Source of the DNA: [Bacillus] enclensis
GTDB lineage: Bacteria; Bacillota; Bacilli; Bacillales; Bacillaceae_B
Length of the DNA: 64,000 bases
NCBI RefSeq assembly: GCF_001456935.1
Contig: NZ_KQ758483.1
Coordinates: forward strand, 186,001 to 250,000
Direction of reading: 5' to 3'
Every line of letters begins with the position of its first letter. Position 1 is the stretch's first letter. Shown here piece by piece: positions 1 through 64,000 of this stretch. The position numbers and the translations under genes were made by a program. The notes under the pieces are model-generated. The model did no database searches, was not told the DNA's origin, and saw only the letters and a list, made by a program, of their open reading frames with translations.

Positions 1-708
1 GCCGTTAAAGCCGAACCAGCCGAACCATAGGATGAAAACGCCCAGTGCTCCCAGCGGGATATTATGCCCTGGGATGGCATTCGCTTTTCCTTTTGAATAT
101 TTGCCTATGCGGGCACCGAGGAACAATACCGTGATCAATGCTCCTACAGCTCCTGTTAAATGAACGACAGTGGATCCGGCAAAATCGACAAATCCCAATT
201 CCGAAATCCATCCTCCGCCCCAGACCCAGTGACCGACAATAGGATAAATCAGTCCTGTCATGACAATGGTAAGCAGGATATAACTTTTTAATTTCATGCG
301 TTCGGCGACTGCACCTGAGATGATCGTTGCACAAGTGGCGGCAAATACGGATTGGAACAAGAAGAAACCGATATCTTCACGGCCGGAGAGGAAAAAACCA
401 TCCATACCGGCAAATCCGCCTGCACTTGAACCGAACATCAAGCCAAACCCTATGAAGAAATAGAGAACGGAGGCAATCGAAACCGTCAGGAAATTCTTCA
501 TTAAGATATTCAGTGCATTTTTGGCACGGGTAAATCCGGTTTCAACCATTGCGAATCCCGCATGCATGAAGAAAACAAGAAACGCGGCAATCATGACCCA
601 CATTGAGTCCAAAGATGCTTGAACGGTATCGGCTGTGGGGGAAGCGGCCATTGCGGAAGTACTAATTCCAAGTGACAGAAGAAGCAATACAGTAATTTTT
701 TTAATCAA
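1..708 (-). CDS. amtB: Ammonium transporter AmtB, 3' end outside window
   Basis: Membrane channel that brings ammonium/ammonia into the cell. 236 codons are visible and the C-terminal part lies beyond base 1. The start is a TTG at 708-706 behind a GGAGGG ribosome site at about 715-720; no ATG fits. The first ~22 residues look like a cleavable signal peptide (IKKI, then a Leu-rich core, then SAMAA), which is typical of proteobacterial-type AmtB. Conserved Amt segments follow: FFMHAGFAMVETGF near residue 45, GFGLMFGS, then GHWVWGGGW. The gene lies 58 bp downstream of glnK, so the two are probably co-transcribed from the TnrA-box promoter above glnK. The family call is firm; only the full length is unknown. 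Confidence 0.93.
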   Translation of the reverse strand, partial: MIKKITVLLLLSLGISTSAMAASPTADTVQASLDSMWVMIAAFLVFFMHAGFAMVETGFTRAKNALNILMKNFLTVSIASVLYFFIGFGLMFGSSAGGFAGMDGFFLSGREDIGFFLFQSVFAATCATIISGAVAERMKLKSYILLTIVMTGLIYPIVGHWVWGGGWISELGFVDFAGSTVVHLTGAVGALITVLFLGARIGKYSKGKANAIPGHNIPLGALGVFILWFGWFGFNG

Positions 709-766
709 TGTTATCCCTCCGATTAATAATGAATGATTAATAGAATTGAGCAAATGTAAAGAAATG

Positions 767-1108
767 TTATAAAACGGCTTGTTTTCCGCGTTCTCCAGTA
801 CGGATCCTTACCACCTCTTCTACAGGGTAAATAAAGATCTTTCCGTCCCCGACAGTTTCGGTACTGCACTGTTCTACAATCAGGTCGATGATTCCTTCAA
901 CCTGATCATCGTCGACGACCATTTCAACTTTTACGCGAGGGACCAGGTTGATTTCGAACTTATTGCCGCGGAAGATCCCCTGCTTCCCTTTTTGCTTGCC
1001 GCATCCTGCTGCTTCTGAAACGGTAAGGCCGCTGAATCCCCGCAGACTCAATGCTTCACGTAATGAAATGAATGCTTCTGCCCTGATGATCGCTTCCACT
1101 TTTTTCAT
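767..1108 (-). CDS. glnK: P-II family nitrogen regulator GlnK
   Basis: 113-residue PII signalling protein that senses ATP/ADP and 2-oxoglutarate and docks on AmtB (and TnrA in Bacillus). The PII core is clear: GLTVSEAAGCGKQKG (28-42), the T-loop region 43-56, and the C-terminal signature GDGKIFIYPVEEVVRIRTG. Position 51, the uridylylated tyrosine in enterobacterial PII, is Phe here (F51), so control by uridylylation is not expected. Start ATG at 1108 follows an AAGGAGG site. The order glnK-amtB is the proteobacterial one and the reverse of nrgA-nrgB in B. subtilis. A TnrA-type palindrome lies just upstream. Confidence 0.96.
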   Translation of the reverse strand: MKKVEAIIRAEAFISLREALSLRGFSGLTVSEAAGCGKQKGKQGIFRGNKFEINLVPRVKVEMVVDDDQVEGIIDLIVEQCSTETVGDGKIFIYPVEEVVRIRTGERGKQAVL

Positions 1109-1143
1109 GGAATTTCCTCCTTAAAGATTACTTATTAATTTGA

Positions 1144-1160
1144 TGTTAGATTTTATAACA
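1144..1160 (-). promoter_or_regulatory. TnrA/GlnR-type operator upstream of glnK-amtB
   Basis: The 17-base site TGTTAGATTTTATAACA fits the TGTNA-N7-TNACA pattern of the TnrA/GlnR box exactly. It lies about 36 bp upstream of the glnK ATG. A wider-spaced inverted repeat (TGTTATTT and AAATAACA, 1172-1199) lies just beyond it. TnrA activates nrgAB in B. subtilis under nitrogen limitation; the same role here is inferred. Confidence 0.75.
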
Positions 1161-1267
1161 TCAATTAGTTATGTTATTTATCATATTCAGAAAATAACAA
1201 AATATCAAGTACTAATTTTAAGTGAAAACGCTTTTATGTTAAAAAACCTTACATTTATTTTATTGAA

Positions 1268-1804
1268 GTGAAAAAGATACTTGCAAAACTATAAAACTAC
1301 CGTCTAAAGATGAACAATTTAGAGACGATTCTAAATAACGCTAATGATTTCCGTGCAAGACTTCGCTTTCCGGGGGCGATTGGTGAGCCTCCTTCGTATT
1401 CTCGCGGCAGATCCTGTCCAGCTCCGGCGGCTAGCCCCTTGAGGTCATAAGCTAAACGGACCAAAAAGGCAAAAAACGCCTTTCCGGCCCATTCATCTTA
1501 TGCTTGTCGGGGCTGAGCAAGCCGCCTCCGCTTTTCTATTGTCCAGCTTTAGGGCTTAGAGGCACATGAATTAAGTCAACACGTCCAAGAAGGCAAAGAA
1601 CGCCTTCGTGGACGATTCGTCTTATGCCTCACGTCCAAGCTCTTCCGCATTTCTGATTGGAGTCTTCGTCTTGCAATCCAATCAATCCCTGGAAAGTTCA
1701 AACATCTACTTATCCTATAAAACTAAAAACCCGAATTAACTTGCCGTTTTAAAGGCGAATTAATTCGGGTTTTACTTAGGATCAAAGACTTTTGTCCCAA
1801 TCTC
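1268..1804 (-). repeat. Modular palindromic intergenic element, copy E1 (reverse orientation)
   Basis: Fills most of the gap between glnK-amtB and the MATE gene; no protein gene is credible inside it. Read on the minus strand it starts GATTGGGACAAAAGTC two bases after the MATE stop. It continues with a terminator hairpin built on AACCCGAATTAA (1726-1776), then the outer arm GATTGCAAGACGAAGACTCC. Two nested hairpin modules follow (about 1407-1543 and 1541-1655), then the closing arm AAGTCTTGCACGGAAATC and an AT-rich tail. The same layout occurs at 27715, 42282, 46868 and 52387. The outer boundary near 1268 is approximate. Confidence 0.8.
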
Positions 1805-1805
1805 G

Positions 1806-3191
1806 TCACGATTCATGTGCAAATTTGTTTTCGTCGATTTCTTTCTTCCCGGTTACAAAACCTTTCTTTATCCAGACTTTAGAACGCCAGCGTTTCAGCA
1901 TGATCAATCCCCGCAGCCACTCATCTGCTATGAAGGAGATCCAAATGCCGATAAGCCCCAGGCCAAACCAGATTCCTAGAATATAAGATAGGGTGACACT
2001 GACACCCCACATGGACAGAATTCCCATGTAGACAGGGAAGCTGACATCGCCGGCTGCCCTGAGGGAGTTGATGACTACCAGGTTGAAGCTTCTGCCTGGT
2101 TCAAGGAAGATGGTTAAATAGATAAGTATTTTCCCGAGCGAAATGATCTGTTCATTGTCAGTGAAAATCCTTAACAGCGGATCTGCGAAGATCGAAAAGA
2201 GCCCTGCCATAATGAGAGAAATGATAATGGCAATCTTTAAGCTTTTCAGGCATCTTTCGTATGCATTTTCATATTCCCCTGCACCTATCAAGTGTCCGAT
2301 CAGGATTTGGGTGCCTTGACTGATTGCCACGCTGAACAAGAAGATGAACATCATAAGGTTCTGTGCGTACACTTTCGTTGTCAGCGCATGTGTGCCGATG
2401 CTTGCAATGAAGTAGGTAATGACCATTTGTGAACCATTATAGGATAAATGCTCTCCGGCTGAAGGAATACCGATTCGAAGAAGGTTCTTCACATGCGCAA
2501 CCGGAAGCTTGAACAGCCTTTTTACTTGCAGAGCGCCGGGGATTCTCTTCATGATTACGACAATACAAACGGTAAGTCCGATCATCCTGGAAGTGATGGT
2601 CGAAATGGCCACGCCTTCAACCCCTAATACAGGAATTCCGAAAGGACCGAAAATGAACAGGTAATTACCGATGACGTTAATGATATTCATTCCAATCGTG
2701 ATATACATGGCATCCTTCGTGAACCCGTAACTCCTCATGACGGCTCCTGCAGTCATGATCAAAGCCTGGATGAAAGCAAAGCCTCCAACAATCTTCAAAT
2801 AGGAGGAAGCCTCGTCCATCAAGGATCGAGGCAGATCCATGGAAGCGAGAATGGGCTCCGTGAAGAAAACGAGAGAAATACTTAATATCAAACCGAAAAT
2901 AAGATTCACCGCAAGGGAGACAATTGAAATTTCTCCTGCTGATGTTTCTTCTTTTGCACCTAAGTGCTGCGCCACAAGAATCGCAGTACCTGTGGCGACA
3001 AAGCCGAACATTACAATGATAAGGGATAGGATTTGGTTTGAAACTCCGACTGCTGCCACTGAATTATCCGAGTATTGGCTGAGCATCAGTGTATCGGCAT
3101 TACCCATTAGCATGTGAAGGAAGATTTCAAAGAAGATCGGCCATGTGAGGGCAAACAAGGTCATCTTCTTCTGTGTTTTGTTCATGATCAT
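1806..3191 (-). CDS. MATE family efflux transporter
   Basis: 461-residue, 12-helix membrane antiporter of the MatE/NorM class, exporting drugs or metabolites with Na+ or H+. Two MatE halves can be followed: N-terminal TWPIFFEIFLHMLMGNADTL with QYSDNSVAAVGVSNQ, and a second half beginning near GIPSAGEHLSYNGSQ. Length is normal for the family. The C-terminus (KRWRSKVWIKKGF onward) is short, charged and cytosolic. It lies downstream of the neopullulanase-type gene on the same strand (85 bp gap, possible terminator between), and a palindromic element begins two bases after its stop. The substrate cannot be read from sequence. Confidence 0.93.
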   Translation of the reverse strand: MIMNKTQKKMTLFALTWPIFFEIFLHMLMGNADTLMLSQYSDNSVAAVGVSNQILSLIIVMFGFVATGTAILVAQHLGAKEETSAGEISIVSLAVNLIFGLILSISLVFFTEPILASMDLPRSLMDEASSYLKIVGGFAFIQALIMTAGAVMRSYGFTKDAMYITIGMNIINVIGNYLFIFGPFGIPVLGVEGVAISTITSRMIGLTVCIVVIMKRIPGALQVKRLFKLPVAHVKNLLRIGIPSAGEHLSYNGSQMVITYFIASIGTHALTTKVYAQNLMMFIFLFSVAISQGTQILIGHLIGAGEYENAYERCLKSLKIAIIISLIMAGLFSIFADPLLRIFTDNEQIISLGKILIYLTIFLEPGRSFNLVVINSLRAAGDVSFPVYMGILSMWGVSVTLSYILGIWFGLGLIGIWISFIADEWLRGLIMLKRWRSKVWIKKGFVTGKKEIDENKFAHES

Positions 3192-3226
3192 TACTCCTTG
3201 TTATGAAAAGTTCTGAAAAAGAGAGA

Positions 3227-3258
3227 AGGGGACCAACTCAGTCCAATGAGTCAGTCCC
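3227..3258 (-). terminator. Probable terminator of the neopullulanase-type gene
   Basis: Inverted repeat GGGACTGACTCA / TGAGTTGGTCCC (minus strand) with a short loop, followed by a pyrimidine-rich CTTCTCTCTTTTT tract. It lies between the neopullulanase-type stop (3277) and the MATE start (3191). Confidence 0.55.
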
Positions 3259-3276
3259 GCTGTATGCAAGGAATCA

Positions 3277-5040
3277 TTATGAAAGCTGAAGGATGGCAAA
3301 TCCATACTCTTCAAGTTCAACTTCGATGTTTTCTGCTTCCGCAGCAAATTCTTCCCCTGTCCATAGATTCAATATTTTTTTTCCTTTCAAATCAAAAGGA
3401 AGGGAGTATGAGGACGGTTCCTCTTTGCAGTTCATCAGGATGAAGAGCGTATCTTCCCCGTTGGATTTAGTGAAAGCGATAAACCCATCATTCAAGTCGG
3501 AAGGCAAGAAAGAGAGGTTTCCTTCGTTGGCAAGTAAAGGATGGCTGCGTCTGAGTGAAATATGTTTTTTAACATGGTGGAATAGTTCTTCGTTATGAGC
3601 ATCCTGTTCCCACGGGAAACATTTTCTGCATCCGGGGTCCTGCTCGCCAGTCATGCCGATTTCATCTCCGTAGTATATACATGGTGTCCCTGGAAAAGAA
3701 AGCATAAAGCTGAAAATCTGTTTCAGCTTGCGGATATCTTCCCCGCATTCAGTCAGGATCCTTGGTGTGTCATGACTTCCCACAAGATTGAAGTTCACTT
3801 CAGTGACAGTCTTGGGGTACATGTGGATCACGCTGGTTAAATTTTCAATGAATCGGGCAGGCGTTATCGATTGTTTCGCGAACAGGTTGATCATATTGGT
3901 GGTGAACGGATAATTCATGACGGCATCGAACTGATCCCCGCGCAGCCAGGGCATAGAATCATGCCATATTTCCCCAAGGATGTACAAATCGGGTTTTACT
4001 GCCTTCACTTCTTTCCTGAAGTCCCTCCAGAACTGGTGATCTACTTCGTTTGCGACATCAAGACGCCAGCCGTCAATATCGAATTCCTTCACCCAGTAGC
4101 GTCCGACTTCTAATAAATATGACCTTACATCTTTATTTTCTGTGTTCAATTTGGGCATGGAAGCTTCAAATGCAAAAGTATCATAATTAGGGGGAGTGCT
4201 TTTCGTATCCAATGGAAATTCCTTTGTGTGAAACCAATTACTGTATGGTGAATCTGCACCTTTTTCAAGGACGTCCTGGAATTGAGGGAAGTAAAATCCG
4301 CTGTGATTGAACACGGCATCCAGCATGACCTTCATTCCGTTTTCGTGGCATTTGGCAATCAGTTCCTTTAACGTTTCTTTTGTCCCGAATTGCGGGTCGA
4401 TTTCGAAATAGTCGATGGTATCGTATTTATGATTTGAAAATGCTTTGAAAATCGGTGTGAAATATATTCCTGATATCCCCAGTTCCTTTAGGTAGGGGAT
4501 ATTCTCGATGACACCTTCTAAATCGCCGCCGAAGAAGTTTGACCTTGAGGGCTCTGCGCTTCCCCATTCAAGTGTTCCTGAAGGGTCATTCTCCCTGTTA
4601 CCGTTGGCGAATCTCTCAGGGAAAATCTGATACCATACTGTATCTTTCACCCAGTCAGGAGCTTTGAAAACATCGATTGGATTTAAAAAGGGAAAACAGA
4701 AGTAATCACCGATATCCAATGATGGATCTTGTGAAAATCCTTTTTCCCCATAGAAGATCTCCTCATTTTCATCATTCAGCATGAAGCCGTAACGGAGGCG
4801 CCTGAATGGGGGAGTCAAGGAAGCGAACCAGTAATCGAATAGTTGATCGGTACCTGTCAGGGTCATGTCCTTCTTTTCATAGATCCATTCTCCACTTTCC
4901 CAATGATATGGATCTCCATGAAGAAGTGAAGCGGTTTTGATATCATTTTTCTTGGTTCTGATCCTTATGTGAATTTCACTTTCAGTGCAAGCGTATGCAT
5001 AGTTATCTTTTGGGCGATGATAAATCGCTTCAAGAATCAT
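3277..5040 (-). CDS. Cytosolic neopullulanase / cyclomaltodextrinase / maltogenic amylase (GH13_20 type)
   Basis: 587-residue glycoside hydrolase without a signal peptide, expected to cut cyclodextrins, pullulan fragments and maltodextrins inside the cell. Residues 1-120 form the N-terminal beta-sandwich (CBM34-like) that marks this subfamily; the GH13 barrel starts at DTVWYQIFPERFANG (about 133-147). Catalytic residues are visible: nucleophile D328 in DGWRLDVAN, acid/base E357 in LGEIWHD, and D424 in VGSHDTPR. A C-terminal beta domain ends the protein. It is divergent from the malE operon across a 287-bp region carrying cre-like operators. Exact substrate preference among the three near-identical activities cannot be decided. 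Confidence 0.93.
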   Translation of the reverse strand: MILEAIYHRPKDNYAYACTESEIHIRIRTKKNDIKTASLLHGDPYHWESGEWIYEKKDMTLTGTDQLFDYWFASLTPPFRRLRYGFMLNDENEEIFYGEKGFSQDPSLDIGDYFCFPFLNPIDVFKAPDWVKDTVWYQIFPERFANGNRENDPSGTLEWGSAEPSRSNFFGGDLEGVIENIPYLKELGISGIYFTPIFKAFSNHKYDTIDYFEIDPQFGTKETLKELIAKCHENGMKVMLDAVFNHSGFYFPQFQDVLEKGADSPYSNWFHTKEFPLDTKSTPPNYDTFAFEASMPKLNTENKDVRSYLLEVGRYWVKEFDIDGWRLDVANEVDHQFWRDFRKEVKAVKPDLYILGEIWHDSMPWLRGDQFDAVMNYPFTTNMINLFAKQSITPARFIENLTSVIHMYPKTVTEVNFNLVGSHDTPRILTECGEDIRKLKQIFSFMLSFPGTPCIYYGDEIGMTGEQDPGCRKCFPWEQDAHNEELFHHVKKHISLRRSHPLLANEGNLSFLPSDLNDGFIAFTKSNGEDTLFILMNCKEEPSSYSLPFDLKGKKILNLWTGEEFAAEAENIEVELEEYGFAILQLS

Positions 5041-5117
5041 ATGTATCCCCCTTCAGCCGTTTTTATTTCAAGAGTAGTCTACTGGAGTGCTGTTGTCAAT
5101 AATACAATCCATGGCTG

Positions 5118-5131
5118 TGGAAGCGTTTTTT
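5118..5131 (-). promoter_or_regulatory. cre-like half-conserved site near the neopullulanase-type start
   Basis: TGGAAGCGTTTTTT resembles the CcpA/LacI-family cre core (TGNAANCGNTNNCA) except for its last two bases. It lies 78 bp upstream of the minus-strand start, in a place suited to catabolite or maltodextrin control. Confidence 0.4.
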
Positions 5132-5166
5132 ATTTTTCTATTAAACTTAAAAATATTAAAAAACTA

Positions 5167-5281
5167 TTGCTAAATGATATTTAATTTGTATAATAGGAAA
5201 TAGGTTGTGCAATCGCTTTCACAAATATGTGTAAGCGGTATCTTATGTCACTTTTTATACGTATGTGTGCAAACGGTTGTA
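5167..5281 (+). promoter_or_regulatory. malE promoter with three cre/MalR-like operators
   Basis: A SigA-type promoter is visible: TTGCTA (5167-5172), 16-bp spacer, TATAAT (5189-5194). Three LacI-family operator-like sites follow. TGCAATCGCTTTCA (5208-5221) matches the cre consensus fully. TGTAAGCGGTATCT (5230-5243) and TGCAAACGGTTGTA (5268-5281) each miss one end base. All lie downstream of the -10, where a bound repressor would block RNA polymerase. CcpA and the MalR encoded at 10561 are the likely binders; which site belongs to which is inference. Confidence 0.75.
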
Positions 5282-5327
5282 CAATCATGGGATTTTCATT
5301 ATTTACTTATATTTAGGAGGGGTCAAG

Positions 5328-6608
5328 ATGAAGAAAGCATTATCATTATTAATGGTAGTTATGCTTGTACTGGGGGCGTTGGCTGCTTGTGGTCCTAACC
5401 GTGAAGAACAATCTTCAGGTAATAAAGACAGCGAGAAAAAAGCCGATGATGCAAACAAGCCTGAAAAGCTTGTCATCTGGGAAGATGAAAAGAAAGCCGG
5501 ATGGCTGGATGAAGTTGGTGCCAAGTTCACTGAAGAGACAGGCATCGAGCTTGAAGTGAAAGAAGTAGAAATGGCTTCTAAGATGAAAGAACAATTACGC
5601 CTCGATGGTCCGGCAGGTACTGGTCCTGACGTATTGACTCTGCCGCATGACCAGATCGGTGAACTTGCACTTGCAGGTCACATCGCACCTTTAGAGGTCG
5701 ACGGTGAAATCAAAGACCGTTTTACTGAATCTTCAATGACAGCCGAGAGCTATGATGGAAAACTATATGGTCTGCCAAAGTCTTCTGAAACTCCTGTATT
5801 CATCTACAACAAAGAGTTGATGAAGGAAGCACCGAAAACAATGGATGAAGTATATTCATTCTCAAAAGATTTCACTAAAGACGGGAACTACGGTTTCTTG
5901 GCACTTTGGGATAACTACTACTTCGCTCATGCGCCTATCGGCGGATTCGGCGGATATGTTTTTGCTGAGAAAGATGGAGCATTAGATCCGAAAGACCTTG
6001 GATTGAATAATGAAGGTGCTGTCAATGGTGCTGAATTTATTCAAAAATGGTACTCTGAAGGACTATTCCCTAAAGGTATCGTCGGTGAAAACGGCGGTTC
6101 TGCGATGGACGGATTATTCAATGAAGGAAAAGTTGCATCAGTCATGAACGGACCTTGGTCTTTCCAAGGGTATAAAGATGCCGGAATCGATATCGGTGTA
6201 TCTGCTATGCCTAAACTTCCAAACGGAGACCCGATGAAAACATTCATGGGTGTTAAAGGCTGGCATGTATCAGGCTACTCTGAAAATAAAGAATGGGCTC
6301 AAAAGTTCATCGAGTTCATCACTCAGGATGAGTACGCGAAGCTTCGTTTTGAACAAACTCAAGAAGTACCAACGAACCAAGGATTGATCGATGATCCTGC
6401 AATTGCAGAAAATGAAGGTGCAAAAGCAGTTGCCGAACAGTCTCAATATGCGGTTCCGATGCCTAATATCCCGGAAATGGGAGAAGTATGGGATCCGATG
6501 GCGAAATCCCTCCAAACGCTTGTAACAGGCAAACAAGGTCCTAAAGAAGCTCTTGATGCCGCAGTCAAGCAAATCGAGCAAAACATCGAAACGAATCATT
6601 CAAATTAA
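5328..6608 (+). CDS. malE: Maltodextrin ABC transporter substrate-binding lipoprotein
   Basis: 426-residue extracellular solute-binding protein family 1 member that captures maltose/maltodextrins. The start ATG at 5328 follows TTTAGGAGGGG; the in-frame GTG at 5265 has no such site and lies inside an operator. The signal peptide (MKKALSLL, hydrophobic core) ends in the lipobox LAAC, with Cys near residue 21 as the lipidation site. SBP_bac_1 features follow: KLVIWEDEKK, VKEVEMASKMKEQL, and a C-terminal NIPEMGEVWDPM. First gene of the mal operon. It is followed by two stem-loops before malF, which would favour extra binding protein. Called mdxE in B. subtilis. Confidence 0.93.
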   Translation: MKKALSLLMVVMLVLGALAACGPNREEQSSGNKDSEKKADDANKPEKLVIWEDEKKAGWLDEVGAKFTEETGIELEVKEVEMASKMKEQLRLDGPAGTGPDVLTLPHDQIGELALAGHIAPLEVDGEIKDRFTESSMTAESYDGKLYGLPKSSETPVFIYNKELMKEAPKTMDEVYSFSKDFTKDGNYGFLALWDNYYFAHAPIGGFGGYVFAEKDGALDPKDLGLNNEGAVNGAEFIQKWYSEGLFPKGIVGENGGSAMDGLFNEGKVASVMNGPWSFQGYKDAGIDIGVSAMPKLPNGDPMKTFMGVKGWHVSGYSENKEWAQKFIEFITQDEYAKLRFEQTQEVPTNQGLIDDPAIAENEGAKAVAEQSQYAVPMPNIPEMGEVWDPMAKSLQTLVTGKQGPKEALDAAVKQIEQNIETNHSN

Positions 6609-6617
6609 TGAAATCAT

Positions 6618-6651
6618 AGCGGTACCTTCTCAAAAAGGAGAGGGTACTGCT
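6618..6651 (+). terminator. Stem-loop after malE (attenuator or 3' stabiliser)
   Basis: AGCGGTACCTTCTC and GAGAGGGTACTGCT pair almost fully around a short loop, followed by ATCCTTTTA. Such structures between a binding-protein gene and its permease genes commonly lower read-through. Confidence 0.6.
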
Positions 6652-6670
6652 ATCCTTTTAATGGCCCATT

Positions 6671-6718
6671 CAAGGGCTTTAGGAGGGAGAAAAACGTTTC
6701 TGCTTCCTAAAGCTCTTG
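6671..6718 (+). other. Second stem-loop in the malE-malF gap
   Basis: CAAGGGCTTTAGGAGG (6671-6686) pairs with CTTCCTAAAGCTCTTG (6703-6718), about 15 of 16 positions, with a 16-base loop. No T-tract follows, so an RNA-processing or stability role is more likely than termination. Confidence 0.5.
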
Positions 6719-6760
6719 AAGCTTAAGTAAAGATCTTGAAGATAGAAGGGGGACTATAGG

Positions 6761-8047
6761 ATGGAGCAACAATCCTATCAATCTAAACATAGAAAAACAG
6801 CGCTGGCCCTGTCCATCATCCCAGGACTCGGTCAGTTATATCATAAGCAATATGCCAAAGGCGGATTTTTCCTGGTCATGACAGCCGCTTTTATCCTGGT
6901 GTTCAGGGATTTGATTGGTTACGGCCTGTGGGGGATCACTACCCTCGGCACAGACGTATCGTACGGTGATCACTCTATCTTCTTAATGGTGTACGGTATT
7001 CTCGCAATCATTGTATTTTTATTCGGCATCGGCTTCTATCTATTTAATTTGCGCGATGCATATGTAAATGGTGATAAGCGTGACAGGGGCGAACAGCTCA
7101 GCACGATCAGGGAACAATACAGGAACCTGATAGATAATGGTTTTCCTTATCTGATCATGTCCCCTGGATTCCTGCTTCTTGTATTCGTGGTCATCTTCCC
7201 GATTATCTTCGTGGTACTGCTGGCGTTTACCAACTATGATCTGTATCATTCACCGCCGGCAAAACTTGTAGACTGGGTCGGGATCCAGAACTTTGTGGAT
7301 ATCTTCAAGATTGATATTTGGCGAGAAACATTCTTTACTGTCCTGGCCTGGACGCTTGTCTGGACATTCGGCGCAACGACCTTGCAGGTCGCGCTCGGAA
7401 TTTTCCTTGCCATCCTTGTGAACCAGAAGGATTTAAAAGGAAAAGCGATCATCCGTACAGTTTTCATTTTACCGTGGGCGATTCCGGCATTCGTTTCCAT
7501 CCTTGTTTTCGCAGGAATGTTCAATGAATCATTCGGCACAATCAACAGGGACATCCTCGCGTTCCTGGGGATTGGGGACCTGCCCTGGATGACAGAGCCG
7601 ATGTACACTAGGCTCGCTCTGATATTCATCCAGACATGGCTTGGTTTCCCGTTCATCTTTGCGATGACGACAGGGGTGCTTCAATCGATCCCGGATGAAT
7701 TATATGAAGCGGCGACCGTGGATGGTGCTTCCGTCATGCAGAAATTCAAGAACATCACACTGCCGCTTGTCTTATTTGCAACGGCACCGATCATCATCAC
7801 CCAATATACATTCAACTTTAATAACTTTAACGTTATCTACTTGTTCAACGGCGGCGGACCGGCGTTGACGGGACAAAATGCCGGAGGGACGGATATCCTG
7901 ATTTCATGGATATACAGACTGACGATGACGTCCGCTCAATATTCGAAGGCAGCCGCCATTACATTGCTTCTGTCTATCATCGTCATCACTGCAGCGATCT
8001 GGCAGTTTAAACGCACGAAATCATTCCAAGAAGAGGATATGATGTAA
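6761..8047 (+). CDS. malF: Maltodextrin ABC transporter permease MalF
   Basis: 428-residue inner-membrane permease. The N-terminal ~110 residues hold two helices around a PGLGQLYHKQYAKGG segment, an extension usual in Gram-positive MalF/MdxF. The binding-protein-dependent transport domain follows, with six helices. The EAA loop that meets the ATPase is EAATVDGASVMQKFKNI followed by TLP, near residue 313. malG starts two bases after the stop. No ATPase gene is present in the cluster, so a shared MsmX-type ATPase encoded elsewhere is inferred. Confidence 0.93.
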   Translation: MEQQSYQSKHRKTALALSIIPGLGQLYHKQYAKGGFFLVMTAAFILVFRDLIGYGLWGITTLGTDVSYGDHSIFLMVYGILAIIVFLFGIGFYLFNLRDAYVNGDKRDRGEQLSTIREQYRNLIDNGFPYLIMSPGFLLLVFVVIFPIIFVVLLAFTNYDLYHSPPAKLVDWVGIQNFVDIFKIDIWRETFFTVLAWTLVWTFGATTLQVALGIFLAILVNQKDLKGKAIIRTVFILPWAIPAFVSILVFAGMFNESFGTINRDILAFLGIGDLPWMTEPMYTRLALIFIQTWLGFPFIFAMTTGVLQSIPDELYEAATVDGASVMQKFKNITLPLVLFATAPIIITQYTFNFNNFNVIYLFNGGGPALTGQNAGGTDILISWIYRLTMTSAQYSKAAAITLLLSIIVITAAIWQFKRTKSFQEEDMM

Positions 8048-8049
8048 AG

Positions 8050-8892
8050 ATGAATATGAAAAAACAGAAACTCATACGTTTGACACTTTCTTATATAGCT
8101 ATCGGTATTATGTTTGCGATCATCCTTTACCCTGTGGCCTGGATCATCGGCTCATCCTTCAATCCCGGGCAGAGTCTTTCAGGATCTTCAATCATTCCAA
8201 AAAATGCGACGCTTGCGCATTACAAGGAATTATTCGATCTCGAACAGAGCAATTACCTGATCTGGTACTGGAATTCCCTGAAAGTCAGCTTATCGACAAT
8301 GGCTCTCACGGTTCTGCTTGTAAGTCTGACTGCATATTCTTTCTCCCGTTATCGTTTTGCCGGACGGAAGAATGGGCTGATGACATTCCTGATCCTGCAG
8401 ATGATTCCTAACTTTGCAGCATTGATTGCCATTTTCGTCCTTGCATTGTTAACGGATCTGCTGGATACTCACATCGGATTGATCCTGGTGTATGTAGGCG
8501 GACAGATTCCGATGAATACATGGCTGATGAAAGGTTATCTGGATACCATTCCGAAAGAGCTCGATGAATCGGCAAAAATGGACGGTGCGGGGCACTTCAG
8601 GATTTTCTTCCAGATTGTCATGCCGCTGGCCAAGCCGATCATCGCGGTCGTCGCACTGTTTTCTTTCATTGCACCATTTGCAGACTTTATCATCGCGAGC
8701 ATCCTGCTCCGTTCAGAGGAAATGTACACGCTCCCTGTTGCTTTATATGACATGGTCGCGAAGCAATTCGGTGCTGAATTTACGACGTTTGCTGCAGGTT
8801 CCGTGCTCATTGCAGTCCCAATCGCATTATTATTCCTTTTCTTCCAGAAATACTTCGTTTCAGGATTGACGGCAGGGGGTACAAAGGGATAA
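8050..8892 (+). CDS. malG: Maltodextrin ABC transporter permease MalG
   Basis: 280-residue permease partner of MalF with six predicted helices. The EAA loop ELDESAKMDGAGHFRIFF plus MPLAKP is seen near residues 172-195. The C-terminal stretch YFVSGLTAGGTKG is the conserved MalG tail that contacts the ATPase. It is tightly coupled to malF (two-base gap) and 39 bp from the amylase gene, so all are in one operon. Length is normal. Confidence 0.94.
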   Translation: MNMKKQKLIRLTLSYIAIGIMFAIILYPVAWIIGSSFNPGQSLSGSSIIPKNATLAHYKELFDLEQSNYLIWYWNSLKVSLSTMALTVLLVSLTAYSFSRYRFAGRKNGLMTFLILQMIPNFAALIAIFVLALLTDLLDTHIGLILVYVGGQIPMNTWLMKGYLDTIPKELDESAKMDGAGHFRIFFQIVMPLAKPIIAVVALFSFIAPFADFIIASILLRSEEMYTLPVALYDMVAKQFGAEFTTFAAGSVLIAVPIALLFLFFQKYFVSGLTAGGTKG

Positions 8893-8931
8893 TCTTAAAG
8901 GCGTTACTAATTACCCGAGGAGGAAGCGGAG

Positions 8932-10470
8932 ATGAAAAGAAGAGTACTTGCTCTCATTTTAGTCCCGTTTCTTCTTTTTTACGCCGTACCCGCAGGTGCA
9001 GTTGAAAAAGAAGAACGAAAGTGGCAGGATGAAACAATGTATTTCCTGATGGTGGATCGCTTCAATAATGGAGATACGACCAATGATAAAGAAGTGGACA
9101 CAAAAGATCCCAAGGCCTATCAGGGAGGGGATTTTCAAGGGATTATCGATCGATTGGATTATATTAAGGACATGGGTTTCACGTCAATCTGGCTGACCCC
9201 GGTCTTTGATAACCAGCCTAAAGGATATCATGGGTATTGGATCACTGATTTTTATAAACCGGACGAGCATTTCGGTTCAATGGAAACGTTTAAAAAGCTT
9301 GTGGAGGAAGCTCACAAGCGAGATATGAAAGTGGTTTTGGATTTCGTGGTGAACCATGTGAGCCCTGAACATCCGTGGGTGAATGACCCGGCTAAAAAGG
9401 ACTGGTTTCATGAGAAGCAGCCGATGAACTTTTCCAATAAGGAAAGTCTGCAGAATGCATGGCTATATGACTTGCCGGATTTGAACACTGAAAATCCAGA
9501 AGTAAGGGAATACCTTTTCGATGCAGCTAAATGGTGGATAAAGCAGACGGATGTAGACGGTTACCGATTGGATACGGTACGTCATGTGCCGCAGGACTTT
9601 TGGAGTGAATTCAGTAAAGAAGTGAAATCCGTAAAAGACGATTTCTATCTGCTCGGTGAAGTCTTTGACCGCGATCCACAGAAGATCGCTGAATATAACG
9701 ATGTCGGCATTGATGGATTTGTTAATGTCCCGCAAGCCGAAGAAATGCGTTCGGTTTTTAAAAAGCCTGATACGTCAATGGACAGACTCTTTAATTTTTG
9801 GAAGTATAATGAAACATACTATGAAAATCCCTATGTAATGGGCACATTTATCGACAATCATGATATGGAACGGTTCACGAGGCTTTTGGTAAAGGAAAAT
9901 GTGTTCCCCGGTACACGATGGAAGCTTGCTTTGGCGTATATGTACACCACGCCAGGGATACCGATAGTCTATTATGGTTCTGAGATTGCCATAGACGGAG
10001 GCGAAGATCCCGATAACCGGAGACTGATGAATTTCCGTGCCGACAAAGAGTTGATCGATTACATCACCACACTCGGCAAGGTTCGCCAGGATTACCCTGC
10101 TTTAACAAGGGGATCAGTAGAGCCGTTGTATGAAAAAGATGGAATGGGTATCTATAAACGCACCTATAAAGACCAGACAGTTGTGGTGGCCATCAATAAT
10201 TCAAGCAAAACACAAACCGTGGAACTGAGCTCAGAAGACCTGGCTGAAAACCAGGAGCTTAAAGGGCTGATCACAAGCGACCTGGTCCGCAGTGATGATA
10301 ACGGGACCTATAAGGTGGCACTTGACAGGGAAGAAGCGGAAATCTATCTGCTCAAAGCCAAAAGCGGATTGAATATCCCTTACTTATCTGCCCTTGGAGC
10401 TGTTTATGTATTATTTTTATTATTTATTTACCTTGTATGGAAACGCGGAAGAAAGAACCGCAAACGATAG
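8932..10470 (+). CDS. Extracellular membrane-anchored alpha-amylase (GH13)
   Basis: 512-residue alpha-amylase family enzyme with a signal peptide (MKRRVLALI, hydrophobic core, cleavage near AGA-VE at 23/24). The catalytic barrel covers roughly 33-390: D214 nucleophile in DGYRLDTVRH, E243 acid/base in LLGEVFDR, D311 in FIDNHDMER. The C-terminus differs from plain secreted amylases. After a beta domain, one hydrophobic helix (about 483-503, YLSALGAVYVLFLLFIYLVW) is followed by KRGRKNRKR, which should anchor the enzyme on the outer face of the membrane next to MalEFG. It lies 39 bp after malG behind a GAGGAGG site. It probably trims starch into importable maltodextrins. Confidence 0.93.
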   Translation: MKRRVLALILVPFLLFYAVPAGAVEKEERKWQDETMYFLMVDRFNNGDTTNDKEVDTKDPKAYQGGDFQGIIDRLDYIKDMGFTSIWLTPVFDNQPKGYHGYWITDFYKPDEHFGSMETFKKLVEEAHKRDMKVVLDFVVNHVSPEHPWVNDPAKKDWFHEKQPMNFSNKESLQNAWLYDLPDLNTENPEVREYLFDAAKWWIKQTDVDGYRLDTVRHVPQDFWSEFSKEVKSVKDDFYLLGEVFDRDPQKIAEYNDVGIDGFVNVPQAEEMRSVFKKPDTSMDRLFNFWKYNETYYENPYVMGTFIDNHDMERFTRLLVKENVFPGTRWKLALAYMYTTPGIPIVYYGSEIAIDGGEDPDNRRLMNFRADKELIDYITTLGKVRQDYPALTRGSVEPLYEKDGMGIYKRTYKDQTVVVAINNSSKTQTVELSSEDLAENQELKGLITSDLVRSDDNGTYKVALDREEAEIYLLKAKSGLNIPYLSALGAVYVLFLLFIYLVWKRGRKNRKR

Positions 10471-10513
10471 ACTGAGGGGGCTCTTAACAGGGCCTTTATT
10501 CACACCGCTGTAT

Positions 10514-10527
10514 TGGAAGCGCTTTTA
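10514..10527 (+). promoter_or_regulatory. cre-like site upstream of malR
   Basis: TGGAAGCGCTTTTA fits the cre core except one end base and lies 34 bp before the malR start. It resembles the site at 5118-5131 and suggests autoregulation or CcpA control of malR. Confidence 0.5.
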
Positions 10528-10560
10528 TTTTGAATGTTACAGCAGAAGGGGGGAGTGACG

Positions 10561-11610
10561 ATGGCTGTTACGATAAAAGATGTAGCGAAGCTTGCGAATG
10601 TCGCACCATCCACCGTGTCACGTGTAATCGCAAATAACCCGAGAATCAGTGAAAAGACAAAACAAAAAGTAAGAGAAGCGATGGATCAACTGGGGTATCA
10701 TCCAAATTTCATCGCCAGAAGCCTTGCGAATCAGTCAACAAGAGTATTGGGGCTGGTCCTTCCGGGTTCTGCAAGTACCTTTTCTCAAAATCCTTTCTTT
10801 CCGACAGTCCTGAGGGGATTGAGTGAAGGGGCGCATGAAAAGCAATATGCACTTCAAATGACGACAGGACAGTCTGAAGAAGAAATCTATGAAGGTGTCG
10901 TTCAAATGGTCCAAGGTGGAAGAGTGGATGGAATCATACTCCTTTATTCCAAAGTCGAAGACAAAGTGATGAACTATTTAAAAGCACGCAACTTCCCGTT
11001 TGTGGTTGTCGGAAAACCTTATAAATACTCTGAAGAAATCACCCACGTAGACAATGATAATTACAGGGCAGCGAAAGAGGTTACGAATTATCTCCTTGGA
11101 CTGGGCCATGAATGCATCGGTTTCATAGGAGGGAATCTGAACCTGGTCGTTACAGTCGAGCGTTTATTGGGTTATGAAAAAGCGCTCAGGGACGCAGGAC
11201 TTGGTTTGAAAGATGAATACATCATCCACGAAGAGTTTCTGCGCGAAGGCGGCAGGGAAGCGATCAATGAACTTATGCAGCTCGCACATCCCCCGACTGC
11301 ACTGGTTGTAGCGGATGATTTAATGGCACTTGGTGTGTTGAATACACTGGATGAAATGGATATTTCCGTTCCAGGCGATATTTCCATAATCAGCTTCAAT
11401 AACGTGCTTCTGGCGGAAATGTCCCGCCCTCCATTAACGTCGGTTGATATCAATATCTTCAACCTGGGTAATGAAGCCGCAAAGAGTCTGATTCAGAAGC
11501 TTGAAAATCCGAACGACCCAATAAAACGGATCATCATCCCGCATGAAATTGTGAAGCGGGCATCATGCAGTAAGAGGGAAGTTGATCATAGAGAAGAGAC
11601 CGAGGCGTAG
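10561..11610 (+). CDS. malR: LacI family maltose operon regulator MalR
   Basis: 349-residue transcription factor. The N-terminal helix-turn-helix VTIKDVAKLANVAPSTVSRV (about 3-22) and hinge helix lead into a periplasmic-binding-protein-like effector domain (GLVLPG near 65, VDGIILLYSK near 125, GFIGGN near 190). The start ATG at 10561 sits behind AAGGGGGGAGTGACG; the upstream ATG at 10534 has no ribosome site. Last gene of the island, 90 bp after the amylase, with its own cre-like site in front. It most likely represses malE and the neopullulanase-type gene until maltodextrin arrives. The ligand is inferred from neighbours. Confidence 0.9.
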   Translation: MAVTIKDVAKLANVAPSTVSRVIANNPRISEKTKQKVREAMDQLGYHPNFIARSLANQSTRVLGLVLPGSASTFSQNPFFPTVLRGLSEGAHEKQYALQMTTGQSEEEIYEGVVQMVQGGRVDGIILLYSKVEDKVMNYLKARNFPFVVVGKPYKYSEEITHVDNDNYRAAKEVTNYLLGLGHECIGFIGGNLNLVVTVERLLGYEKALRDAGLGLKDEYIIHEEFLREGGREAINELMQLAHPPTALVVADDLMALGVLNTLDEMDISVPGDISIISFNNVLLAEMSRPPLTSVDINIFNLGNEAAKSLIQKLENPNDPIKRIIIPHEIVKRASCSKREVDHREETEA

Positions 11611-11629
11611 TGGCCACGGTCTTTTTTTT
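11597..11629 (+). terminator. Rho-independent terminator of the mal operon
   Basis: AGACCG (11597-11602) and CGGTCT (11617-11622) form a stem that includes the end of malR, followed by a run of eight T. Confidence 0.7.
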
Positions 11630-11760
11630 GAGTGTAGCTGGTTATAGTCCTTCTTTTAGTAAAAATATGCTGGAAATGGGGTGTGGAAGAGGTTTTAGGG
11701 TGGAGTATGAATATAAGGGTGATACCTGGATGTGTGTTTTGTAAGGCGTATTTCGGATTT

Positions 11761-11886
11761 ATGCTCCTAATTTGAAAAATACGTTCCTAATTCCAGATTT
11801 ACGATCCTGAAATGAAAAATACATTCCTAATCTGAAATTTACGGTCCTGAATTCAAAAATACGTTCCTAATTCCAAATATATGATC
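11761..11886. repeat. Tandem repeat with exact 20-bp period
   Basis: Six units of exactly 20 bp plus part of a seventh start at 11761, 11781, 11801, 11821, 11841 and 11861. Each begins AYGNTCCTRA and continues with an AT-rich half, alternating between two sub-types (ending AAAAAT or AATTT/AGATTT). This is the main content of the 412-bp gap between malR and the SDR gene; no ORF spans it convincingly. Confidence 0.85.
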
Positions 11887-11944
11887 TCTTAACAATCATT
11901 CTAATCTGGAACAGAAAAGATATCCGCAGACATTTACCACGCAC

Positions 11945-11971
11945 AAAAAAGCCGGGTATATAAAACCCGGC
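11945..11971 (-). terminator. Terminator of the SDR gene
   Basis: On the minus strand GCCGGGT / ACCCGGC forms a 7-bp GC-rich stem followed by TTTTTT. It lies about 50 bp beyond the SDR stop codon. Confidence 0.8.
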
Positions 11972-12022
11972 TTCTAAAACTTGAACTATCTCTGTCCCCC
12001 GTGACATCTCTTCTAAAGCAGA

Positions 12023-12892
12023 TTATCCGTTCACGACCGTCCCGCCGTTAATATGGATCATCTGGCCGGACACATAAGAGGAATCATCGCTTGCCAGATA
12101 GACATAAGCAGGTGCCAGTTCAAATGGCTGACCGGCCCTTCCCATCGGTGTATTGGCACCAAATTGAGATACTTTGTCTGCGTTGAAAGTGGAAGGGATG
12201 AGCGGCGTCCAGATCGGACCAGGTGCCACTCCGTTGACCCTGATACCTTTTGATGCGATATTCTCGGCAAGAGACCGGGTGAAACTTACGATTGCCCCTT
12301 TCGTGGAGGAGTAATCGATGAGATCTTTATTGCCTTTATAGGCAGTGATTGAAGCAGTGTTGATAATGGATGCGCCCTTTTTAAGATGCGGCAGGGCAGA
12401 TTTTGTTATATGGAACATTGAAAATACGTTGGTCCTGAAGGTTCTTTCAAGCTGTTCACTGCTGATGTTTTCCAGGCCGTCCTGGGGGTGCTGTTCTGCA
12501 GCGTTGTTGACGAGCACGTCCAATTTGCCAAACTGTGAAATCACTTTGTTGATCAGGTCTTTGCAGAATGTCTCACTGCCGATATCGCCTGCCAGGAGCA
12601 TGCACTGGACGCCTTCTGCTTCCACCAGTTCTTTCGTCTTGTTAGCATCCTCATGTTCATCTAAGTATGAAATGGCGACATGTGCCCCTTCACGTGCGAA
12701 GTACCAAGCGACAGAACGCCCGATCCCGCTGTCTCCTCCTGTGATGAGAGCGACTTTCCCATCCAGTTTACCGCTTCCTTTATAATTTTGGTCGGTATGG
12801 ATCGGCTGGGGATTCATTTCATCGATCGTACCCGGCTGATGATTCTGATGCTGAGGCGGGAAGGTTTGTTTTTCGTTTTGCTGTTGTGACAA
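12023..12892 (-). CDS. SDR family oxidoreductase (general-stress type)
   Basis: 289-residue NAD(P)-dependent short-chain dehydrogenase. A ~45-residue N-terminal extension rich in Gln/His/Pro (KQTFPPQHQNHQPGTIDEM) precedes the Rossmann fold. This extension is typical of the YhxC/YdaD/YghA subgroup. Cofactor motif TGGDSGIGRS is near residue 52, NNAA near 129, and the active site YSSTKGA near 190 with the upstream Ser. The C-terminal SGQMIHINGG is conserved. Single gene with its own terminator. A SigB-like promoter (12945-12969) agrees with a stress role. The substrate is unknown. Confidence 0.92.
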   Translation of the reverse strand: MSQQQNEKQTFPPQHQNHQPGTIDEMNPQPIHTDQNYKGSGKLDGKVALITGGDSGIGRSVAWYFAREGAHVAISYLDEHEDANKTKELVEAEGVQCMLLAGDIGSETFCKDLINKVISQFGKLDVLVNNAAEQHPQDGLENISSEQLERTFRTNVFSMFHITKSALPHLKKGASIINTASITAYKGNKDLIDYSSTKGAIVSFTRSLAENIASKGIRVNGVAPGPIWTPLIPSTFNADKVSQFGANTPMGRAGQPFELAPAYVYLASDDSSYVSGQMIHINGGTVVNG

Positions 12893-12944
12893 ACTGAAAC
12901 ACTCCTTTTAATGTTAAGTAAATTAATTATTCTTAGGTTAGTGT

Positions 12945-12969
12945 TTACCCGATGAGTGCAATTATTAAC
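12945..12969 (-). promoter_or_regulatory. SigB-like promoter of the SDR gene
   Basis: On the minus strand GTTAAT, 13-base spacer, GGGTAA. This is close to the SigB consensus (GTTTAA, 12-15, GGGTAT). It lies about 50 bp before the start codon. Several B. subtilis SDR genes of this subgroup belong to the SigB regulon, which supports the reading. Confidence 0.55.
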
Positions 12970-13003
12970 ATCTTTTGCCGGCATTTTTGGAATCTGGCCC
13001 TTC

Positions 13004-13031
13004 AAAAAAACAGACCCGCTCTGGGTCTGTT
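13004..13031 (-). terminator. Terminator of the CoA-disulfide reductase gene
   Basis: On the minus strand AACAGACCC and GGGTCTGTT form a 9-bp stem with a 5-base loop, followed by TTTTTTT. It begins just after the gene's stop codon at 13039. Confidence 0.85.
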
Positions 13032-13038
13032 CCGTGAA

Positions 13039-14388
13039 TCACGAATCCATCATCTTCTCTGCCTTGTAGCCGATCATATTCAGCAGGCCCTTAGGGGAAG
13101 AGAATGGAGGGGCATAGCAGGTTTCGATTTCCTGCAGCTGTAAGATTGTCAGTCCGCCTGTAATGGCTGTGGAGAGGACATCAATCTGTTTATCCACTCC
13201 TTCGCCTCCGACGACATTTCCTCCAAAGATTTTACCGGTGGAGGGACAGAAATGGACCCTGACATAAACATCCTTGCTGTCCGGGTAATATCCTGCGTGT
13301 GATTTCCCTTCATGTACAGCAGTCTTATATTTCATTTTCCGTTCAGTGAGCTCCTTTTCACCCAATCCGGTCGAGCCGATGCTTAAATCAAATACTTTCG
13401 CTATCGCACTTCCGAGCATCCCTCCAAAAGAGACCGGACTGCCTGTCAGGTGTTTGGCGATGATATAGGACTGGCGGTGTGCCGGCCAGGCAAGCGGGAC
13501 CTGTTTAGGGCTGCCGTCGATCCGGTCGAATGATTCGACTACATCACCGACAGCATAAATGGATGGATCATCCGTCTGCATATACTCGTTCACTTTGATG
13601 CCGCCAGAATCCCCGATCGTTAGCCCGGCATCCTTTGCGAGTGAATTGTTAGGCCTTATCCCCACTGATAAAAGAATAAAATCAGTTTTAATTCTTTCTC
13701 CATTATCAAGCAGGATTTCCCATGCAGAAGTGACTTTATGCAGTCCGTTTTCAACATATAACGTAACACCTTTTCCTTTTACGTGATCCTGGATCTTCAA
13801 AGCCGTCTCTTCATCAATGATGTTGAGGACATGGTTTGAACGCTCAACAATACAAGTGTTGATACCGAGGCGGGTGAGGTTTTCGGACATTTCCACGCCG
13901 ATGAACCCGCCGCCGATGATGGCACCGGCTGCCGGCTTTTCCGTTACCAGGTAGTTTTTTAGCTTATCCATGTCTTCAACCGTCCTCAGAGTAAAGGAAG
14001 GGATGGTATCAAGGCCATCTATTTCAGGGACGAATGGGGATGCACCTGTTGCTATGATCAGTGCATCATAGGTTTCTTGATATTCTTGATTCTTAAGAAT
14101 GTCTATGATGTGAAGGGTTTGCTTTTCCCGGTCAATCTTTACGGCTTCATGCTGCATCCTCACATCGATCTTTTTCTTGGACTGCAGCTTTTCGGGGGTA
14201 TAAGCAAATAAATCTTCTCGTTCCTCGATTACTTCCCCGAGATAGTAAGGCATCCCGCAGGCTCCGTATGAAAGATAAGAAGTCTTTTCGAGTAAAATGA
14301 TGTCTGATTTGTCGTCCAGCTTCCTTAGTTGTGAAGCAGTTGTGGCACCACCGCCGACAGCTCCTATAACGATAATTTTCTTATTCAT
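13039..14388 (-). CDS. cdr: CoA-disulfide reductase / NAD(P)H-dependent flavoprotein
   Basis: 449-residue FAD enzyme of the pyridine-nucleotide-disulfide oxidoreductase class, expected to keep coenzyme A thiols reduced. The N-terminal FAD site is IGAVGGGATTASQL. A single redox-active cysteine, C44 in SYGACGMPYYLG, matches the one-Cys arrangement of CoA-disulfide reductases rather than a CxxxxC pair. The second nucleotide-binding motif IIGGGFIGVEMSENL is near residue 157. AVGDVVE near residue 276 is the FAD-contacting segment, and a dimerisation domain closes the protein. Related NADH oxidases and persulfide reductases share this architecture, so the exact activity is probable, not certain. 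Confidence 0.88.
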   Translation of the reverse strand: MNKKIIVIGAVGGGATTASQLRKLDDKSDIILLEKTSYLSYGACGMPYYLGEVIEEREDLFAYTPEKLQSKKKIDVRMQHEAVKIDREKQTLHIIDILKNQEYQETYDALIIATGASPFVPEIDGLDTIPSFTLRTVEDMDKLKNYLVTEKPAAGAIIGGGFIGVEMSENLTRLGINTCIVERSNHVLNIIDEETALKIQDHVKGKGVTLYVENGLHKVTSAWEILLDNGERIKTDFILLSVGIRPNNSLAKDAGLTIGDSGGIKVNEYMQTDDPSIYAVGDVVESFDRIDGSPKQVPLAWPAHRQSYIIAKHLTGSPVSFGGMLGSAIAKVFDLSIGSTGLGEKELTERKMKYKTAVHEGKSHAGYYPDSKDVYVRVHFCPSTGKIFGGNVVGGEGVDKQIDVLSTAITGGLTILQLQEIETCYAPPFSSPKGLLNMIGYKAEKMMDS

Positions 14389-14439
14389 ATTTCTCCTCCG
14401 TATACGTCTCTAGTATGATTCATAATTAGTGCAGAATAT

Positions 14440-14476
14440 AAAAAAAGTCTAATGAGTATAGTTTACCCATCAGACT
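14440..14476 (-). terminator. Terminator of yajQ
   Basis: On the minus strand AGTCTGATG and CATTAGACT pair (one G-T), followed by TTTTTTT. It lies 16 bp past the yajQ stop. Confidence 0.85.
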
Positions 14477-14491
14477 ATGCAAGATAACAAA

Positions 14492-14983
14492 TCAGCGGAA
14501 ATTTACAAATTGGACATCAATGGATAAGTCCGCTTCCCTTACAGCTGAAATGATCTTCTGCAGGTCATCTCTGCTCTTTCCGGTGACACGGACCTGGTCA
14601 TCCTGGACCTGGCTCTTCACCTTGACACCGGAGTTCTTGATGATTGTATTGATTTTCTTCGCGTTTTCTTTATCGATTCCCTGTACGAGCTTTGCGCGCT
14701 GGCGCACTGTGCCACCGGATGCACCTTCCAGCTTGCTGTAATCAAGATTTTTAACGGGTACGCTGCGTTTGATCAATTTGCTTAATAAGACATCTTTCAG
14801 CTGATTCATTTTGAATTCGTCATCAGATATCAAAACAATTTCTTCCCCGTCCAGTTTGATATCACTTTTGCTTCCTTTGAAATCATATCTGGTCTGGATT
14901 TCTTTCAATGCAATTTGGATGCTGTTGCTTACTTCGGACATGTCGACTTTTGATACAATATCGAAAGAGCTTTCTTTTGCCAT
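14492..14983 (-). CDS. YajQ family nucleotide-binding protein
   Basis: 163-residue cytosolic protein of the UPF0234/YajQ family, some members of which bind cyclic di-GMP. Family signatures are the N-terminal [26 protein letters not shown] near residue 32, [10 protein letters not shown] near 95 and the C-terminal [19 protein letters not shown]. Full length, with two ferredoxin-like halves. Start ATG follows GGAGGGA. It stands alone between its terminator and a DUF3941 micro-gene. Its physiological role in Bacillus is not established. Confidence 0.94.
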
Positions 14984-15071
14984 ATGTAGTTCCCTCCATT
15001 ACTATATTCTTCTAACATTATATCGGAGTCCCTTAGTAATGCACAACTATGATGGAGGATGAATGAAATGA

Positions 15072-15096
15072 AAAGACCACCTGTTGTCAGGTGGTC
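15072..15096 (-). terminator. Terminator of the DUF3941 micro-gene
   Basis: GACCACCTG (15075-15083) and CAGGTGGTC (15088-15096) form a perfect 9-bp stem, followed on the minus strand by TTTTC. It lies 20 bp after the micro-gene stop. Confidence 0.7.
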
Positions 15097-15116
15097 GGTT
15101 GATTCAAATACAGTCC

Positions 15117-15248
15117 TTAGAGGTGGTCGGTCTTTTTGGAGTATTGATTCTTTCCGCCTTGGCGGTTTTGTTCCTTCATTTTGTTTTTCTCTTCATGCAG
15201 GGCCTGGTTGTCTTTCGCTTTTTTGTCATTATCAGATGTGTGCGGCAT
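15117..15248 (-). CDS. Small DUF3941-type protein, 43 residues
   Basis: A 43-codon gene starting at ATG 15248-15246 behind GGGAGTGC and ending TAA at 15117. The product begins MPHTSDNDKKAKDNQALHEE and ends GKNQYSKKTDHL. It is highly charged, with about half Lys/Asp/Glu/Asn/Gln, no hydrophobic segment and no Cys, so probably a disordered cytosolic or spore protein. From memory it matches DUF3941, a family found in Bacillaceae. It has its own terminator. Function unknown. Confidence 0.85.
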   Translation of the reverse strand: MPHTSDNDKKAKDNQALHEEKNKMKEQNRQGGKNQYSKKTDHL

Positions 15249-15317
15249 AGTATGCACTCCCTTCACTATAAACAGTTTCTCATTTAGTATGACAATTTGA
15301 AGGAAGGTTTATGAGTG

Positions 15318-16169
15318 TCATCGGAGGAAAAATACTGCCAATGTCCCTGTTCCTGTATGAGATCCGATTGCACATCCAATAATATTGATATAAACATCTT
15401 TCGGAGAGAACTTTTCTTCAATCATCTTTTTCATTTCGAAGGCAAGCTCTTCATCATCTCCGTGACTGATGGCGATTGTCTGTTTTGAGAGGTCGGAACC
15501 GCGTTCTTCCATCAGTTCAAGGATTCGCTTGAGGAGTTTCTTCTTGCCTCTGAGTTTTTCGATCGGTACAAGCTTACCGTCTTCGACGTGAAGAAGGGGT
15601 TTAATATTAAGCAGTCCGCCCAAAAAAGCAGAGGCTTTTGAAACACGGCCGCCTTTGGCTAGATAATCAAGATCCTCAACGGTAAAAAGATGTTCCATAT
15701 GCTCTGCCTGATAGTTGATTGTATCAATGATTTCTTGATGGTCAGCGCCTGCATTCAGGGCTGTCAGGGCACTCTTGACCACAAGGCCGTAGCCGAGGGA
15801 AGCGCACTTGGAGTCGATGATGGTAAGGTCAAGCCCGGGATGTTCTTCTTTTACTTGATCACGGATCATCACGGCAGTTTGATACGTTCCAGATAGTTGG
15901 GAAGAGAAGGCGACATAGATTCCTTTTTCCCCTTTCTCAGCGATTTCCGTGAACTTCTTCAGGAAGGATTCCGGTGATACTTGAGAGGTTTTAGGCATAT
16001 GGCCTTCACGGATTTTGTCAAATACCTTTTTGGGTTCGATGCTGATGAGGTCTTCGTAATCCTGTCCTTCAATATGTACTTTAAGTGGGAAAAATTCTAT
16101 GTTGTCCTGTTTGAAAAATTCTTTTGGCAGGTCGCTTGCACTGTCGGCAAATAATTTTACTGTCATCAT
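15318..16169 (-). CDS. DegV family fatty-acid-binding protein
   Basis: 283-residue EDD-fold protein. DegV/FakB proteins hold a fatty acid and present it to the FakA kinase. Visible motifs are FADSASDLPKEF near residue 6, PKTSQVSPESF near 59, AFSSQLSGTYQTA near 85, the conserved VEDLDYLAKGGRVSKASAFL near 148 and IGSHTGTGTLAVFF at the end. Length is standard. It matches yitS in the B. subtilis yitS-yitT neighbourhood. Two tandem ATG codons exist at the start; either is possible. Confidence 0.94.
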   Translation of the reverse strand: MMTVKLFADSASDLPKEFFKQDNIEFFPLKVHIEGQDYEDLISIEPKKVFDKIREGHMPKTSQVSPESFLKKFTEIAEKGEKGIYVAFSSQLSGTYQTAVMIRDQVKEEHPGLDLTIIDSKCASLGYGLVVKSALTALNAGADHQEIIDTINYQAEHMEHLFTVEDLDYLAKGGRVSKASAFLGGLLNIKPLLHVEDGKLVPIEKLRGKKKLLKRILELMEERGSDLSKQTIAISHGDDEELAFEMKKMIEEKFSPKDVYINIIGCAIGSHTGTGTLAVFFLR

Positions 16170-16271
16170 TTCTCATCCTTTTATCTTTAACTTATAGCTT
16201 TAGTCTAGCTATTTTTTGGTGAAATGACAATCTAATCCTGTCTAATTTCCCATAATAACATTGATTCCATT

Positions 16272-16800
16272 TATGATTTTCGTGCATGACTTCGCTTTTC
16301 GTCGGTAGCCCGTGAGCCTCATGGCATTCTGGCGGCAGATTCCATCCCCGGATCCGGGGTCTATCTCTCGGGTGCCTGATTTGTTTTTTTTGAAGGTTTT
16401 ATGGAGGTTAGAAGCGTTCATGACTCAATATACGAAAAATATTATCTGTAAATCAGCGAATTGGCTCGATGAGTGTTATGGTGCAGCCAGAGGAAAAGAT
16501 TGAATCGAAGGAATCTTTTAATTTTGGCTATTATCTTTCGAAAACCAGCCTTTTTCTTTCAATTCCAGACAATAATCTTCGAATTCTGTGGAATAATCTT
16601 TGAATTTCCGGATTAATTCCATCACTTAGAAAAAATATCCAAATTATAAGAAGAATGGACCGAAACAAACAAAGAACACCTTTCATGATATTCATGTTAT
16701 GCTTATCGATTCTGATCTAAGCTCTTCCGCTTTTCAAATGAGCAACTCTTCCAGCAGGAGTCTTCGTCTTGCAATCCAATCAACGCTGGATAGTCTTCCC
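16272..16800 (-). repeat. Decayed copy E2 of the palindromic element, interrupted
   Basis: The 786-bp gap before yitT holds degraded ends of the element in reverse orientation. At 16281-16350 lies TTTCGTGCATGACTTCGCTT with GTAGCCCGTGAGCCTC; at 16715-16800 lie CTTCCGCTTTTC and AGGAGTCTTCGTCTTGCAAT with CCAATCAACGCTGG. The hairpin modules are missing. In their place is ~380 bp of unrelated AT-rich sequence that includes the 21-bp repeat cluster at 16512-16625. Confidence 0.65.
16512..16625. repeat. 21-bp-period repeat cluster (orientation A)
   Basis: Five units of the form AATCTTTNAATTTNNNNNATT, with the conserved C of ATCTT at 16515, 16535, 16556, 16577 and 16598 (spacing 20, 21, 21, 21). The units are the reverse complement of those at 62926-63016, so one repeat family occurs twice in the window. 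Confidence 0.75.
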
Positions 16801-16955
16801 TGCAAGACAGAAGTGAAACTTTATCCGGAATATGTTACTTACAGATTATTTTTGCAGAAAAACCGTTGAGCAGGTGAATTTGAGGGAGAGTTTAGTTATG
16901 ATATTTTGTGGAACATATTTAGTAGTAGATACTACACAACAGGGGAGGTCTGTGC

Positions 16956-17810
16956 ATGAATAGGGATAGTGTGCATTTGGAAGTGAAAAAGTTTGTGGTG
17001 GTGCTGATCGGTGCGGTTTTGGGAGCGATCGCCATGAACTTCTTCTTGATACCGGCAAACGTTTATGCGAGCGGTTTTACCGGTATGGCACAATTATTAT
17101 CAAGCATCATCAAAGAATTTACACGGTTTAACGTATCAACCGGTATTTTATTATTCTTATTGAATATTCCTGTAACCATTATCGGATGGTTCAAGGTGGG
17201 TAAATCATTTACTGTTTACAGCTTTATCTCTGTATTTCTGACTTCATTTTTCCTCGAAGTCATCCCGGTCATTCATTTATCACCGGATATTTTGCTGAAT
17301 GCCGTTTTCGGCGGTGTGATTGCAGCTGTCGGGGTCGGTCTTACATTGAAGTGGGGGGCATCAACAGGCGGTATGGATATCATCGCCATGATCCTCTCCC
17401 GTATGAAAGATAGGCCGGTCGGCTCTTATTTCTTTGTCATGAATGCTTTCATCATTATCTCTGCCGGCTTTTTATACGGCTGGGAAAAAGCGTTGTATAC
17501 ACTCGTGACGCTGTATGCTTCCACACGTGTCATCGATGCCATCCATACCCGTCATGAGAAATTGACGGCAATGATCATCACAAAGAAATCCCAGGAGCTC
17601 CGTGAAGCCATCCACTCGAAATTGATGAGGGGAATTACTACTCTTCCTGCAAAAGGTGCCTTTTCCGGAGAGCAGAAAGAAATGATGATCATTGTCATTT
17701 CGCGTTATGAGTTGTATGAGCTGGAGCATACGATAAAAGAAGTCGACCCGAACGCCTTCACAAATATCGTGCAGACGACAGGCATCTTTGGATTCTTCAG
17801 GAGAGATTAG
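16956..17810 (+). CDS. yitT: YitT family membrane protein (DUF161 + DUF2179)
   Basis: 284-residue integral membrane protein. Five to six hydrophobic helices fill residues 8-185, with family signature FLIPANVYASGFTGMAQLLS near 29-48 and LTLKWGASTGGMDIIAMIL near 129. The cytosolic C-terminal DUF2179 domain (about 220-280) includes LPAKGAFSGEQKEMMIIVIS. Start ATG follows CAGGGGAGGTC. A small palindrome GTAGTAGATACTAC (16922-16935) precedes it. Family members are widespread in Firmicutes; transported substrate and function are not established. Confidence 0.93.
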   Translation: MNRDSVHLEVKKFVVVLIGAVLGAIAMNFFLIPANVYASGFTGMAQLLSSIIKEFTRFNVSTGILLFLLNIPVTIIGWFKVGKSFTVYSFISVFLTSFFLEVIPVIHLSPDILLNAVFGGVIAAVGVGLTLKWGASTGGMDIIAMILSRMKDRPVGSYFFVMNAFIIISAGFLYGWEKALYTLVTLYASTRVIDAIHTRHEKLTAMIITKKSQELREAIHSKLMRGITTLPAKGAFSGEQKEMMIIVISRYELYELEHTIKEVDPNAFTNIVQTTGIFGFFRRD

Positions 17811-17824
17811 TTCAGCAAAAGAAG

Positions 17825-17864
17825 AAAAGGTTGACCTTCCCGTCTTGGAAGGTCAACCTTTTTT
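17825..17864. terminator. Bidirectional terminator between yitT and the DUF3813 gene
   Basis: AAAAGGTTGACCTTCC and GGAAGGTCAACCTTTT form a perfect 16-bp stem with a 6-base loop. T-runs occur on both strands, serving the convergent genes. Confidence 0.92.
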
Positions 17865-17867
17865 GCT

Positions 17868-18059
17868 TTATTGAAGAGTATTCAGCTCATCCTGAAGGGC
17901 GCGTAATTGGTGTTGTTCTGCTGCATTGCTATTCGCATAGGCAGAAGATAAGGCGTTTTTTGCTTTGTTGATCGATTCTTCTGCATTACCGCCTTGAGAT
18001 GCTGTCTGCTTCGCAGAATTGACGGCCTGGCGTGCCTGTCGGAATAATGGATTGCTCAT
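17868..18059 (-). CDS. Small DUF3813-type protein
   Basis: 63-residue protein beginning MSNPLFRQARQAVNSAKQ and ending LRALQDELNTLQ. It is rich in Ala/Gln/Asn with heptad-like spacing, so probably all-helical and soluble. It resembles DUF3813 proteins in the Bacillus yit region. Its ATG lies directly after the stop of the preceding 50-residue gene (TAGATG), and its GGAGG ribosome site lies inside that gene's last codons, so translation is coupled. Function unknown. Confidence 0.8.
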   Translation of the reverse strand: MSNPLFRQARQAVNSAKQTASQGGNAEESINKAKNALSSAYANSNAAEQHQLRALQDELNTLQ

Positions 18060-18212
18060 CTATATTCCTCCCAAAGAGGAGTCTTCCGCTTTGGATGACA
18101 GCTTGTTCGCCTCTGCTTCAGCATATGTCAAGTGGTATGGAATCCGTTCATCATGCTTTTCAACAGCAACTTTACCTTGTTGTACAAATCGTTTGGATTT
18201 ATTTCTACCCAC
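18060..18212 (-). CDS. Small conserved-looking basic protein, GTG start
   Basis: 50-residue product starting at GTG (18212-18210), chosen because AAAGGGGTGG lies six bases before it. The longer upstream reading from ATG 18353 has no ribosome site and runs into the HAD gene. The sequence starts with GRNKSKRFVQQGKVAVEKHD and ends KLSSKAEDSSLGGI; it is soluble and charged, without Cys. Translationally coupled to the DUF3813 gene. A 17-base perfect palindrome lies 25 bp upstream and may control both. I do not recognise a named family. Confidence 0.7.
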   Translation of the reverse strand: MGRNKSKRFVQQGKVAVEKHDERIPYHLTYAEAEANKLSSKAEDSSLGGI

Positions 18213-18236
18213 TGCAACCACCCCTTTTACAAGCTT

Positions 18237-18253
18237 GAACACAAATTGTGTTC
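18237..18253 (-). promoter_or_regulatory. 17-base palindrome upstream of the two micro-genes
   Basis: GAACACAAATTGTGTTC has 8-base perfect arms around one central base. It is placed 25 bp before the GTG of the 50-residue gene and 60 bp after the HAD stop. No T-run follows, so an operator is likelier than a terminator. The binding protein is not identified. Confidence 0.45.
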
Positions 18254-18312
18254 TTTTGTAGTATGGCTTAAGTCGGCCGTGTTTACAGTAAAAAAAATTC
18301 CCACTCCTGCCA

Positions 18313-19128
18313 TCAAAGATTAAAGCGCTTTTGCAGGTATACTCCGATTCCATCTTCTTCGTTCGTCAATGTGACATCATTGGCGATTTCTTTAACTTTG
18401 TCGATGGCATTCCCCATTGCAATGCCGGTTCCTGCATATTCAAGCATTTCAAAATCGTTGTCTTCATCTCCGAATGCAATGATGCGCTCCTGCGGGATAT
18501 TCAAAGAGGAAGCAACTTTCTCAATCCCGACAGCTTTATTTAAACCGGATTTAACAATTTCAATGACATGCCAGGGAGCAGCCCACCTGCGGTGATCGAT
18601 CACTTCTGCATGGACTTTATCAAGATGTGCGCGGATATCCTTCACATCTTCTTCCTCAGCATGGATCAGCATGGAAGTGGGATTCTCAGTGAGAAATTCA
18701 CGTATATCCCCCGTGGAAATGGACGGGTTGCCCATCATGAAAACATCTATGAGCTTTTCATCATGGTAGTGGAGGTACACATCATCCTTCACTTCAGCGA
18801 TGATATTGCGGAACGGAAAGTCATGGCAAGCTTCAATAATCTGCTTGGATACATGTAAATCCATCGGGGTATGATAAGTACCCCAATTCTCATCTATAGG
18901 GTGATGAGTGAAAGCCCCATTGAAATTGACAATGGGAGTACCTAAATTCAACTGCTTATAATAAATTTCACTTGCACGGTAAGGACGGCCGGTCGCGATC
19001 ATCACTTCATGACCCTGTTTCCTTGCCTCTGTCAATGTATGAAGAGTTTTAGATGAAATTTTTTTCTCATCGGTCAGAAGTGTACCGTCCAAATCCAATA
19101 CGATTAAGTGTTTTTCATGTAAAGTCAT
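18313..19128 (-). CDS. Cof-type HAD superfamily phosphatase
   Basis: 271-residue haloacid-dehalogenase-like hydrolase, subfamily IIB (Cof). Motif I LDLDGTLLT lies near residues 11-19 with both catalytic Asp, motif II is ATGRP near 46, the conserved Lys region is KSGLNKAVGIE near 193, and motif IV is FGDEDNDFEML near 216. The cap domain lies between. Such enzymes dephosphorylate sugar phosphates or flavin precursors; the substrate is not readable. It corresponds to yitU of B. subtilis by position. Confidence 0.93.
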   Translation of the reverse strand: MTLHEKHLIVLDLDGTLLTDEKKISSKTLHTLTEARKQGHEVMIATGRPYRASEIYYKQLNLGTPIVNFNGAFTHHPIDENWGTYHTPMDLHVSKQIIEACHDFPFRNIIAEVKDDVYLHYHDEKLIDVFMMGNPSISTGDIREFLTENPTSMLIHAEEEDVKDIRAHLDKVHAEVIDHRRWAAPWHVIEIVKSGLNKAVGIEKVASSLNIPQERIIAFGDEDNDFEMLEYAGTGIAMGNAIDKVKEIANDVTLTNEEDGIGVYLQKRFNL

Positions 19129-19261
19129 AACGTATTATCCCCAATTCTTTGAAATGTCGTGAATCAATTCTATTGAAAATACAGGAGCTGATTAATATAC
19201 AACCTGTAAAATCTAGGATATCATAATAGTGTTATAAGCGTACAGGAGGGAGCAGCTGATC

Positions 19262-20035
19262 ATGATCGTAATTGAGAAGTCGTATATCGAAAATATCCCA
19301 TATCTGCATTTAGTAAAGGAAGAGGAAAGAAATCAACCTCTGCCATTATGCTTTTTTATACATGGATTCACAAGTGCCAAGGAGCATAATCTTCATTATG
19401 CTTATTACCTTGCTGAAAAAGGATTCAGAGTCGTACTGCCGGATTGCCTGGAGCATGGAGAAAGGGCGACAGGTAAAACAGAAGAAGAATTAGGCGGGGT
19501 ATTCTGGAAAATAGTCTTGAACAGCATCCATGAACTTTCCATACTAAAGAGTCATTTTGAGGAAAAAGGCTTGCTGATTGATAACGGAATTGGCGTTGCG
19601 GGAACATCGATGGGCGGCATCGTGACACTGGGAGCGCTGACTCAGTATGATTGGATTTCTTCAGCCGTTTCTCTCATGGGGAACCCATCTTATGTTAAAT
19701 TTGCAAAGGCTCAGCTTGCTCACTTGAAGTCAGCTGGATATCAGCTGCCGTTCAGTGAGGAAGAAGTGAAGGCGATCCTTGATGAACTGTCAAAATATGA
19801 TTTGAGCCTCCAGCCGGAAAAGTTGAATGGACGTCCGCTCATGTTCTGGCATGGAAGAAAAGACAAGGTTGTCCCTTTCCATTTGACAGAGGAGTTTTAC
19901 AAGGCTATTCTTCCTGCCTACGAGGGAAATGAAGATAATATTCTCTTCATTGCTGATGATAAAGCAGATCATAAGGTATCCAGAGAAGGTGTCATGAAGC
20001 TGGTGGAATGGTTCGAAAAACATCTTTCGGCTTAA
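19262..20035 (+). CDS. Alpha/beta hydrolase (YitV-like esterase)
   Basis: 257-residue alpha/beta-hydrolase. The oxyanion region HGFTSAKEHN is near residue 34, the nucleophile elbow is GTSMGG near 116-121 (Ser), the acid is probably in HGRKDKVVPFHL near 198, and the catalytic His is in DDKADHKVS near 238. There is no signal peptide, so cytosolic. It precedes yitW by 70 bp, as in the B. subtilis yitV-yitW pair. Probably an esterase or peptidase-like hydrolase; substrate unknown. Confidence 0.9.
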   Translation: MIVIEKSYIENIPYLHLVKEEERNQPLPLCFFIHGFTSAKEHNLHYAYYLAEKGFRVVLPDCLEHGERATGKTEEELGGVFWKIVLNSIHELSILKSHFEEKGLLIDNGIGVAGTSMGGIVTLGALTQYDWISSAVSLMGNPSYVKFAKAQLAHLKSAGYQLPFSEEEVKAILDELSKYDLSLQPEKLNGRPLMFWHGRKDKVVPFHLTEEFYKAILPAYEGNEDNILFIADDKADHKVSREGVMKLVEWFEKHLSA

Positions 20036-20105
20036 CCTTTTGTTTTCAGGCCGTTTCTTTGTTAAGATGAATGGTAGATAAAGATGAGTGAAGGAGAGTG
20101 TTACG

Positions 20106-20414
20106 ATGGATCAGGATCTTAAAGATAATTTAATGGGTGCACTTGAACAAGTTGTCGACCCTGAACTGGGAATAGATATCGTCAATTTAGGATTGGTATA
20201 TGATGTCGATCTAGATGAAGAAGGTAAAGCGACCGTTACCATGACACTAACGTCAATGGGCTGCCCGCTGGCCGGAACGATCGTAGACCAAGTCAAGACC
20301 GCTTTAAGCGATATCCCTGAAGTGAAAGAAACAGAAGTAGATATCGTCTGGAATCCGCCATGGAGCAAAGACAAAATGTCACGCTATGCGAAAATCGCTC
20401 TGGGTATCACATGA
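20106..20414 (+). CDS. yitW: MIP18/DUF59 family iron-sulfur cluster assembly protein
   Basis: 102-residue protein of the SufT/PaaD-like DUF59 family, which helps mature Fe-S proteins. Signatures are LEQVVDPELGIDIVNLGLVY (about 10-29), the conserved Cys in TSMGCPLAG near 62, and the C-terminal VWNPPWSKDKMS. The start ATG at 20106 follows AAGGAGAGTG; the upstream ATG at 20088 lies before that site. A strong terminator follows. Confidence 0.93.
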   Translation: MDQDLKDNLMGALEQVVDPELGIDIVNLGLVYDVDLDEEGKATVTMTLTSMGCPLAGTIVDQVKTALSDIPEVKETEVDIVWNPPWSKDKMSRYAKIALGIT

Positions 20415-20418
20415 TCAT

Positions 20419-20460
20419 AAAAAAGCCCCTTTTCAATATCGATTGAAAAGGGGCTTTTTT
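20419..20460. terminator. Bidirectional terminator between yitW and uppP
   Basis: A 19-bp perfect stem built from AAAAAAGCCCCTTTTCAAT and its complement, with a 4-base loop and T-runs on both strands. Confidence 0.95.
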
Positions 20461-20465
20461 CAATT

Positions 20466-21275
20466 TTAAATAAAAATCACAACGAGTAACCCGACGATCA
20501 AGCAATAAAAAGCAAAATATTTCAGGTTTCCTCTGACCATAATATTCATGAACCATTTCAATGAAAAATACGAAGCAATCAATGATCCCAGGAATGCCAG
20601 CACGTAAGGAACGGTCATTGATGCTGCAGGTGGAACTTCAATCAGATCCTTGATGCCAAGCAGCATCACTCCAAAGCTGACAGGGATGTATAAAAGGAAC
20701 GAATAGCGTAAAGCTGTCTCTGCTTTCATTCCGCGGGCCATTGCGGCAACAATTGTTGCACCGGAGCGGCTGATTCCCGGAATCAGTGCGACTGCCTGCG
20801 CAAGACCGATGATCAAGGCATCCTTCACGTTCAAGTCTCCGTCATTTTTACTCCCGCGAAGGTTACGGATGAGCCACAGCGCAGTCCCGGTAATAATGAG
20901 AGTGATTCCTATCGTCACAACAGAAGATAGATGCTCCTCAATCACATCGCCGAAAACGATTCCGATCACACCTGCTGGAATCGTACCGATGATCAAGTAC
21001 ACGATAAAATGAAAATCGCGTTTGTTCTCCGGTGTTTTTTCTTTAAAGTAGCCTAAACCATTTACAATCAAACGCCAAATATCTTCGCGATATACTAAAA
21101 GAACTGCGAAGAGAGATGCAGTATTCACCAATATTTCAAAAGTCAGTCCTGGTTCTTCAATGCCCAGGAAGTGCTGGGCGAGTACGAGATGCCCGCTTGA
21201 TGAAATCGGGATAGGTTCAGTAAAACCCTGGAAAATCCCTAAGAATAAATATTTCACTATCGTATAAAAATCCAT
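20466..21275 (-). CDS. uppP: Undecaprenyl-diphosphatase UppP (BacA)
   Basis: 269-residue, 8-helix membrane enzyme that recycles undecaprenyl diphosphate for cell-wall synthesis and gives bacitracin tolerance. The first conserved motif is [18 protein letters not shown] (residues 13-30); the usual first Glu of the (E/Q)xxxE motif is Gln here, an allowed form. The second motif is [10 protein letters not shown] near 164. Length is normal. Start ATG follows TTGGAGGATA. It stands alone, convergent with yitW. Confidence 0.95.
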
Positions 21276-21464
21276 TGTATATCCTCCAAGCCTTATTTCT
21301 CCACATTTTTTTATTTAACACCAAACAGGTACAAACTGTAAAGACTTTTTCCGAATGTTAACCAAACCGTAATCTAATGGTTACCTCCAAATGGCATGCA
21401 TGAACCATCTCCCTATGAAGAAAATAAGAAAGAAGCGATGCTTCAAAACGAGGAGGTATCATGA

Positions 21465-21644
21465 ATGGGACAACCAAGACATTTCAGGGGCGGAGAAAAA
21501 GCTCCGAACAATGGGATCTATATCGAAATTGGTGAAACCGGCAGCAATGTAAACAATCCTCAAAAGCTAAAAATGAAAGCGGGAGACCGGTTTCCTGAGA
21601 ACTCCAACCACAACCGCCATTGGACATATATGAGAAAACCATAA
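21465..21644 (+). CDS. yjzC: YjzC family small protein
   Basis: 59-residue gene with ATG at 21465 behind AGGAGGTATCATGA. The product begins MGQPRHFRGGEKAPNNG, contains YIEIGETGSNVNNPQKL and ends NHNRHWTYMRKP, which matches YjzC of Bacillus as I remember it. Soluble, basic, rich in Asn/Gly. It is monocistronic between uppP and clpB, and its position next to yjzD/yjaU agrees with B. subtilis order. Function unknown. Confidence 0.88.
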   Translation: MGQPRHFRGGEKAPNNGIYIEIGETGSNVNNPQKLKMKAGDRFPENSNHNRHWTYMRKP

Positions 21645-21752
21645 CGACAGGCCAGGAGCAAGGATTACCGTTTTGATATAAAGGGAATGAACATACTACA
21701 TTTTCCTTTCAACCGGTCATCCTTGTTCTTTTTCTTTTTTGTGGATAGGATA

Positions 21753-21784
21753 TATAATAGGTACAAAGGTCAATGAAGGTCAAT
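21753..21784 (+). promoter_or_regulatory. clpB promoter -10 with CtsR heptad operator
   Basis: TATAAT (21753-21758) is followed 9 bases later by two direct heptads, GGTCAAT-GAA-GGTCAAT (21768-21784), with the 10-base period and central A of the CtsR box. Overlap with the expected transcription start fits repression by CtsR until heat shock. The -35 region is poor. Confidence 0.8.
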
Positions 21785-21798
21785 AGAGGTGTTTAAAG

Positions 21799-24399
21799 AT
21801 GAATTATGAATCCATGACACACAGCATTCAAGAAGGCCTTGCTTCTGCAGGGCAGCTCGCAAAAGAGAATAAGCACACTGAGATACGGATTTTACACTTA
21901 TGGAAAGCGCTGAACCAAACGGGGGATGGCCTGCTTCCCTCCATATATGAAAAGGCAGGGGTAAGGTCGGCGGATTTAAATGATTTCCTGGATAAGCAGC
22001 TTAAGGGCATTCCTGAGGTTGAGGGAAGCGGGGTCCAATATGGCATCTATATATCAAGTGAATTGAACCGCCTTTTACAAGACAGTGAAATAGTTCAAAA
22101 AAAGTGGGAGGATGATTTCTTATCCATTGAGCACTTGATCCTCGCACTGTCCCAACAAAGGGATCATGCCATCACTGTATATATGAAAGAAAGAGGTATA
22201 AACAAAGATAAGCTTTCAGAAATCATCACTTCCGTAAGAGGGGGAAAAAAGGTGAGTACACAAAATCCTGAAGTTACATATGAAGCTCTGAAAAAATATG
22301 GAAGGGATCTTGTAGCGGAAGTCAAATCCGGTAAGCTAGATCCCGTCATCGGCCGGGACAGTGAGATCCGCCATGTGATCCGCATCCTTTCGAGAAAAAC
22401 AAAAAACAATCCTGTTTTGATCGGAGAACCGGGTGTAGGAAAAACAGCCATCGTCGAAGGACTTGCCCAGAGGATTGTCAGAAAGGACGTTCCTGAGGGG
22501 CTGAAGGATAAAACTATTTTTGAACTTGATATGAGTTCACTCGTCGCCGGTGCAAAATTCCGCGGAGAATTCGAAGAAAGACTAAAAGCGGTCCTGACGG
22601 AAGTGAGGAAGAGCGAAGGAAGGATCCTTTTATTCATCGATGAACTGCACACGATTGTAGGGGCTGGAAAAACAGAAGGTGCCATGGATGCCGGCAACAT
22701 TTTGAAGCCTATGCTTGCAAGGGGGGAACTCCACTGTATCGGGGCCACAACATTGAACGAATACCGAAAATACATCGAAAAAGATCCGGCGCTTGAACGG
22801 CGTTTTCAACAAGTGATGGTACAGGAGCCGGATGTGGAAGACACCGTGTCTATCCTGAGGGGGTTAAAGGAAAGATTCGAAATTCACCATGGAGTCAATA
22901 TCCACGACCGGGCAATCGTTGCAGCGGCAAAATTGTCGGACAGGTACATTTCCGATCGCTTCCTTCCAGATAAAGCAATAGACCTCGTTGATGAAGCATG
23001 TGCCATGATCAGGACTGAAATAGATTCGATGCCAACCGAGCTTGATGAAGTGACAAGGAAAGTCATGCAGCTGGAAATCGAGGAAGCAGCGTTGACAAAG
23101 GAAAAAGATGAACAAAGCAAGGAACGCCTTGCACGTATCAGGGAAGAGTTAAGCAATCTGAAAGAAAAAGCCGATGGGATGAAGCTTAAGTGGTTAAAAG
23201 AAAAAGAAAGCATTGGGATTGTCCAGGAGAAGAGGGAAGAGCTGGAGAAGCTTAGACGGCAGTTGGAAGAGGCGGAAAGCGATTATGACTTAAACAGGGC
23301 AGCAGAACTGCGTCATGGAAAGATACCAGCCATGGAAAAGGAACTGCAAACTGTTGAGCAGGAAATGATGGAAGAACAGGAAGGCAGGCTCCTGAGAGAA
23401 GAAGTGACGGAAGAAGAAGTCGCAAACATCGTAGCCAGATGGACGGGGATCCCTATAACCAAACTGGTGGAAGGGGAAAGGGAAAAACTCCTTAAACTGG
23501 AAAAAATACTGCATGAACGCGTCATCGGCCAGGATGAAGCAGTCGAGCTTGTCAGTGATGCGGTTATCCGTGCTAGAGCCGGAATCAAGGATCCAAACCG
23601 GCCGATCGGCTCTTTCATCTTCCTAGGACCGACCGGAGTCGGGAAGACAGAGCTTGCAAAGACCCTTGCCCATACCCTGTTTGACAGTGAAGAGCAGATG
23701 ATCCGCATTGATATGTCTGAATATATGGAGAAGCACGCAGTATCAAGACTGGTCGGTGCCCCTCCCGGTTATGTCGGTTATGAAGAAGGCGGCCAGTTGA
23801 CTGAAGCCATCAGAAGGAAGCCTTACTCGGTCATCCTGCTGGATGAAATCGAAAAGGCCCATCCGGAAGTGTTCAATATTTTACTGCAAATGCTTGATGA
23901 CGGCCGCATAACCGATTCACAAGGCAGAACCGTCGACTGTAAGAACACTGTCATCATCATGACTTCAAATATAGGCTCCTCACACTTGCTGGAAAGAAAT
24001 AAAGGGCAGGAAGAAATAGATGAAGATACAAAGGATTTAGTCATGAAGCAGCTCCGAAGCTCTTTCAGGCCGGAATTCCTGAACCGTGTGGATGATATCA
24101 TACTATTCAAGCCGCTCAGCATCGAAAATGTAAAAGGCATCATCGAAAAGCTTCTCACAGAATTACAGTCCCGCGTGGAGGAACAGCAAATAACCATTAA
24201 TCTGACAGATAAAGCGAAGGGATTCATTGCAGAATCCGCTTACGACCCCGTCTACGGAGCGCGCCCGTTAAAACGCTATCTCCAAAGGGAAGTTGAAACC
24301 AAACTCGCAAGGGAAATGATCGCAGGCAGCATCGGGGCAAACAAAGAAGTCATCATTGATGCAGATGACCAGGGGCTGACACTATCGGTATCCGGTTAA
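21799..24399 (+). CDS. clpB: ATP-dependent disaggregase ClpB
   Basis: 866-residue AAA+ chaperone that extracts proteins from aggregates together with DnaK. Domains in order: Clp N-domain (1-150); AAA-1 with Walker A GEPGVGKT (209-216) and Walker B LLFIDELH; a long coiled-coil middle domain (about 405-530, rich in [22 protein letters not shown] heptads), which marks ClpB rather than ClpC; AAA-2 with Walker A GPTGVGKT (about 610-617) and [14 protein letters not shown]; and the C-terminal Clp-D2 small domain. No UVR motif is seen. B. subtilis 168 lacks this gene. A CtsR box lies in front, so it should be heat-induced. Confidence 0.95.
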
Positions 24400-24447
24400 G
24401 AATGAGCTTACTGTAATTGCAAATCCAGCAGAATAAAGATGAAATAT

Positions 24448-24476
24448 AAAAAGCAGCCCCAAAAAGGCTGCTTTTT
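24448..24476. terminator. Shared terminator of clpB and yjzD
   Basis: AAAAAGCAGCC / GGCTGCTTTTT forms an 11-bp stem with T-runs on both strands. It overlaps the last codons of the convergent yjzD gene. Confidence 0.9.
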
Positions 24477-24669
24477 AATGATGATCTTCTACAGGATCGT
24501 TCGGGATGATCAAAGTCATCACAAATAGTAAAACTGTGATTACAACTGATAGTACCAAACCTGTCATAAAATGAAATGATAATCCATTCATTGAACTTAC
24601 AACGTAATTTAACATCTGAGTCAACAAAAACGCCCAGAAAAATGTCCAGAAAAATTTCACGCCAGTCAC
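24475..24669 (-). CDS. yjzD: YjzD-like small membrane protein (DUF2929)
   Basis: 64-residue protein with two hydrophobic helices (about 5-25 and 36-56, including GLVLSVVITVLLFVMTLIIP), a short polar loop and an acidic C-terminal tail (NDPVEDHH). It matches the DUF2929/YjzD group by size, topology and place between yjzC and yjaU. Start ATG follows GAGGTGACTGGC. Function unknown. Confidence 0.85.
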   Translation of the reverse strand: MTGVKFFWTFFWAFLLTQMLNYVVSSMNGLSFHFMTGLVLSVVITVLLFVMTLIIPNDPVEDHH

Positions 24670-24861
24670 CTCATTCCTCTATATTCATCCATATGTATAT
24701 GGGTTGCCACCATTTTCAATCTTTTTTATCATACCACACCTATTTAGAATAATAAATGACGAATATGTGAAAATGTAACCCCTGTCATCCGCTTCCAGTC
24801 AGCAAATAACTTGTTTGTATTTTTCCTTTGAAATAGGCGAACTTCCTTTCATAATCTTTAT

Positions 24862-24880
24862 CTTTACATACCATGTAAAG
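24862..24880 (+). promoter_or_regulatory. 19-base palindrome upstream of yjaU-yjaV-med-comZ
   Basis: CTTTACAT-ACC-ATGTAAAG has perfect 8-base arms around three bases and lies 27 bp before the yjaU start. A further partial arm (TATGTAAAAGG) follows. No T-run, so an operator is likely. The regulator is unidentified. Confidence 0.45.
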
Positions 24881-24906
24881 ACTCACTATGTAAAAGGAGA
24901 ATTCCG

Positions 24907-25650
24907 ATGAATCAGCGATTGTTTAAGCTAGATCAAGAGTGGTGCATGATTCATTATCCTGAAAGGCCAAACGGATTTGCCATAATGATTCTCGGTGACC
25001 ACCATCATTACGTCGATCATAAAACGAGCTTTTGGGATCAGCACGAAGCCAGGAAAAAATGGATAAGAGATTTAACGGCAAAAGGGTATATTGTTTTTTA
25101 CAGCAACCTTTATGGAGCTAATTGGGGGAGCGAACAGGCAGTAGAATTAGCGGGCAGGCTGTACGAATATGTAAAAAGGCGTGAAATCATCAACAGCAAG
25201 ATTCATATTCTTGCAGAAGGGATGGGCGCCCTCGTCTTCAAGGAACTCTATCCCAGAATGGAAAAGGAAATAAGAGGAGTGGTCATGCTTACACCCTGTC
25301 TTTCTATTTACGAACTGATCAAGCATGAAAAAGAACAAAAATTTTTCTATAAAAAGCTTCTCAAAGAATTAACGGCTTCTCGTGGGATAAAAGAAGAGGA
25401 CTATGAACAGCTGCTCATACCATCCAACCATGATAATGCAGCATTTAAGGACAGCCCCATTCCCCTTTATATCATTCAATCCTATAATGTTAATCGTTAT
25501 AAAAATCAATTCTCACTCATAAAAGATATATATAAACATCGTTTAGAGAAAGGGTTGTCAACTGATCTCTTTTACGTTGTACCAGAAAAGAGAGATTCAC
25601 TTGGAATGAAATTCGCCTCTTACTTCTCTTTACATGAGAAAGTACTATAG
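24907..25650 (+). CDS. yjaU: YjaU-like alpha/beta-hydrolase-fold protein
   Basis: 247-residue cytosolic protein that aligns in idea with alpha/beta hydrolases but lacks a clean nucleophile. The region that should hold GxSxG reads LAEGMGALVFKELY (about residue 101), with Gly-Met in place of Ser, so catalytic activity is doubtful. An early GDHHHYVDH motif replaces the usual HGF segment. First gene of the yjaU-yjaV-med-comZ group, behind AAAAGGAGAATTCC. Named by synteny with B. subtilis; function unknown. Confidence 0.75.
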   Translation: MNQRLFKLDQEWCMIHYPERPNGFAIMILGDHHHYVDHKTSFWDQHEARKKWIRDLTAKGYIVFYSNLYGANWGSEQAVELAGRLYEYVKRREIINSKIHILAEGMGALVFKELYPRMEKEIRGVVMLTPCLSIYELIKHEKEQKFFYKKLLKELTASRGIKEEDYEQLLIPSNHDNAAFKDSPIPLYIIQSYNVNRYKNQFSLIKDIYKHRLEKGLSTDLFYVVPEKRDSLGMKFASYFSLHEKVL

Positions 25651-25671
25651 TCTTGATTAGGAGTGAGTGAT

Positions 25672-26397
25672 TTGAATCATGCAGTTGTATTTGCTGCACA
25701 GCAGTATTTGGGATTTGAACTCTGCCGGGCACTTCTGGAAAAAGGGTGGACTGTAACAGCTGTGGATGATGAGGTGGACACAGGGGATAAATGGATGGAA
25801 ATCGGGAGAAACGCTAACATTCAATATGTTCCTGTAGAAAAGTGGGATCGGGAACTGCCGATTGAATGCAGGCTGTTTCTCCCTTATTATGACCAAGTCG
25901 GAGGCAGGAGTCTGCAATGCCTTTCCCCATCTGTAATCGGTAATATCAAGAGTGGTGAAGACGGACTTCCGGAAATCGTGCGGATTTTCCCGAATCAAAC
26001 AGAAAGGAATATCGGCAGCAATTCCAGTGATGCAGCTTCCGCCACTTTTTATCTGCCTACACTGTATGGGGGCCATCAGCCATCGCAATTCTTATTTGCA
26101 CAGCTCCTGGAGGGGAAAAGAGAAAACGAAAGCAAGTACGAGGATGATCCAAGCGGTGCAATATATGTGAAAGATGCAGCGATTTCCATCCTGAAACATT
26201 CAGGAAGGCAGGGGACTTTTTCTTTAAGATCCCTTTCTGAAAACAGCTGGGAAGAAGCTCTTTCCTATATAACTGAAGATCCCTTTGCTCCTATTGAGAA
26301 AAAACGGTCCATGATAGGGAAACCCATCATTGTCCATCCCTCCAAATGTCATGAATCCATATTGAAAGAGCAGAAATTAGTGATGAACTCTTTCTGA
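25672..26397 (+). CDS. yjaV: YjaV-like protein
   Basis: 241-residue protein starting at TTG 25672, chosen because AGGAGTG (25659-25665) is correctly spaced for it and overlaps the in-frame GTG at 25663. The N-terminus (NHAVVFAAQQYLGFELCRAL, then EKGWTVTAVDDEV) resembles the first beta-alpha-beta of an NAD(P)-binding Rossmann fold with a degenerate glycine motif. This suggests an extended SDR/epimerase relative that may have lost catalysis. It lies 21 bp after yjaU, in the same operon as med-comZ. Function unknown. Confidence 0.72.
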   Translation: MNHAVVFAAQQYLGFELCRALLEKGWTVTAVDDEVDTGDKWMEIGRNANIQYVPVEKWDRELPIECRLFLPYYDQVGGRSLQCLSPSVIGNIKSGEDGLPEIVRIFPNQTERNIGSNSSDAASATFYLPTLYGGHQPSQFLFAQLLEGKRENESKYEDDPSGAIYVKDAAISILKHSGRQGTFSLRSLSENSWEEALSYITEDPFAPIEKKRSMIGKPIIVHPSKCHESILKEQKLVMNSF

Positions 26398-26524
26398 AAG
26401 AATGAATGAGAAAAGTTTTTCTTTTATATGGATACGGATGGAGGTAAAATGGACATATTGGTGTAATATTTTTCTAATGATACTTTTTATCAGCGCTGCA
26501 TTGACTTTAAAGGAGTTGCTGCAC

Positions 26525-27496
26525 ATGAGAAAGAAACGAACCTTTTTTATTCTCGCTATTTTAGTACTTTGCTTGAGCGGATGCATGAAAGAGAATGTAT
26601 CCGATGAATTGGATAATGTAGGTCTCTTAGTCCCGGAAACCGTGAATGATGGTGTTTGGGGAACAAAAGGCTACAAAGGATTATTGAAAATACAATCAAA
26701 ACACGATGTAGACGTATTTTATAAAGAGAGCATGAACAATGATACATCAATCGAACAGGCGATCAAGCAATACGATCAAGACGGCGTCAACCTTGTTTTT
26801 GGACATGGAAGTGAATATGCTGATGTTTTTAACCGTACAGCCAAAGAGTATCCCGATATCCATTTTGTCAGTTTTAATGGAGAGGCAACTGAAAAAAATA
26901 CAACCAGTTTAGCGTTCAAAGGGTATTCGATGGGATTTTTCGGGGGAATGACAGCGGCCCACCATTCCAAGACGAATAAAATCGGTGTGATCGCCGCCTT
27001 TGACTGGCAGCCTGAAGTACAAGGGTTTGTTGACGGCGCTAAACACCAGAATAAAGACATTGAAGTGATTGTTGAATACACAAATCACTGGGATGACAAA
27101 GAAAGGGCGCTTGAGCGGTTGGATTCGCTCGTGAAAAAGGATGCCGATGTTGTATATCCTGCCGGGGACGGCTATAATGTAGCTGTTATCGAAGAACTGA
27201 AAGAGGAAGGATTATTTGCAATCGGATATGTATCCGATCAATCTGACCTTGGTGAATCAACTGTACTAACAAGTACGGTGCAGCATGCGGATAAGCTGTA
27301 TGAACTGGTAGCCGATAAGGTTGCCGAGGGTGACCTATCTTCAGGGGTCCTCGAATTTGACTTTAAAGATGGAGCCGTTTCATTAGGTAAATTCAGTCCC
27401 CTGATATCAAAGGATTTTCAAAAGTCCATCAATCAGCAAGTCAAAAACTATATCGAAACAGGAAAATTACCAAACGGAAAGGAAGCAAACCAATGA
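26525..27496 (+). CDS. med: Med: BMP-family lipoprotein, positive effector of competence
   Basis: 323-residue substrate-binding lipoprotein of the basic membrane protein (BMP/PnrA) type. The start ATG at 26525 follows AAAGGAG. The signal peptide MRKKRTFFILAILVLCLSGC ends in lipobox LSGC. Family segments include VGLLVPETVNDGVWGTKGYK near 38 and VIAAFDWQPEVQGFVDGAK near 156. In B. subtilis Med raises comK expression. It overlaps comZ by four bases (ATGA), so the two are translationally coupled. No ABC permease is nearby, consistent with a regulatory rather than transport role. Confidence 0.88.
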   Translation: MRKKRTFFILAILVLCLSGCMKENVSDELDNVGLLVPETVNDGVWGTKGYKGLLKIQSKHDVDVFYKESMNNDTSIEQAIKQYDQDGVNLVFGHGSEYADVFNRTAKEYPDIHFVSFNGEATEKNTTSLAFKGYSMGFFGGMTAAHHSKTNKIGVIAAFDWQPEVQGFVDGAKHQNKDIEVIVEYTNHWDDKERALERLDSLVKKDADVVYPAGDGYNVAVIEELKEEGLFAIGYVSDQSDLGESTVLTSTVQHADKLYELVADKVAEGDLSSGVLEFDFKDGAVSLGKFSPLISKDFQKSINQQVKNYIETGKLPNGKEANQ

Positions 27497-27684
27497 ACCA
27501 GGACAAATCAATGGAATTTATGCAGCAGATCGCAATGAAGTACTTACCCCAAGCAAAACAGACACTTGATGAGGCAGGCATCGAATTATCCCCGGAAATG
27601 ATCCAGCCCTTCATGACCCTGTTCACCCAGGTAATGGGAGAAGCATACGAATTAGGGAAAAGAGATGCATTACATAGAGATTAA
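27493..27684 (+). CDS. comZ: ComZ, competence regulator
   Basis: 63-residue, probably helical protein beginning MNQDKSMEFMQQIAMKYLPQ and ending ELGKRDALHRD. A Leu-rich amphipathic middle (AGIELSPEMIQPFMTLF) could form a leucine-zipper-like helix. In B. subtilis ComZ is a negative effector of comG expression. Its start overlaps the med stop. A palindromic element with a terminator begins about 30 bp downstream. Confidence 0.88.
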   Translation: MNQDKSMEFMQQIAMKYLPQAKQTLDEAGIELSPEMIQPFMTLFTQVMGEAYELGKRDALHRD

Positions 27685-27714
27685 GGTAAAAAAATGTTAA
27701 GAAAATTTTAATCT

Positions 27715-28215
27715 TACAAAAACCCGAATTAATTTGAATTTCTACCTTCAGATTAGTTCGGGTCTTTTAGTTTTGTCTTATTATTCGTAAATATTTTTGC
27801 TAGTACCAGCGGTTGATTGGAGTGCAAGACGAAGACTCCTGCGGGAAGAGTGGCTAATGTGAGACGTGTCTAGCTCCAGCGGCTAGAGGCTCGAGGTCAT
27901 AAGGTGAGCAAGCCAAAAAGGCAAAAAACGCCTTTCCGGCTTGCTCACCTTATGCTTGTCGCCTCTGGGCAAGCCGCTTCCGCTTTTCTATTTGTCCAGC
28001 TCCAGGGCTTAGAGGCACATGTCATAAGTCAACTCGTCCAAGAAGGCAAAAAACGCCTTCATGGCCGATTCGCCTTATGCCACCCGTCTCTGAGCAAAGC
28101 CCCTCCGCTTTTCCCACCCGCAGGAGCGAAGGCGACGAGGAGGCTCACGGGCTACCCGCGGAAAGCGAAGTCTTGCACGGAAATCATTAGCGTGGTTTAG
28201 AATCAGTACTGAATT
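27715..28215 (+). repeat. Modular palindromic element, copy E3 (two hairpin modules)
   Basis: Starts with a terminator hairpin (27721-27770, AACCCGAATTAATT ... AGATTAGTTCGGGT) that serves comZ. The outer arm GGTTGATTGGAGTGCAAGAC (27811-27830) follows. Module 1 (about 27869-27987) holds a perfect 17-bp inverted repeat, CATAAGGTGAGCAAGCC at 27898-27914 with its complement at 27938-27954. Module 2 spans about 27994-28113. The closing arm ACCCGCGGAAAGCGAAGTCT and GCACGGAAATCATTAGCG ends near 28195. The apparent ORF at 27904-28200 is the repeat read through. The FapR/fabHA promoter lies just beyond. Confidence 0.85.
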
Positions 28216-28268
28216 CGAAAGTAAGTAGAAAACAAAATATATTGCACAAAGAATCAATATTCGTTAAA

Positions 28269-28287
28269 ATTAGTACCAAGTCATAAT
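28269..28287 (+). promoter_or_regulatory. FapR-type operator upstream of fabHA-fabF
   Basis: ATTAGTACCAAGTCATAAT closely follows the FapR palindrome pattern TTAGTACC-N-AGTCTTAA known from Firmicutes fatty-acid genes. It lies about 62 bp before fabHA. FapR represses these genes until malonyl-CoA rises. A second FapR-like site precedes fabI at 61973. Confidence 0.75.
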
Positions 28288-28348
28288 AATTGATAATAAA
28301 CTTATAGTATAGGGAGTAAGAAAATATAAGAAAGCAGGGGATGCCAGT

Positions 28349-29281
28349 ATGAATACAGGAATAATCGGAATTGGGCGTTACCTTCCAGAAAAAGTTTTAA
28401 CAAACGCTGACTTGGAAAAAATGGTTGATACTTCGGATGAATGGATCCGGACCCGGACAGGAATTGAAGAAAGGCGCGTAGCGGGTGAAGACACAGATAC
28501 TTCAGACATGGCTTACGGGGCAGCAATGAAGGCGATTGAGGATGCTGAGATCTCACCTGAAGAGCTGGACTTAATCCTCGTTGCCACCGTAACTCCGGAT
28601 CAGCCTTTCCCTTCGGTTGCCTGCCTTCTTCAGGAAAGATTGGGAGCGAAGAAAGCTGCAGCGATGGATATCAGTGCAGCCTGTGCAGGTTTCATGTATG
28701 GGATGATCACGGCAAAACAATTCATCGATAATGGTGCTTACAAGAACGTTCTGGTAGTAGGAGTGGAAAAGCTCTCAAAGATTACTGATTGGGACGATCG
28801 AAATACAGCTGTGCTGTTCGGTGATGCAGCAGGAGCTGCGGTACTCGGTCAAGTTCCTGATGGAAAAGGGATTCTTGCCTTCGAACTAGGGGCGGATGGT
28901 TCAGGAGCGAAACACTTGTATCAGGAAGAAAACATTGTGATGAACGGCAGGGAAGTGTTCAAATTCGCTGTTCGCCAAATGGGTGAATCCAGTGTGAATG
29001 TCATTGAAAAAGCTGGCTTGAAAAAAGAAGATGTAGACTTCCTGATTCCTCATCAGGCAAACATCAGGATCATGGAAGCTGCAAGGCAGCGTCTGGAACT
29101 TCCGGTTGAAAAAATGTCCAAAACGGTTAATAAATACGGCAATACATCAGCTGCCTCCATTCCGGTTTCTTTAGTTGAAGATCTACAGGATGGAAGAGTC
29201 AAGGAAGGCGATGTAGTAGTCATGGTAGGATTCGGCGGCGGCCTCACCTGGGGCGCGATCGTCATGCGCTGGGGTAAATAA
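28349..29281 (+). CDS. fabHA: Beta-ketoacyl-ACP synthase III
   Basis: 310-residue condensing enzyme that starts fatty-acid synthesis by joining an acyl-CoA primer to malonyl-ACP. The catalytic triad is intact: C112 in [13 protein letters not shown]235 in [10 protein letters not shown]265 in GNTSAAS. The C-terminal [15 protein letters not shown] is standard. It is upstream of fabF in one FapR-controlled operon. In Bacillus the enzyme prefers branched-chain primers; that preference cannot be read here. The A form is assigned by synteny with fabF. Confidence 0.95.
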
Positions 29282-29324
29282 AATGTAATTCTTCTATAAA
29301 TTGTTTCTAAAGGAGATGGATCGA

Positions 29325-30566
29325 ATGAGTGAAAAACGTGTTGTCATTACTGGTTTAGGTGCGGTTACACCATTAGGGAATGATGTACAATCGACCTGGA
29401 GCGGTATTCTGGAAGGAAAGACGGGTATCGGACCGTTAACCAGGCTGAATGCCGATGATTATCCTGCGAAAGTAGCAGCGGAATTGAAGGATTTTGATAT
29501 CGAACAATATGTAGAACGTAAAGAAGCCCGTAAGATGGACCGATTCACCCACTATGCGGTTGCAGCTTCCATGATGGCAGTCAAAGATGCAAATCTGGAA
29601 ATCAACGATGAAAATGCTCATCGGGTAGGGGTATGGATCGGATCGGGAATCGGCGGAATGGAAACATTTGAAAACCAGTACGAAACATTTCAAAAGCGCG
29701 GATACCGGAGAGTAAGTCCGTTCTTCGTTCCAATGATCATCCCCGATATGGCAACCGGCCAAGTTTCTATCATGCTCGGTGCTAAAGGAGTCAACTCTTG
29801 TACGGTTACCGCTTGTGCAACGGGTACAAACTCCATCGGTGATGCTTTCAAGGTCATTCAGCGCGGAGATGCAGACGTCATGATTTCCGGCGGAGCGGAA
29901 GCACCGATCACCAAAATGTCTGTTGCAGGATTCTGTGCCAATACAGCACTGTCAACCAACACAGATCCCGAAAAGGCTTCACGTCCATTCGATGCGAACC
30001 GTGACGGATTCGTAATGGGAGAAGGGGCTGGGGTTGTCGTATTGGAGGAACTGGAACATGCCTTGAAACGCGGCGCCACAATTTATGCTGAAGTGACGGG
30101 CTATGGAAGCACAGGTGATGCCTATCATATCACAGCACCTGCACCAGCAGGGGAAGGCGGGGCGAGAGCGATGAAAATGGCCCTTGAAGATGGAGGGGTT
30201 CGTCCGGAAGAGCTTGATTATATCAATGCTCACGGAACAAGTACTCCTTATAATGATAAATATGAAACAATGGCAGTCAAAGAAGTTTTTGGTGAACATG
30301 CCTATAAGCTTGCGATGAGTTCCACCAAATCAATGACCGGGCACTTGCTGGGTGCTGCCGGTGGAGTCGAAGCGATCTTTACCGTATTGGCAATGAAAGA
30401 CAGCATGCTTCCACCGACAATTAACCTGGACACGCCTGATCCAGACTGCGATCTGGACTATGTGGCAAATGAAGCGAGAAAACGTGAAGTGAATGTGGCG
30501 ATGAGCAACTCGCTGGGATTCGGCGGACACAATGCAACACTTGTCTTCAAGAAATATAAAAATTAA
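29325..30566 (+). CDS. fabF: Beta-ketoacyl-ACP synthase II
   Basis: 413-residue elongation condensing enzyme. The Cys-His-His triad is C164 in [10 protein letters not shown]303 in [11 protein letters not shown] and H340 in [10 protein letters not shown]. The start ATG at 29325 follows AAAGGAGATGG; the upstream in-frame codon at 29301 precedes this site and is rejected. It is 43 bp after fabHA and ends in a strong terminator. Works with FabHA and the distant FabI in the type II pathway. Confidence 0.96.
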
Positions 30567-30578
30567 CATGACGATACA

Positions 30579-30613
30579 AAAAGCGTACGGAGATCCCCGT
30601 GCGCTTTTTTTAA
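30579..30613 (+). terminator. Terminator of fabHA-fabF
   Basis: AAAAGCGTACGG and CCGTGCGCTTTT pair around a short loop and end in a T-run. Confidence 0.9.
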
Positions 30614-30694
30614 TGGCAATTGTTCAGCTTTGCGTTGTTTCTAAAATCTCTTTTTCTACATATACATCTTAAAAAAAGAGAAAGAGGGATGAAT

Positions 30695-31471
30695 GTGACA
30701 ATCGCCCCGACTGATGAATGGCTAGAGGATTCACTGGATCATCCGATAAATTATTTAAAAAAGACGAAGCAGGGGAAATCTGACGATAATGAATCTTTGT
30801 ACCAATATCTTATGAAGCATGGAATGTACCGGCCGTCATCCGGAGCCAAAATGATTTATGAAGCGATGAAGAAAAATAAACTGTGGGATTTGTTTATGAA
30901 AATTGAAAAGGTATACAGAAATAGATGGAATGGCCCCGATGTGCCTGTTTATCTCTTGCCTGTTCAGGAAAAAAGAGGCCTTTTTCAATCATCCATGAAG
31001 AAGTCCGGAGTGTGTTTCAAGGACGAAATATATTTATTTGTGACTGAACAGGAAGACCTGAAAGAATATGAATCGTTATTTGTTCATGAGTATCATCATT
31101 GTGTAAGGATGGACAAAATGAACAAAAAAGATGAAGATTATACCCTTTTGGATTCGATCATATTTGAAGGACTGGCGGAGCATGCCGTGCGGGAGTATTG
31201 CGGATATGAATATGTTGCGTCATGGACGAAGGCTTACAATGACAAAGAACTTACTTATTATTATGAAAAGTGGATAGAGCCGAATGTTGATATCACGAGG
31301 GCGAACCCGCTGCACGATCAATTGCTCCTCGGCCAGAAAGGATATCCGAAAATGCTTGGATATGCCGCAGGCTATTATCTGGTGGAAAAAGCACGCAAAA
31401 ATAATAAGTTTGTGACAAAGCTCTTCCTGGGGAAGCCGTCTTCCTACTTCCTGCCGGATAAGAAGGGTTGA
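30695..31471 (+). CDS. yjaZ: YjaZ-like putative zinc metalloprotease (DUF2268)
   Basis: About 258 residues from GTG 30695, preferred because AAAGAGGG ends six bases before it; ATG 30689 is also in frame but touches the ribosome site. There is no signal peptide. The zinc motif HEYHH (within FVHEYHHCVRMDK) is followed by a downstream Glu in IFEGLAEHAV, the HExxH...E arrangement of DUF2268 proteins. Positioned after fabF as in B. subtilis. Probably a predicted Zn-dependent protease; the substrate is unknown. Confidence 0.85.
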   Translation: MTIAPTDEWLEDSLDHPINYLKKTKQGKSDDNESLYQYLMKHGMYRPSSGAKMIYEAMKKNKLWDLFMKIEKVYRNRWNGPDVPVYLLPVQEKRGLFQSSMKKSGVCFKDEIYLFVTEQEDLKEYESLFVHEYHHCVRMDKMNKKDEDYTLLDSIIFEGLAEHAVREYCGYEYVASWTKAYNDKELTYYYEKWIEPNVDITRANPLHDQLLLGQKGYPKMLGYAAGYYLVEKARKNNKFVTKLFLGKPSSYFLPDKKG

Positions 31472-31574
31472 GACTCGGATTCAGACAGACACCCGTTTTC
31501 GTCATATATCACCCTGTAGGACATAAACTATAGTATAAAAGGACAAGCAAAAAACGAGGGTAGAGGCGGAAGGT

Positions 31575-31796
31575 ATGGTGTTTCGTATGTTCATATTGTT
31601 TATTGGTTTTGGACTGGCCGTTTCCGGCGGGGTGAGCCTGATTATCTATCTGAACCTGCTTACAACAGGTATGACAATAATCGAATATTTATTATTTATA
31701 AGCACACGGGTAGAATGTTATCTTTTCCTGGTCGGGATTCTCATCATTACCGTAACGATCTACCTGCCTCGCAGGAAAAATAACGACTATCTATAA
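31575..31796 (+). CDS. Small two-helix membrane protein
   Basis: 73-residue hypothetical protein with hydrophobic helices at about 5-31 and 47-64 and a C-terminal PRRKNNDYL positive tail (positive-inside orientation, C-terminus cytosolic). GGCGGAAGG lies directly before the ATG; a GTG three bases later is an equally good start. Located between yjaZ and yjbA. No family recognised. Confidence 0.65.
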   Translation: MVFRMFILFIGFGLAVSGGVSLIIYLNLLTTGMTIIEYLLFISTRVECYLFLVGILIITVTIYLPRRKNNDYL

Positions 31797-31879
31797 AAGG
31801 TGCCGAATCAGGAATATTTTTACTCCGTTCTGCCTATACTGATTGACAAATAAGATTGTAGCAAAGCGAGGGGTCAATC

Positions 31880-32629
31880 ATGTTATATCTTCATGATGTA
31901 TGGGTAAATTGGTTCGAAGGCGAAGAAAATGGCTACAATGTGTGTCATTTTCACGAATGGAGAAAAGAAGATGTCATTGAGTTGTTAGATCAAGTCCCTT
32001 TAATGAAGGTGGATACTGCACTTTTTCACTACATCGAGAATGATTTATCAGAATTACCTCAACAACTGCTGAATGATGTGTATCAAAAAGCATATTTAAG
32101 AAAGAACCATGAGCGGATTCAGCTTGATTATTGCTTTATAGTCACGGATGGGACAGGCATAATGGCGATTGATACGATTGGATATACCGTGCCGATCCGA
32201 AAGAGCAGACTAATACCGAGGCAGGAGCAGCTGGTTTATGAAATGGTGGAAGGTCATGAATCCCTTTCATACTCAGTGGATCAGGAACCGAAACCCGAGC
32301 ACAACTATCATATCCTTTCCCCGAGTCCATTAGTGATGAACGGACTGACAAGGAAGGAAAGACAGTTGAAACAGCTCCTATTCATGGCGCTTGATCAACT
32401 CCATAGTTCGAATAATACTGCCGAAATCCGATATTGGTATACGGAATGGGCACCTGAACAATACCGGGTCATTCAGCACATGGAGTTTGAAGACGTATGG
32501 AACATGTTATATGAAGAAACAAAATACGGATGGTCGGACAAGCACCTGACCCTATGTGAAAATATGATAAAAGGGCAGCCGTTTTTCGAGAAGTTATGGG
32601 AAGTTGAAAACAGGCCAAAAGTGAATTGA
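31880..32629 (+). CDS. yjbA: YjbA family protein (UPF0736/DUF3603)
   Basis: 249-residue cytosolic protein beginning [20 protein letters not shown] and containing [19 protein letters not shown], features of UPF0736. It is acidic, rich in Trp and Tyr, without membrane segments. Start ATG follows AGCGAGGGGTCAATC. It sits just before trpS (convergent), as in B. subtilis. Function unknown. Confidence 0.9.
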
Positions 32630-32637
32630 ATGTAGGG

Positions 32638-32670
32638 ACCTTAAGTCTGCAGCAGGCTTAAGGTTTTTTT
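32638..32670 (+). terminator. Terminator of yjbA
   Basis: ACCTTAAG (32638-32645) and CTTAAGGT (32657-32664) pair and are followed by T7. Read on the other strand the same hairpin may also serve trpS. Confidence 0.85.
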
Positions 32671-32716
32671 ATGCAAAAAAACCGGAGCTTGATATCAAGC
32701 CCCGGCACATCATCCA

Positions 32717-33727
<1,011 letters not shown>

Positions 33728-33742
33728 CTATATTTAAACAAA

Positions 33743-34010
33743 ATAAAAACCCACTCGTCCTTTTAATATAGGGACGAATGGGATGATATCCGCGGTGCCA
33801 CCCTAAGTACTCATTATGATGAGTCAGCTTAGTCCATGCAGTTTGCATGAAGCCCCTGTAACGTGGGACAAGCCCGTTATTCGCTAATCTGCAAGCGCAT
33901 TTCACAAATAAGGCTCAAAAGTCCATTCCCTAAAAAATGATTACTTGTTCACACCGGCCACAAGCTCTCTTGGAAATCATTTTATAGGTACTATTCTTTA
34001 TCAACGCCAG
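33743..34010 (-). promoter_or_regulatory. T-box riboswitch (Trp) controlling trpS
   Basis: On the minus strand the leader shows Stem I features (AGAGAGCTTGTGG with GGTGTGAACAAG). The specifier triplet UGG (33925-33923) lies in GGAATGGACTTTTGAGC. The T-box core AGGGTGGCACCGCGGA (33804-33789) is present, and the terminator stem CCCATTCGTCC / GGACGAGTGGG (33782-33750) is followed by TTTTTATTTT. UGG is the tryptophan codon, which fits the downstream gene. Confidence 0.95.
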
Positions 34011-34052
34011 AATATATTGATACCACTATTATAGTGAATCCATTCCTTCAAT

Positions 34053-34436
34053 TCAAGTATACAGGAGATAGGACAACGCCAACGAAATGATAAGGAGAAT
34101 ACCACCTATACCAAGAAGGGATCGGGTTACCCGGTATGACCTGATCACTGAAAGTTCCACGTGGGCTTCCTTTGTGTCATCAAGATCATCGAATTGAGAG
34201 ACGTACTTGCCCTGGGTTGTGCTTCTCCGGAATCTTTTCAGTGAATAAATAATTCCGTTGAAAAAACCTTTCTGAAAGATATATAAGAAGGCACCGAATA
34301 TAAAATAAATCATTCCTGCAATAAATAGGCTGTTTATTAAGGAGAGCATGTATGTATCACCTTTAGCTAGTGAGACAGTGAGGGAAGCGATTAAGATGAT
34401 AACTGCAATCAAATAAATATTAACTATACGTTTCAT
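34053..34436 (-). CDS. DUF3899-type membrane protein
   Basis: 127-residue protein with three hydrophobic segments (about 5-24, 30-54, 104-126) and a charged middle (SLKRFRRSTTQGK, DDLDDTKEAHVEL). The pattern resembles the DUF3899 family found near trpS/opp in Bacillus. Start ATG at 34436 follows AAAGGAGTATT. Probably monocistronic. Function unknown. Confidence 0.75.
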   Translation of the reverse strand: MKRIVNIYLIAVIILIASLTVSLAKGDTYMLSLINSLFIAGMIYFIFGAFLYIFQKGFFNGIIYSLKRFRRSTTQGKYVSQFDDLDDTKEAHVELSVIRSYRVTRSLLGIGGILLIISLALSYLLYT

Positions 34437-34937
34437 AATACTCCTTTATTCCTTTTTTATAGAAAGTATACACGAAGCCCATCGGTGATTTCAATTGGAT
34501 TCATATATATACATTCTGGCGGATTGTGTATTCCCTTGATATACATTCATCTCTGAATAGAGCACAATCAGCCAATTATTAGAATCTTGACAACATCTGC
34601 TATTGGACTCTCAGATTGCACAAATTTAATAAAGAAACAGAACCCTTTATAAATATAATAGATGAAACTTTTAATCTATTTAAGATATGTAAAGATTGCA
34701 GATAGACAAAAAACGGTTTATTGTAACAATTGTAATAGGACAAACACCCTAAAAATGATGCTTAAAACCTTAATACATCAAGGTTTTACTAACATATGAC
34801 CTACTAATCTGATAATTTTGCAAAAAAACTGTTAAATTAATATTGCAAAAATATCTCTATCATGTATAATAAGTAACAAATCTTCTGAAAATTAGAAGAT
34901 AAATAAATATGAGATTTACGAGGAGGTCAATTTCAAG
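34437..34937 (+). promoter_or_regulatory. oppA upstream region with SigA promoter
   Basis: 501-bp gap. A clear promoter is TTGCAA (34843-34848), 16-bp spacer, TATAAT (34865-34870), about 68 bp before the oppA start. Further upstream, GGCGGATTGTG (34518-34528) and CACAATCAGCC (34563-34573) could form a long hairpin whose loop holds TATTC/GAATA pairing. The remaining sequence is AT-rich without ORFs or clear operators. Confidence 0.7.
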
Positions 34938-36590
34938 ATGAAGAAAAAGTTTTCATTCTTGCTGGTTCTTCTTCTGGCTCTTAGCACGTTCCTTGCTGCT
35001 TGCGGCGGCAATGACGATGCTAAAGGAGGAGATTCAGGTGAAAAAGGCGGCGACAAGCCTGCTGAAGGTAAGGAACAAGTTCTTAACCTGCTTGAGAGTT
35101 CTGAGATCCCATCAATGGACTCTACACTGGCAACTGACTCTGTTTCATTCAACGTAATGAACAACGTATTCGAAGGTCTTTACCGTTTAGGTGAGAACGA
35201 CGAAGCGAAGCCTGGTATGGCTGAAAACATGGAGAAGAGTGAAGATGGATTAACTTACACATTCAAGCTCCGTGATGCTAACTGGTCAAACGGAGAGCCT
35301 GTTACGGCTAACGACTTCGTTTACGCTTGGCAAAAAGCTTTAAACCCTGACACTGGTGCAGAGTATGCGTACATCATGTACGATATCAAAAACGCTGCAA
35401 AAGTGAACGCTGGTGAAGTTCCGGTTGAAGAATTAGGTGTTAAAGCCGTTGATGACAAAACGTTGGAAGTACAGCTTGAAGGTCCTGTACCTTACTTCGA
35501 AGCATTACTTTCATTCGCAACTTTCTATCCTCAAAACCAAAAATTCGTTGAAGAACAAGGCGATCAATATGGTCTTGAAGCGGGTAACGCATTATACAAT
35601 GGTCCTTTCACACTTTCTGAGTGGAAGCACGAACAAAGCTTCAAATTATCCAAGAATGATAACTACTGGGATAAAGATACTGTGAAGTTGAAAGAAGTTA
35701 ACTTCAACATCGTTAAAGATACTGCAACTGCAGTTAACCTTTATGAAACTGAAAAAGCTGACGTAACTGGTCTTTCAGCTGAATTCGTTGACAAGTACAA
35801 AGATGATCCTAACTTCAAAACACGTGCGGATACTGCTGTATACTTCCTTCGTCTGAACCAGAAGAACGAAGTAATGGCTAACGTAAATGCACGTAAAGCA
35901 ATCGATGCTGCATATGACAAGCAAGGTATGGTTGATGTTCTTATGAACAACGGTTCAATCCCTGCTTACTACCTGGTACCAAAAGATTTCGTTTCTGGTC
36001 CTGATGGTGCTGAGTACCGTGAAACTGTCGGTGATTTCGGCGGTTACGATACAGAAAAAGCTAAAGAATACTGGGCTAAAGCGAAAGAAGAGCTTGGTAA
36101 AGATTCTGTTGAGCTGGAACTATTAAACTATGATTCTGAAAGCTCTAAGAAAATCGGTGAGTTCATTAAAGAACAGCTTGAAACGAACCTTGAAGGTTTG
36201 ACTGTTTCCATCAAAGCACAGCCGTTCAAGCAGAAGCTTGATTTAGAATCAAAAGGTCAATATGACTTCTCATTCGCTGGATGGGGTCCTGACTATCCAG
36301 ATCCGATGACATTCATCGACATGTTCGTTACAGATGGAGCTCATAACCAAATGGCTTACTCTAACAAAAAATATGATGAGCTAGTTGAAAAAGCTAAAGG
36401 TGAACTTGCAAGTGACCTTGAAGCTCGCTGGCAGGCTATGATCGACGCAGAGAAAATCCTTTTCGAAGATCAAGCAATCAGCCCGATGTACCAAAACGGT
36501 ACTTCTTATCTAGAGCGTCCATATGTTAAAGGTATCCTTCGCCATTCATTTGGTGCTGATAACTCTTACAAGTGGGCTTCAGTTGAGTAA
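34938..36590 (+). CDS. oppA: Oligopeptide-binding lipoprotein OppA
   Basis: 550-residue extracellular SBP_bac_5 protein that captures oligopeptides, including signalling peptides in Bacillus. The signal peptide ends in lipobox LAAC (Cys near 22), followed by a Gly/Asp/Lys-rich linker (GGNDDAKGGDSGEKGGDK). Motifs include PSMDSTLATDSVSFNVMNNV, the family signature WSNGEPVTANDFVYAWQKAL near 112 and SFAGWGPDYPDPMTF near 448. Codon use is biased to frequent codons (many GCT/GTT/CTT), as in highly expressed genes. GAGGAGGTC precedes the ATG. A stem-loop separates it from oppB. Confidence 0.96.
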   Translation: MKKKFSFLLVLLLALSTFLAACGGNDDAKGGDSGEKGGDKPAEGKEQVLNLLESSEIPSMDSTLATDSVSFNVMNNVFEGLYRLGENDEAKPGMAENMEKSEDGLTYTFKLRDANWSNGEPVTANDFVYAWQKALNPDTGAEYAYIMYDIKNAAKVNAGEVPVEELGVKAVDDKTLEVQLEGPVPYFEALLSFATFYPQNQKFVEEQGDQYGLEAGNALYNGPFTLSEWKHEQSFKLSKNDNYWDKDTVKLKEVNFNIVKDTATAVNLYETEKADVTGLSAEFVDKYKDDPNFKTRADTAVYFLRLNQKNEVMANVNARKAIDAAYDKQGMVDVLMNNGSIPAYYLVPKDFVSGPDGAEYRETVGDFGGYDTEKAKEYWAKAKEELGKDSVELELLNYDSESSKKIGEFIKEQLETNLEGLTVSIKAQPFKQKLDLESKGQYDFSFAGWGPDYPDPMTFIDMFVTDGAHNQMAYSNKKYDELVEKAKGELASDLEARWQAMIDAEKILFEDQAISPMYQNGTSYLERPYVKGILRHSFGADNSYKWASVE

Positions 36591-36613
36591 GTAACAGCTC
36601 AATGACAAACCTT

Positions 36614-36653
36614 AAAAGGGAGAGTGTATGCATGGGCATACGCTCTCCTTTTC
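36614..36653 (+). terminator. Stem-loop between oppA and oppB
   Basis: GGAGAGTGTATGC / GCATACGCTCTCC forms a 13-bp stem with flanking AAAAG and CTTTT. A partial terminator here would give more OppA than permease. Confidence 0.85.
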
Positions 36654-36761
36654 CACTGAATGTCGAAAAAAATCTAAAAAGTAAAAATAGATTGAAAATT
36701 TGTCGAATAACTATATAATATATTATGTATTGAAAAAATAGACAAAAAGGGGGGCTAAAGA

Positions 36762-37691
36762 ATGGTCAGATATACTATTCAACGACTCGTTTATATGATC
36801 ATCACTTTGGTTATCATTGCTACCGCTACTTTCTTTCTGATGAAGCTCCTTCCTGGATCTCCACTACAAAATCAAGAAAGGCTGTCTCCGGAACAACAGC
36901 AAATCATCTTGGATAAATACGGTCTGAATGACCCGCTTCCTGTGCAGTACGTAAACTACATGGCTGGACTTGCACAAGGTGATTTGGGATTATCATTCCA
37001 GTACGACAACCGTCCGGTTACACAAATGATCGGGGAACGTATTGGTCCTTCCGCACTTCTCGGTTTCCAATCAATCGTATTAGGAACAATTGTCGGGTTA
37101 CTAGTTGGTATCATTGCAGCAATCAAACATAATACTGTGTGGGATTACGGTTCAACCTTCCTGGCAGTACTGGGGATTTCCATCCCTTCATTCGTATTTG
37201 CAGGACTTCTCCAATACTATGTTGGGGTTAAGCTTGAATGGTTCCCTGTAGCACTGTGGGGAGAGTATAAGCACACCGTTTTACCTACATTGGCATTAAC
37301 GGTAGGTGTTGTGGCAACGATTGCACGTTTTATGCGAACTGAAATGCTTGAAATCCTGGGTTCAGATTATATCCTGCTTGCCAAAGCAAAGGGGATATCG
37401 AAGACTGGAACTGTCGTAAAGCACGCGGTCCGGAATGCGATGATACCTATCATCACGATTTTAGGGCCAATGACTGTAAGCATTATGACTGGAACACTTG
37501 TTATCGAGCGTATTTTCGCTGTCCCAGGTTTGGGGGATCAATTCGTTCGTTCGATTGAAATGAATGACTATACAGTCATAATGGGTGTGACATTATTCTA
37601 TAGTGCATTATTGATTGCGGTCATCTTCTTAGTGGATATTATGTATGGAATTATCGACCCGCGTATTCGTTTGGCTGGAGGGAAGAAATAA
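36762..37691 (+). CDS. oppB: Oligopeptide ABC transporter permease OppB
   Basis: 309-residue permease with six helices; the N-terminal VRYTIQRLVYMIITLVIIAT is typical OppB. The EAA loop is YILLAKAKGISKTGTVVKHA near residue 206. Its stop overlaps the oppC start by one base. GGGGGG precedes the ATG. A possible promoter with TATAAT-like sequence (about 36713-36718) lies upstream, which could add transcription after the oppA stem-loop. Confidence 0.95.
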   Translation: MVRYTIQRLVYMIITLVIIATATFFLMKLLPGSPLQNQERLSPEQQQIILDKYGLNDPLPVQYVNYMAGLAQGDLGLSFQYDNRPVTQMIGERIGPSALLGFQSIVLGTIVGLLVGIIAAIKHNTVWDYGSTFLAVLGISIPSFVFAGLLQYYVGVKLEWFPVALWGEYKHTVLPTLALTVGVVATIARFMRTEMLEILGSDYILLAKAKGISKTGTVVKHAVRNAMIPIITILGPMTVSIMTGTLVIERIFAVPGLGDQFVRSIEMNDYTVIMGVTLFYSALLIAVIFLVDIMYGIIDPRIRLAGGKK

Positions 37692-38716
37692 TGGAAACAA
37701 ATAAACGAAAATTAGAACAGCTCAGTCCAGAACTCTTCCAGCAGCAAAAAGCTAATGAGGAAGAAGCAGAAAAAATCTCGCGTCCCACTCTGAACTTTTG
37801 GCAGGACGCATGGATTAGACTCCGAAAAAGCAAGGGTGCAATGATTGGGATCGTCATCATGCTGATAATTGCATTTTTTGCCATATTTGGACCTGGAATG
37901 AATGACCATAAATTCAGTGATCAAGAAATCCGTCATGCAAAACTCCCGCCTAAAATTGAAGCGCTTTCAGGAATCAGCTGGCTTCCGTTTGACGGTAAGG
38001 ATGCTGATGGGTTTGATGTTTACGAATCAAGACAAGTAGAAGAAAATTACTGGTTCGGTACAGATGATTTGGGACGAGACCTTTGGACCAGAACATGGAG
38101 CGGTACAAGGATATCTTTATATATTGGTATTCTTGCAGCTTTCATTGATTTCTTAATCGGTATTTCCTATGGGGGCATCTCCGGTTACTATGGAGGAAAA
38201 GTGGATGACATCATGCAGCGTATCATTGAAATCCTTGTCGGGATTCCAAACTTGATTGTTGTCATTCTATTTATCTTGGTCTTTGAACCAGGGATCTTCT
38301 CGATTACAATGGCGATGGTCATAACCGGTTGGACAACTATGGCGAGGATTGTCCGCGGCCAGGTATTACAACTGAAGAATCAGGAATTCGTCCTTGCATC
38401 CCGTACTTTGGGAGCAAGCAGTAATCGACTGATTTTCAAACATTTACTTCCAAACGTAATGGGACCTGTCATCATCACCACGATGTTCACAGTTCCTGGT
38501 GCAATTTATACTGAAGCATTCTTAAGCTTTATCGGGTTGGGTATCGCACCGCCTAAAGCTTCATTGGGATCATTGGTAAACGACGGTTATAAGTCGATCC
38601 AATCATTCCCGCATATGATGCTTGTTCCATCTGTTGTTATCTCGTTGGTCATCTTAAGCTTTAACCTGATGGCAGATGGTCTGAGAGATGCACTCGATCC
38701 GAAAATGCGTAAGTAA
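37691..38716 (+). CDS. oppC: Oligopeptide ABC transporter permease OppC
   Basis: 341-residue permease partner. A cytosolic N-terminal ~45 residues lead into the OppC_N domain (SKGAMIGIVIMLIIAFFAIF), a large external loop with WFGTDDLGRDLWTR, then the permease core. The EAA loop is FVLASRTLGASSNRLIFKHL near 236. Coupled to oppB by a one-base overlap. Confidence 0.95.
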   Translation: METNKRKLEQLSPELFQQQKANEEEAEKISRPTLNFWQDAWIRLRKSKGAMIGIVIMLIIAFFAIFGPGMNDHKFSDQEIRHAKLPPKIEALSGISWLPFDGKDADGFDVYESRQVEENYWFGTDDLGRDLWTRTWSGTRISLYIGILAAFIDFLIGISYGGISGYYGGKVDDIMQRIIEILVGIPNLIVVILFILVFEPGIFSITMAMVITGWTTMARIVRGQVLQLKNQEFVLASRTLGASSNRLIFKHLLPNVMGPVIITTMFTVPGAIYTEAFLSFIGLGIAPPKASLGSLVNDGYKSIQSFPHMMLVPSVVISLVILSFNLMADGLRDALDPKMRK

Positions 38717-38736
38717 TGGAAGGGAGATAAGAAAAT

Positions 38737-39810
38737 ATGTCAAAGAGAATACTAGAAGTTAACAATCTTCATGTCTCCTTCAATACGCATGGAGGAGAAG
38801 TAAAAGCGGTACGCGGTGTGGATTTCCACCTGGACAAAGGGGAAACACTTGCCATCGTTGGTGAATCGGGTTCCGGTAAGTCGGTTACGACGAAAGCTGT
38901 TATGAGATTAATTCCTAATCCACCTGGATTCATAAAAGATGGCGAAATTAAATTTGAAGGCCGGGACCTTGCCACACTTTCTGAAAAAGCGATGGAAAAG
39001 GTAAGGGGTAAGGATATCTCGATGATATTTCAGGATCCTATGACGTCCTTGAATCCTACTATGACAATCGGAAAACAAATCATGGAACCTCTTGTTAAAC
39101 ACCAGAACATGAGCAAAAGTGATGCTAGAAAGAGAGCAATAGAGTTATTGAAATTAGTAGGACTGCCAAGTCCGGAAGCAAGAATTAAACAATACCCGCA
39201 TCAATTCTCGGGTGGGCAGCGTCAGCGTGTGGTAATTGCAATTGCGTTAGCTTGCAACCCTAAAATTCTCATTGCAGATGAACCGACAACTGCACTCGAC
39301 GTTACAATTCAAGCACAGATCCTTGAATTGATGAAGGATCTGCAAACAAAAATCGAAACTTCGATCATCTTTATCACCCATGACCTTGGTGTCGTCGCAA
39401 ATGTCGCCGATCGTGTTGCTGTCATGTACGGAGGACAGATCGTGGAATCCGGAACGGTAGATGAAATCTTCTATGATCCGCGTCATCCTTATACGTGGGG
39501 ATTGATTGGCTCCATGCCTACGACCGATACAGAAGGGGAACAGGAGTTGGTGGCAATTCCTGGAACACCTCCTGATCTGTTGAATCCTCCTCCTGGGGAT
39601 GCATTTGCGCTAAGAAGCGAGTATGCAATGAAAATCGATTTCGAGCAGGAACCGCCATACTACAAAGTATCGGACACACATTTAGTTAAATCGTGGCTGA
39701 TGCATCCAAGTGCACCAAACGTTGAGCCTCCTGAAGCAGTTAAACTGAGACATCGAAAAATGCCGTCTAACTATGCTGAGCCGGTACTAGTTGAGGAGGT
39801 CCGTTCATAA
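38737..39810 (+). CDS. oppD: Oligopeptide ABC transporter ATPase OppD
   Basis: 357-residue ATP-binding subunit. Walker A GESGSGKS near 43-50, Q-loop MIFQDPMTSLNP, signature SGGQRQRV near 156, Walker B ILIADEPTTALD near 177, and the switch His in FITHDLGVVA. The C-terminal oligo_HPY domain is present, without an obvious four-Cys Fe-S site. It forms a heterodimer with OppF, whose start overlaps its stop by one base. Confidence 0.96.
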   Translation: MSKRILEVNNLHVSFNTHGGEVKAVRGVDFHLDKGETLAIVGESGSGKSVTTKAVMRLIPNPPGFIKDGEIKFEGRDLATLSEKAMEKVRGKDISMIFQDPMTSLNPTMTIGKQIMEPLVKHQNMSKSDARKRAIELLKLVGLPSPEARIKQYPHQFSGGQRQRVVIAIALACNPKILIADEPTTALDVTIQAQILELMKDLQTKIETSIIFITHDLGVVANVADRVAVMYGGQIVESGTVDEIFYDPRHPYTWGLIGSMPTTDTEGEQELVAIPGTPPDLLNPPPGDAFALRSEYAMKIDFEQEPPYYKVSDTHLVKSWLMHPSAPNVEPPEAVKLRHRKMPSNYAEPVLVEEVRS

Positions 39811-40745
39811 TGGCTGAAAAGTTACTTGAAATTAAAAACCTAAAACAATACTTCAACCCTGGAAAACCGAATATGGTCAAGGCGGTTGATGATATTTCTT
39901 TCGATATTTACAAAGGTGAAACGCTAGGACTTGTTGGAGAATCCGGTTGCGGAAAATCAACAACCGGGCGTACGATCATCCGCCTGTATGATGCCACTGA
40001 CGGTCAGGTTCTTTTTGAAGGCGACGATGTACACGGTAAGAAGAGCAGATCCCAGTTGAAGAAGTTCAACCGGAAAATGCAGATGATTTTCCAAGACCCT
40101 TATGCATCTCTTAACCCACGCCTGAAAGTACAAGATATCATCGCAGAGGGCATCGATATTCACGGACTTGCTTCCTCTAAAGAAGAACGTCTTAGAAAGG
40201 TCCATGAACTCCTTGAGACGGTTGGTTTAAACAAGGAGCACGCAGGACGTTATCCGCATGAGTTCTCAGGCGGACAAAGACAGCGTATCGGTATTGCACG
40301 TGCCCTTGCAGTAGATCCTGATTTCATCATTGCCGATGAGCCGATCTCTGCACTTGACGTATCGATCCAGGCACAGGTAGTCAATTTGATGCAGCAGCTT
40401 CAGAAAGAAAAAGGGTTGACTTATCTGTTCATTGCCCATGACCTGTCAATGGTAAAATACATCAGTGACCGTATCGGGGTAATGTATTTTGGTAAATTAG
40501 TAGAATTGGCACCAAGTGATGCTTTGTATAAGAACCCGCTTCACCCTTATACCCAGTCTCTGCTTTCTGCGATTCCACTACCAGATCCAGAGTATGAACG
40601 TACACGCAGAAGAAAAGAATACGATCCTGCGGTTCACAATTATACGGAAGAAGATCAGCTTGAAATGCGCGAGGTTGCGCCGGGGCACTTTGTATACTGC
40701 TCTGAAAAAGAGTTTGCGCAATATCAGGCACAGTATAAAGCCTGA
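39810..40745 (+). CDS. oppF: Oligopeptide ABC transporter ATPase OppF
   Basis: 311-residue second ATPase. Walker A GESGCGKS near 43-50, MIFQDPYASLNPR, signature SGGQRQRI near 153, Walker B FIIADEPISALD near 174, FIAHDLSMVKYI, and the C-terminal oligo_HPY region PLHPYTQSLLSAIPLPDP. Ends the opp operon with a terminator 8 bp downstream. Confidence 0.96.
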   Translation: MAEKLLEIKNLKQYFNPGKPNMVKAVDDISFDIYKGETLGLVGESGCGKSTTGRTIIRLYDATDGQVLFEGDDVHGKKSRSQLKKFNRKMQMIFQDPYASLNPRLKVQDIIAEGIDIHGLASSKEERLRKVHELLETVGLNKEHAGRYPHEFSGGQRQRIGIARALAVDPDFIIADEPISALDVSIQAQVVNLMQQLQKEKGLTYLFIAHDLSMVKYISDRIGVMYFGKLVELAPSDALYKNPLHPYTQSLLSAIPLPDPEYERTRRRKEYDPAVHNYTEEDQLEMREVAPGHFVYCSEKEFAQYQAQYKA

Positions 40746-40751
40746 TATATT

Positions 40752-40780
40752 AAAGCTCCCTTGAAAAGGGGGCTTTTTTT
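40752..40780 (+). terminator. Terminator of the opp operon
   Basis: AAAGCTCCCTT / AAGGGGGCTTT stem with a 3-base loop and a T-run. Confidence 0.9.
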
Positions 40781-41034
40781 CTTTATTCCACATTCAGAAA
40801 ACGATAAACTTCTTCTTTTTCAAATGGAAAATACATATTCTGTTTATAAGAAATGTTATTCTGAAAATCCTTTTTGAGGGAGATATATCGTTACAGAAAT
40901 CAGTCAAACTGATTTCCTCGGAAATTCACCCACTTTAGGTGTATATTCCCTGTTCCTTGAAGTTATTTCCTTGTTAAAATAGTAACAAGTGTTACAATTT
41001 TTAGTAGATAGTTATTTTTAAAGAGGAGAGGTTA

Positions 41035-42240
41035 ATGTTGAAATGGAGTAAGCTGGCGACATCTTTCTGTTTGATCACAATGTGTGTATTGCCCATTCAA
41101 TCAGTAAGTGCCGAATCTAAAGATAGTCAAGCTGAAAGCAGCCATGAAAAAAGGACTCTGACGCTGAGCAAAAAGGAAATTCCTGCTGCACCACCAAGAT
41201 TTGTATATGATTCAGGTTATACTTTTAAATATCCTGACGCCATCAGGGGAGTATATGTCACGGGACATTCCGCCGGAGGGGAGCGTATCAATAAATTGAC
41301 AAACCTGGTCGATTCGACGGATCTAAATGCGATGGTAATCGATATTAAGGATGACAATGGGAATCTTACATATGAACCGGAAGCATCTTCCTCATATGCT
41401 GATATTGGCCAGCCGTATATTAAGGATCCTAAATCACTGCTTGATAAATTGGAAGAAAAACAAATTTATCCGATTGCCCGGGTCGTTGTATTTAAAGATA
41501 CTGTCCTGGCAAATAAAAAGCCTGAGTTATCCTATAAAGACGGCGGACAGGTCTGGAAAAACGGACGCGGCGAATCGTTCGTGAATCCATTTCTTAAAGA
41601 AGTATGGGATTATAACGTAGGCATCGCAATCGAAGCAGCGAAAATGGGATTCCAGGAAATCCAGTTTGATTATGTACGATTCCCGGAAGGGTTTGAAAAA
41701 AGAGACAAGGAACTGGAATATAGTACCGGTGAGTATACAGATAAAGAAAAGGACAATGTCCAAAAACGTGTGCAGGCCGTGACTGATTTTGTTGCCTATG
41801 CCGAGGAGAAATTAAAGCCGTATGGAGTAAAAGTATCCGTCGATATCTTCGGATACACAGCCACTCTCCCGGAGGCACCTGGAATCGGCCAGAACTTCTC
41901 GAAAATCTCTGAACATGTGGATGTCATATCCTCCATGATCTATCCAAGTCACTGGACGCCATACTTCGGGATTGCAAAGCCGGATCTCCAGCCGTATGAA
42001 CTTGTGACAGAGTATGCAAAACTAGAAAATAAGAAACTGGCTGAACTTGAGGATCCCCCGATTTCAAGACCGTGGCTTCAAGATTTCACTGCTTCATGGT
42101 TAGGAAGCGGAAACTACAAAACATATGGAAAAGCTGAAATCGAAGCTCAAATCAAAGCCCTGAACGACCAGGGTATCAACGAATTCCTGCTATGGGATGC
42201 AGGAAACTCCTATACAGAAGGTGTAGACTACACCCCCTGA
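41035..42240 (+). CDS. Secreted putative glycoside hydrolase (DUF4015, GH13-like barrel)
   Basis: 401-residue exported protein with a signal peptide (MLKWSKL, hydrophobic core, cleavage near VSA-ES at 28/29). A Ser/Lys-rich linker leads into a predicted TIM barrel of the DUF4015 'putative glycoside hydrolase' family. Motifs are IRGVYVTGHSAGG near 66, MVIDIKDDNGNLTYE near 102, ARVVVFKD, and the conserved FQEIQFDYVRFPEG near 207 with two acidic residues. The C-terminal EFLLWDAGNSYTEG is also conserved. Probably acts in the wall or outside the cell on a polysaccharide that cannot be named. GAGGAGAGG precedes the ATG. Confidence 0.88.
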   Translation: MLKWSKLATSFCLITMCVLPIQSVSAESKDSQAESSHEKRTLTLSKKEIPAAPPRFVYDSGYTFKYPDAIRGVYVTGHSAGGERINKLTNLVDSTDLNAMVIDIKDDNGNLTYEPEASSSYADIGQPYIKDPKSLLDKLEEKQIYPIARVVVFKDTVLANKKPELSYKDGGQVWKNGRGESFVNPFLKEVWDYNVGIAIEAAKMGFQEIQFDYVRFPEGFEKRDKELEYSTGEYTDKEKDNVQKRVQAVTDFVAYAEEKLKPYGVKVSVDIFGYTATLPEAPGIGQNFSKISEHVDVISSMIYPSHWTPYFGIAKPDLQPYELVTEYAKLENKKLAELEDPPISRPWLQDFTASWLGSGNYKTYGKAEIEAQIKALNDQGINEFLLWDAGNSYTEGVDYTP

Positions 42241-42281
42241 TTTAATCGAAGGATGAGGGGCGTAAGTGTTTTATTCTCAAT

Positions 42282-42535
42282 AAAAAACCGAACCGATTAG
42301 CATTTCAGATGTCAAATCGGTTCGGTTTTTTTGCATGTACATCAGAATTTACTCTATTCAGCGGTTGATTGGAGTGAAAGACGTAGACTCCTGCGGGAAG
42401 AGTAGCTTATAAGAAAAGCGGAAGGGCTTTGAAGAGAGGCGTGTGTTATAAGACGAATCGGCCAAGAAGGCGCTTTTTGCCTTCTTGGTCGGTTTGACTT
42501 ATGACATGTGTACGGAAATCAATAGCGGTATTTAA
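42282..42535 (+). repeat. Palindromic element, copy E4 (shortened)
   Basis: Begins with a strong terminator (AACCGAACCGATT ... AATCGGTTCGGTT with T-run, 42282-42332) that ends the glycoside-hydrolase transcript. The outer arm GGTTGATTGGAGTGAAAGAC (42362-42381) follows, then one hairpin module in inverted orientation (about 42417-42507). It then jumps directly to TACGGAAATCAATAGCGG. The outer right arm is missing, so this is an internally deleted copy. Confidence 0.8.
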
Positions 42536-42802
42536 ACTCAATACTCACAATGCATGTATTCAAAGGAGGGTCAAGATTGATGGTAGGATATCATTTGACA
42601 ATCGCGCTGAGATTGTTATGATTAAAATGGTAACATTAACCGCTTTACAACCACATCTCCCCCTTAGCAGGACTCATATCCTGCAAAACCGTTATTAAAA
42701 TTAATTCCACAGAAAAGACTAACAACTGACATAATCCATTCAATTATGAGAAAAATAGTTTTATCCCGTTAGTCGGAAAAATTCAATTAAAGGAGCAGGT
42801 AC
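42536..42802 (+). other. Gap before yjbC; no gene supported
   Basis: AT-rich. An AAAGGAGGG motif at about 42562-42570 precedes a possible 14-codon peptide (start TTG/ATG near 42578) that stops at a TGA near 42620. A further 26-codon reading follows it. Neither has other support. No terminator or strong promoter was recognised. Confidence 0.4.
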
Positions 42803-43375
42803 ATGCATTGGTATGAAAAGCTTAATCAATATTTCCCGGTCGAGGAAATGAAATCAAAAGAACATCTCGAAACGCTTCTTAAGGAACGAAGCGAAATATA
42901 TCATAAAGATGAGGGGCAGCATCACGTATTGATGTATGCTGAACTTGATGAATTCATCTTTATTGATTATCTATTCGTTTCTAAGGATGCACGTGGCCAG
43001 GGACTTGGTCATAAACTTCTTGAAAAGCTGAAGACAAAGAATAAACCGATCATCCTTGAGGTAGAACCTGTCGATTACGAAGACACGGATACTGAAAAGC
43101 GTTTGAAGTTTTACAAGAGGGAAGGATTCGAGCATGCAGTAAGTATCGGATATGCCAGGAAATCCCTTGCTACAAATGAAGTAAACGCAATGGAAATTTT
43201 ATATTGGGCACCCAATGAAGAGACAGAGGAATTAATTTTTGATTCCATGAAAAAAACGTACGAACTGATCCATACCTACAAGGACGAGAAATTCTACGGT
43301 GCATCCTATCAGCCGGTGGATGAAGTCCTAAAGCGCGACGAAGATCGAGAAGAAGACTTGTTGAAAGATTTATAA
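42803..43375 (+). CDS. yjbC: YjbC-like GNAT family N-acetyltransferase
   Basis: 190-residue protein with a GNAT core. FIFIDYLFVSKDARGQGLGHKL near 51-72 contains the acetyl-CoA P-loop (RGQGLG), and KFYKREGFEHAV near 104 is the C-terminal part of the fold. The last ~60 residues are highly charged (EDREEDLLKDL). Positioned directly before spx, as yjbC-spx in B. subtilis, where it is stress-induced. A palindromic terminator separates the genes here. The acetyl acceptor is unknown. Confidence 0.9.
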   Translation: MHWYEKLNQYFPVEEMKSKEHLETLLKERSEIYHKDEGQHHVLMYAELDEFIFIDYLFVSKDARGQGLGHKLLEKLKTKNKPIILEVEPVDYEDTDTEKRLKFYKREGFEHAVSIGYARKSLATNEVNAMEILYWAPNEETEELIFDSMKKTYELIHTYKDEKFYGASYQPVDEVLKRDEDREEDLLKDL

Positions 43376-43430
43376 AAAACATGGAAATAAACTTTTGCTA
43401 ACTGTTGATTACGTAAACAAAATACTATTC

Positions 43431-43465
43431 AGAAAACCTTATTGCGATTCGCAATAAGGTTTTCT
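43431..43465 (+). terminator. Terminator between yjbC and spx
   Basis: AGAAAACCTTATTGCGA and GCAATAAGGTTTTCT pair over 15 bp with a tiny loop; the T-run is part of the stem. It suggests spx is mostly transcribed from its own promoter. Confidence 0.75.
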
Positions 43466-43595
43466 AAATGAAAATAGTAAGTTGTAAAAAGAATGTTTAT
43501 CCCTCTAGAAAAGCGGGTAAATATTATTTAGAAACATAAATATATAGCTTATGTTAAACGAATGTGTAAGAAGTTTGACAAATTCATTAAAAGTA

Positions 43596-43624
43596 TGTTC
43601 ATCGACTCGCAATTCATGTATAAT
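43596..43624 (+). promoter_or_regulatory. Probable spx promoter
   Basis: TATAAT (43619-43624) with a weak -35 TGTTCA (43596-43601) at 17-bp spacing, 107 bp before the spx start. A perfect TTGACA (43575-43580) lies further up without a matching -10. No PerR or YodB site could be recognised with confidence. Confidence 0.5.
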
Positions 43625-43731
43625 ACATAATAGAGATTTCTTATTTAAACTAATTTTAAATAACGCAGCTGTTTAAATAAAATACTCTATATCATACACT
43701 ACTAAAAACTATTTAAGGGAGTGTGAATGAC

Positions 43732-44127
43732 GTGGTTACATTATTCACTTCACCTAGTTGTACATCTTGTCGCAAGGCAAAAGCTTGGTTAGAAGAGCAC
43801 GAGATTCCATATACAGAGCGTAACGTTTTCTCTGAGCCTTTAAGCATTGACGAAATCAAGGAAATCCTCCGCATGACTGAGGATGGTACTGATGAAATCA
43901 TTTCTACACGTTCCAAGACTTTTCAGAAGCTTAATGTGGATTTAGAAACATTACCACTTCAAGAATTGTTTGAGCTTATCCAAAAGAATCCTGGATTACT
44001 TAGACGTCCGATCATCCTGGATGAAAAGCGTTTGCAAGTTGGATATAATGAAGATGAAATTAGACGCTTCCTTCCAAGGAAGGTACGCACTTTTCAACTT
44101 CTTGAAGCTCAAAGAATGGTTAATTAA
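43732..44127 (+). CDS. spx: Transcriptional regulator Spx
   Basis: 131-residue ArsC-family regulator that binds the RNA polymerase alpha subunit under thiol stress. The start is GTG at 43732, ten bases after AAGGGAG; the product then begins [19 protein letters not shown] and has the standard Spx length. The redox switch C10-xx-C13 is intact. [20 protein letters not shown] and RRFLPRKVR near 92-118 are nearly invariant. YjbH, which delivers Spx to ClpXP, is encoded at 50955, 7 kb away, and MecA follows. Confidence 0.97.
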
Positions 44128-44181
44128 TCAATCATTCACATTCCCGCATCTTTTTAAGTCTGCGGGAATATACAATTAAAA

Positions 44182-44231
44182 GGGGCTGACCCTTAAAGGA
44201 CGTTTTGTTTCCTTGCGGGTTAGCCTTTTTA
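44182..44231 (+). terminator. Terminator of spx
   Basis: GGCTGACCC (44184-44192) pairs with GGGTTAGCC (44217-44225) and is followed by T5 and an AT tract. A second small hairpin (ATTCCCGCA / TGCGGGAAT, 44141-44169) lies between stop and terminator. The rest of the 423-bp gap up to mecA shows only a short fragment like the palindromic-element end (44246-44266). Confidence 0.7.
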
Positions 44232-44550
44232 TTTTTCCACTAATTTTTGCACGGAAACGGTTAGCTGTGACATAACTTAGTAATAAGTATTATCACTTGA
44301 ATTTTCTGCAAATATTAGCTAAAATGTCAAAAACAATTGATTTAGTTCAATCTGTCCAGATGAAAAATGGGTGTTAATTTAATTCCATTTTACGTACAGA
44401 TAACATAAAATAGAAGTACAAGGTACAAACTAACTTAAATGTATCTTCTGTCTTCACCAACAGTCTGGCATTTCAGTCAGACAGTCGGGCTTTACAGCTC
44501 ATGGGGTGTAGTCCCTTCACTAATTTTACGCAAGAAGGGAGAGGTGTTAA

Positions 44551-45222
44551 ATGGAAATCGAACGCATAAATGAAAATACAGTTAAATTCTATATTTCATA
44601 TGGGGATATAGAGGATAGAGGCTTTGATCGTGAGGAAATCTGGTATAACCGAGAAAGAAGCGAAGAACTTTTCTGGGAAATGATGGATGAAGTTCATCAA
44701 GAAGAAGATTTCGGTATCGAGGGTCCCTTATGGATCCAAGTACAGGCTTTGGACAAAGGACTTGAAGTACTTGTCACAAGGGCGCAGGTTTCCAAGGATG
44801 GTCAACGTTTTGAATTGCCAATCCCTGAAGATAAATTAAAAGAGCTTCCTGTCGACGAACGGATCGAGGAGCTGCTTGATCAACACTTCCAAATCAAACA
44901 GGACCAGGACGAAGATACGGAAGTTGCACTGGATTTCACACTTAAGTTCAGTGATTTCGAAGATTCCATTTCTTTATCGCAGAGATTGAAGGATATATCC
45001 GCTGAAAACTTGGATACGAAGTTACTTGCTTTTGAAAATAATTATTACCTTTATATCAAGTTTTCAGAGGAGCACTTCTCAGAAGAAGAAATCGATGACA
45101 TGTTGAGCATCTTGCTTGAGTACGCAGACGAGTCAAGAATGACCGTTCATCGTCTTGAGGAGTATGGTAAAGTTGTCATCGACCAAAATGTATTCGAAAC
45201 ACTAAGTGCATACTTTTCATAA
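44551..45222 (+). CDS. mecA: Adaptor protein MecA
   Basis: 223-residue adaptor that brings ComK and other clients to the ClpC-ClpP protease. The N-terminal substrate domain (1-~85) begins MEIERINENTVKFYISYGD and contains FDREEIWYNRERSEELFWEM. An acidic linker (KQDQDEDTEVA) is followed by the C-terminal ClpC-binding domain (about 120-223, FEDSISLSQRLKD, LYIKFSEEHF). Own terminator downstream. In the same window as Med, ComZ and CoiA, all linked to competence. Confidence 0.96.
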   Translation: MEIERINENTVKFYISYGDIEDRGFDREEIWYNRERSEELFWEMMDEVHQEEDFGIEGPLWIQVQALDKGLEVLVTRAQVSKDGQRFELPIPEDKLKELPVDERIEELLDQHFQIKQDQDEDTEVALDFTLKFSDFEDSISLSQRLKDISAENLDTKLLAFENNYYLYIKFSEEHFSEEEIDDMLSILLEYADESRMTVHRLEEYGKVVIDQNVFETLSAYFS

Positions 45223-45227
45223 GCGCG

Positions 45228-45261
45228 AATACCGGTTTCATCTTGAAATCGGTATTTTTTT
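45228..45261 (+). terminator. Terminator of mecA
   Basis: AATACCGGTTTCA / GAAATCGGTATT stem followed by T-run, 5 bp after the stop. Confidence 0.9.
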
Positions 45262-45358
45262 ATTAAGTGTGATTGAATGGATAAATTAAATTTTTTTAAC
45301 AAATATCAATGATAAACTACATAATTGTTTATTTTGAGTTCACAGGAAGGTGTAACAA

Positions 45359-46864
45359 ATGAAGAATACGGTGAAAGTGCTCATATTTATCGCAGCCATA
45401 AGCCTCAGCTACTTTTACTTTTTGGATCAATATTTTGAAGGTATGATAAAATACGTAAGTTTACTGTTCACGTTTTCAGTCATAATCATAGGTTTTTTAA
45501 TATTCATTGAGAATCGTCATCCGACTCAAACACTTACTTGGCTCGTCGTCCTTGGTGCTTTCCCTTTTCTTGGTTTTATCTTCTACCTTTTATTCGGAAG
45601 GAATTACCGGAAGGAGAAAATGTACAAGAAAAAGCATATCCTTGATAAGGAGACCTACAATAAGTATGAACCAGGCCCGAAGGACATGAATCCGGAGATG
45701 TTCGGGTTCTATCAGGAAAAACATGTACAGCTCGCCCAGCGAATCGGGAACAGTGCCATTTCCTTTTCAAGTGAAACGAAAGTATTGACTAATGGGCAGG
45801 AAACATTCGGTGAAATATTGCGATGGCTAAAAACAGCCAAGCATCATATCCATATGGAATATTATATCGTCCGCCATGATGATATAGGGAACCAGATAAA
45901 AGATGTGTTGATCGAACGTGCCCGGGACGGGGTAAAAGTCCGGTTTCTTTACGATGCTGTAGGGGCATGGCAATTATCAAATGAGTATCTCAGGGAATTA
46001 AAAAATGCGGGGATTGAAGTTGTACCGTTCGGCCCGGTGAAGATCCCATTCCTTAATAATAAATTCAATTTCCGAAATCATCGTAAAATCATTGTCATTG
46101 ATGGAAGCATCGGATTTGTCGGGGGTCTTAACATAGGAGATGAATACCTGGGGAAAAACCCGAGTTTTGGATTCTGGAGGGATACCCACCTATTTGTCAG
46201 AGGAGAGGCTGTCCGCACGCTCCAGCTTATTTTCCTTCAGGATTGGTATTATATGACAAATGATGACTTCCTTACTCCGGGTTATCTCAGCCCCGATCCC
46301 GTCAGTGAAATACATGACGGAGGGGTACAGATGATAGCAGGAGGTCCGGACAATGAACTTAGTGTACTGAAAAACATTTTCTTTTCAATGATCACTTCCG
46401 CACAGGAAAGCGTTTGGGTTGCATCCCCTTACTTCATACCGGATGAAGATATCTTCTCAGCTTTAAAAATTGCCGCGTTGAGCGGAGTGGATGTCAGGCT
46501 GCTTGTCCCGCATAAACCTGATAAGCGAATTGTGTTTCATGCCTCCAGGTCATATTTTCCTGAACTATTGGAAGCAGGCGTGAGGATATATGAATATCAA
46601 AAGGGATTCATGCACAGTAAAATAGTCATTGTCGACAAAGAGTTAGCTTCAATTGGCACTTCCAATATGGATATGAGGAGCTTTCATTTGAATTTCGAAG
46701 TAAATGCCTTCCTGTATAAAACGACGAGCACCCAATCCCTCGTGGACGAATACCTGAATGACCTGGAGCATTCCTTCGAACTTTCACACGACGAATTTCA
46801 GAAAAGGCATATGGGATATCGAATACTTGAATCCACCTCCCGTTTGATGTCGCCATTGTTATAA
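45359..46864 (+). CDS. cls: Cardiolipin synthase
   Basis: 501-residue membrane enzyme that makes cardiolipin from two phosphatidylglycerol molecules. Two N-terminal helices (about 5-22, 27-47) with a third near 60-78 precede two phospholipase-D HKD motifs: HRKIIVIDGSIGFVGGLNIG near 241 and HSKIVIVDKELASIGTSNMD near 419. The C-terminus is the usual FELSHDEFQKR plus MSPLL. GGAAGG precedes the ATG. A palindromic element starts three bases after its stop. Confidence 0.95.
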   Translation: MKNTVKVLIFIAAISLSYFYFLDQYFEGMIKYVSLLFTFSVIIIGFLIFIENRHPTQTLTWLVVLGAFPFLGFIFYLLFGRNYRKEKMYKKKHILDKETYNKYEPGPKDMNPEMFGFYQEKHVQLAQRIGNSAISFSSETKVLTNGQETFGEILRWLKTAKHHIHMEYYIVRHDDIGNQIKDVLIERARDGVKVRFLYDAVGAWQLSNEYLRELKNAGIEVVPFGPVKIPFLNNKFNFRNHRKIIVIDGSIGFVGGLNIGDEYLGKNPSFGFWRDTHLFVRGEAVRTLQLIFLQDWYYMTNDDFLTPGYLSPDPVSEIHDGGVQMIAGGPDNELSVLKNIFFSMITSAQESVWVASPYFIPDEDIFSALKIAALSGVDVRLLVPHKPDKRIVFHASRSYFPELLEAGVRIYEYQKGFMHSKIVIVDKELASIGTSNMDMRSFHLNFEVNAFLYKTTSTQSLVDEYLNDLEHSFELSHDEFQKRHMGYRILESTSRLMSPLL

Positions 46865-46867
46865 TAG

Positions 46868-47307
46868 AAAGAGGACTGGGACAAAAATGTTTTGTCTGAG
46901 TAAAACCCGAACTAATTTGCACAAAATGCGGCAAATTAGTTCGGGTTTTTAATTTGTTAAAAAAACACTTAGGTTTTAGTCTTTTCTAGCGGTTGATTGG
47001 AGTGCAAGACGAAGACTCCTGCGGGAAGAGTAGCTTATGTGAGACCTGTCCAGCTCCAGGGCTTAGAGGCACATGTCATAAGTCAAACCGGCCAAGAAGG
47101 CAAAGAACGCCTTCGTGACCGATTCGCATTATGCCACCAGCCTCTAAACAAAGCCCTTCCGCTTTTCTTCCCGCAGGCTTGCCGAGGAGACTCACGGGCT
47201 ACCCGCGGAAAGCGTAGTCTTGCACGGAAATCATTAGCGATATAAAGAACCTATACTGATATTTTCGTCTTTATATGACAATATTTTAGTTTTGTCCCAA
47301 CCTCTTT
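46868..47307 (+). repeat. Modular palindromic element, copy E5 (best preserved)
   Basis: 440 bp, with terminal inverted repeats AAAGAGGACTGGGACAAAA (46868-46886) and TTTTGTCCCAACCTCTTT (47290-47307). Inside are a terminator hairpin with arms AACCCGAACTAATTTGC and GCAAATTAGTTCGGGTT (46903-46952), and the outer arm GGTTGATTGGAGTGCAAGAC (46991-47010). One hairpin module (about 47048-47167) and the closing arm ACCCGCGGAAAGCGTAGTCT with GCACGGAAATCATTAGCG follow. The ORF visible at 46997-47245 is only the repeat read in frame. No transposase; the element fills the cls-coiA gap. Confidence 0.9.
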
Positions 47308-47358
47308 TTTGCAGGATTTTTCCAATTCGTGTCGAATAAGATTTGAAGGAGGTGTTCT

Positions 47359-48546
47359 ATGTTAACAGCTATAATGGATCATCAGCATTTTACGGCCATT
47401 CACCATTCTAAAGAAGAACTGTTGAATTTAAGGAAAAGTTTAAAAACGTTTACCTGTCCTCACTGTTCATCCCCCTTGATCCTCAAGATCGGTAATATAA
47501 AAATCCCGCATTTTGCTCACACTTCAAAGCTCCCATGCATACTTGAAACAAAAAAGGAAACCCCTGACCATATATGGAGCAAAGCCTTGTTATATAAAAG
47601 ACTGTCGCAGCTATTTCAGGATGTAAAGCTGGAGCATTTTGTAAAAGAGGTTCAGCAGATTCCCGATCTCCTCATCACGGAGAGAGGATATCGGATTGCA
47701 ATCGAGATTCAATGCAGCACGATTCCACTTTCCGAAATAAAAGAGAGGACAGAAGGTTTTAGAAAAGGGAACATACATCCCATATGGATCTTAACCCAGC
47801 CCCTGACTATCGGCACCCCCCTTAAATTAACAAGTTTCCAGCAGGGATTCATCCGTTTTTCAGAGGAACTTCACTTTTACCTGCTTCACTTTGATCCCTC
47901 GAATGAATCTTTCACGATCTTTCCGCATCTCACACCAGTAAGCACAAATTCATTTTTCTTCTCAAAAGAAATCGAAATCCCACTTGATACATTCACTATC
48001 CCGGTATCCATTCTTCCTCCGGATCAAGCAAATTCCCTTTTTCTAAAGAACTGGAAACGTTACAGGGAAAAATGGATAAATAACAAAATACAGTTCAGTT
48101 CCGCCCGCCGTGATCCGTTTCTCTCTGAAGTATATAGAGAAGGTGATACATTCCTTTATTTACCGTTGTTTATCGGCTTACCGGTCATTCCTCACATGAC
48201 CTTGATCAAAACCCATCCACTTCAGTGGCAATACTACATTTGGAAAGATGTACTCAAAAAATCCCCCTATTTCACTAGAGAGATGATTTATAGTGCCTTC
48301 ATGCGCAGGCTGGAAAATGGGAGTATTGAAACAAGGAATTTCCCGCTGCATTCGACGGGCAGCAGCATTAAAACATTAATCAATGATTATCTATGCTTAT
48401 TAGAAAAATTAGAGATCATACAGAAAAAAAGGGGAAAAGGCTATAAGTTAACCGCTAAATGGATCTGTCCAAAAACCTTCATCGACTATCAACAGCACGA
48501 ACATGATTTATTTCCTAAATTGAAGCATATATTAAAAAAGGACTAA
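47359..48546 (+). CDS. coiA: Competence protein CoiA
   Basis: 395-residue protein required for processing of incoming DNA in competent cells. The N-terminal part has a small zinc-ribbon-like segment (FTCPHCSSPLILK ... IPHFAHTSKLPC, about 32-62). The predicted nuclease core lies near 85-135, with IPDLLITERGYRIAIEIQCS carrying the D...E-x-Q pattern of the restriction-endonuclease-like fold. GAAGGAGGTG precedes the ATG. It is upstream of pepF, as in B. subtilis. Confidence 0.93.
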   Translation: MLTAIMDHQHFTAIHHSKEELLNLRKSLKTFTCPHCSSPLILKIGNIKIPHFAHTSKLPCILETKKETPDHIWSKALLYKRLSQLFQDVKLEHFVKEVQQIPDLLITERGYRIAIEIQCSTIPLSEIKERTEGFRKGNIHPIWILTQPLTIGTPLKLTSFQQGFIRFSEELHFYLLHFDPSNESFTIFPHLTPVSTNSFFFSKEIEIPLDTFTIPVSILPPDQANSLFLKNWKRYREKWINNKIQFSSARRDPFLSEVYREGDTFLYLPLFIGLPVIPHMTLIKTHPLQWQYYIWKDVLKKSPYFTREMIYSAFMRRLENGSIETRNFPLHSTGSSIKTLINDYLCLLEKLEIIQKKRGKGYKLTAKWICPKTFIDYQQHEHDLFPKLKHILKKD

Positions 48547-48633
48547 TCAAGATTGTTTTCTTGCAGGAATATCCTGCTTGAGAGAGAATGTAACTATAAG
48601 GAATAGTCTGTAGATTCAGAATGGAGGATGTAT

Positions 48634-50457
48634 ATGTCAAATGACACAGTAACAAAAAGTCTGCCAACCAGAGATCAAGTGGAAGAAAACTTGACTTGGA
48701 GGCTGGAAGATATTTTTGAAAGTGATGAAGCCTGGGAGAAAGAATATAAAGAAATCAAAGGAATGATCAATAAAGCCGAAGAATTCAAAGGAACGTTAAG
48801 CAGCAGTTCTGATCAACTGTATAAAGCCTTGAGCTTTCAAGATGAAATTATGGAAAGAATGGGCAGGGTCTATACATATTCTCACATGCGCTATGACCAG
48901 GATACCACGAATTCACATTATCAGGGGCTGGATGACCGTGCAAAAAGTCTCTATACCCAATTAGGCAGCAAGTTCGCATATCTTGTGCCTGAAATCCTTT
49001 CGATCGATGAAGACACACTGAAAGGCTTCCTCAAGGAAAAGGAAAAACTCAAGAAATATAAGCATGCACTGGAAGAGATCAATTTGCAGCGCCCCCACGT
49101 GTTATCTGCTGAAGAGGAAGCCCTTTTGGCCCAAGCTTCTGAAGTGTTCAGTGCAGCAAGCAATACGTTCGGGATGCTGAATAATGCAGATTTGGAATTC
49201 CCAAGCATTAAGGATGAGGATGGGGAAGAAGTGGATATTACACACGGCCGCTTTATTCGTTTCCTTGAAAGCAGTGACAGACGGGTGCGTGAAGAAGCAT
49301 TTAAAAAGGTATATGAAACGTATGGGAAATTTGAAAATACATTTGCCTCGACACTCAGCGGTGCTGTAAAGAAAGATAACTTTACAGCAAGTGTCAGAAA
49401 TTATGATTCTGCGCGGCACGCGGCGTTATCTAATAACAATATTCCTGAGCAGGTGTACGATAACCTTGTAGAAACGGTGAATAAGAATCTTCACCTGCTG
49501 CAGCGTTACGTGAAGCTCCGTAAGAAAGTACTCGGACTTGATGAGGTCCACATGTATGATCTTTATACGCCGCTTGTAAAAGAAGTGAAAATGGAAATCG
49601 GCTATGAAGAAGCGAAAGAAATGATCCTAAAAGGACTGGAACCGCTGGGTGAAGACTATGCTTCGGTCCTGAAAGACGGATTTGATAACCGCTGGGTGGA
49701 TGTTGTGGAAAACAAAGGAAAACGAAGCGGTGCATACTCCTCGGGAGCGTACGGCACCAACCCTTATATCCTCATGAATTGGCAGGACAATGTCAACAAT
49801 CTGTTTACATTGGCACATGAATTCGGGCACAGTGTGCATAGTTATTATACAAGATCCTCACAGCCATATACTTATGGTCACTATTCAATCTTCGTGGCGG
49901 AAGTCGCATCAACATGCAATGAAGCATTACTGAATGACTATCTATTGAACACGATAGATGATGAAAAGAAACGCTTATATTTATTAAATCATTATTTGGA
50001 AGGGTTCAGGGGCACTGTGTTCCGACAAACAATGTTTGCAGAATTCGAGCACTTGATCCATAAGAAAGCACAGGAAGGGGAAGCTTTGACTTCTGATTTC
50101 CTTACAAAAGAATATTACGCACTCAATAAGAAATACTTTGGGGACGAGATCTCCATCGATGAGGAAATCGGTCTTGAGTGGGCTCGCATCCCTCATTTCT
50201 ATTACAACTATTATGTATATCAATATGCTACCGGGTTCTCGGCAGCCACTGCATTAAGCAAGCAGATCCTTGAAGAGGGGGACACAGCCGTTGAAAGGTA
50301 TATTGAATTCCTTAAAGCGGGAAGCTCTGATTATCCTATTGAAGTATTGAAAAAGGCAGGAGTCGATATGACGACCTCCAAACCGGTGGAGGAAGCTTGT
50401 AAAGTATTTGAAGAAAAACTGAATGAAATGGAAGAATTATTGGAGAAGTTACAATAA
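48634..50457 (+). CDS. pepF: Oligoendopeptidase F
   Basis: 607-residue cytosolic M3B zinc metallopeptidase that degrades oligopeptides of roughly 7-17 residues. The zinc site HEFGH lies in LFTLAHEFGHSVHSYYTRSS near 391, with the third ligand Glu downstream in FVAEVASTCNEALL. The start ATG at 48634 is six bases after GGAGG; the earlier ATG at 48628 touches the ribosome site. It could use peptides imported by OppABCDF. Ends near a convergent terminator. Confidence 0.95.
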   Translation: MSNDTVTKSLPTRDQVEENLTWRLEDIFESDEAWEKEYKEIKGMINKAEEFKGTLSSSSDQLYKALSFQDEIMERMGRVYTYSHMRYDQDTTNSHYQGLDDRAKSLYTQLGSKFAYLVPEILSIDEDTLKGFLKEKEKLKKYKHALEEINLQRPHVLSAEEEALLAQASEVFSAASNTFGMLNNADLEFPSIKDEDGEEVDITHGRFIRFLESSDRRVREEAFKKVYETYGKFENTFASTLSGAVKKDNFTASVRNYDSARHAALSNNNIPEQVYDNLVETVNKNLHLLQRYVKLRKKVLGLDEVHMYDLYTPLVKEVKMEIGYEEAKEMILKGLEPLGEDYASVLKDGFDNRWVDVVENKGKRSGAYSSGAYGTNPYILMNWQDNVNNLFTLAHEFGHSVHSYYTRSSQPYTYGHYSIFVAEVASTCNEALLNDYLLNTIDDEKKRLYLLNHYLEGFRGTVFRQTMFAEFEHLIHKKAQEGEALTSDFLTKEYYALNKKYFGDEISIDEEIGLEWARIPHFYYNYYVYQYATGFSAATALSKQILEEGDTAVERYIEFLKAGSSDYPIEVLKKAGVDMTTSKPVEEACKVFEEKLNEMEELLEKLQ

Positions 50458-50466
50458 TGATGAAAA

Positions 50467-50492
50467 GGGAGGAGCCTGTTTTGGCTCCTCCC
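50467..50492. terminator. Bidirectional terminator between pepF and the 60-residue gene
   Basis: GGGAGGAGCC / GGCTCCTCCC perfect 10-bp stem, 6-base loop, short T-runs on both sides. Confidence 0.85.
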
Positions 50493-50496
50493 ATCT

Positions 50497-50679
50497 TTAT
50501 GACTTAAATCCCTTGAATCTCTTCCTGTTTCCAACAGTATAGAAAAAAATCAACAGTGATAGGAATAGTATGGGAGCTGTGATGAGAAGCGGGATGAGAT
50601 TCATCAACCCAAGAATATGAATGATAAAGCTGAACAGGATCAATACGATCAGCAGCACAAATTTCAGACTTAATCTCAT
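50497..50679 (-). CDS. Small membrane protein, 60 residues
   Basis: Two hydrophobic helices (about 5-26 and 29-50) and a basic tail NRKRFKGFKS. The ATG at 50679 has a strong GAGGAGG ribosome site eight bases before it, and a terminator follows the stop, so the gene looks real. No family recognised; probably a cytoplasmic-membrane protein. Confidence 0.75.
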   Translation of the reverse strand: MRLSLKFVLLIVLILFSFIIHILGLMNLIPLLITAPILFLSLLIFFYTVGNRKRFKGFKS

Positions 50680-50887
50680 CGTGGTACCTCCTCAGAAGGT
50701 TTATATCACTATATGACAAGCTGATGAAGTTCATTCATGGATTTTGACAATATTGTGAAATACCATACAAACAACTTGCCAATACAAGTTCATACATGAT
50801 ATATTATCAGTGTGAAGTTGATCACAAGCAAACATATACCCCTTTGTTTGACCGTGAAAAATTTCTCCCATCCCCTTTGTTCGTATA

Positions 50888-50919
50888 GAAAACCCGATGT
50901 TGGAAACAACATCGGGTTT
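50888..50919 (-). terminator. Terminator of yjbI-yjbH
   Basis: AAAACCCGATGTT / AACATCGGGTTTT, a 13-bp perfect stem with T-runs, 36 bp beyond the yjbH stop. Confidence 0.85.
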
Positions 50920-50954
50920 TCCCGTTACTCACGATATTCATTATTCTAAAATAA

Positions 50955-51824
50955 CTAATCAGCGATATATCTCCAAAATGTCCCGTGCTTTGCAGGGATC
51001 CTTTTTACTTTCTGCTGCAAAATCCACTTCTTCATTTGTTTTTCTACTTCTTCAATGGACAAATCATATACAACGGCAATTTCCTTGGATGCTACAAAAC
51101 GGTAATGTTTCATGAATTCATCCAGTGTCGGCAGAGGGTTTTTCTCCGGTTTAATTGTCAGCATCTCTTCAATGATGTGAACGTATACCTCATAAGAATA
51201 CAATCCGGTAACCTTCAACCCTTCATCTTCGATATTTTCATTAAAAAAGACAAGGGTAGGGATTTCATCGACATCCATTTCTGTCGTGATTTTTACGTCG
51301 CATTGAAATGCTTTTGATGCTGAGTAGGAGTGGATATCATTCATAAATTCATTGAGGTCGAGCTTTGCTTCCTCAGCACAATCCTTAAGCACATCGAAAT
51401 TCGAAATATCCTGTTTTTGAAGGAATAACCGCTCCTGCAGGTATCGTAAAAAACGAATACCCGAATGTTTTCCCTGCAATTCTGCCGCCTTTATTGCAAA
51501 CGAAGCAATATAGGGTGAATCAATCGGGTTATCGAACCATAAGCTTCCATCACATGACATACCTGACCGGCTTGCGGTTTTCTCCCATTGCTGGGCGAGG
51601 TCTTCCTGTTTACGCTTTGTCGCAATATTTAATGATGAAAGCTGACCGCTTAAAATATAACGGATGCGAAAGTACTGGCCGTATTCAATCCTGAGCTTTT
51701 TTAAAATAGGTTCTAATGCCCAGCATTCCGGACACAAGGGATCAACAAACATATATATTTCAAGTGGTTTCTTTTCAGCTCCTCCACAAGAATTGAGCGG
51801 ACTTGAATGATGTAAACTAGTCAA
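50955..51824 (-). CDS. yjbH: YjbH/SpxH, ClpXP adaptor for Spx
   Basis: 289-residue DsbA/FrnE-like thioredoxin-fold protein that delivers Spx to ClpXP. The N-terminal CPEC motif (YMFVDPLCPECWALEP, about 24-39) resembles the active-site CxxC. The His/Cys-rich N-terminus before it may bind zinc. The start is TTG at 51824 with GGAGAG upstream; it overlaps the end of yjbI by eight bases, so translation is coupled. Its target Spx is encoded at 43732. Confidence 0.94.
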   Translation of the reverse strand: MTSLHHSSPLNSCGGAEKKPLEIYMFVDPLCPECWALEPILKKLRIEYGQYFRIRYILSGQLSSLNIATKRKQEDLAQQWEKTASRSGMSCDGSLWFDNPIDSPYIASFAIKAAELQGKHSGIRFLRYLQERLFLQKQDISNFDVLKDCAEEAKLDLNEFMNDIHSYSASKAFQCDVKITTEMDVDEIPTLVFFNENIEDEGLKVTGLYSYEVYVHIIEEMLTIKPEKNPLPTLDEFMKHYRFVASKEIAVVYDLSIEEVEKQMKKWILQQKVKRIPAKHGTFWRYIAD

Positions 51825-52218
51825 CGCTGGTTCTCTCCGGTGTTTCCGTATTGACCATATGATGGGCGGTCAAGACCAGTCTGTGAAAGAAGTCTTCCCG
51901 TACCGGACCCTCAAGTTCCACTTCGTCCATTGCATCATGCATACAGCCCAGCCATGCTTTCGCTCTCTCTTCCGTGATCGGAAAAGGGAGATGCCTTGCA
52001 CGCAGCATAGGATGTCCATGTTCTTCAGTATAAAGAGGTGGTCCGCCTAAATATTGAGTCAGAAATTGCTTCTGTTTACGGGCCGTCTCAGTTAGATCTT
52101 CCGGGAAAATAGGTGCAAGCAACTCGTGCTTGGACACTCTATTATAAAATGCATCAACGAGCATGGAGAGTTTCTTTTCGCCGATTAAGTTATAAGGCAT
52201 TTTAGGTTTCTCGACCAT
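51817..52218 (-). CDS. yjbI: Truncated hemoglobin YjbI
   Basis: 133-residue group II truncated hemoglobin that binds heme and oxygen. The N-terminal MPYNLIGEKKLSMLVDAFY and the FLTQYLGGPPLYTEEHGHPM segment near 52-71, followed by LRARHLPFPI with the proximal His, are family hallmarks. First gene of yjbI-yjbH, the conserved Firmicutes pair. AAAAGGAGTCC precedes the ATG. A role in thiol or nitrosative stress is inferred from the pairing. Confidence 0.95.
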   Translation of the reverse strand: MVEKPKMPYNLIGEKKLSMLVDAFYNRVSKHELLAPIFPEDLTETARKQKQFLTQYLGGPPLYTEEHGHPMLRARHLPFPITEERAKAWLGCMHDAMDEVELEGPVREDFFHRLVLTAHHMVNTETPERTSVD

Positions 52219-52386
52219 AAGAAGGACTCCTTTTTACTTAGAATGTAAGTTTATTCTAGCAAGCATTCATGTATATCTCAAACAAATCGCCTTGATGGCG
52301 CAAGAATCTGTAAAGTTAGTGTTGCCAGAATGATGTACCCTATCCCAATGAGAAAACAAGTGAGAACCGAAAGAAAGCAAACAATA

Positions 52387-52812
52387 AGAGGCTTAACCAA
52401 CAGTGTTTTAGTCTAAGTAAAACCCGAACTAATTTGCAAAAGATAGGGCAAATTAGTTCGGGTTTTTAAGTTGTTCAAAGTGCATTTAGAGTTTAGCCCT
52501 TTCTAGCGATTGATTGGAGTGCAAGACGAAGACTCCTGCGGGAAGAGTAGCTTATAAGAAAAGCGGAGGGGCTTTGATCAGAGGCGTGTGGCATAAGACG
52601 AATCGACCAAGAAGGCGTTCTTTGCCTTCTTGGTCGGTTTGACTTATGACATGTGCCTCTAAGCCCTGCAGCTGGACAGGTGAGATCCCGGAGGCTCACG
52701 GGCTACCCGCGGAAAGCGTAGTCTTGCACGGAAATCATTAGCGGTATAAAGAACCTATACTGATATTGTTCGTCTTTGTATGGTAGCTTTTTAGTTTAGT
52801 ACCAACCTCACT
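52387..52812 (+). repeat. Modular palindromic element, copy E6
   Basis: About 426 bp with ends AGAGGCTTAACCAA and CCAACCTCAC. The terminator-like hairpin AACCCGAACTAATTTGC / GCAAATTAGTTCGGGTT is at 52421-52470, the outer arm GATTGATTGGAGTGCAAGAC at about 52506-52525, and one hairpin module lies in inverted orientation relative to E5 (about 52557-52678). The closing arm is at 52700-52742. Its right end lies 11 bp beyond the transglycosylase stop; it fills the 605-bp gap to yjbI. Confidence 0.88.
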
Positions 52813-52823
52813 ATTTTATGCGT

Positions 52824-53465
52824 TCACGCATAAAAAGCATTGGTTACTTTCTTAACATAAGCCTTCGTTTCTTTGAAAGGGGGGATACCATTGTACTTAT
52901 CGACATTCCCCGGGCCTGCGTTATAAGCTGCAAGCGCCAAATCGATGTCGCCGTCATATTTATCCAGCATCTGTCTTAAGTATTTTGTGCCTGCAAAAAC
53001 ATTTTCTTCGGGATCGAAAATATTTGTCACTCCAAGTCCGCTGGCGGTAGAAGGCATCAGCTGCATCAACCCTGAAGCCCCTGCAGGACTCACAGCATCC
53101 GGGTTGAAGTTTGACTCTTGGTGAATAACAGCCTGAATCAGCTTTTTCGGGAGCTGGTATTTATCGGCGGCTTTCGTAATAATATCATCTATTGACGGGG
53201 GCGTCTTATAATCGTTTTTATTAAGCCCGGTAAGCGAAACGGGTGGTTGTGAAACTGTAAAGGCAGGATGTGTTTCAAACAGGCTCTTTACGGCACCAAG
53301 TGTATTCTCAGGCGTCTGCAAATTTCCCTGGCTGTTTGTTAGGGCCTGGGTGAATAGCTGTTGAAACAATTGATTACTCTGCCCCGCAGTGCCTAAAGAG
53401 GAAACCGAACCCAATTTATTCATTGCCTGCAGTTCCATCATCGTTTTGATTTGTTGAACATTCAT
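52824..53465 (-). CDS. yjbJ: Lytic transglycosylase (YjbJ-like, SLT domain)
   Basis: 213-residue protein. The N-terminal ~110 residues are Gln/Asn-rich and unstructured. The SLT domain (about 118-213) contains AVIHQESNFNPDAVSPAGAS with the catalytic Glu, GLMQLMPSTA, and LALAAYNAGPGNVDKYNGIP. It cleaves peptidoglycan to 1,6-anhydromuropeptides. No normal signal peptide is seen, so export is uncertain. The start ATG at 53465 follows AGGAG; the earlier reading from 53486 precedes that site. Confidence 0.9.
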   Translation of the reverse strand: MNVQQIKTMMELQAMNKLGSVSSLGTAGQSNQLFQQLFTQALTNSQGNLQTPENTLGAVKSLFETHPAFTVSQPPVSLTGLNKNDYKTPPSIDDIITKAADKYQLPKKLIQAVIHQESNFNPDAVSPAGASGLMQLMPSTASGLGVTNIFDPEENVFAGTKYLRQMLDKYDGDIDLALAAYNAGPGNVDKYNGIPPFKETKAYVKKVTNAFYA

Positions 53466-53528
53466 AACTAACGGCTCCTGTCTCATTTAGAGGTGTTTTC
53501 TATAATATCGGAAAAGATTCGAGTTATT

Positions 53529-54113
53529 TTACGATTCTCTCCTTACTTTTTCCCGATAAAAACGTTTGATTTTATTTTCCGTTTCCCTTTTCGGTATATC
53601 TTGTTCCTTTAACAAATCAAAAAATATTTTTTTGCCCGTGTCAAAATCCTTAACTTCATATTCGAGTTCGTAGTCTACTTTATCAAAATAAGTACTCTCA
53701 TCAAAGACGAGCAGACCTTCCTGAAATTCAAGTTCAGCTCTCTTTGTCTTCAAAGAACCGAAGTGAAGGAGCGACGGGATTTCAGTTCCTATATTTAATA
53801 GGACATCTTTCACTTCCCCTTCAGGAAAAAGTCCCTGTTTTAAAAGTTCTTCTGCTTGCATGGGAGAAAGGCACTGGTTTGTTTCCAGCAAACCATTTGT
53901 GACAGGAGTCTTAAGCGTAAGAGTGGAGTTTCCATCCTTTACCCGGACCCTCAATGCCGACTGCTTCTCCTTCAGTTGAAAGTCGGGAGTATCAAAGTAA
54001 TGATTTTCCTGCACCCTGAAATCTTTGTTTTTTATTGAAAATTGCTTTATCAGTTGCAAGAATTCTTCCTTTGTTAAAAGGTTCTTGAATTCGATTTCAA
54101 TCTCTTGTGCCAA
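53529..54113 (-). CDS. yjbK: CYTH domain protein YjbK
   Basis: 194-residue triphosphate-tunnel (CYTH) protein that probably hydrolyses inorganic triphosphate or nucleotide triphosphates. The start is TTG at 54113, nine bases after AAAGGA, giving the expected EIEIEFKN N-terminal motif within AQEIEIEFKNLLTKEE. Charged strands line the tunnel (ALRVRVKDGNSTLTLKT; RAELEFQEGLLVFDES; YELEYEVKD). It is divergent from yjbL. Confidence 0.92.
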   Translation of the reverse strand: MAQEIEIEFKNLLTKEEFLQLIKQFSIKNKDFRVQENHYFDTPDFQLKEKQSALRVRVKDGNSTLTLKTPVTNGLLETNQCLSPMQAEELLKQGLFPEGEVKDVLLNIGTEIPSLLHFGSLKTKRAELEFQEGLLVFDESTYFDKVDYELEYEVKDFDTGKKIFFDLLKEQDIPKRETENKIKRFYREKVRRES

Positions 54114-54241
54114 TGTGAAGCATCCTTTCATTACTTAGTCTTTTTATTATCTCTTTTCAGGAAAGGAACTTCAATGTTTAGATGAATATCCTCTCTTATG
54201 ATAAAATAAGACTGATTGTTTTAAGGAAGGATGAAATAGCC

Positions 54242-54613
54242 ATGAGAAAAATGATTGAATTTAAGGAAGCGAAATTTGAAAACGGTGTTTTGCACTTACA
54301 TACTGAACAAAATGAGCTGATTAAAGGGATCAAACCTGCCGGGCAGATCATTGCAGATTCTGACAAATTTGCGTTCGTTTATCTGGCGGAAAATGAAGAA
54401 GAATATGTATATTTATACCTGGATGAACCAATATGGGGTCAATTGAAAAAAGCACTGGATGAGAAGTGCCCTGTTATCGCAAAAAGCGAGGAAGAATCGT
54501 TCGAATTGGACGGCTTTCACGAAGAGCTTGACTATTTGGTCAGTAATATAGAAGGAAACGGGAATTACGGTGACGAAATGGTTAAGAAGGTTGAAACTGC
54601 TTTCATCGATTGA
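54242..54613 (+). CDS. yjbL: YjbL-like protein
   Basis: 123-residue soluble, acidic protein with no recognised domain. The start ATG at 54242 follows AAGGAAGGATG; the reading from 54182 has no ribosome site. Segments include MIEFKEAKFENGVLHLHTEQ and ENEEEYVYLYLDEPIWGQL. Lies 44 bp before yjbM as in B. subtilis. Function unknown. Confidence 0.85.
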   Translation: MRKMIEFKEAKFENGVLHLHTEQNELIKGIKPAGQIIADSDKFAFVYLAENEEEYVYLYLDEPIWGQLKKALDEKCPVIAKSEEESFELDGFHEELDYLVSNIEGNGNYGDEMVKKVETAFID

Positions 54614-54657
54614 TTCCGTCATGAAAATATAAGGAATGTTTCAGGTGGGGTGAGGCA

Positions 54658-55323
54658 ATGAATCATTGGGAAGAATTTTTAGCGCCATATAAGCAAGCAG
54701 TGGATGAGCTAAAAGTAAAATTAAAAGGGATGCGGGGAGAATATGAATTTCAGCAGACTCATTCTCCAATTGAATTTGTCACTGGCAGGGTGAAGCCGAT
54801 CGCCAGTATTTTGGATAAAGCAAATCAAAAGGGAATAGCTCTATCCGATATAGAAAGAGAGATGCAGGATATCGCCGGTCTCAGGATGATGTGTCAATTC
54901 GTTGAAGATATACACACTGTGGTGGAACGCCTCCGAGCACGCAGGGATTTCAAAGTGATAGAAGAAAGGGATTATGTGACGCATAAAAAGCCGAGCGGAT
55001 ACAGGTCCTATCATGTCGTTGTAGATTACCCTGTACAGACGATCAAGGGAGAAAAAAACATCCTTGTCGAAATTCAAATTCGTACCCTTTCGATGAATTT
55101 TTGGGCGACTATTGAGCATTCTTTGAATTATAAGTACAGCGGACAATTTCCTGAAAGAATACAGATGCGGCTCCAGCGTGCTGCAGAAGCGGCTTTTCGG
55201 CTGGACGAGGAAATGAGCCTGATAAGGGAAGAAATCCAGGAAGCGCAGGCGATATTCACCAATAAGATGGAAAAAGATAAAAGGGGAAGCGGCTCGACTG
55301 ATAAAAGAATTCATAAACAATGA
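54658..55323 (+). CDS. yjbM: Small alarmone synthetase (RelQ/SasB, YjbM)
   Basis: 221-residue single-domain (p)ppGpp synthetase. RelA/SpoT synthetase features are [31 protein letters not shown] near 65, [16 protein letters not shown] near 111, [20 protein letters not shown] near 141-160 and YKYSG. There is no hydrolase or TGS/ACT domain. RBS GTGGGGTGAGGC. Co-transcribed with nadK (20-bp gap) and rluD, the conserved Firmicutes order. It makes pppGpp/ppGpp from ATP and GTP/GDP. Confidence 0.96.
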
Positions 55324-55343
55324 GACGAAGGGGGTCAACCCGA

Positions 55344-56141
55344 ATGAAGTTTGCCATTACATCAAAGGGTGATTCAAAGTCCAATACTTTGATGCATAAA
55401 ATGAGGACTTATTTACAGGATTTCAATTTGACATATGATGAAGATCAGCCTGATATCGTGATTTCCGTAGGAGGGGACGGGACTCTGCTTTATGCCTTTC
55501 ACCGCTATCGTTCGAGACTTGATAAAACCGCCTTCGTAGGGGTACATACGGGTCATCTCGGGTTTTATGCAGACTGGGTGCCTGAAGAAATTGAAAAACT
55601 GGTCATAGCCATTGCAAAGACTCCTTATCAAGTGATTGAATATCCTCTCCTGGAAACAATCATCCGCTATCAGCATGGCGGTAAGGAGACGCGTTATTTG
55701 GCTTTGAATGAATCCACGGTGAAAAGTGTGGAAGGCACTCTCGTCATGGATGTAGAAATCAGGGGACAGCATTTCGAGCGATTCAGGGGGGACGGATTGT
55801 GTTTATCCACGCCGTCAGGAAGCACCGCTTATAATAAAGCGCTGGGGGGCGCGATTATACACCCTTCACTGCCAGCTATTCAGTTTGCCGAAATGGCATC
55901 AATCAACAACCGGGTATTCAGAACGATCGGTTCGCCGCTTATCCTTCCTGCCCACCATACGTGTATGTTGAAGCCTGTCAATGGTCCCGACTTCCTGGTA
56001 ACGATCGACCATCTTTCCCTTCTTCATAAAGATGTGAAATCGATCCAATACCGTGTGGCAGACGAGAAAATCCGTTTTGCCCGGTTCCGTCCATTCCCTT
56101 TCTGGAAGAGGGTGCATGACTCATTTGTGGCAGATGAGTAA
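55344..56141 (+). CDS. nadK: NAD kinase
   Basis: 265-residue enzyme that phosphorylates NAD to NADP. The GGDGT motif lies in [17 protein letters not shown] near 40-56; LNESTVK near 121, [20 protein letters not shown] near 149 and the C-terminal basic [13 protein letters not shown] are conserved. The start ATG at 55344 follows AAGGGGGTC; the reading from 55320 starts inside the relQ stop region without a site. Also called ppnK/yjbN in B. subtilis. Confidence 0.96.
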
Positions 56142-57060
56142 AGGGTATTCCATCGAGTGGAGTGTACCTTCTATATATGAAGGGAAGCTTCTGAGGGAAT
56201 TTCTTGTAGACCAGAAGGTTTCTAAACGGACCCTGACATCTGTCAAATTCGAAGGCGGGTCGATCTCAGTGAATGACAGGGAAGTAAATGTCCGTCATCC
56301 CTTAAAAGAAGACGACAAGGTCAAACTGGTTTTTGCTCCTGAAACAGGAAGTCAAAAGTTACTTCCCGAGGATATTTCTCTGCAAATCATTTATGAGGAC
56401 GGCGATCTCCTCGTTGTGGAGAAACCATGGGGAATGTATTCAATCCCTACAAAAGAATATCCAACAGGCAGCCTGGCAAACGGGATTGCGGGTTACTACA
56501 AAGAGCTTAACCTGGCATCTGCTGTTCATATTGTAACGAGGCTGGACCGTGACACATCCGGATTGGTACTTGTAGCCAAGCATAGGCATGTGCATCACCT
56601 CTTCTCCCTGCAGCATCAGGAAAGAGGAGTGAAGAGGACATATGAAGCACTTGTTGAAGGGGTGATGGCCGATACATATGGAATGATCGAGAAGCCCATC
56701 GGACGCAAAGAAACGAGTATAATTGAAAGAGAAGTCCGGCAAGACGGACAATATGCCAAGACCGGGTATCAGGTTCTAAGACAGTATCCAGAAGCCGCCC
56801 ATCTGTCCGTACGTCCCTTTACAGGGAGAACACACCAGATACGCGTACACTTGGCATCAATCGGCCATCCTCTCATAGGGGACGATTTGTACGGCGGCAA
56901 TGTAAAATGTATAAAGCGCCAGGCACTTCATTGTAAAACCCTTTCTTTTTTTCATCCTATGAAAAAGGAACGGATGGAATTCGAGTGTCCGCTGGCAAAT
57001 GATATGAGGGAAGCTTTGACAGAATTGGCTTCTCATGAAAATATGGATCCCCTGTGCTAA
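56116..57060 (+). CDS. rluD: RluA/RluD family pseudouridine synthase (YjbO-like)
   Basis: About 314 residues converting uridine to pseudouridine, probably in rRNA. An N-terminal S4-like segment ([20 protein letters not shown]) precedes the catalytic core: the RLD motif [20 protein letters not shown] contains the catalytic Asp, with [10 protein letters not shown] and [20 protein letters not shown] downstream. Start ATG 56116 has AAGAGGG just before it and overlaps nadK by 26 bases; ATG 56134 is an alternative. The target uridine cannot be read; the symbol reflects family, not proven site. Confidence 0.9.
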
Positions 57061-57079
57061 GCAGCACAGGGGATTTTTT
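57047..57079. terminator. Terminator shared by rluD and prpE
   Basis: ATCCCCTGTGCT / AGCACAGGGGAT, a 12-bp perfect stem with a 4-base loop followed by T6. It includes the rluD stop codon. prpE is convergent. Confidence 0.92.
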
Positions 57080-57087
57080 GTAAATAA

Positions 57088-57825
57088 TCAGGGGAAGGTC
57101 CTGAACTTTTCTTTTACCAGCGGCATGGTTGACGGGACGCTTATGATTTTCATTTCCGGATACCTGAACGCCGACAATTCCCCTCCGAATACAGCCCCCG
57201 TATCAATGTTCACCGTATTATTCATCTTCCTTGGTTTCATGACAGGGGTATGCCCATAGATGATCCATGGCCTGCCTTTGTATTCCATTGCCCAATCCCT
57301 TCTTACCGGAGTTCCATCTTCGTTCACTTCGCCTGTTATATCGCCGTAGAGGACGAATGTTTTTACACGATTATTGTTCTTGCCTATATGATTTTCCTTT
57401 ATCCCGGCGTGTGCAATGATCAATCTTCCTTCATCCAGGACCTGATACAGCGGGGAAGTTTCGTATAACTCAATGAATGAGTCTCTGTACCCGATTCTTT
57501 CTTCTTCTGTCAGTGCACTTAATTCTGCTATTGTGGTCTCTAGACCGTGGAGGATCTTCACGTTGTTCCCAAGAAAATACCTGTAAAGCTTATTGCAATG
57601 ATTCCCTGGGACATAGTAAGCTTCTTTTTCACGGTGCAGGGAAGCGGCGACTGTGATCATTTTTAATGAGTGAGGGCCTCGGTCGGTCAAATCCCCGACA
57701 AAAGCAAGTTTTCTTCCTTCGGGATGCCGAGGGAGACCTGATTCCCAATTATAACCGAGTTTTTCAGTCAGCCTGTAAAATTCGTCAAAGCATCCGTGGA
57801 CATCACCGATTACATCAGTTTTCAT
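57088..57825 (-). CDS. prpE: PrpE-like metallophosphatase / diadenosine tetraphosphatase
   Basis: 245-residue PPP-type metallophosphoesterase. The three metal motifs are intact: [10 protein letters not shown] (residues 7-16), [10 protein letters not shown] near 45 and GNHCNKL near 74; HAGI is near 146 and YGHTPV near 198. In B. subtilis PrpE hydrolyses Ap4A and dephosphorylates a spore germination target. Start ATG follows AGAAGGTACC. Divergent from mgtE. Confidence 0.93.
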
Positions 57826-58051
57826 AGGGTACCTTCTTTCTCTGAAACGGGAAACTTTTTTCTTTTCATTTCATTCGTTTTGTGACATATTAATGATTCA
57901 GTGTTTGAAAAAACGTGAGTATTTATTCATTTTGAGATCATTACCAATATTACCAGATCGAATGCCCCGGTTAATGCAAGACAATTGAAAGAAGATTTGC
58001 TAGTATTATTACGACTATATGAGATTAACATATAAAGGAGGGTGAGCCTTA

Positions 58052-59449
58052 ATGGAAGAAGCAGTCAAAGATCAAAACAATGAAAAAGAAAAGCAGGATA
58101 AAGAAATGTATGATGAAGAGCTTCTCATTAGAGCCCTCAGGCAGGAAGATCTAGATTTATTCAGGTCTGAATTCACTCAGTTACACTCCTATGATCAGGC
58201 AAAATTCTTCTCGAAAGTCGAAGATGAACTGAGGACCAGGCTGTACCATTATCTCTCTCCGGAAGAAATGGCTGAACTATTCGAAAGCCTGGATATAGAT
58301 GAAGAAGATTATCAGGAAATACTTGCGGAGATGAACCCGTCATATGCTGCCGAAATGTTATCAAACATGTATGCGGATGACGCAGTCGACGTATTGAATG
58401 AACTTGATAAGGAACAGGTGGTAAGCTATCTTACCATCATGGATGATGAATCGGCCAAAGAAATTAAAGAGCTCCTTCATTATGAAGAGTACACTGCAGG
58501 AAGTATCATGACGACCGAATTTGTCGCCATTTCCCAAAATCAGACGGTCAGATCTGCCATGTATATCCTTAAGAATGAAGCCCCGAATGCAGAAACCATT
58601 TATTATATTTATGTAGTAGACGATGATAAGAAGCTCGTGGGGGTTATCTCGTTAAGGGACCTTATCATCAGCCATGATGACGTCATGATATCTGAAATCA
58701 TGAGTGAAAGGGTCATGTCAGTCGGGGTGAGCGAGGATCAGGAGGCTGTTGCAAGACAAATGAAAGACTATGACTTCCTTGCCTTGCCCGTGGTGGACTT
58801 TCAGCATCATCTCCTCGGGATCATCACAGTCGATGATATCATGGATGTCATGGAAGAAGAAGCTTCAGATGACTACTCCAAGCTTGCCGGTATCGCCGAC
58901 TTGGATTCCATTGACAGAAACCCTTTTAATGCCGCAAAGAAGCGTCTGCCATGGCTGATTGCGTTATTATTTCTCGGTATGATTACAGCGAATCTCATCG
59001 GGCGTTTTGAAGCGACGCTCGATAAAGTCGCCATTTTGGCAGTTTTTATCCCGCTTATAGCAGGGATGGCAGGAAACACAGGTACTCAGGCCCTGGCGGT
59101 TGCTGTCCGGGGAATCGCTACAGGAGATTTGGAGAAAGAAAACAAGCTCTCCCTTGTCCTGCGTGAAGCAGGTACTGGGCTCATAACAGGAACGACATGC
59201 GGGATCGTTGTCAGTCTAATTGTCTATGTGTGGAAAGGTACATTTTTCCTCGGTATGCTGGTCGGGGTTTCCGTCTTCATTTCTTTATTTGTTGCTACGT
59301 TGGCAGGAACGCTTGTACCTCTGTTCATGCATAAGTTGAAAGTCGATCCCGCAGTCGCCTCCGGTCCATTCATCACGACGATCAACGATATCATCAGCAC
59401 CCTGATCTATTTAGGGCTTGCTACGCTATTTTTAAACTACCTTATATAG
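58052..59449 (+). CDS. mgtE: Magnesium transporter MgtE
   Basis: 465-residue Mg2+ channel. Order of parts: acidic MgtE_N superhelical domain (about 20-135, YLSPEEMAELFESLDI), two CBS domains (about 140-265, with TAGSIMTTEFVAI and ALPVVDFQHHLLGIITVDD), a plug helix, then five C-terminal helices from about 295, with PWLIALLFLGM and the pore signature AVFIPLIAGMAGNTGTQALA. Internal Mg2+ closes the pore through the N/CBS domains. The upstream 226 bp shows no recognisable M-box riboswitch. Confidence 0.95.
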   Translation: MEEAVKDQNNEKEKQDKEMYDEELLIRALRQEDLDLFRSEFTQLHSYDQAKFFSKVEDELRTRLYHYLSPEEMAELFESLDIDEEDYQEILAEMNPSYAAEMLSNMYADDAVDVLNELDKEQVVSYLTIMDDESAKEIKELLHYEEYTAGSIMTTEFVAISQNQTVRSAMYILKNEAPNAETIYYIYVVDDDKKLVGVISLRDLIISHDDVMISEIMSERVMSVGVSEDQEAVARQMKDYDFLALPVVDFQHHLLGIITVDDIMDVMEEEASDDYSKLAGIADLDSIDRNPFNAAKKRLPWLIALLFLGMITANLIGRFEATLDKVAILAVFIPLIAGMAGNTGTQALAVAVRGIATGDLEKENKLSLVLREAGTGLITGTTCGIVVSLIVYVWKGTFFLGMLVGVSVFISLFVATLAGTLVPLFMHKLKVDPAVASGPFITTINDIISTLIYLGLATLFLNYLI

Positions 59450-59467
59450 AAAGAAAAGGGGGAGAGT

Positions 59468-61333
59468 ATGATGGAACAGCATGCTTCTGTAACGTCACTG
59501 GTGATTGTGATCATTGTTGCCTTTTTGACGCCGATATTGCTGCATCGTTTTAAATTGAATTTCATCCCTGTGGTCATTGCCGAAATCATCATGGGCCTTG
59601 TGATAGGGAAAAGTGGATTTGACCTTGTCCATCAAGATATGTGGCTCGAAACTTTATCCACTTTCGGTTTCATCTTTTTGATGTTTTTAAGTGGATTGGA
59701 AATTGATTTCAAGGCATTCTCAAATAGTAAGACCAAAAAAGAAATCCTCCCGAGCGGAAAGGAAGAGCCTAACCGACTGCTGGTGGCAAGCATCATTTTC
59801 ATCGGCATATTCTTCGTTTCTCTTGGGCTGTCCTATTTATTCGTCCTGTTTGGTCTCATAGAGAATGCTTTCCTTATGACCTTGATTATATCGACAATTT
59901 CATTGGGAGTAGTCGTTCCGACCCTGAAGGAAGCACAGATCTCAAAAACCGCCATTGGTCAAATCATCTTATTGATCGCCGTCATAGCAGATCTGGTCAC
60001 CATGATCCTTCTTGCTGTATTTGTTTCACTGTACGGTGAAGGACATGGCAGCATGTGGCTTCTGCTGGTGCTGTTCGGTGTAGGAGTGCTTCTGTATCTG
60101 TTGGGCAAACGTATGAAAAACAACAATTTCATCAAAAGCTTGTCCACGGGAACGGTCCAAATAGGGACACGTGCCGTATTCACGCTGATTATTCTGCTTG
60201 TCGCGGTATCTGAAACAGTCGGGGCGGAGAATATCCTGGGGGCCTTCCTTGCAGGTGTATTGGTGTCATTACTCGCTCCAAATCAGGAAATGGTGCAGAA
60301 ACTGGATTCTTTCGGTTATGGTTTTCTGATACCGATCTTTTTCGTAATGGTCGGGGTTGAACTGGATCTGATGACCTTGCTGAGTGATAAGAAGATGCTT
60401 CTTTTGATTCCGCTGCTCCTGCTTGCATTCCTGATTTCAAAGCTTCTGCCGGTGTATTTGTTGAAAAAATGGTACGATACAAAGACGACAATCGCTTCCG
60501 CGTTCCTGTTGACATCGACACTCTCCCTGGTAATTGCCGCAGCTAAAATCGCTGAGAGAATGGAGATCATAACACCGCAAATGAGTGGTACGCTGATACT
60601 TGTGGCTGTCATTGCCTGTATCATCACACCGATTGTCTTTAAGAAGCTGTTCCCTCGGGAAAGTGCAACTGAAAAGAAACTGAACGTCGTATTTCTTGGG
60701 GCAAATCAAATGACATTGCCTGCTTCGAGGGAGCTGCAATCGTCCCTGTATGATTCAACCCTTTATCATACGATTCAGGATAAATCGGATAAAAATATTG
60801 CAGACTCATTGTTCAATATCAATGAAATTGAGAATTACGAACTTGATACCCTGGATGGACTTGGTATATTCGAAGCTGATATCCTTGTGATTTCCACAGG
60901 GGATGAAGAAGCGAATGCCACACTATCCGTCGCAGCAAAAGAAAGAGGTGTCGAGCGGGTCATCGTTCGTGTCGAAAGCCCTGATCTGCATGAATCACTC
61001 AAGGAACAGGAGATTGAGGTTTACTCTGTATTCCTTTCAACAAAAGCGTTATTGAGAGCGATGATTGAATCTCCATCGGTGATGAATATCCTCACGAACC
61101 AGGAAATGTCGCTATATGAAATCAAGATGCTCAATAGCCAGTTTGAAGGGATGACATTAAGAAAATTCCCATTTACAGGGGATGTCATTTTCGTCCGTAT
61201 TTTCAGGGGCAAAGATTCCATTGTCCCTCACGGTGATACAGAACTTCATATGAATGACCGGTTGATCGTTACCGGCTCTAAGGAATATGTAGATGAACTG
61301 AAACGTGAACTAGAGTTCTGTGAGTATTGCTAG
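59468..61333 (+). CDS. yjbQ: Kef-type cation:proton antiporter YjbQ
   Basis: 621-residue CPA2 antiporter, 18 bp after mgtE in one operon. Twelve or so helices fill residues 1-395 (FIFLMFLSGLEIDFKAF near 70, ENILGAFLAGVLVSLLAPNQ near 256). A cytosolic TrkA-N/RCK-like domain (about 400-515, VVFLGANQMTLPASREL) and a TrkA-C domain (about 530-615, IVPHGDTELHMNDRLIVTGS) follow. Exchanges K+ or Na+ for H+; which ion is not readable. GGGGGAG precedes tandem ATG codons. Confidence 0.93.
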   Translation: MMEQHASVTSLVIVIIVAFLTPILLHRFKLNFIPVVIAEIIMGLVIGKSGFDLVHQDMWLETLSTFGFIFLMFLSGLEIDFKAFSNSKTKKEILPSGKEEPNRLLVASIIFIGIFFVSLGLSYLFVLFGLIENAFLMTLIISTISLGVVVPTLKEAQISKTAIGQIILLIAVIADLVTMILLAVFVSLYGEGHGSMWLLLVLFGVGVLLYLLGKRMKNNNFIKSLSTGTVQIGTRAVFTLIILLVAVSETVGAENILGAFLAGVLVSLLAPNQEMVQKLDSFGYGFLIPIFFVMVGVELDLMTLLSDKKMLLLIPLLLLAFLISKLLPVYLLKKWYDTKTTIASAFLLTSTLSLVIAAAKIAERMEIITPQMSGTLILVAVIACIITPIVFKKLFPRESATEKKLNVVFLGANQMTLPASRELQSSLYDSTLYHTIQDKSDKNIADSLFNINEIENYELDTLDGLGIFEADILVISTGDEEANATLSVAAKERGVERVIVRVESPDLHESLKEQEIEVYSVFLSTKALLRAMIESPSVMNILTNQEMSLYEIKMLNSQFEGMTLRKFPFTGDVIFVRIFRGKDSIVPHGDTELHMNDRLIVTGSKEYVDELKRELEFCEYC

Positions 61334-61342
61334 TCTATAAAC

Positions 61343-61381
61343 AAGGCTCTCCGGTGACACCGGAGGGCCTTTACTTTTTTG
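61343..61381 (+). terminator. Terminator of mgtE-yjbQ
   Basis: AAGGC-CTCCGGTG / CACCGGAG-GCCTT stem with a bulge, then ACTTTTTT. Confidence 0.88.
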
Positions 61382-61450
61382 TGAATAAAGGATTTTACGT
61401 GGTGAATACCTAATTAGTTACATATGCAGAATAATAAGGAGATGATGAGA

Positions 61451-61942
61451 ATGTGGGAAATGAACGTAAAAGACATAAGAAAGAAGCTGGAAGAAAGTTT
61501 CGAGGCTTTGACATTCGAAGAGCTGAATGAAAAGCCGGCACCAGGTGAGTGGAGCATTGCCCAAATCGTCCTTCATTTGGCGGGTGCTGAGACACGCTTT
61601 ATGAAACTCGCTTTGGAAGCTGCAGAAAGTCAGCAGGTAATGGAAGGGGAAGAGGTTGATTTAAGTGTATTTGAAGATAAAAATAAAAAACTCAAGGCAC
61701 CAATCGATCCGCCGGAAGATCCTCAAACAAGGGAGCAATTATTGACCGCCCTTCATACATCAAGAAGGCTGACTGATCAATTCCTTGAGGGGCATACGGA
61801 AGATTCGCTTTCCGGGAAGACTATGGATCATCATCAATTCGGCATCATGCCGGTATGGCAGGTACTCGAGCTTCTCGGAAGGCACGAAGAGCGTCATATC
61901 CATCAAATACAAGAGACTAAAAACAAGATATCAATGAAATGA
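61451..61942 (+). CDS. DinB/DfsB family protein
   Basis: 163-residue four-helix-bundle protein of the DinB-like superfamily, putative metal-dependent enzymes that may use bacillithiol. Motifs are KPAPGEWSIAQIVLHLAGAE with the first metal His near 40, and ELLGRHEERHIHQIQE near 143 with the other His ligands. ATG 61451 is chosen because AAGGAG (61436-61441) is nine bases upstream; earlier in-frame ATGs overlap that site. Stands before the fabI promoter. Reaction unknown. Confidence 0.88.
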   Translation: MWEMNVKDIRKKLEESFEALTFEELNEKPAPGEWSIAQIVLHLAGAETRFMKLALEAAESQQVMEGEEVDLSVFEDKNKKLKAPIDPPEDPQTREQLLTALHTSRRLTDQFLEGHTEDSLSGKTMDHHQFGIMPVWQVLELLGRHEERHIHQIQETKNKISMK

Positions 61943-61972
61943 ACCTTTTCTTTTTTTGAAGTTTCATGTAGA

Positions 61973-61991
61973 ATTAGTATCAGGTACTAAT
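61973..61991 (+). promoter_or_regulatory. FapR-type operator upstream of fabI
   Basis: ATTAGTATCAGGTACTAAT is a near-perfect palindrome of the FapR type, 26 bp before the fabI start. It shares the pattern with the fabHA site at 28269, so both fatty-acid loci likely answer to malonyl-CoA through FapR. Confidence 0.82.
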
Positions 61992-62016
61992 AACTTGTAA
62001 TAATAGGAGGATAAAT

Positions 62017-62793
62017 ATGACTCTTTCATTAAAAGGCAAAACATATGTTGTCATGGGAGTTGCCAATAAACGCAGTATCGCCTGGGGAATTGCGCGTTCA
62101 CTTCATCAATCAGGTGCGCGGGTGGTATTTACATATGCTGGAGAACGTTTTGAAAAAGGTGTCAAAGATCTTGCAGGGACATTGGAAGGCGGAGAAGAGT
62201 CTCTATTCTTCCCGTGTGATGTAACAAGTGACGAAGACATCGACAAATGCTTCTCTTCAATAAAGGAAGAAGTGGGAGTGATCCATGGCCTTGCGCACTG
62301 CATCGCGTTTGCGAATAAAGAAGAGCTTGCCGGGGACTATATGAACACAACAAGGGACGGTTTCCTTCTCGCGCATAATATCAGTTCATATTCCCTCACT
62401 GCCGTGGCAAAGGCAGCGAAGGATTTAATGACGGAAGGCGGAAGCATCGTATCGATGACGTATCTGGGCGGCGAACGTGTCATGCAGAACTATAACGTCA
62501 TGGGAGTAGCAAAGGCCTCTCTTGAAGCAAGTGTTAAATATCTTGCCAGTGACCTTGGCAAACACGGCATCCGTGTCAATGCGATTTCTGCCGGCCCGAT
62601 CCGCACCCTTTCCGCTAAGGGAGTGGGGGATTTCAACTCCATCCTTAAAGAAATCGAAGAGCGTGCACCGCTGAGACGCAATACAACACAGGAAGAAGTA
62701 GGAGATACAGCCGTATTCCTATTCAGCGACCTTTCAAGGGGAATCACAGGGGAAAACCTCCACGTCGATTCCGGGTATCATATCCTTGGGTAA
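62017..62793 (+). CDS. fabI: Enoyl-ACP reductase FabI
   Basis: 258-residue NAD(P)H-dependent SDR enzyme that performs the last reduction step of fatty-acid elongation. The atypical cofactor motif GVANKRSIAWGIA (about 14-26) and the catalytic Tyr-x6-Lys in YNVMGVAK near 157-164 distinguish FabI from ordinary SDRs. The C-terminal GITGENLHVDSGYHILG is conserved. RBS TAGGAGG. Monogenic with FapR box and terminator. Confidence 0.96.
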   Translation: MTLSLKGKTYVVMGVANKRSIAWGIARSLHQSGARVVFTYAGERFEKGVKDLAGTLEGGEESLFFPCDVTSDEDIDKCFSSIKEEVGVIHGLAHCIAFANKEELAGDYMNTTRDGFLLAHNISSYSLTAVAKAAKDLMTEGGSIVSMTYLGGERVMQNYNVMGVAKASLEASVKYLASDLGKHGIRVNAISAGPIRTLSAKGVGDFNSILKEIEERAPLRRNTTQEEVGDTAVFLFSDLSRGITGENLHVDSGYHILG

Positions 62794-62802
62794 TGAAAGT
62801 TA

Positions 62803-62837
62803 AACCCCGCCGGTATTAGTGCCGGCGGGGTTTTTTT
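62803..62837 (+). terminator. Terminator of fabI
   Basis: AACCCCGCCGG / CCGGCGGGGTT 11-bp stem followed by T7. Confidence 0.93.
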
Positions 62838-62925
62838 CATGTAGATAAGTGTCATACTCGTTAGTGATTATAAGAGTATGGAGTATTTCCATGCTTTACC
62901 TCGTGACGGAATTATCGGCAGATTT

Positions 62926-63016
62926 GAAAGATTAAAGGGTGAAATTGAAAGATTAATGGTAAAAATTCGAAGATAATCGGAATAAATTCGAAGATTAATG
63001 AGCCAAAACGAAAGAT
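62926..63016. repeat. 21-bp-period repeat cluster (orientation B)
   Basis: Units start at 62926, 62947, 62968, 62989 and 63010, exactly 21 bp apart, each with core GAAAGATTAA or CGAAGATTAA and an AATT end; a degenerate unit precedes at 62905. They are the reverse complement of the units at 16512-16625. They lie in the 441-bp gap between fabI and cotO, which otherwise holds only AT-rich sequence and the cotO upstream region. Confidence 0.8.
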
Positions 63017-63234
63017 CCTTCAAACTTGTTTGATAACACCGGTTAGCCAGCTGAAAAGAATAGATCAATGAACGATAATCCTGTATATGTCCTTCAAGCC
63101 TCCATCAAACCCCCATCACCATCCATTTTACTCGGTCTTCTGAGTGATTTCCGGCGGTTTTTTATCCCAAAAACGAAACTGACGTGCACCAATTGCATAC
63201 ATATAAAAGTGGAGAAGAATTGGAGGTGTGCTTT

Positions 63235-63744
63235 ATGAAAAAAGATAAGTCATCAAATAAAGAACCGTTGTTATACATTCAACAGCCAAAGCTTCAGGAA
63301 GTCAAAGGGAATATGCAAGTGGTCTATCGTTCCTCGAAACGGAAAGAGAAAAAAGAGGCTGATTCGCCAAGCCCGATTGAAAACAAAGCCGTCCATCACA
63401 AAGTAGATTCTGAAACAGCAAATCCAGTCCCTGTATCAAAAATTGATAAAGAAGACAGACCGGTCCCTCAGGCTGCCAGGGAGGAATCCCAGTCTTCCAT
63501 GCAGGCGTTCAGAAGGCTGCCCCCCTTCAAGGAATTGACCCTGGATGAAAAACTTGACTACATTACTGCAAGCATCAACGGAAAAGTGCCATTCCCATGT
63601 GAATTCAGTACTGATACTGACACCTATAAAGGGGTGCTTATCTCAATGTGGGAATCAGCAATTAAAATAAAAACCTTCCGCGGTGATGAAGTAGAGGTTG
63701 CAAGGGACTCATTAAAATCCATCAAAATGATCGGCTTGCAATAA
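63235..63744 (+). CDS. cotO: Spore coat protein CotO
   Basis: 169-residue coat morphogenetic protein. ATG 63235 follows TTGGAGGTG; the reading from 63184 has no site. The N-terminus (KEPLLYIQQPKLQE) and a Lys/Glu/Pro-rich middle (about 35-95) resemble CotO. The conserved C-terminal domain (about 97-169) includes LTLDEKLDYITASINGKVPF, TYKGVLISMWESAIKIKTF and VARDSLKSIKMIGL. It should be made in the mother cell late in sporulation. Next to a cotZ/cotY gene, as in B. subtilis. Confidence 0.9.
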   Translation: MKKDKSSNKEPLLYIQQPKLQEVKGNMQVVYRSSKRKEKKEADSPSPIENKAVHHKVDSETANPVPVSKIDKEDRPVPQAAREESQSSMQAFRRLPPFKELTLDEKLDYITASINGKVPFPCEFSTDTDTYKGVLISMWESAIKIKTFRGDEVEVARDSLKSIKMIGLQ

Positions 63745-63745
63745 A

Positions 63746-63777
63746 AGAAGCCAGACGGGAAATTCCCGGCTGGCTTT
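63746..63777. terminator. Convergent terminator between cotO and cotZ/Y
   Basis: AAGCCAG-CGGGAA / TTCCCG-CTGGCTT stem with one mismatch and a short loop; flanking AAAAG and TTTAAT. Confidence 0.75.
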
Positions 63778-63798
63778 AATCTTCGTTACTCTGACTTA

Positions 63799-64000
63799 TC
63801 AGTCTTCACATAAGTCGACAAACACATCTTTGATGCATTGAATCGCACAGAAGCAATCAAGGTCAACAGTGATACAGTCCCCTGTTAATTCCCATTCGCT
63901 CATCATTGTATCTGCATCTTCAAGATCGTCGCCTCTGCCGCCTCCGCCTGATCCACCGTGGTGATGGTGCTCTGGCTTCACTACTTGCAATGTAGCACAG
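63799..64000 (-). CDS. Spore coat protein CotY/CotZ family, 5' end outside window
   Basis: Last 66 codons of a cysteine-rich coat/exosporium crust protein; the N-terminal part lies beyond 64000. The reading frame enters the window as CATLQVVKPEHHHH, and CATL is the family segment followed in B. subtilis CotZ by a beta-rich core. The end DCITVDLDCFCAIQCIKDVF matches the CotZ/CotY signature (VDLDCFCAI). Between them is an unusual His4 and Gly-rich stretch (HHHHGGSGGGGRGDDLEDAD). Cysteines here probably cross-link the crust. CotY and CotZ cannot be told apart from this fragment. Confidence 0.85.
   Translation of the reverse strand, partial: CATLQVVKPEHHHHGGSGGGGRGDDLEDADTMMSEWELTGDCITVDLDCFCAIQCIKDVFVDLCED

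Follow-up and report, generated by a model that had tools for sequence, protein, structure and literature searches.

Structure of the element and its copies

The window, i.e. the whole analyzed stretch of 64,000 nt, corresponds to positions 186001-250000 of contig C2 in a 4.48-Mb genome of 18 contigs (G000), which is taken as Rossellomorea; its sister genome from the same genus group is denoted G020. Between a 501-aa gene, presumably encoding cardiolipin synthase, and a 395-aa gene, which we take to resemble coiA, lies a complete repeat element, E5, that starts at the seventh base past the stop codon of the former and ends 54 bases ahead of the latter. Its parts are:

46871..47304, + strand: E5, whole element, 434 bp once the host A/T tracts are left out; both ends found; terminator-like hairpin at this site in G020
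46871..46886, + strand: left terminal inverted repeat, GAGGACTGGGACAAAA with one additional base
46902..46949, + strand: 19-bp terminator-like hairpin with a T tract at its close; covariation in 12 of 19 pairs, equaled in 0 of 500 shuffles
46984..47046, + strand: left arm of module B, with breakpoints in relatives and covariation
47047..47169, + strand: module C, inner hairpin after GTGAGAC(C) within the loop of B
47170..47239, + strand: right arm of module B
47290..47304, + strand: right terminal inverted repeat, TTTTGTCCCAACCTC

The order of modules in E5 (end repeat, terminator-like hairpin, left arm of B, C, right arm of B, AT tail, end repeat) agrees with the one given in an earlier note on this DNA. 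The note described a 440-bp element at 46868-47307; the copy is indeed complete, but G020 has the outermost AAA and TTT in its empty allele too, and hence the element proper, as judged from sequence comparison, is GAGG...CCTC (46871-47304). The longest open reading frame fully within E5 has 82 codons and a TTG start, another one of 102 aa spans the left edge, and no transposase gene is found inside, so that the element is taken to be non-coding, as had been proposed.

Pieces of the same family are present at all six places listed in the earlier note, namely, besides E5:

1268..1804, - strand: E1, reverse copy containing C twice; one end is good (1790-1804), the opposite one not fixed
16273..16784, - strand: ruin, in which B-arm remnants and a short C match survive
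27702..28215, + strand: E2, two C modules; the orthologous G020 copy is without C
42282..42535, + strand: E4, truncated; G020 has a terminator-like hairpin here
52388..52809, + strand: E6, degenerate ends; C in reverse orientation

No recognizable end repeats were found in E2 and E4. Elsewhere in the window there are a 50-nt direct repeat in five overlapping copies with 20-bp spacing (11757-11886), and two Rfam matches, a T-box leader (33767-34013) and an RsaE/RoxS sRNA gene (50812-50921).

The family is not confined to the window, a confinement that the earlier note had named as evidence against its proposal: copies are spread across the genome and occur in relatives. A search of the whole G000 genome with the 440-bp E5 query gave at least 59 matches (40 of 319 first-look candidates scored), with about 75-94% identity to E5 among the matches listed. 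In the 624 kb of G000 examined there are 33 family clusters, 14 of them with end modules; extrapolated from these 624 kb, the per-genome totals are about 240 clusters, about 100 of them with end modules. This abundance is far above chance.

In other Bacillaceae, a search with a 308-bp G016 copy gave a full-length match (73%) on a Cytobacillus spongiae plasmid and one over 80% of the length in Priestia megaterium; seven further plasmid records (nine records in total) match chiefly the B part. G010 has no match to the core of the G000 element, yet its MITEs contain a B-like palindrome (by eye).

Other insertions were observed in these genomes as well. Between the sister genomes, two insertions (contig C74 of G020, B1:40807-40979 and B1:173336-173518) consist of a repeat about 175 bp long (CTTTTCGTAAA...GCGAAAAGA). 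At about 233446-234324 of contig C1 in G000, an insertion of 877 bp, IS-like in appearance and with AACGGGTTC...GAACCCGTTA as its inverted ends, lies within a small hairpin.

Modules B and C

Module B is a palindrome, often holding a second palindrome, C, beside the 7-mer GTGAGAC. BLAST breakpoints in relatives coincide with the borders of C within B, and at two orthologous places (27.7k and 194.9k) C is present within B in G000 but absent in G020. C also occurs on its own: matches to C only, about 125 bases apart, are found in G015 and G023, and a fourfold array of C is an insertion in G020. By eye, 18 of 35 near-complete C copies stand right after GTGAGAC or GTCTCAC (with at most 2 bases between), three after a variant of the 7-mer with one or two changes, seven after another C, and seven after other sequence; within the B loop, C can thus be found to the left or to the right of the 7-mer, and sometimes on both sides.

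The B palindrome covaries, with 11 of 33 pairs changed on both sides among 35 representatives, where shuffling would predict 2.0 and none of 500 shuffles came as high, the structure having been predicted from the same alignment, which favors this result. We also considered B as an independent mobile unit; B-only insertions exist, but with additional AT-rich sequence in them, and it was not possible to fix where they end. A separate repeat of about 530 bp (L318:14912-15444), with ends like GGCTCTTTTCGCAAAGATTGTTG, contains two B-type palindromes; it has many copies in G009, G013 and G016, and no Rfam match. B may be cargo common to several MITE families.

Ends shared with IS1182-family insertion sequences

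The ends of the element (GAGGnTGGGACAAAA) match those of insertion sequences (ISs) of the IS1182 family in relatives. The pattern GAGGNTGGGACAAAA has nine copies in G000 and is present in 29 of the 41 genomes searched, the numbers being 61 in G010, 55 in G012 and 41 in G015, while the reversed control pattern gives 0 in G000 and three in all 41 genomes. Among 30 loci fetched around hits to the transposase domain PF13751, paired ends about 1.8 kb apart were found in four (L127-L130), single ends in eight and none in 18, allowing up to two mismatches in end pairs, and with several loci reaching contig ends or possibly containing other ISs. In all four paired loci a hairpin lies just inside both ends (by eye); the small element is alike at its left end. 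The 522-aa protein of L128, the one protein to which the family scan was applied, is an IS1182-family transposase (416.7 bits, cut-off 270) with Pfam DDE domains and DUF772. Relatives of the IS transposase with 69-80% identity are found in Mesobacillus, Cytobacillus, Terribacillus and Kurthia, and the IS end is matched over at least 80% on plasmids of Cytobacillus, Mesobacillus and Priestia (three of 143 records). PF13751 gives no hits in the draft G000 genome (18 contigs), and thus present mobility of the element there is doubtful.

Hairpins at empty sites

At the E5 site, G020 has AAAGCCCAAGG-loop-CCTTGGGCTTTTTTTT, while in G000 identical flanks surround GAGG...CCTC. Over two species pairs, a hairpin, usually terminator-like, is found in the empty allele for 12 of 14 insertions. 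For G000 and G020, an event in the two aligned regions required an end-module hit in one allele, and the other had to be free of modules and no longer than 130 bases. A stem score of at least 10 was observed at the empty site in nine of the 11 indels chosen by this rule; the cut-off, selected after the scores had been seen, equals the 95th percentile of 1000 random windows (the 99th being 15.5), and three of the nine positive scores are only 10.0-10.5. One of the two remaining events is without the right end, and the other falls within a 2.3-kb gap. Two additional cases in this pair, picked by eye and without end-module hits (E4 and 200.8k), both reach this stem score at the empty site. The second pair consists of G012 and G009, which are about 92% identical; here all three element insertions of the first region are located where the other genome has a hairpin (by eye). 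In two of them the fit reaches the foot of the hairpin at either side, while the left flank of the third is short by some more bases. The IS itself behaves similarly: for the IS of G004, a hairpin stands where the IS sits in 14 of 14 orthologous sites inspected by eye, out of 24 relatives with a match.

By comparison, B-only or C-only insertions removed a hairpin in none of six cases (Fisher's test against 12/14, p=0.0007), and against all 21 control indels, six of which have a hairpin, p=0.001. As hairpins of comparable strength occur near six of 15 unrelated indels, and the cut-off is only the 95th percentile, the mere presence of a hairpin is not rare; what matters is that the occupied allele has lost it.

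At the junctions inspected in the two species pairs, no target duplication was noticed. The flanks of 63 distinct elements have 72% A in the left six bases and 67% T in the right six, compared to about 33% each farther out. The possibility that stem feet are left outside the ends was rejected, as mirrored pairing there is about that of shuffled partners, except for position 1 (0.79 vs 0.66).

The carried hairpin and gene context

In 39 distinct copies, the 19-bp hairpin by the left end has 12 of 19 pairs changed on both sides, compared to 2.7 in shuffles (0 of 500 as high). Sliding the partner by 1-3 columns leaves four to seven pairs, and the fraction of paired cells decreases from 93.5% to at most 55%. 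The fold, a GC-containing stem followed by a T tract, is under constraint. A consensus terminator scan called no terminator in E5, the loop limit of the scan being 8 and the E5 loop having 10 nt. Of the structured RNA suggested in the earlier note, the covariation of the hairpins stands, but no Rfam family reaches its gathering score at the elements of the window (weaker matches at E5 under relaxed limits look like chance), and for the hairpin adjacent to the end a putative Rho-independent terminator is the best interpretation.

The position of the element relative to genes, as defined by a simple ORF rule, is consistent with this. None of the 14 clusters with end modules lies between divergent genes; the share is seven of 19 among clusters without end modules (p=0.012), and among intergenic gaps it is 90 of 451 (p=0.044). 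Moreover, as read from the table of sites, the element turns its hairpin-bearing end towards the neighboring gene's 3' end in 11 of 12 tandem sites (binomial p=0.003), one of the 11 being a rearranged copy with this end inverted.

Origin of the element

We consider the element to be a non-autonomous relative of the IS1182 family, that is, a MITE, which replaces host terminators with its own terminator-like hairpin (probability about 0.85). The matching ends, the loss of the hairpin relative to empty sites, the covariation and the position behind genes form the basis of this reading, and the first two of these support the MITE-like mobile element proposed in the earlier note.

The note also proposed a REP-like element. 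In this case, a RAYT (Y1 tyrosine transposase) would mobilize a REP/REPIN-type element, whose end repeats would be incidental. B and C are indeed palindromic, high-copy and intergenic, resembling REP-type repeats, some B-only insertions removed no hairpin, and G000 has three PF01797 loci. However, none of 20 PF01797 neighborhoods in ten genomes, these three and 17 from nine relatives, is flanked by B or C on both sides. Pieces of B/C occur in two of the 20: in L085 a whole B-C copy lies at a distance of about 2.5 kb, and in L099 a 23-base piece at about 230 bases; a 17-base match to the right tail was found in two further neighborhoods. Moreover, the empty-site borders of the composite are the GAGG ends and not those of B. 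We regard this origin as unlikely.

Somewhat less probable still is that a MITE merely prefers regions behind genes, hairpin loss being a by-product of the terminators common there. The hairpins near unrelated indels would fit this, as would the pneumococcal SPRITE repeats, which according to the accessible part of their description are likewise situated behind genes (PMC3049150); still, in 12 of 14 insertions the occupied allele lacks the hairpin, and the same holds where the IS itself sits.

Finally, spread of host terminators or structured RNAs via gene conversion and segmental duplication, without transposition, is very improbable: copies at about 75-94% identity to E5 (among the matches listed) could convert each other, and C gain or loss within B could be conversion, but the empty-site borders match the end repeats at several unrelated loci, and ISs with identical ends exist. 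Segmental duplication without conserved ends, named in the earlier note as a contrary outcome, is likewise at odds with sister empty sites facing conserved element ends.

For the MITE related to IS1182, the most likely mechanism is that an IS1182 transposase, acting in trans, would recognize the ends of the small element and the target hairpin, and exchange one for the other. The inserted element would take the place of a hairpin, mostly a Rho-independent terminator behind a gene, with the left A tract and the right T tract retained. The host gene would lose its own terminator and gain that of the element, so that the upstream gene would still be terminated. As the element carries a terminator-like hairpin close behind one of its ends, the insertion would probably cost little, in keeping with the high copy number.

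Relation to known systems

Stem-loop replacement has been described for IS1272, a member of the IS1182 family (PMC5678879, PMC4923244). According to the accessible parts of these papers, IS1272 and TnSha1 from Staphylococcus replace inverted-repeat or stem-loop targets, including terminators, and do so without target duplication. The element likewise appears to replace hairpins; unlike these transposase-encoding units, it is 0.3-0.5 kb long, non-coding by its sequence, has its own terminator-like hairpin, and reaches about 100 copies with end modules (extrapolated). SPRITE from Streptococcus pneumoniae, in the part of the source available, is also dispersed, resembles Rho-independent terminators and lies near gene 3' ends, but it ends with AAAA/TTTT and has no easily comparable empty site (PMC3049150), whereas the element has IS-matching ends and empty sites. 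The Bacillus families Bcr1, Bant-1 and Bhal-1 are stem-loop repeats as well; judging by their description alone, in the accessible part of the paper, IS1182 ends or terminator replacement are not mentioned (PMC2267715). GTAG/CGTC REPs with RAYT or TIRYT are palindromic too, and some RAYT-like genes have long end repeats, as far as the accessible text describes them (PMC3733652); unlike these REPs, no RAYT-type gene among our 20 loci has B or C on both sides.

Stem-loop replacement, MITEs and terminator-like repeats (SPRITE) are thus known singly. In the main text of the openly available papers searched, we found no description of a MITE both replacing terminators and carrying one, or of this Bacillaceae repeat family; the main text of a review of prokaryotic MITEs does not mention IS1182 (PMC10969869).

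On balance, we tend to the view that the family represents a class of mobile terminators, in which the host terminator is exchanged, orientation included, for the carried one. About 100 genes of one genome may then end on transposon-borne terminators, the nested B and C riding along, with C as a site-specific parasite of B at GTGAGAC. If true, this would explain the high copy number of a gene-less element in a compact genome, as the element lands on a hairpin and supplies the function that it removes. It would also provide a natural experiment on terminator exchange, old and new terminators being paired across species, and a mechanism for a repeat family of the Bacillaceae.
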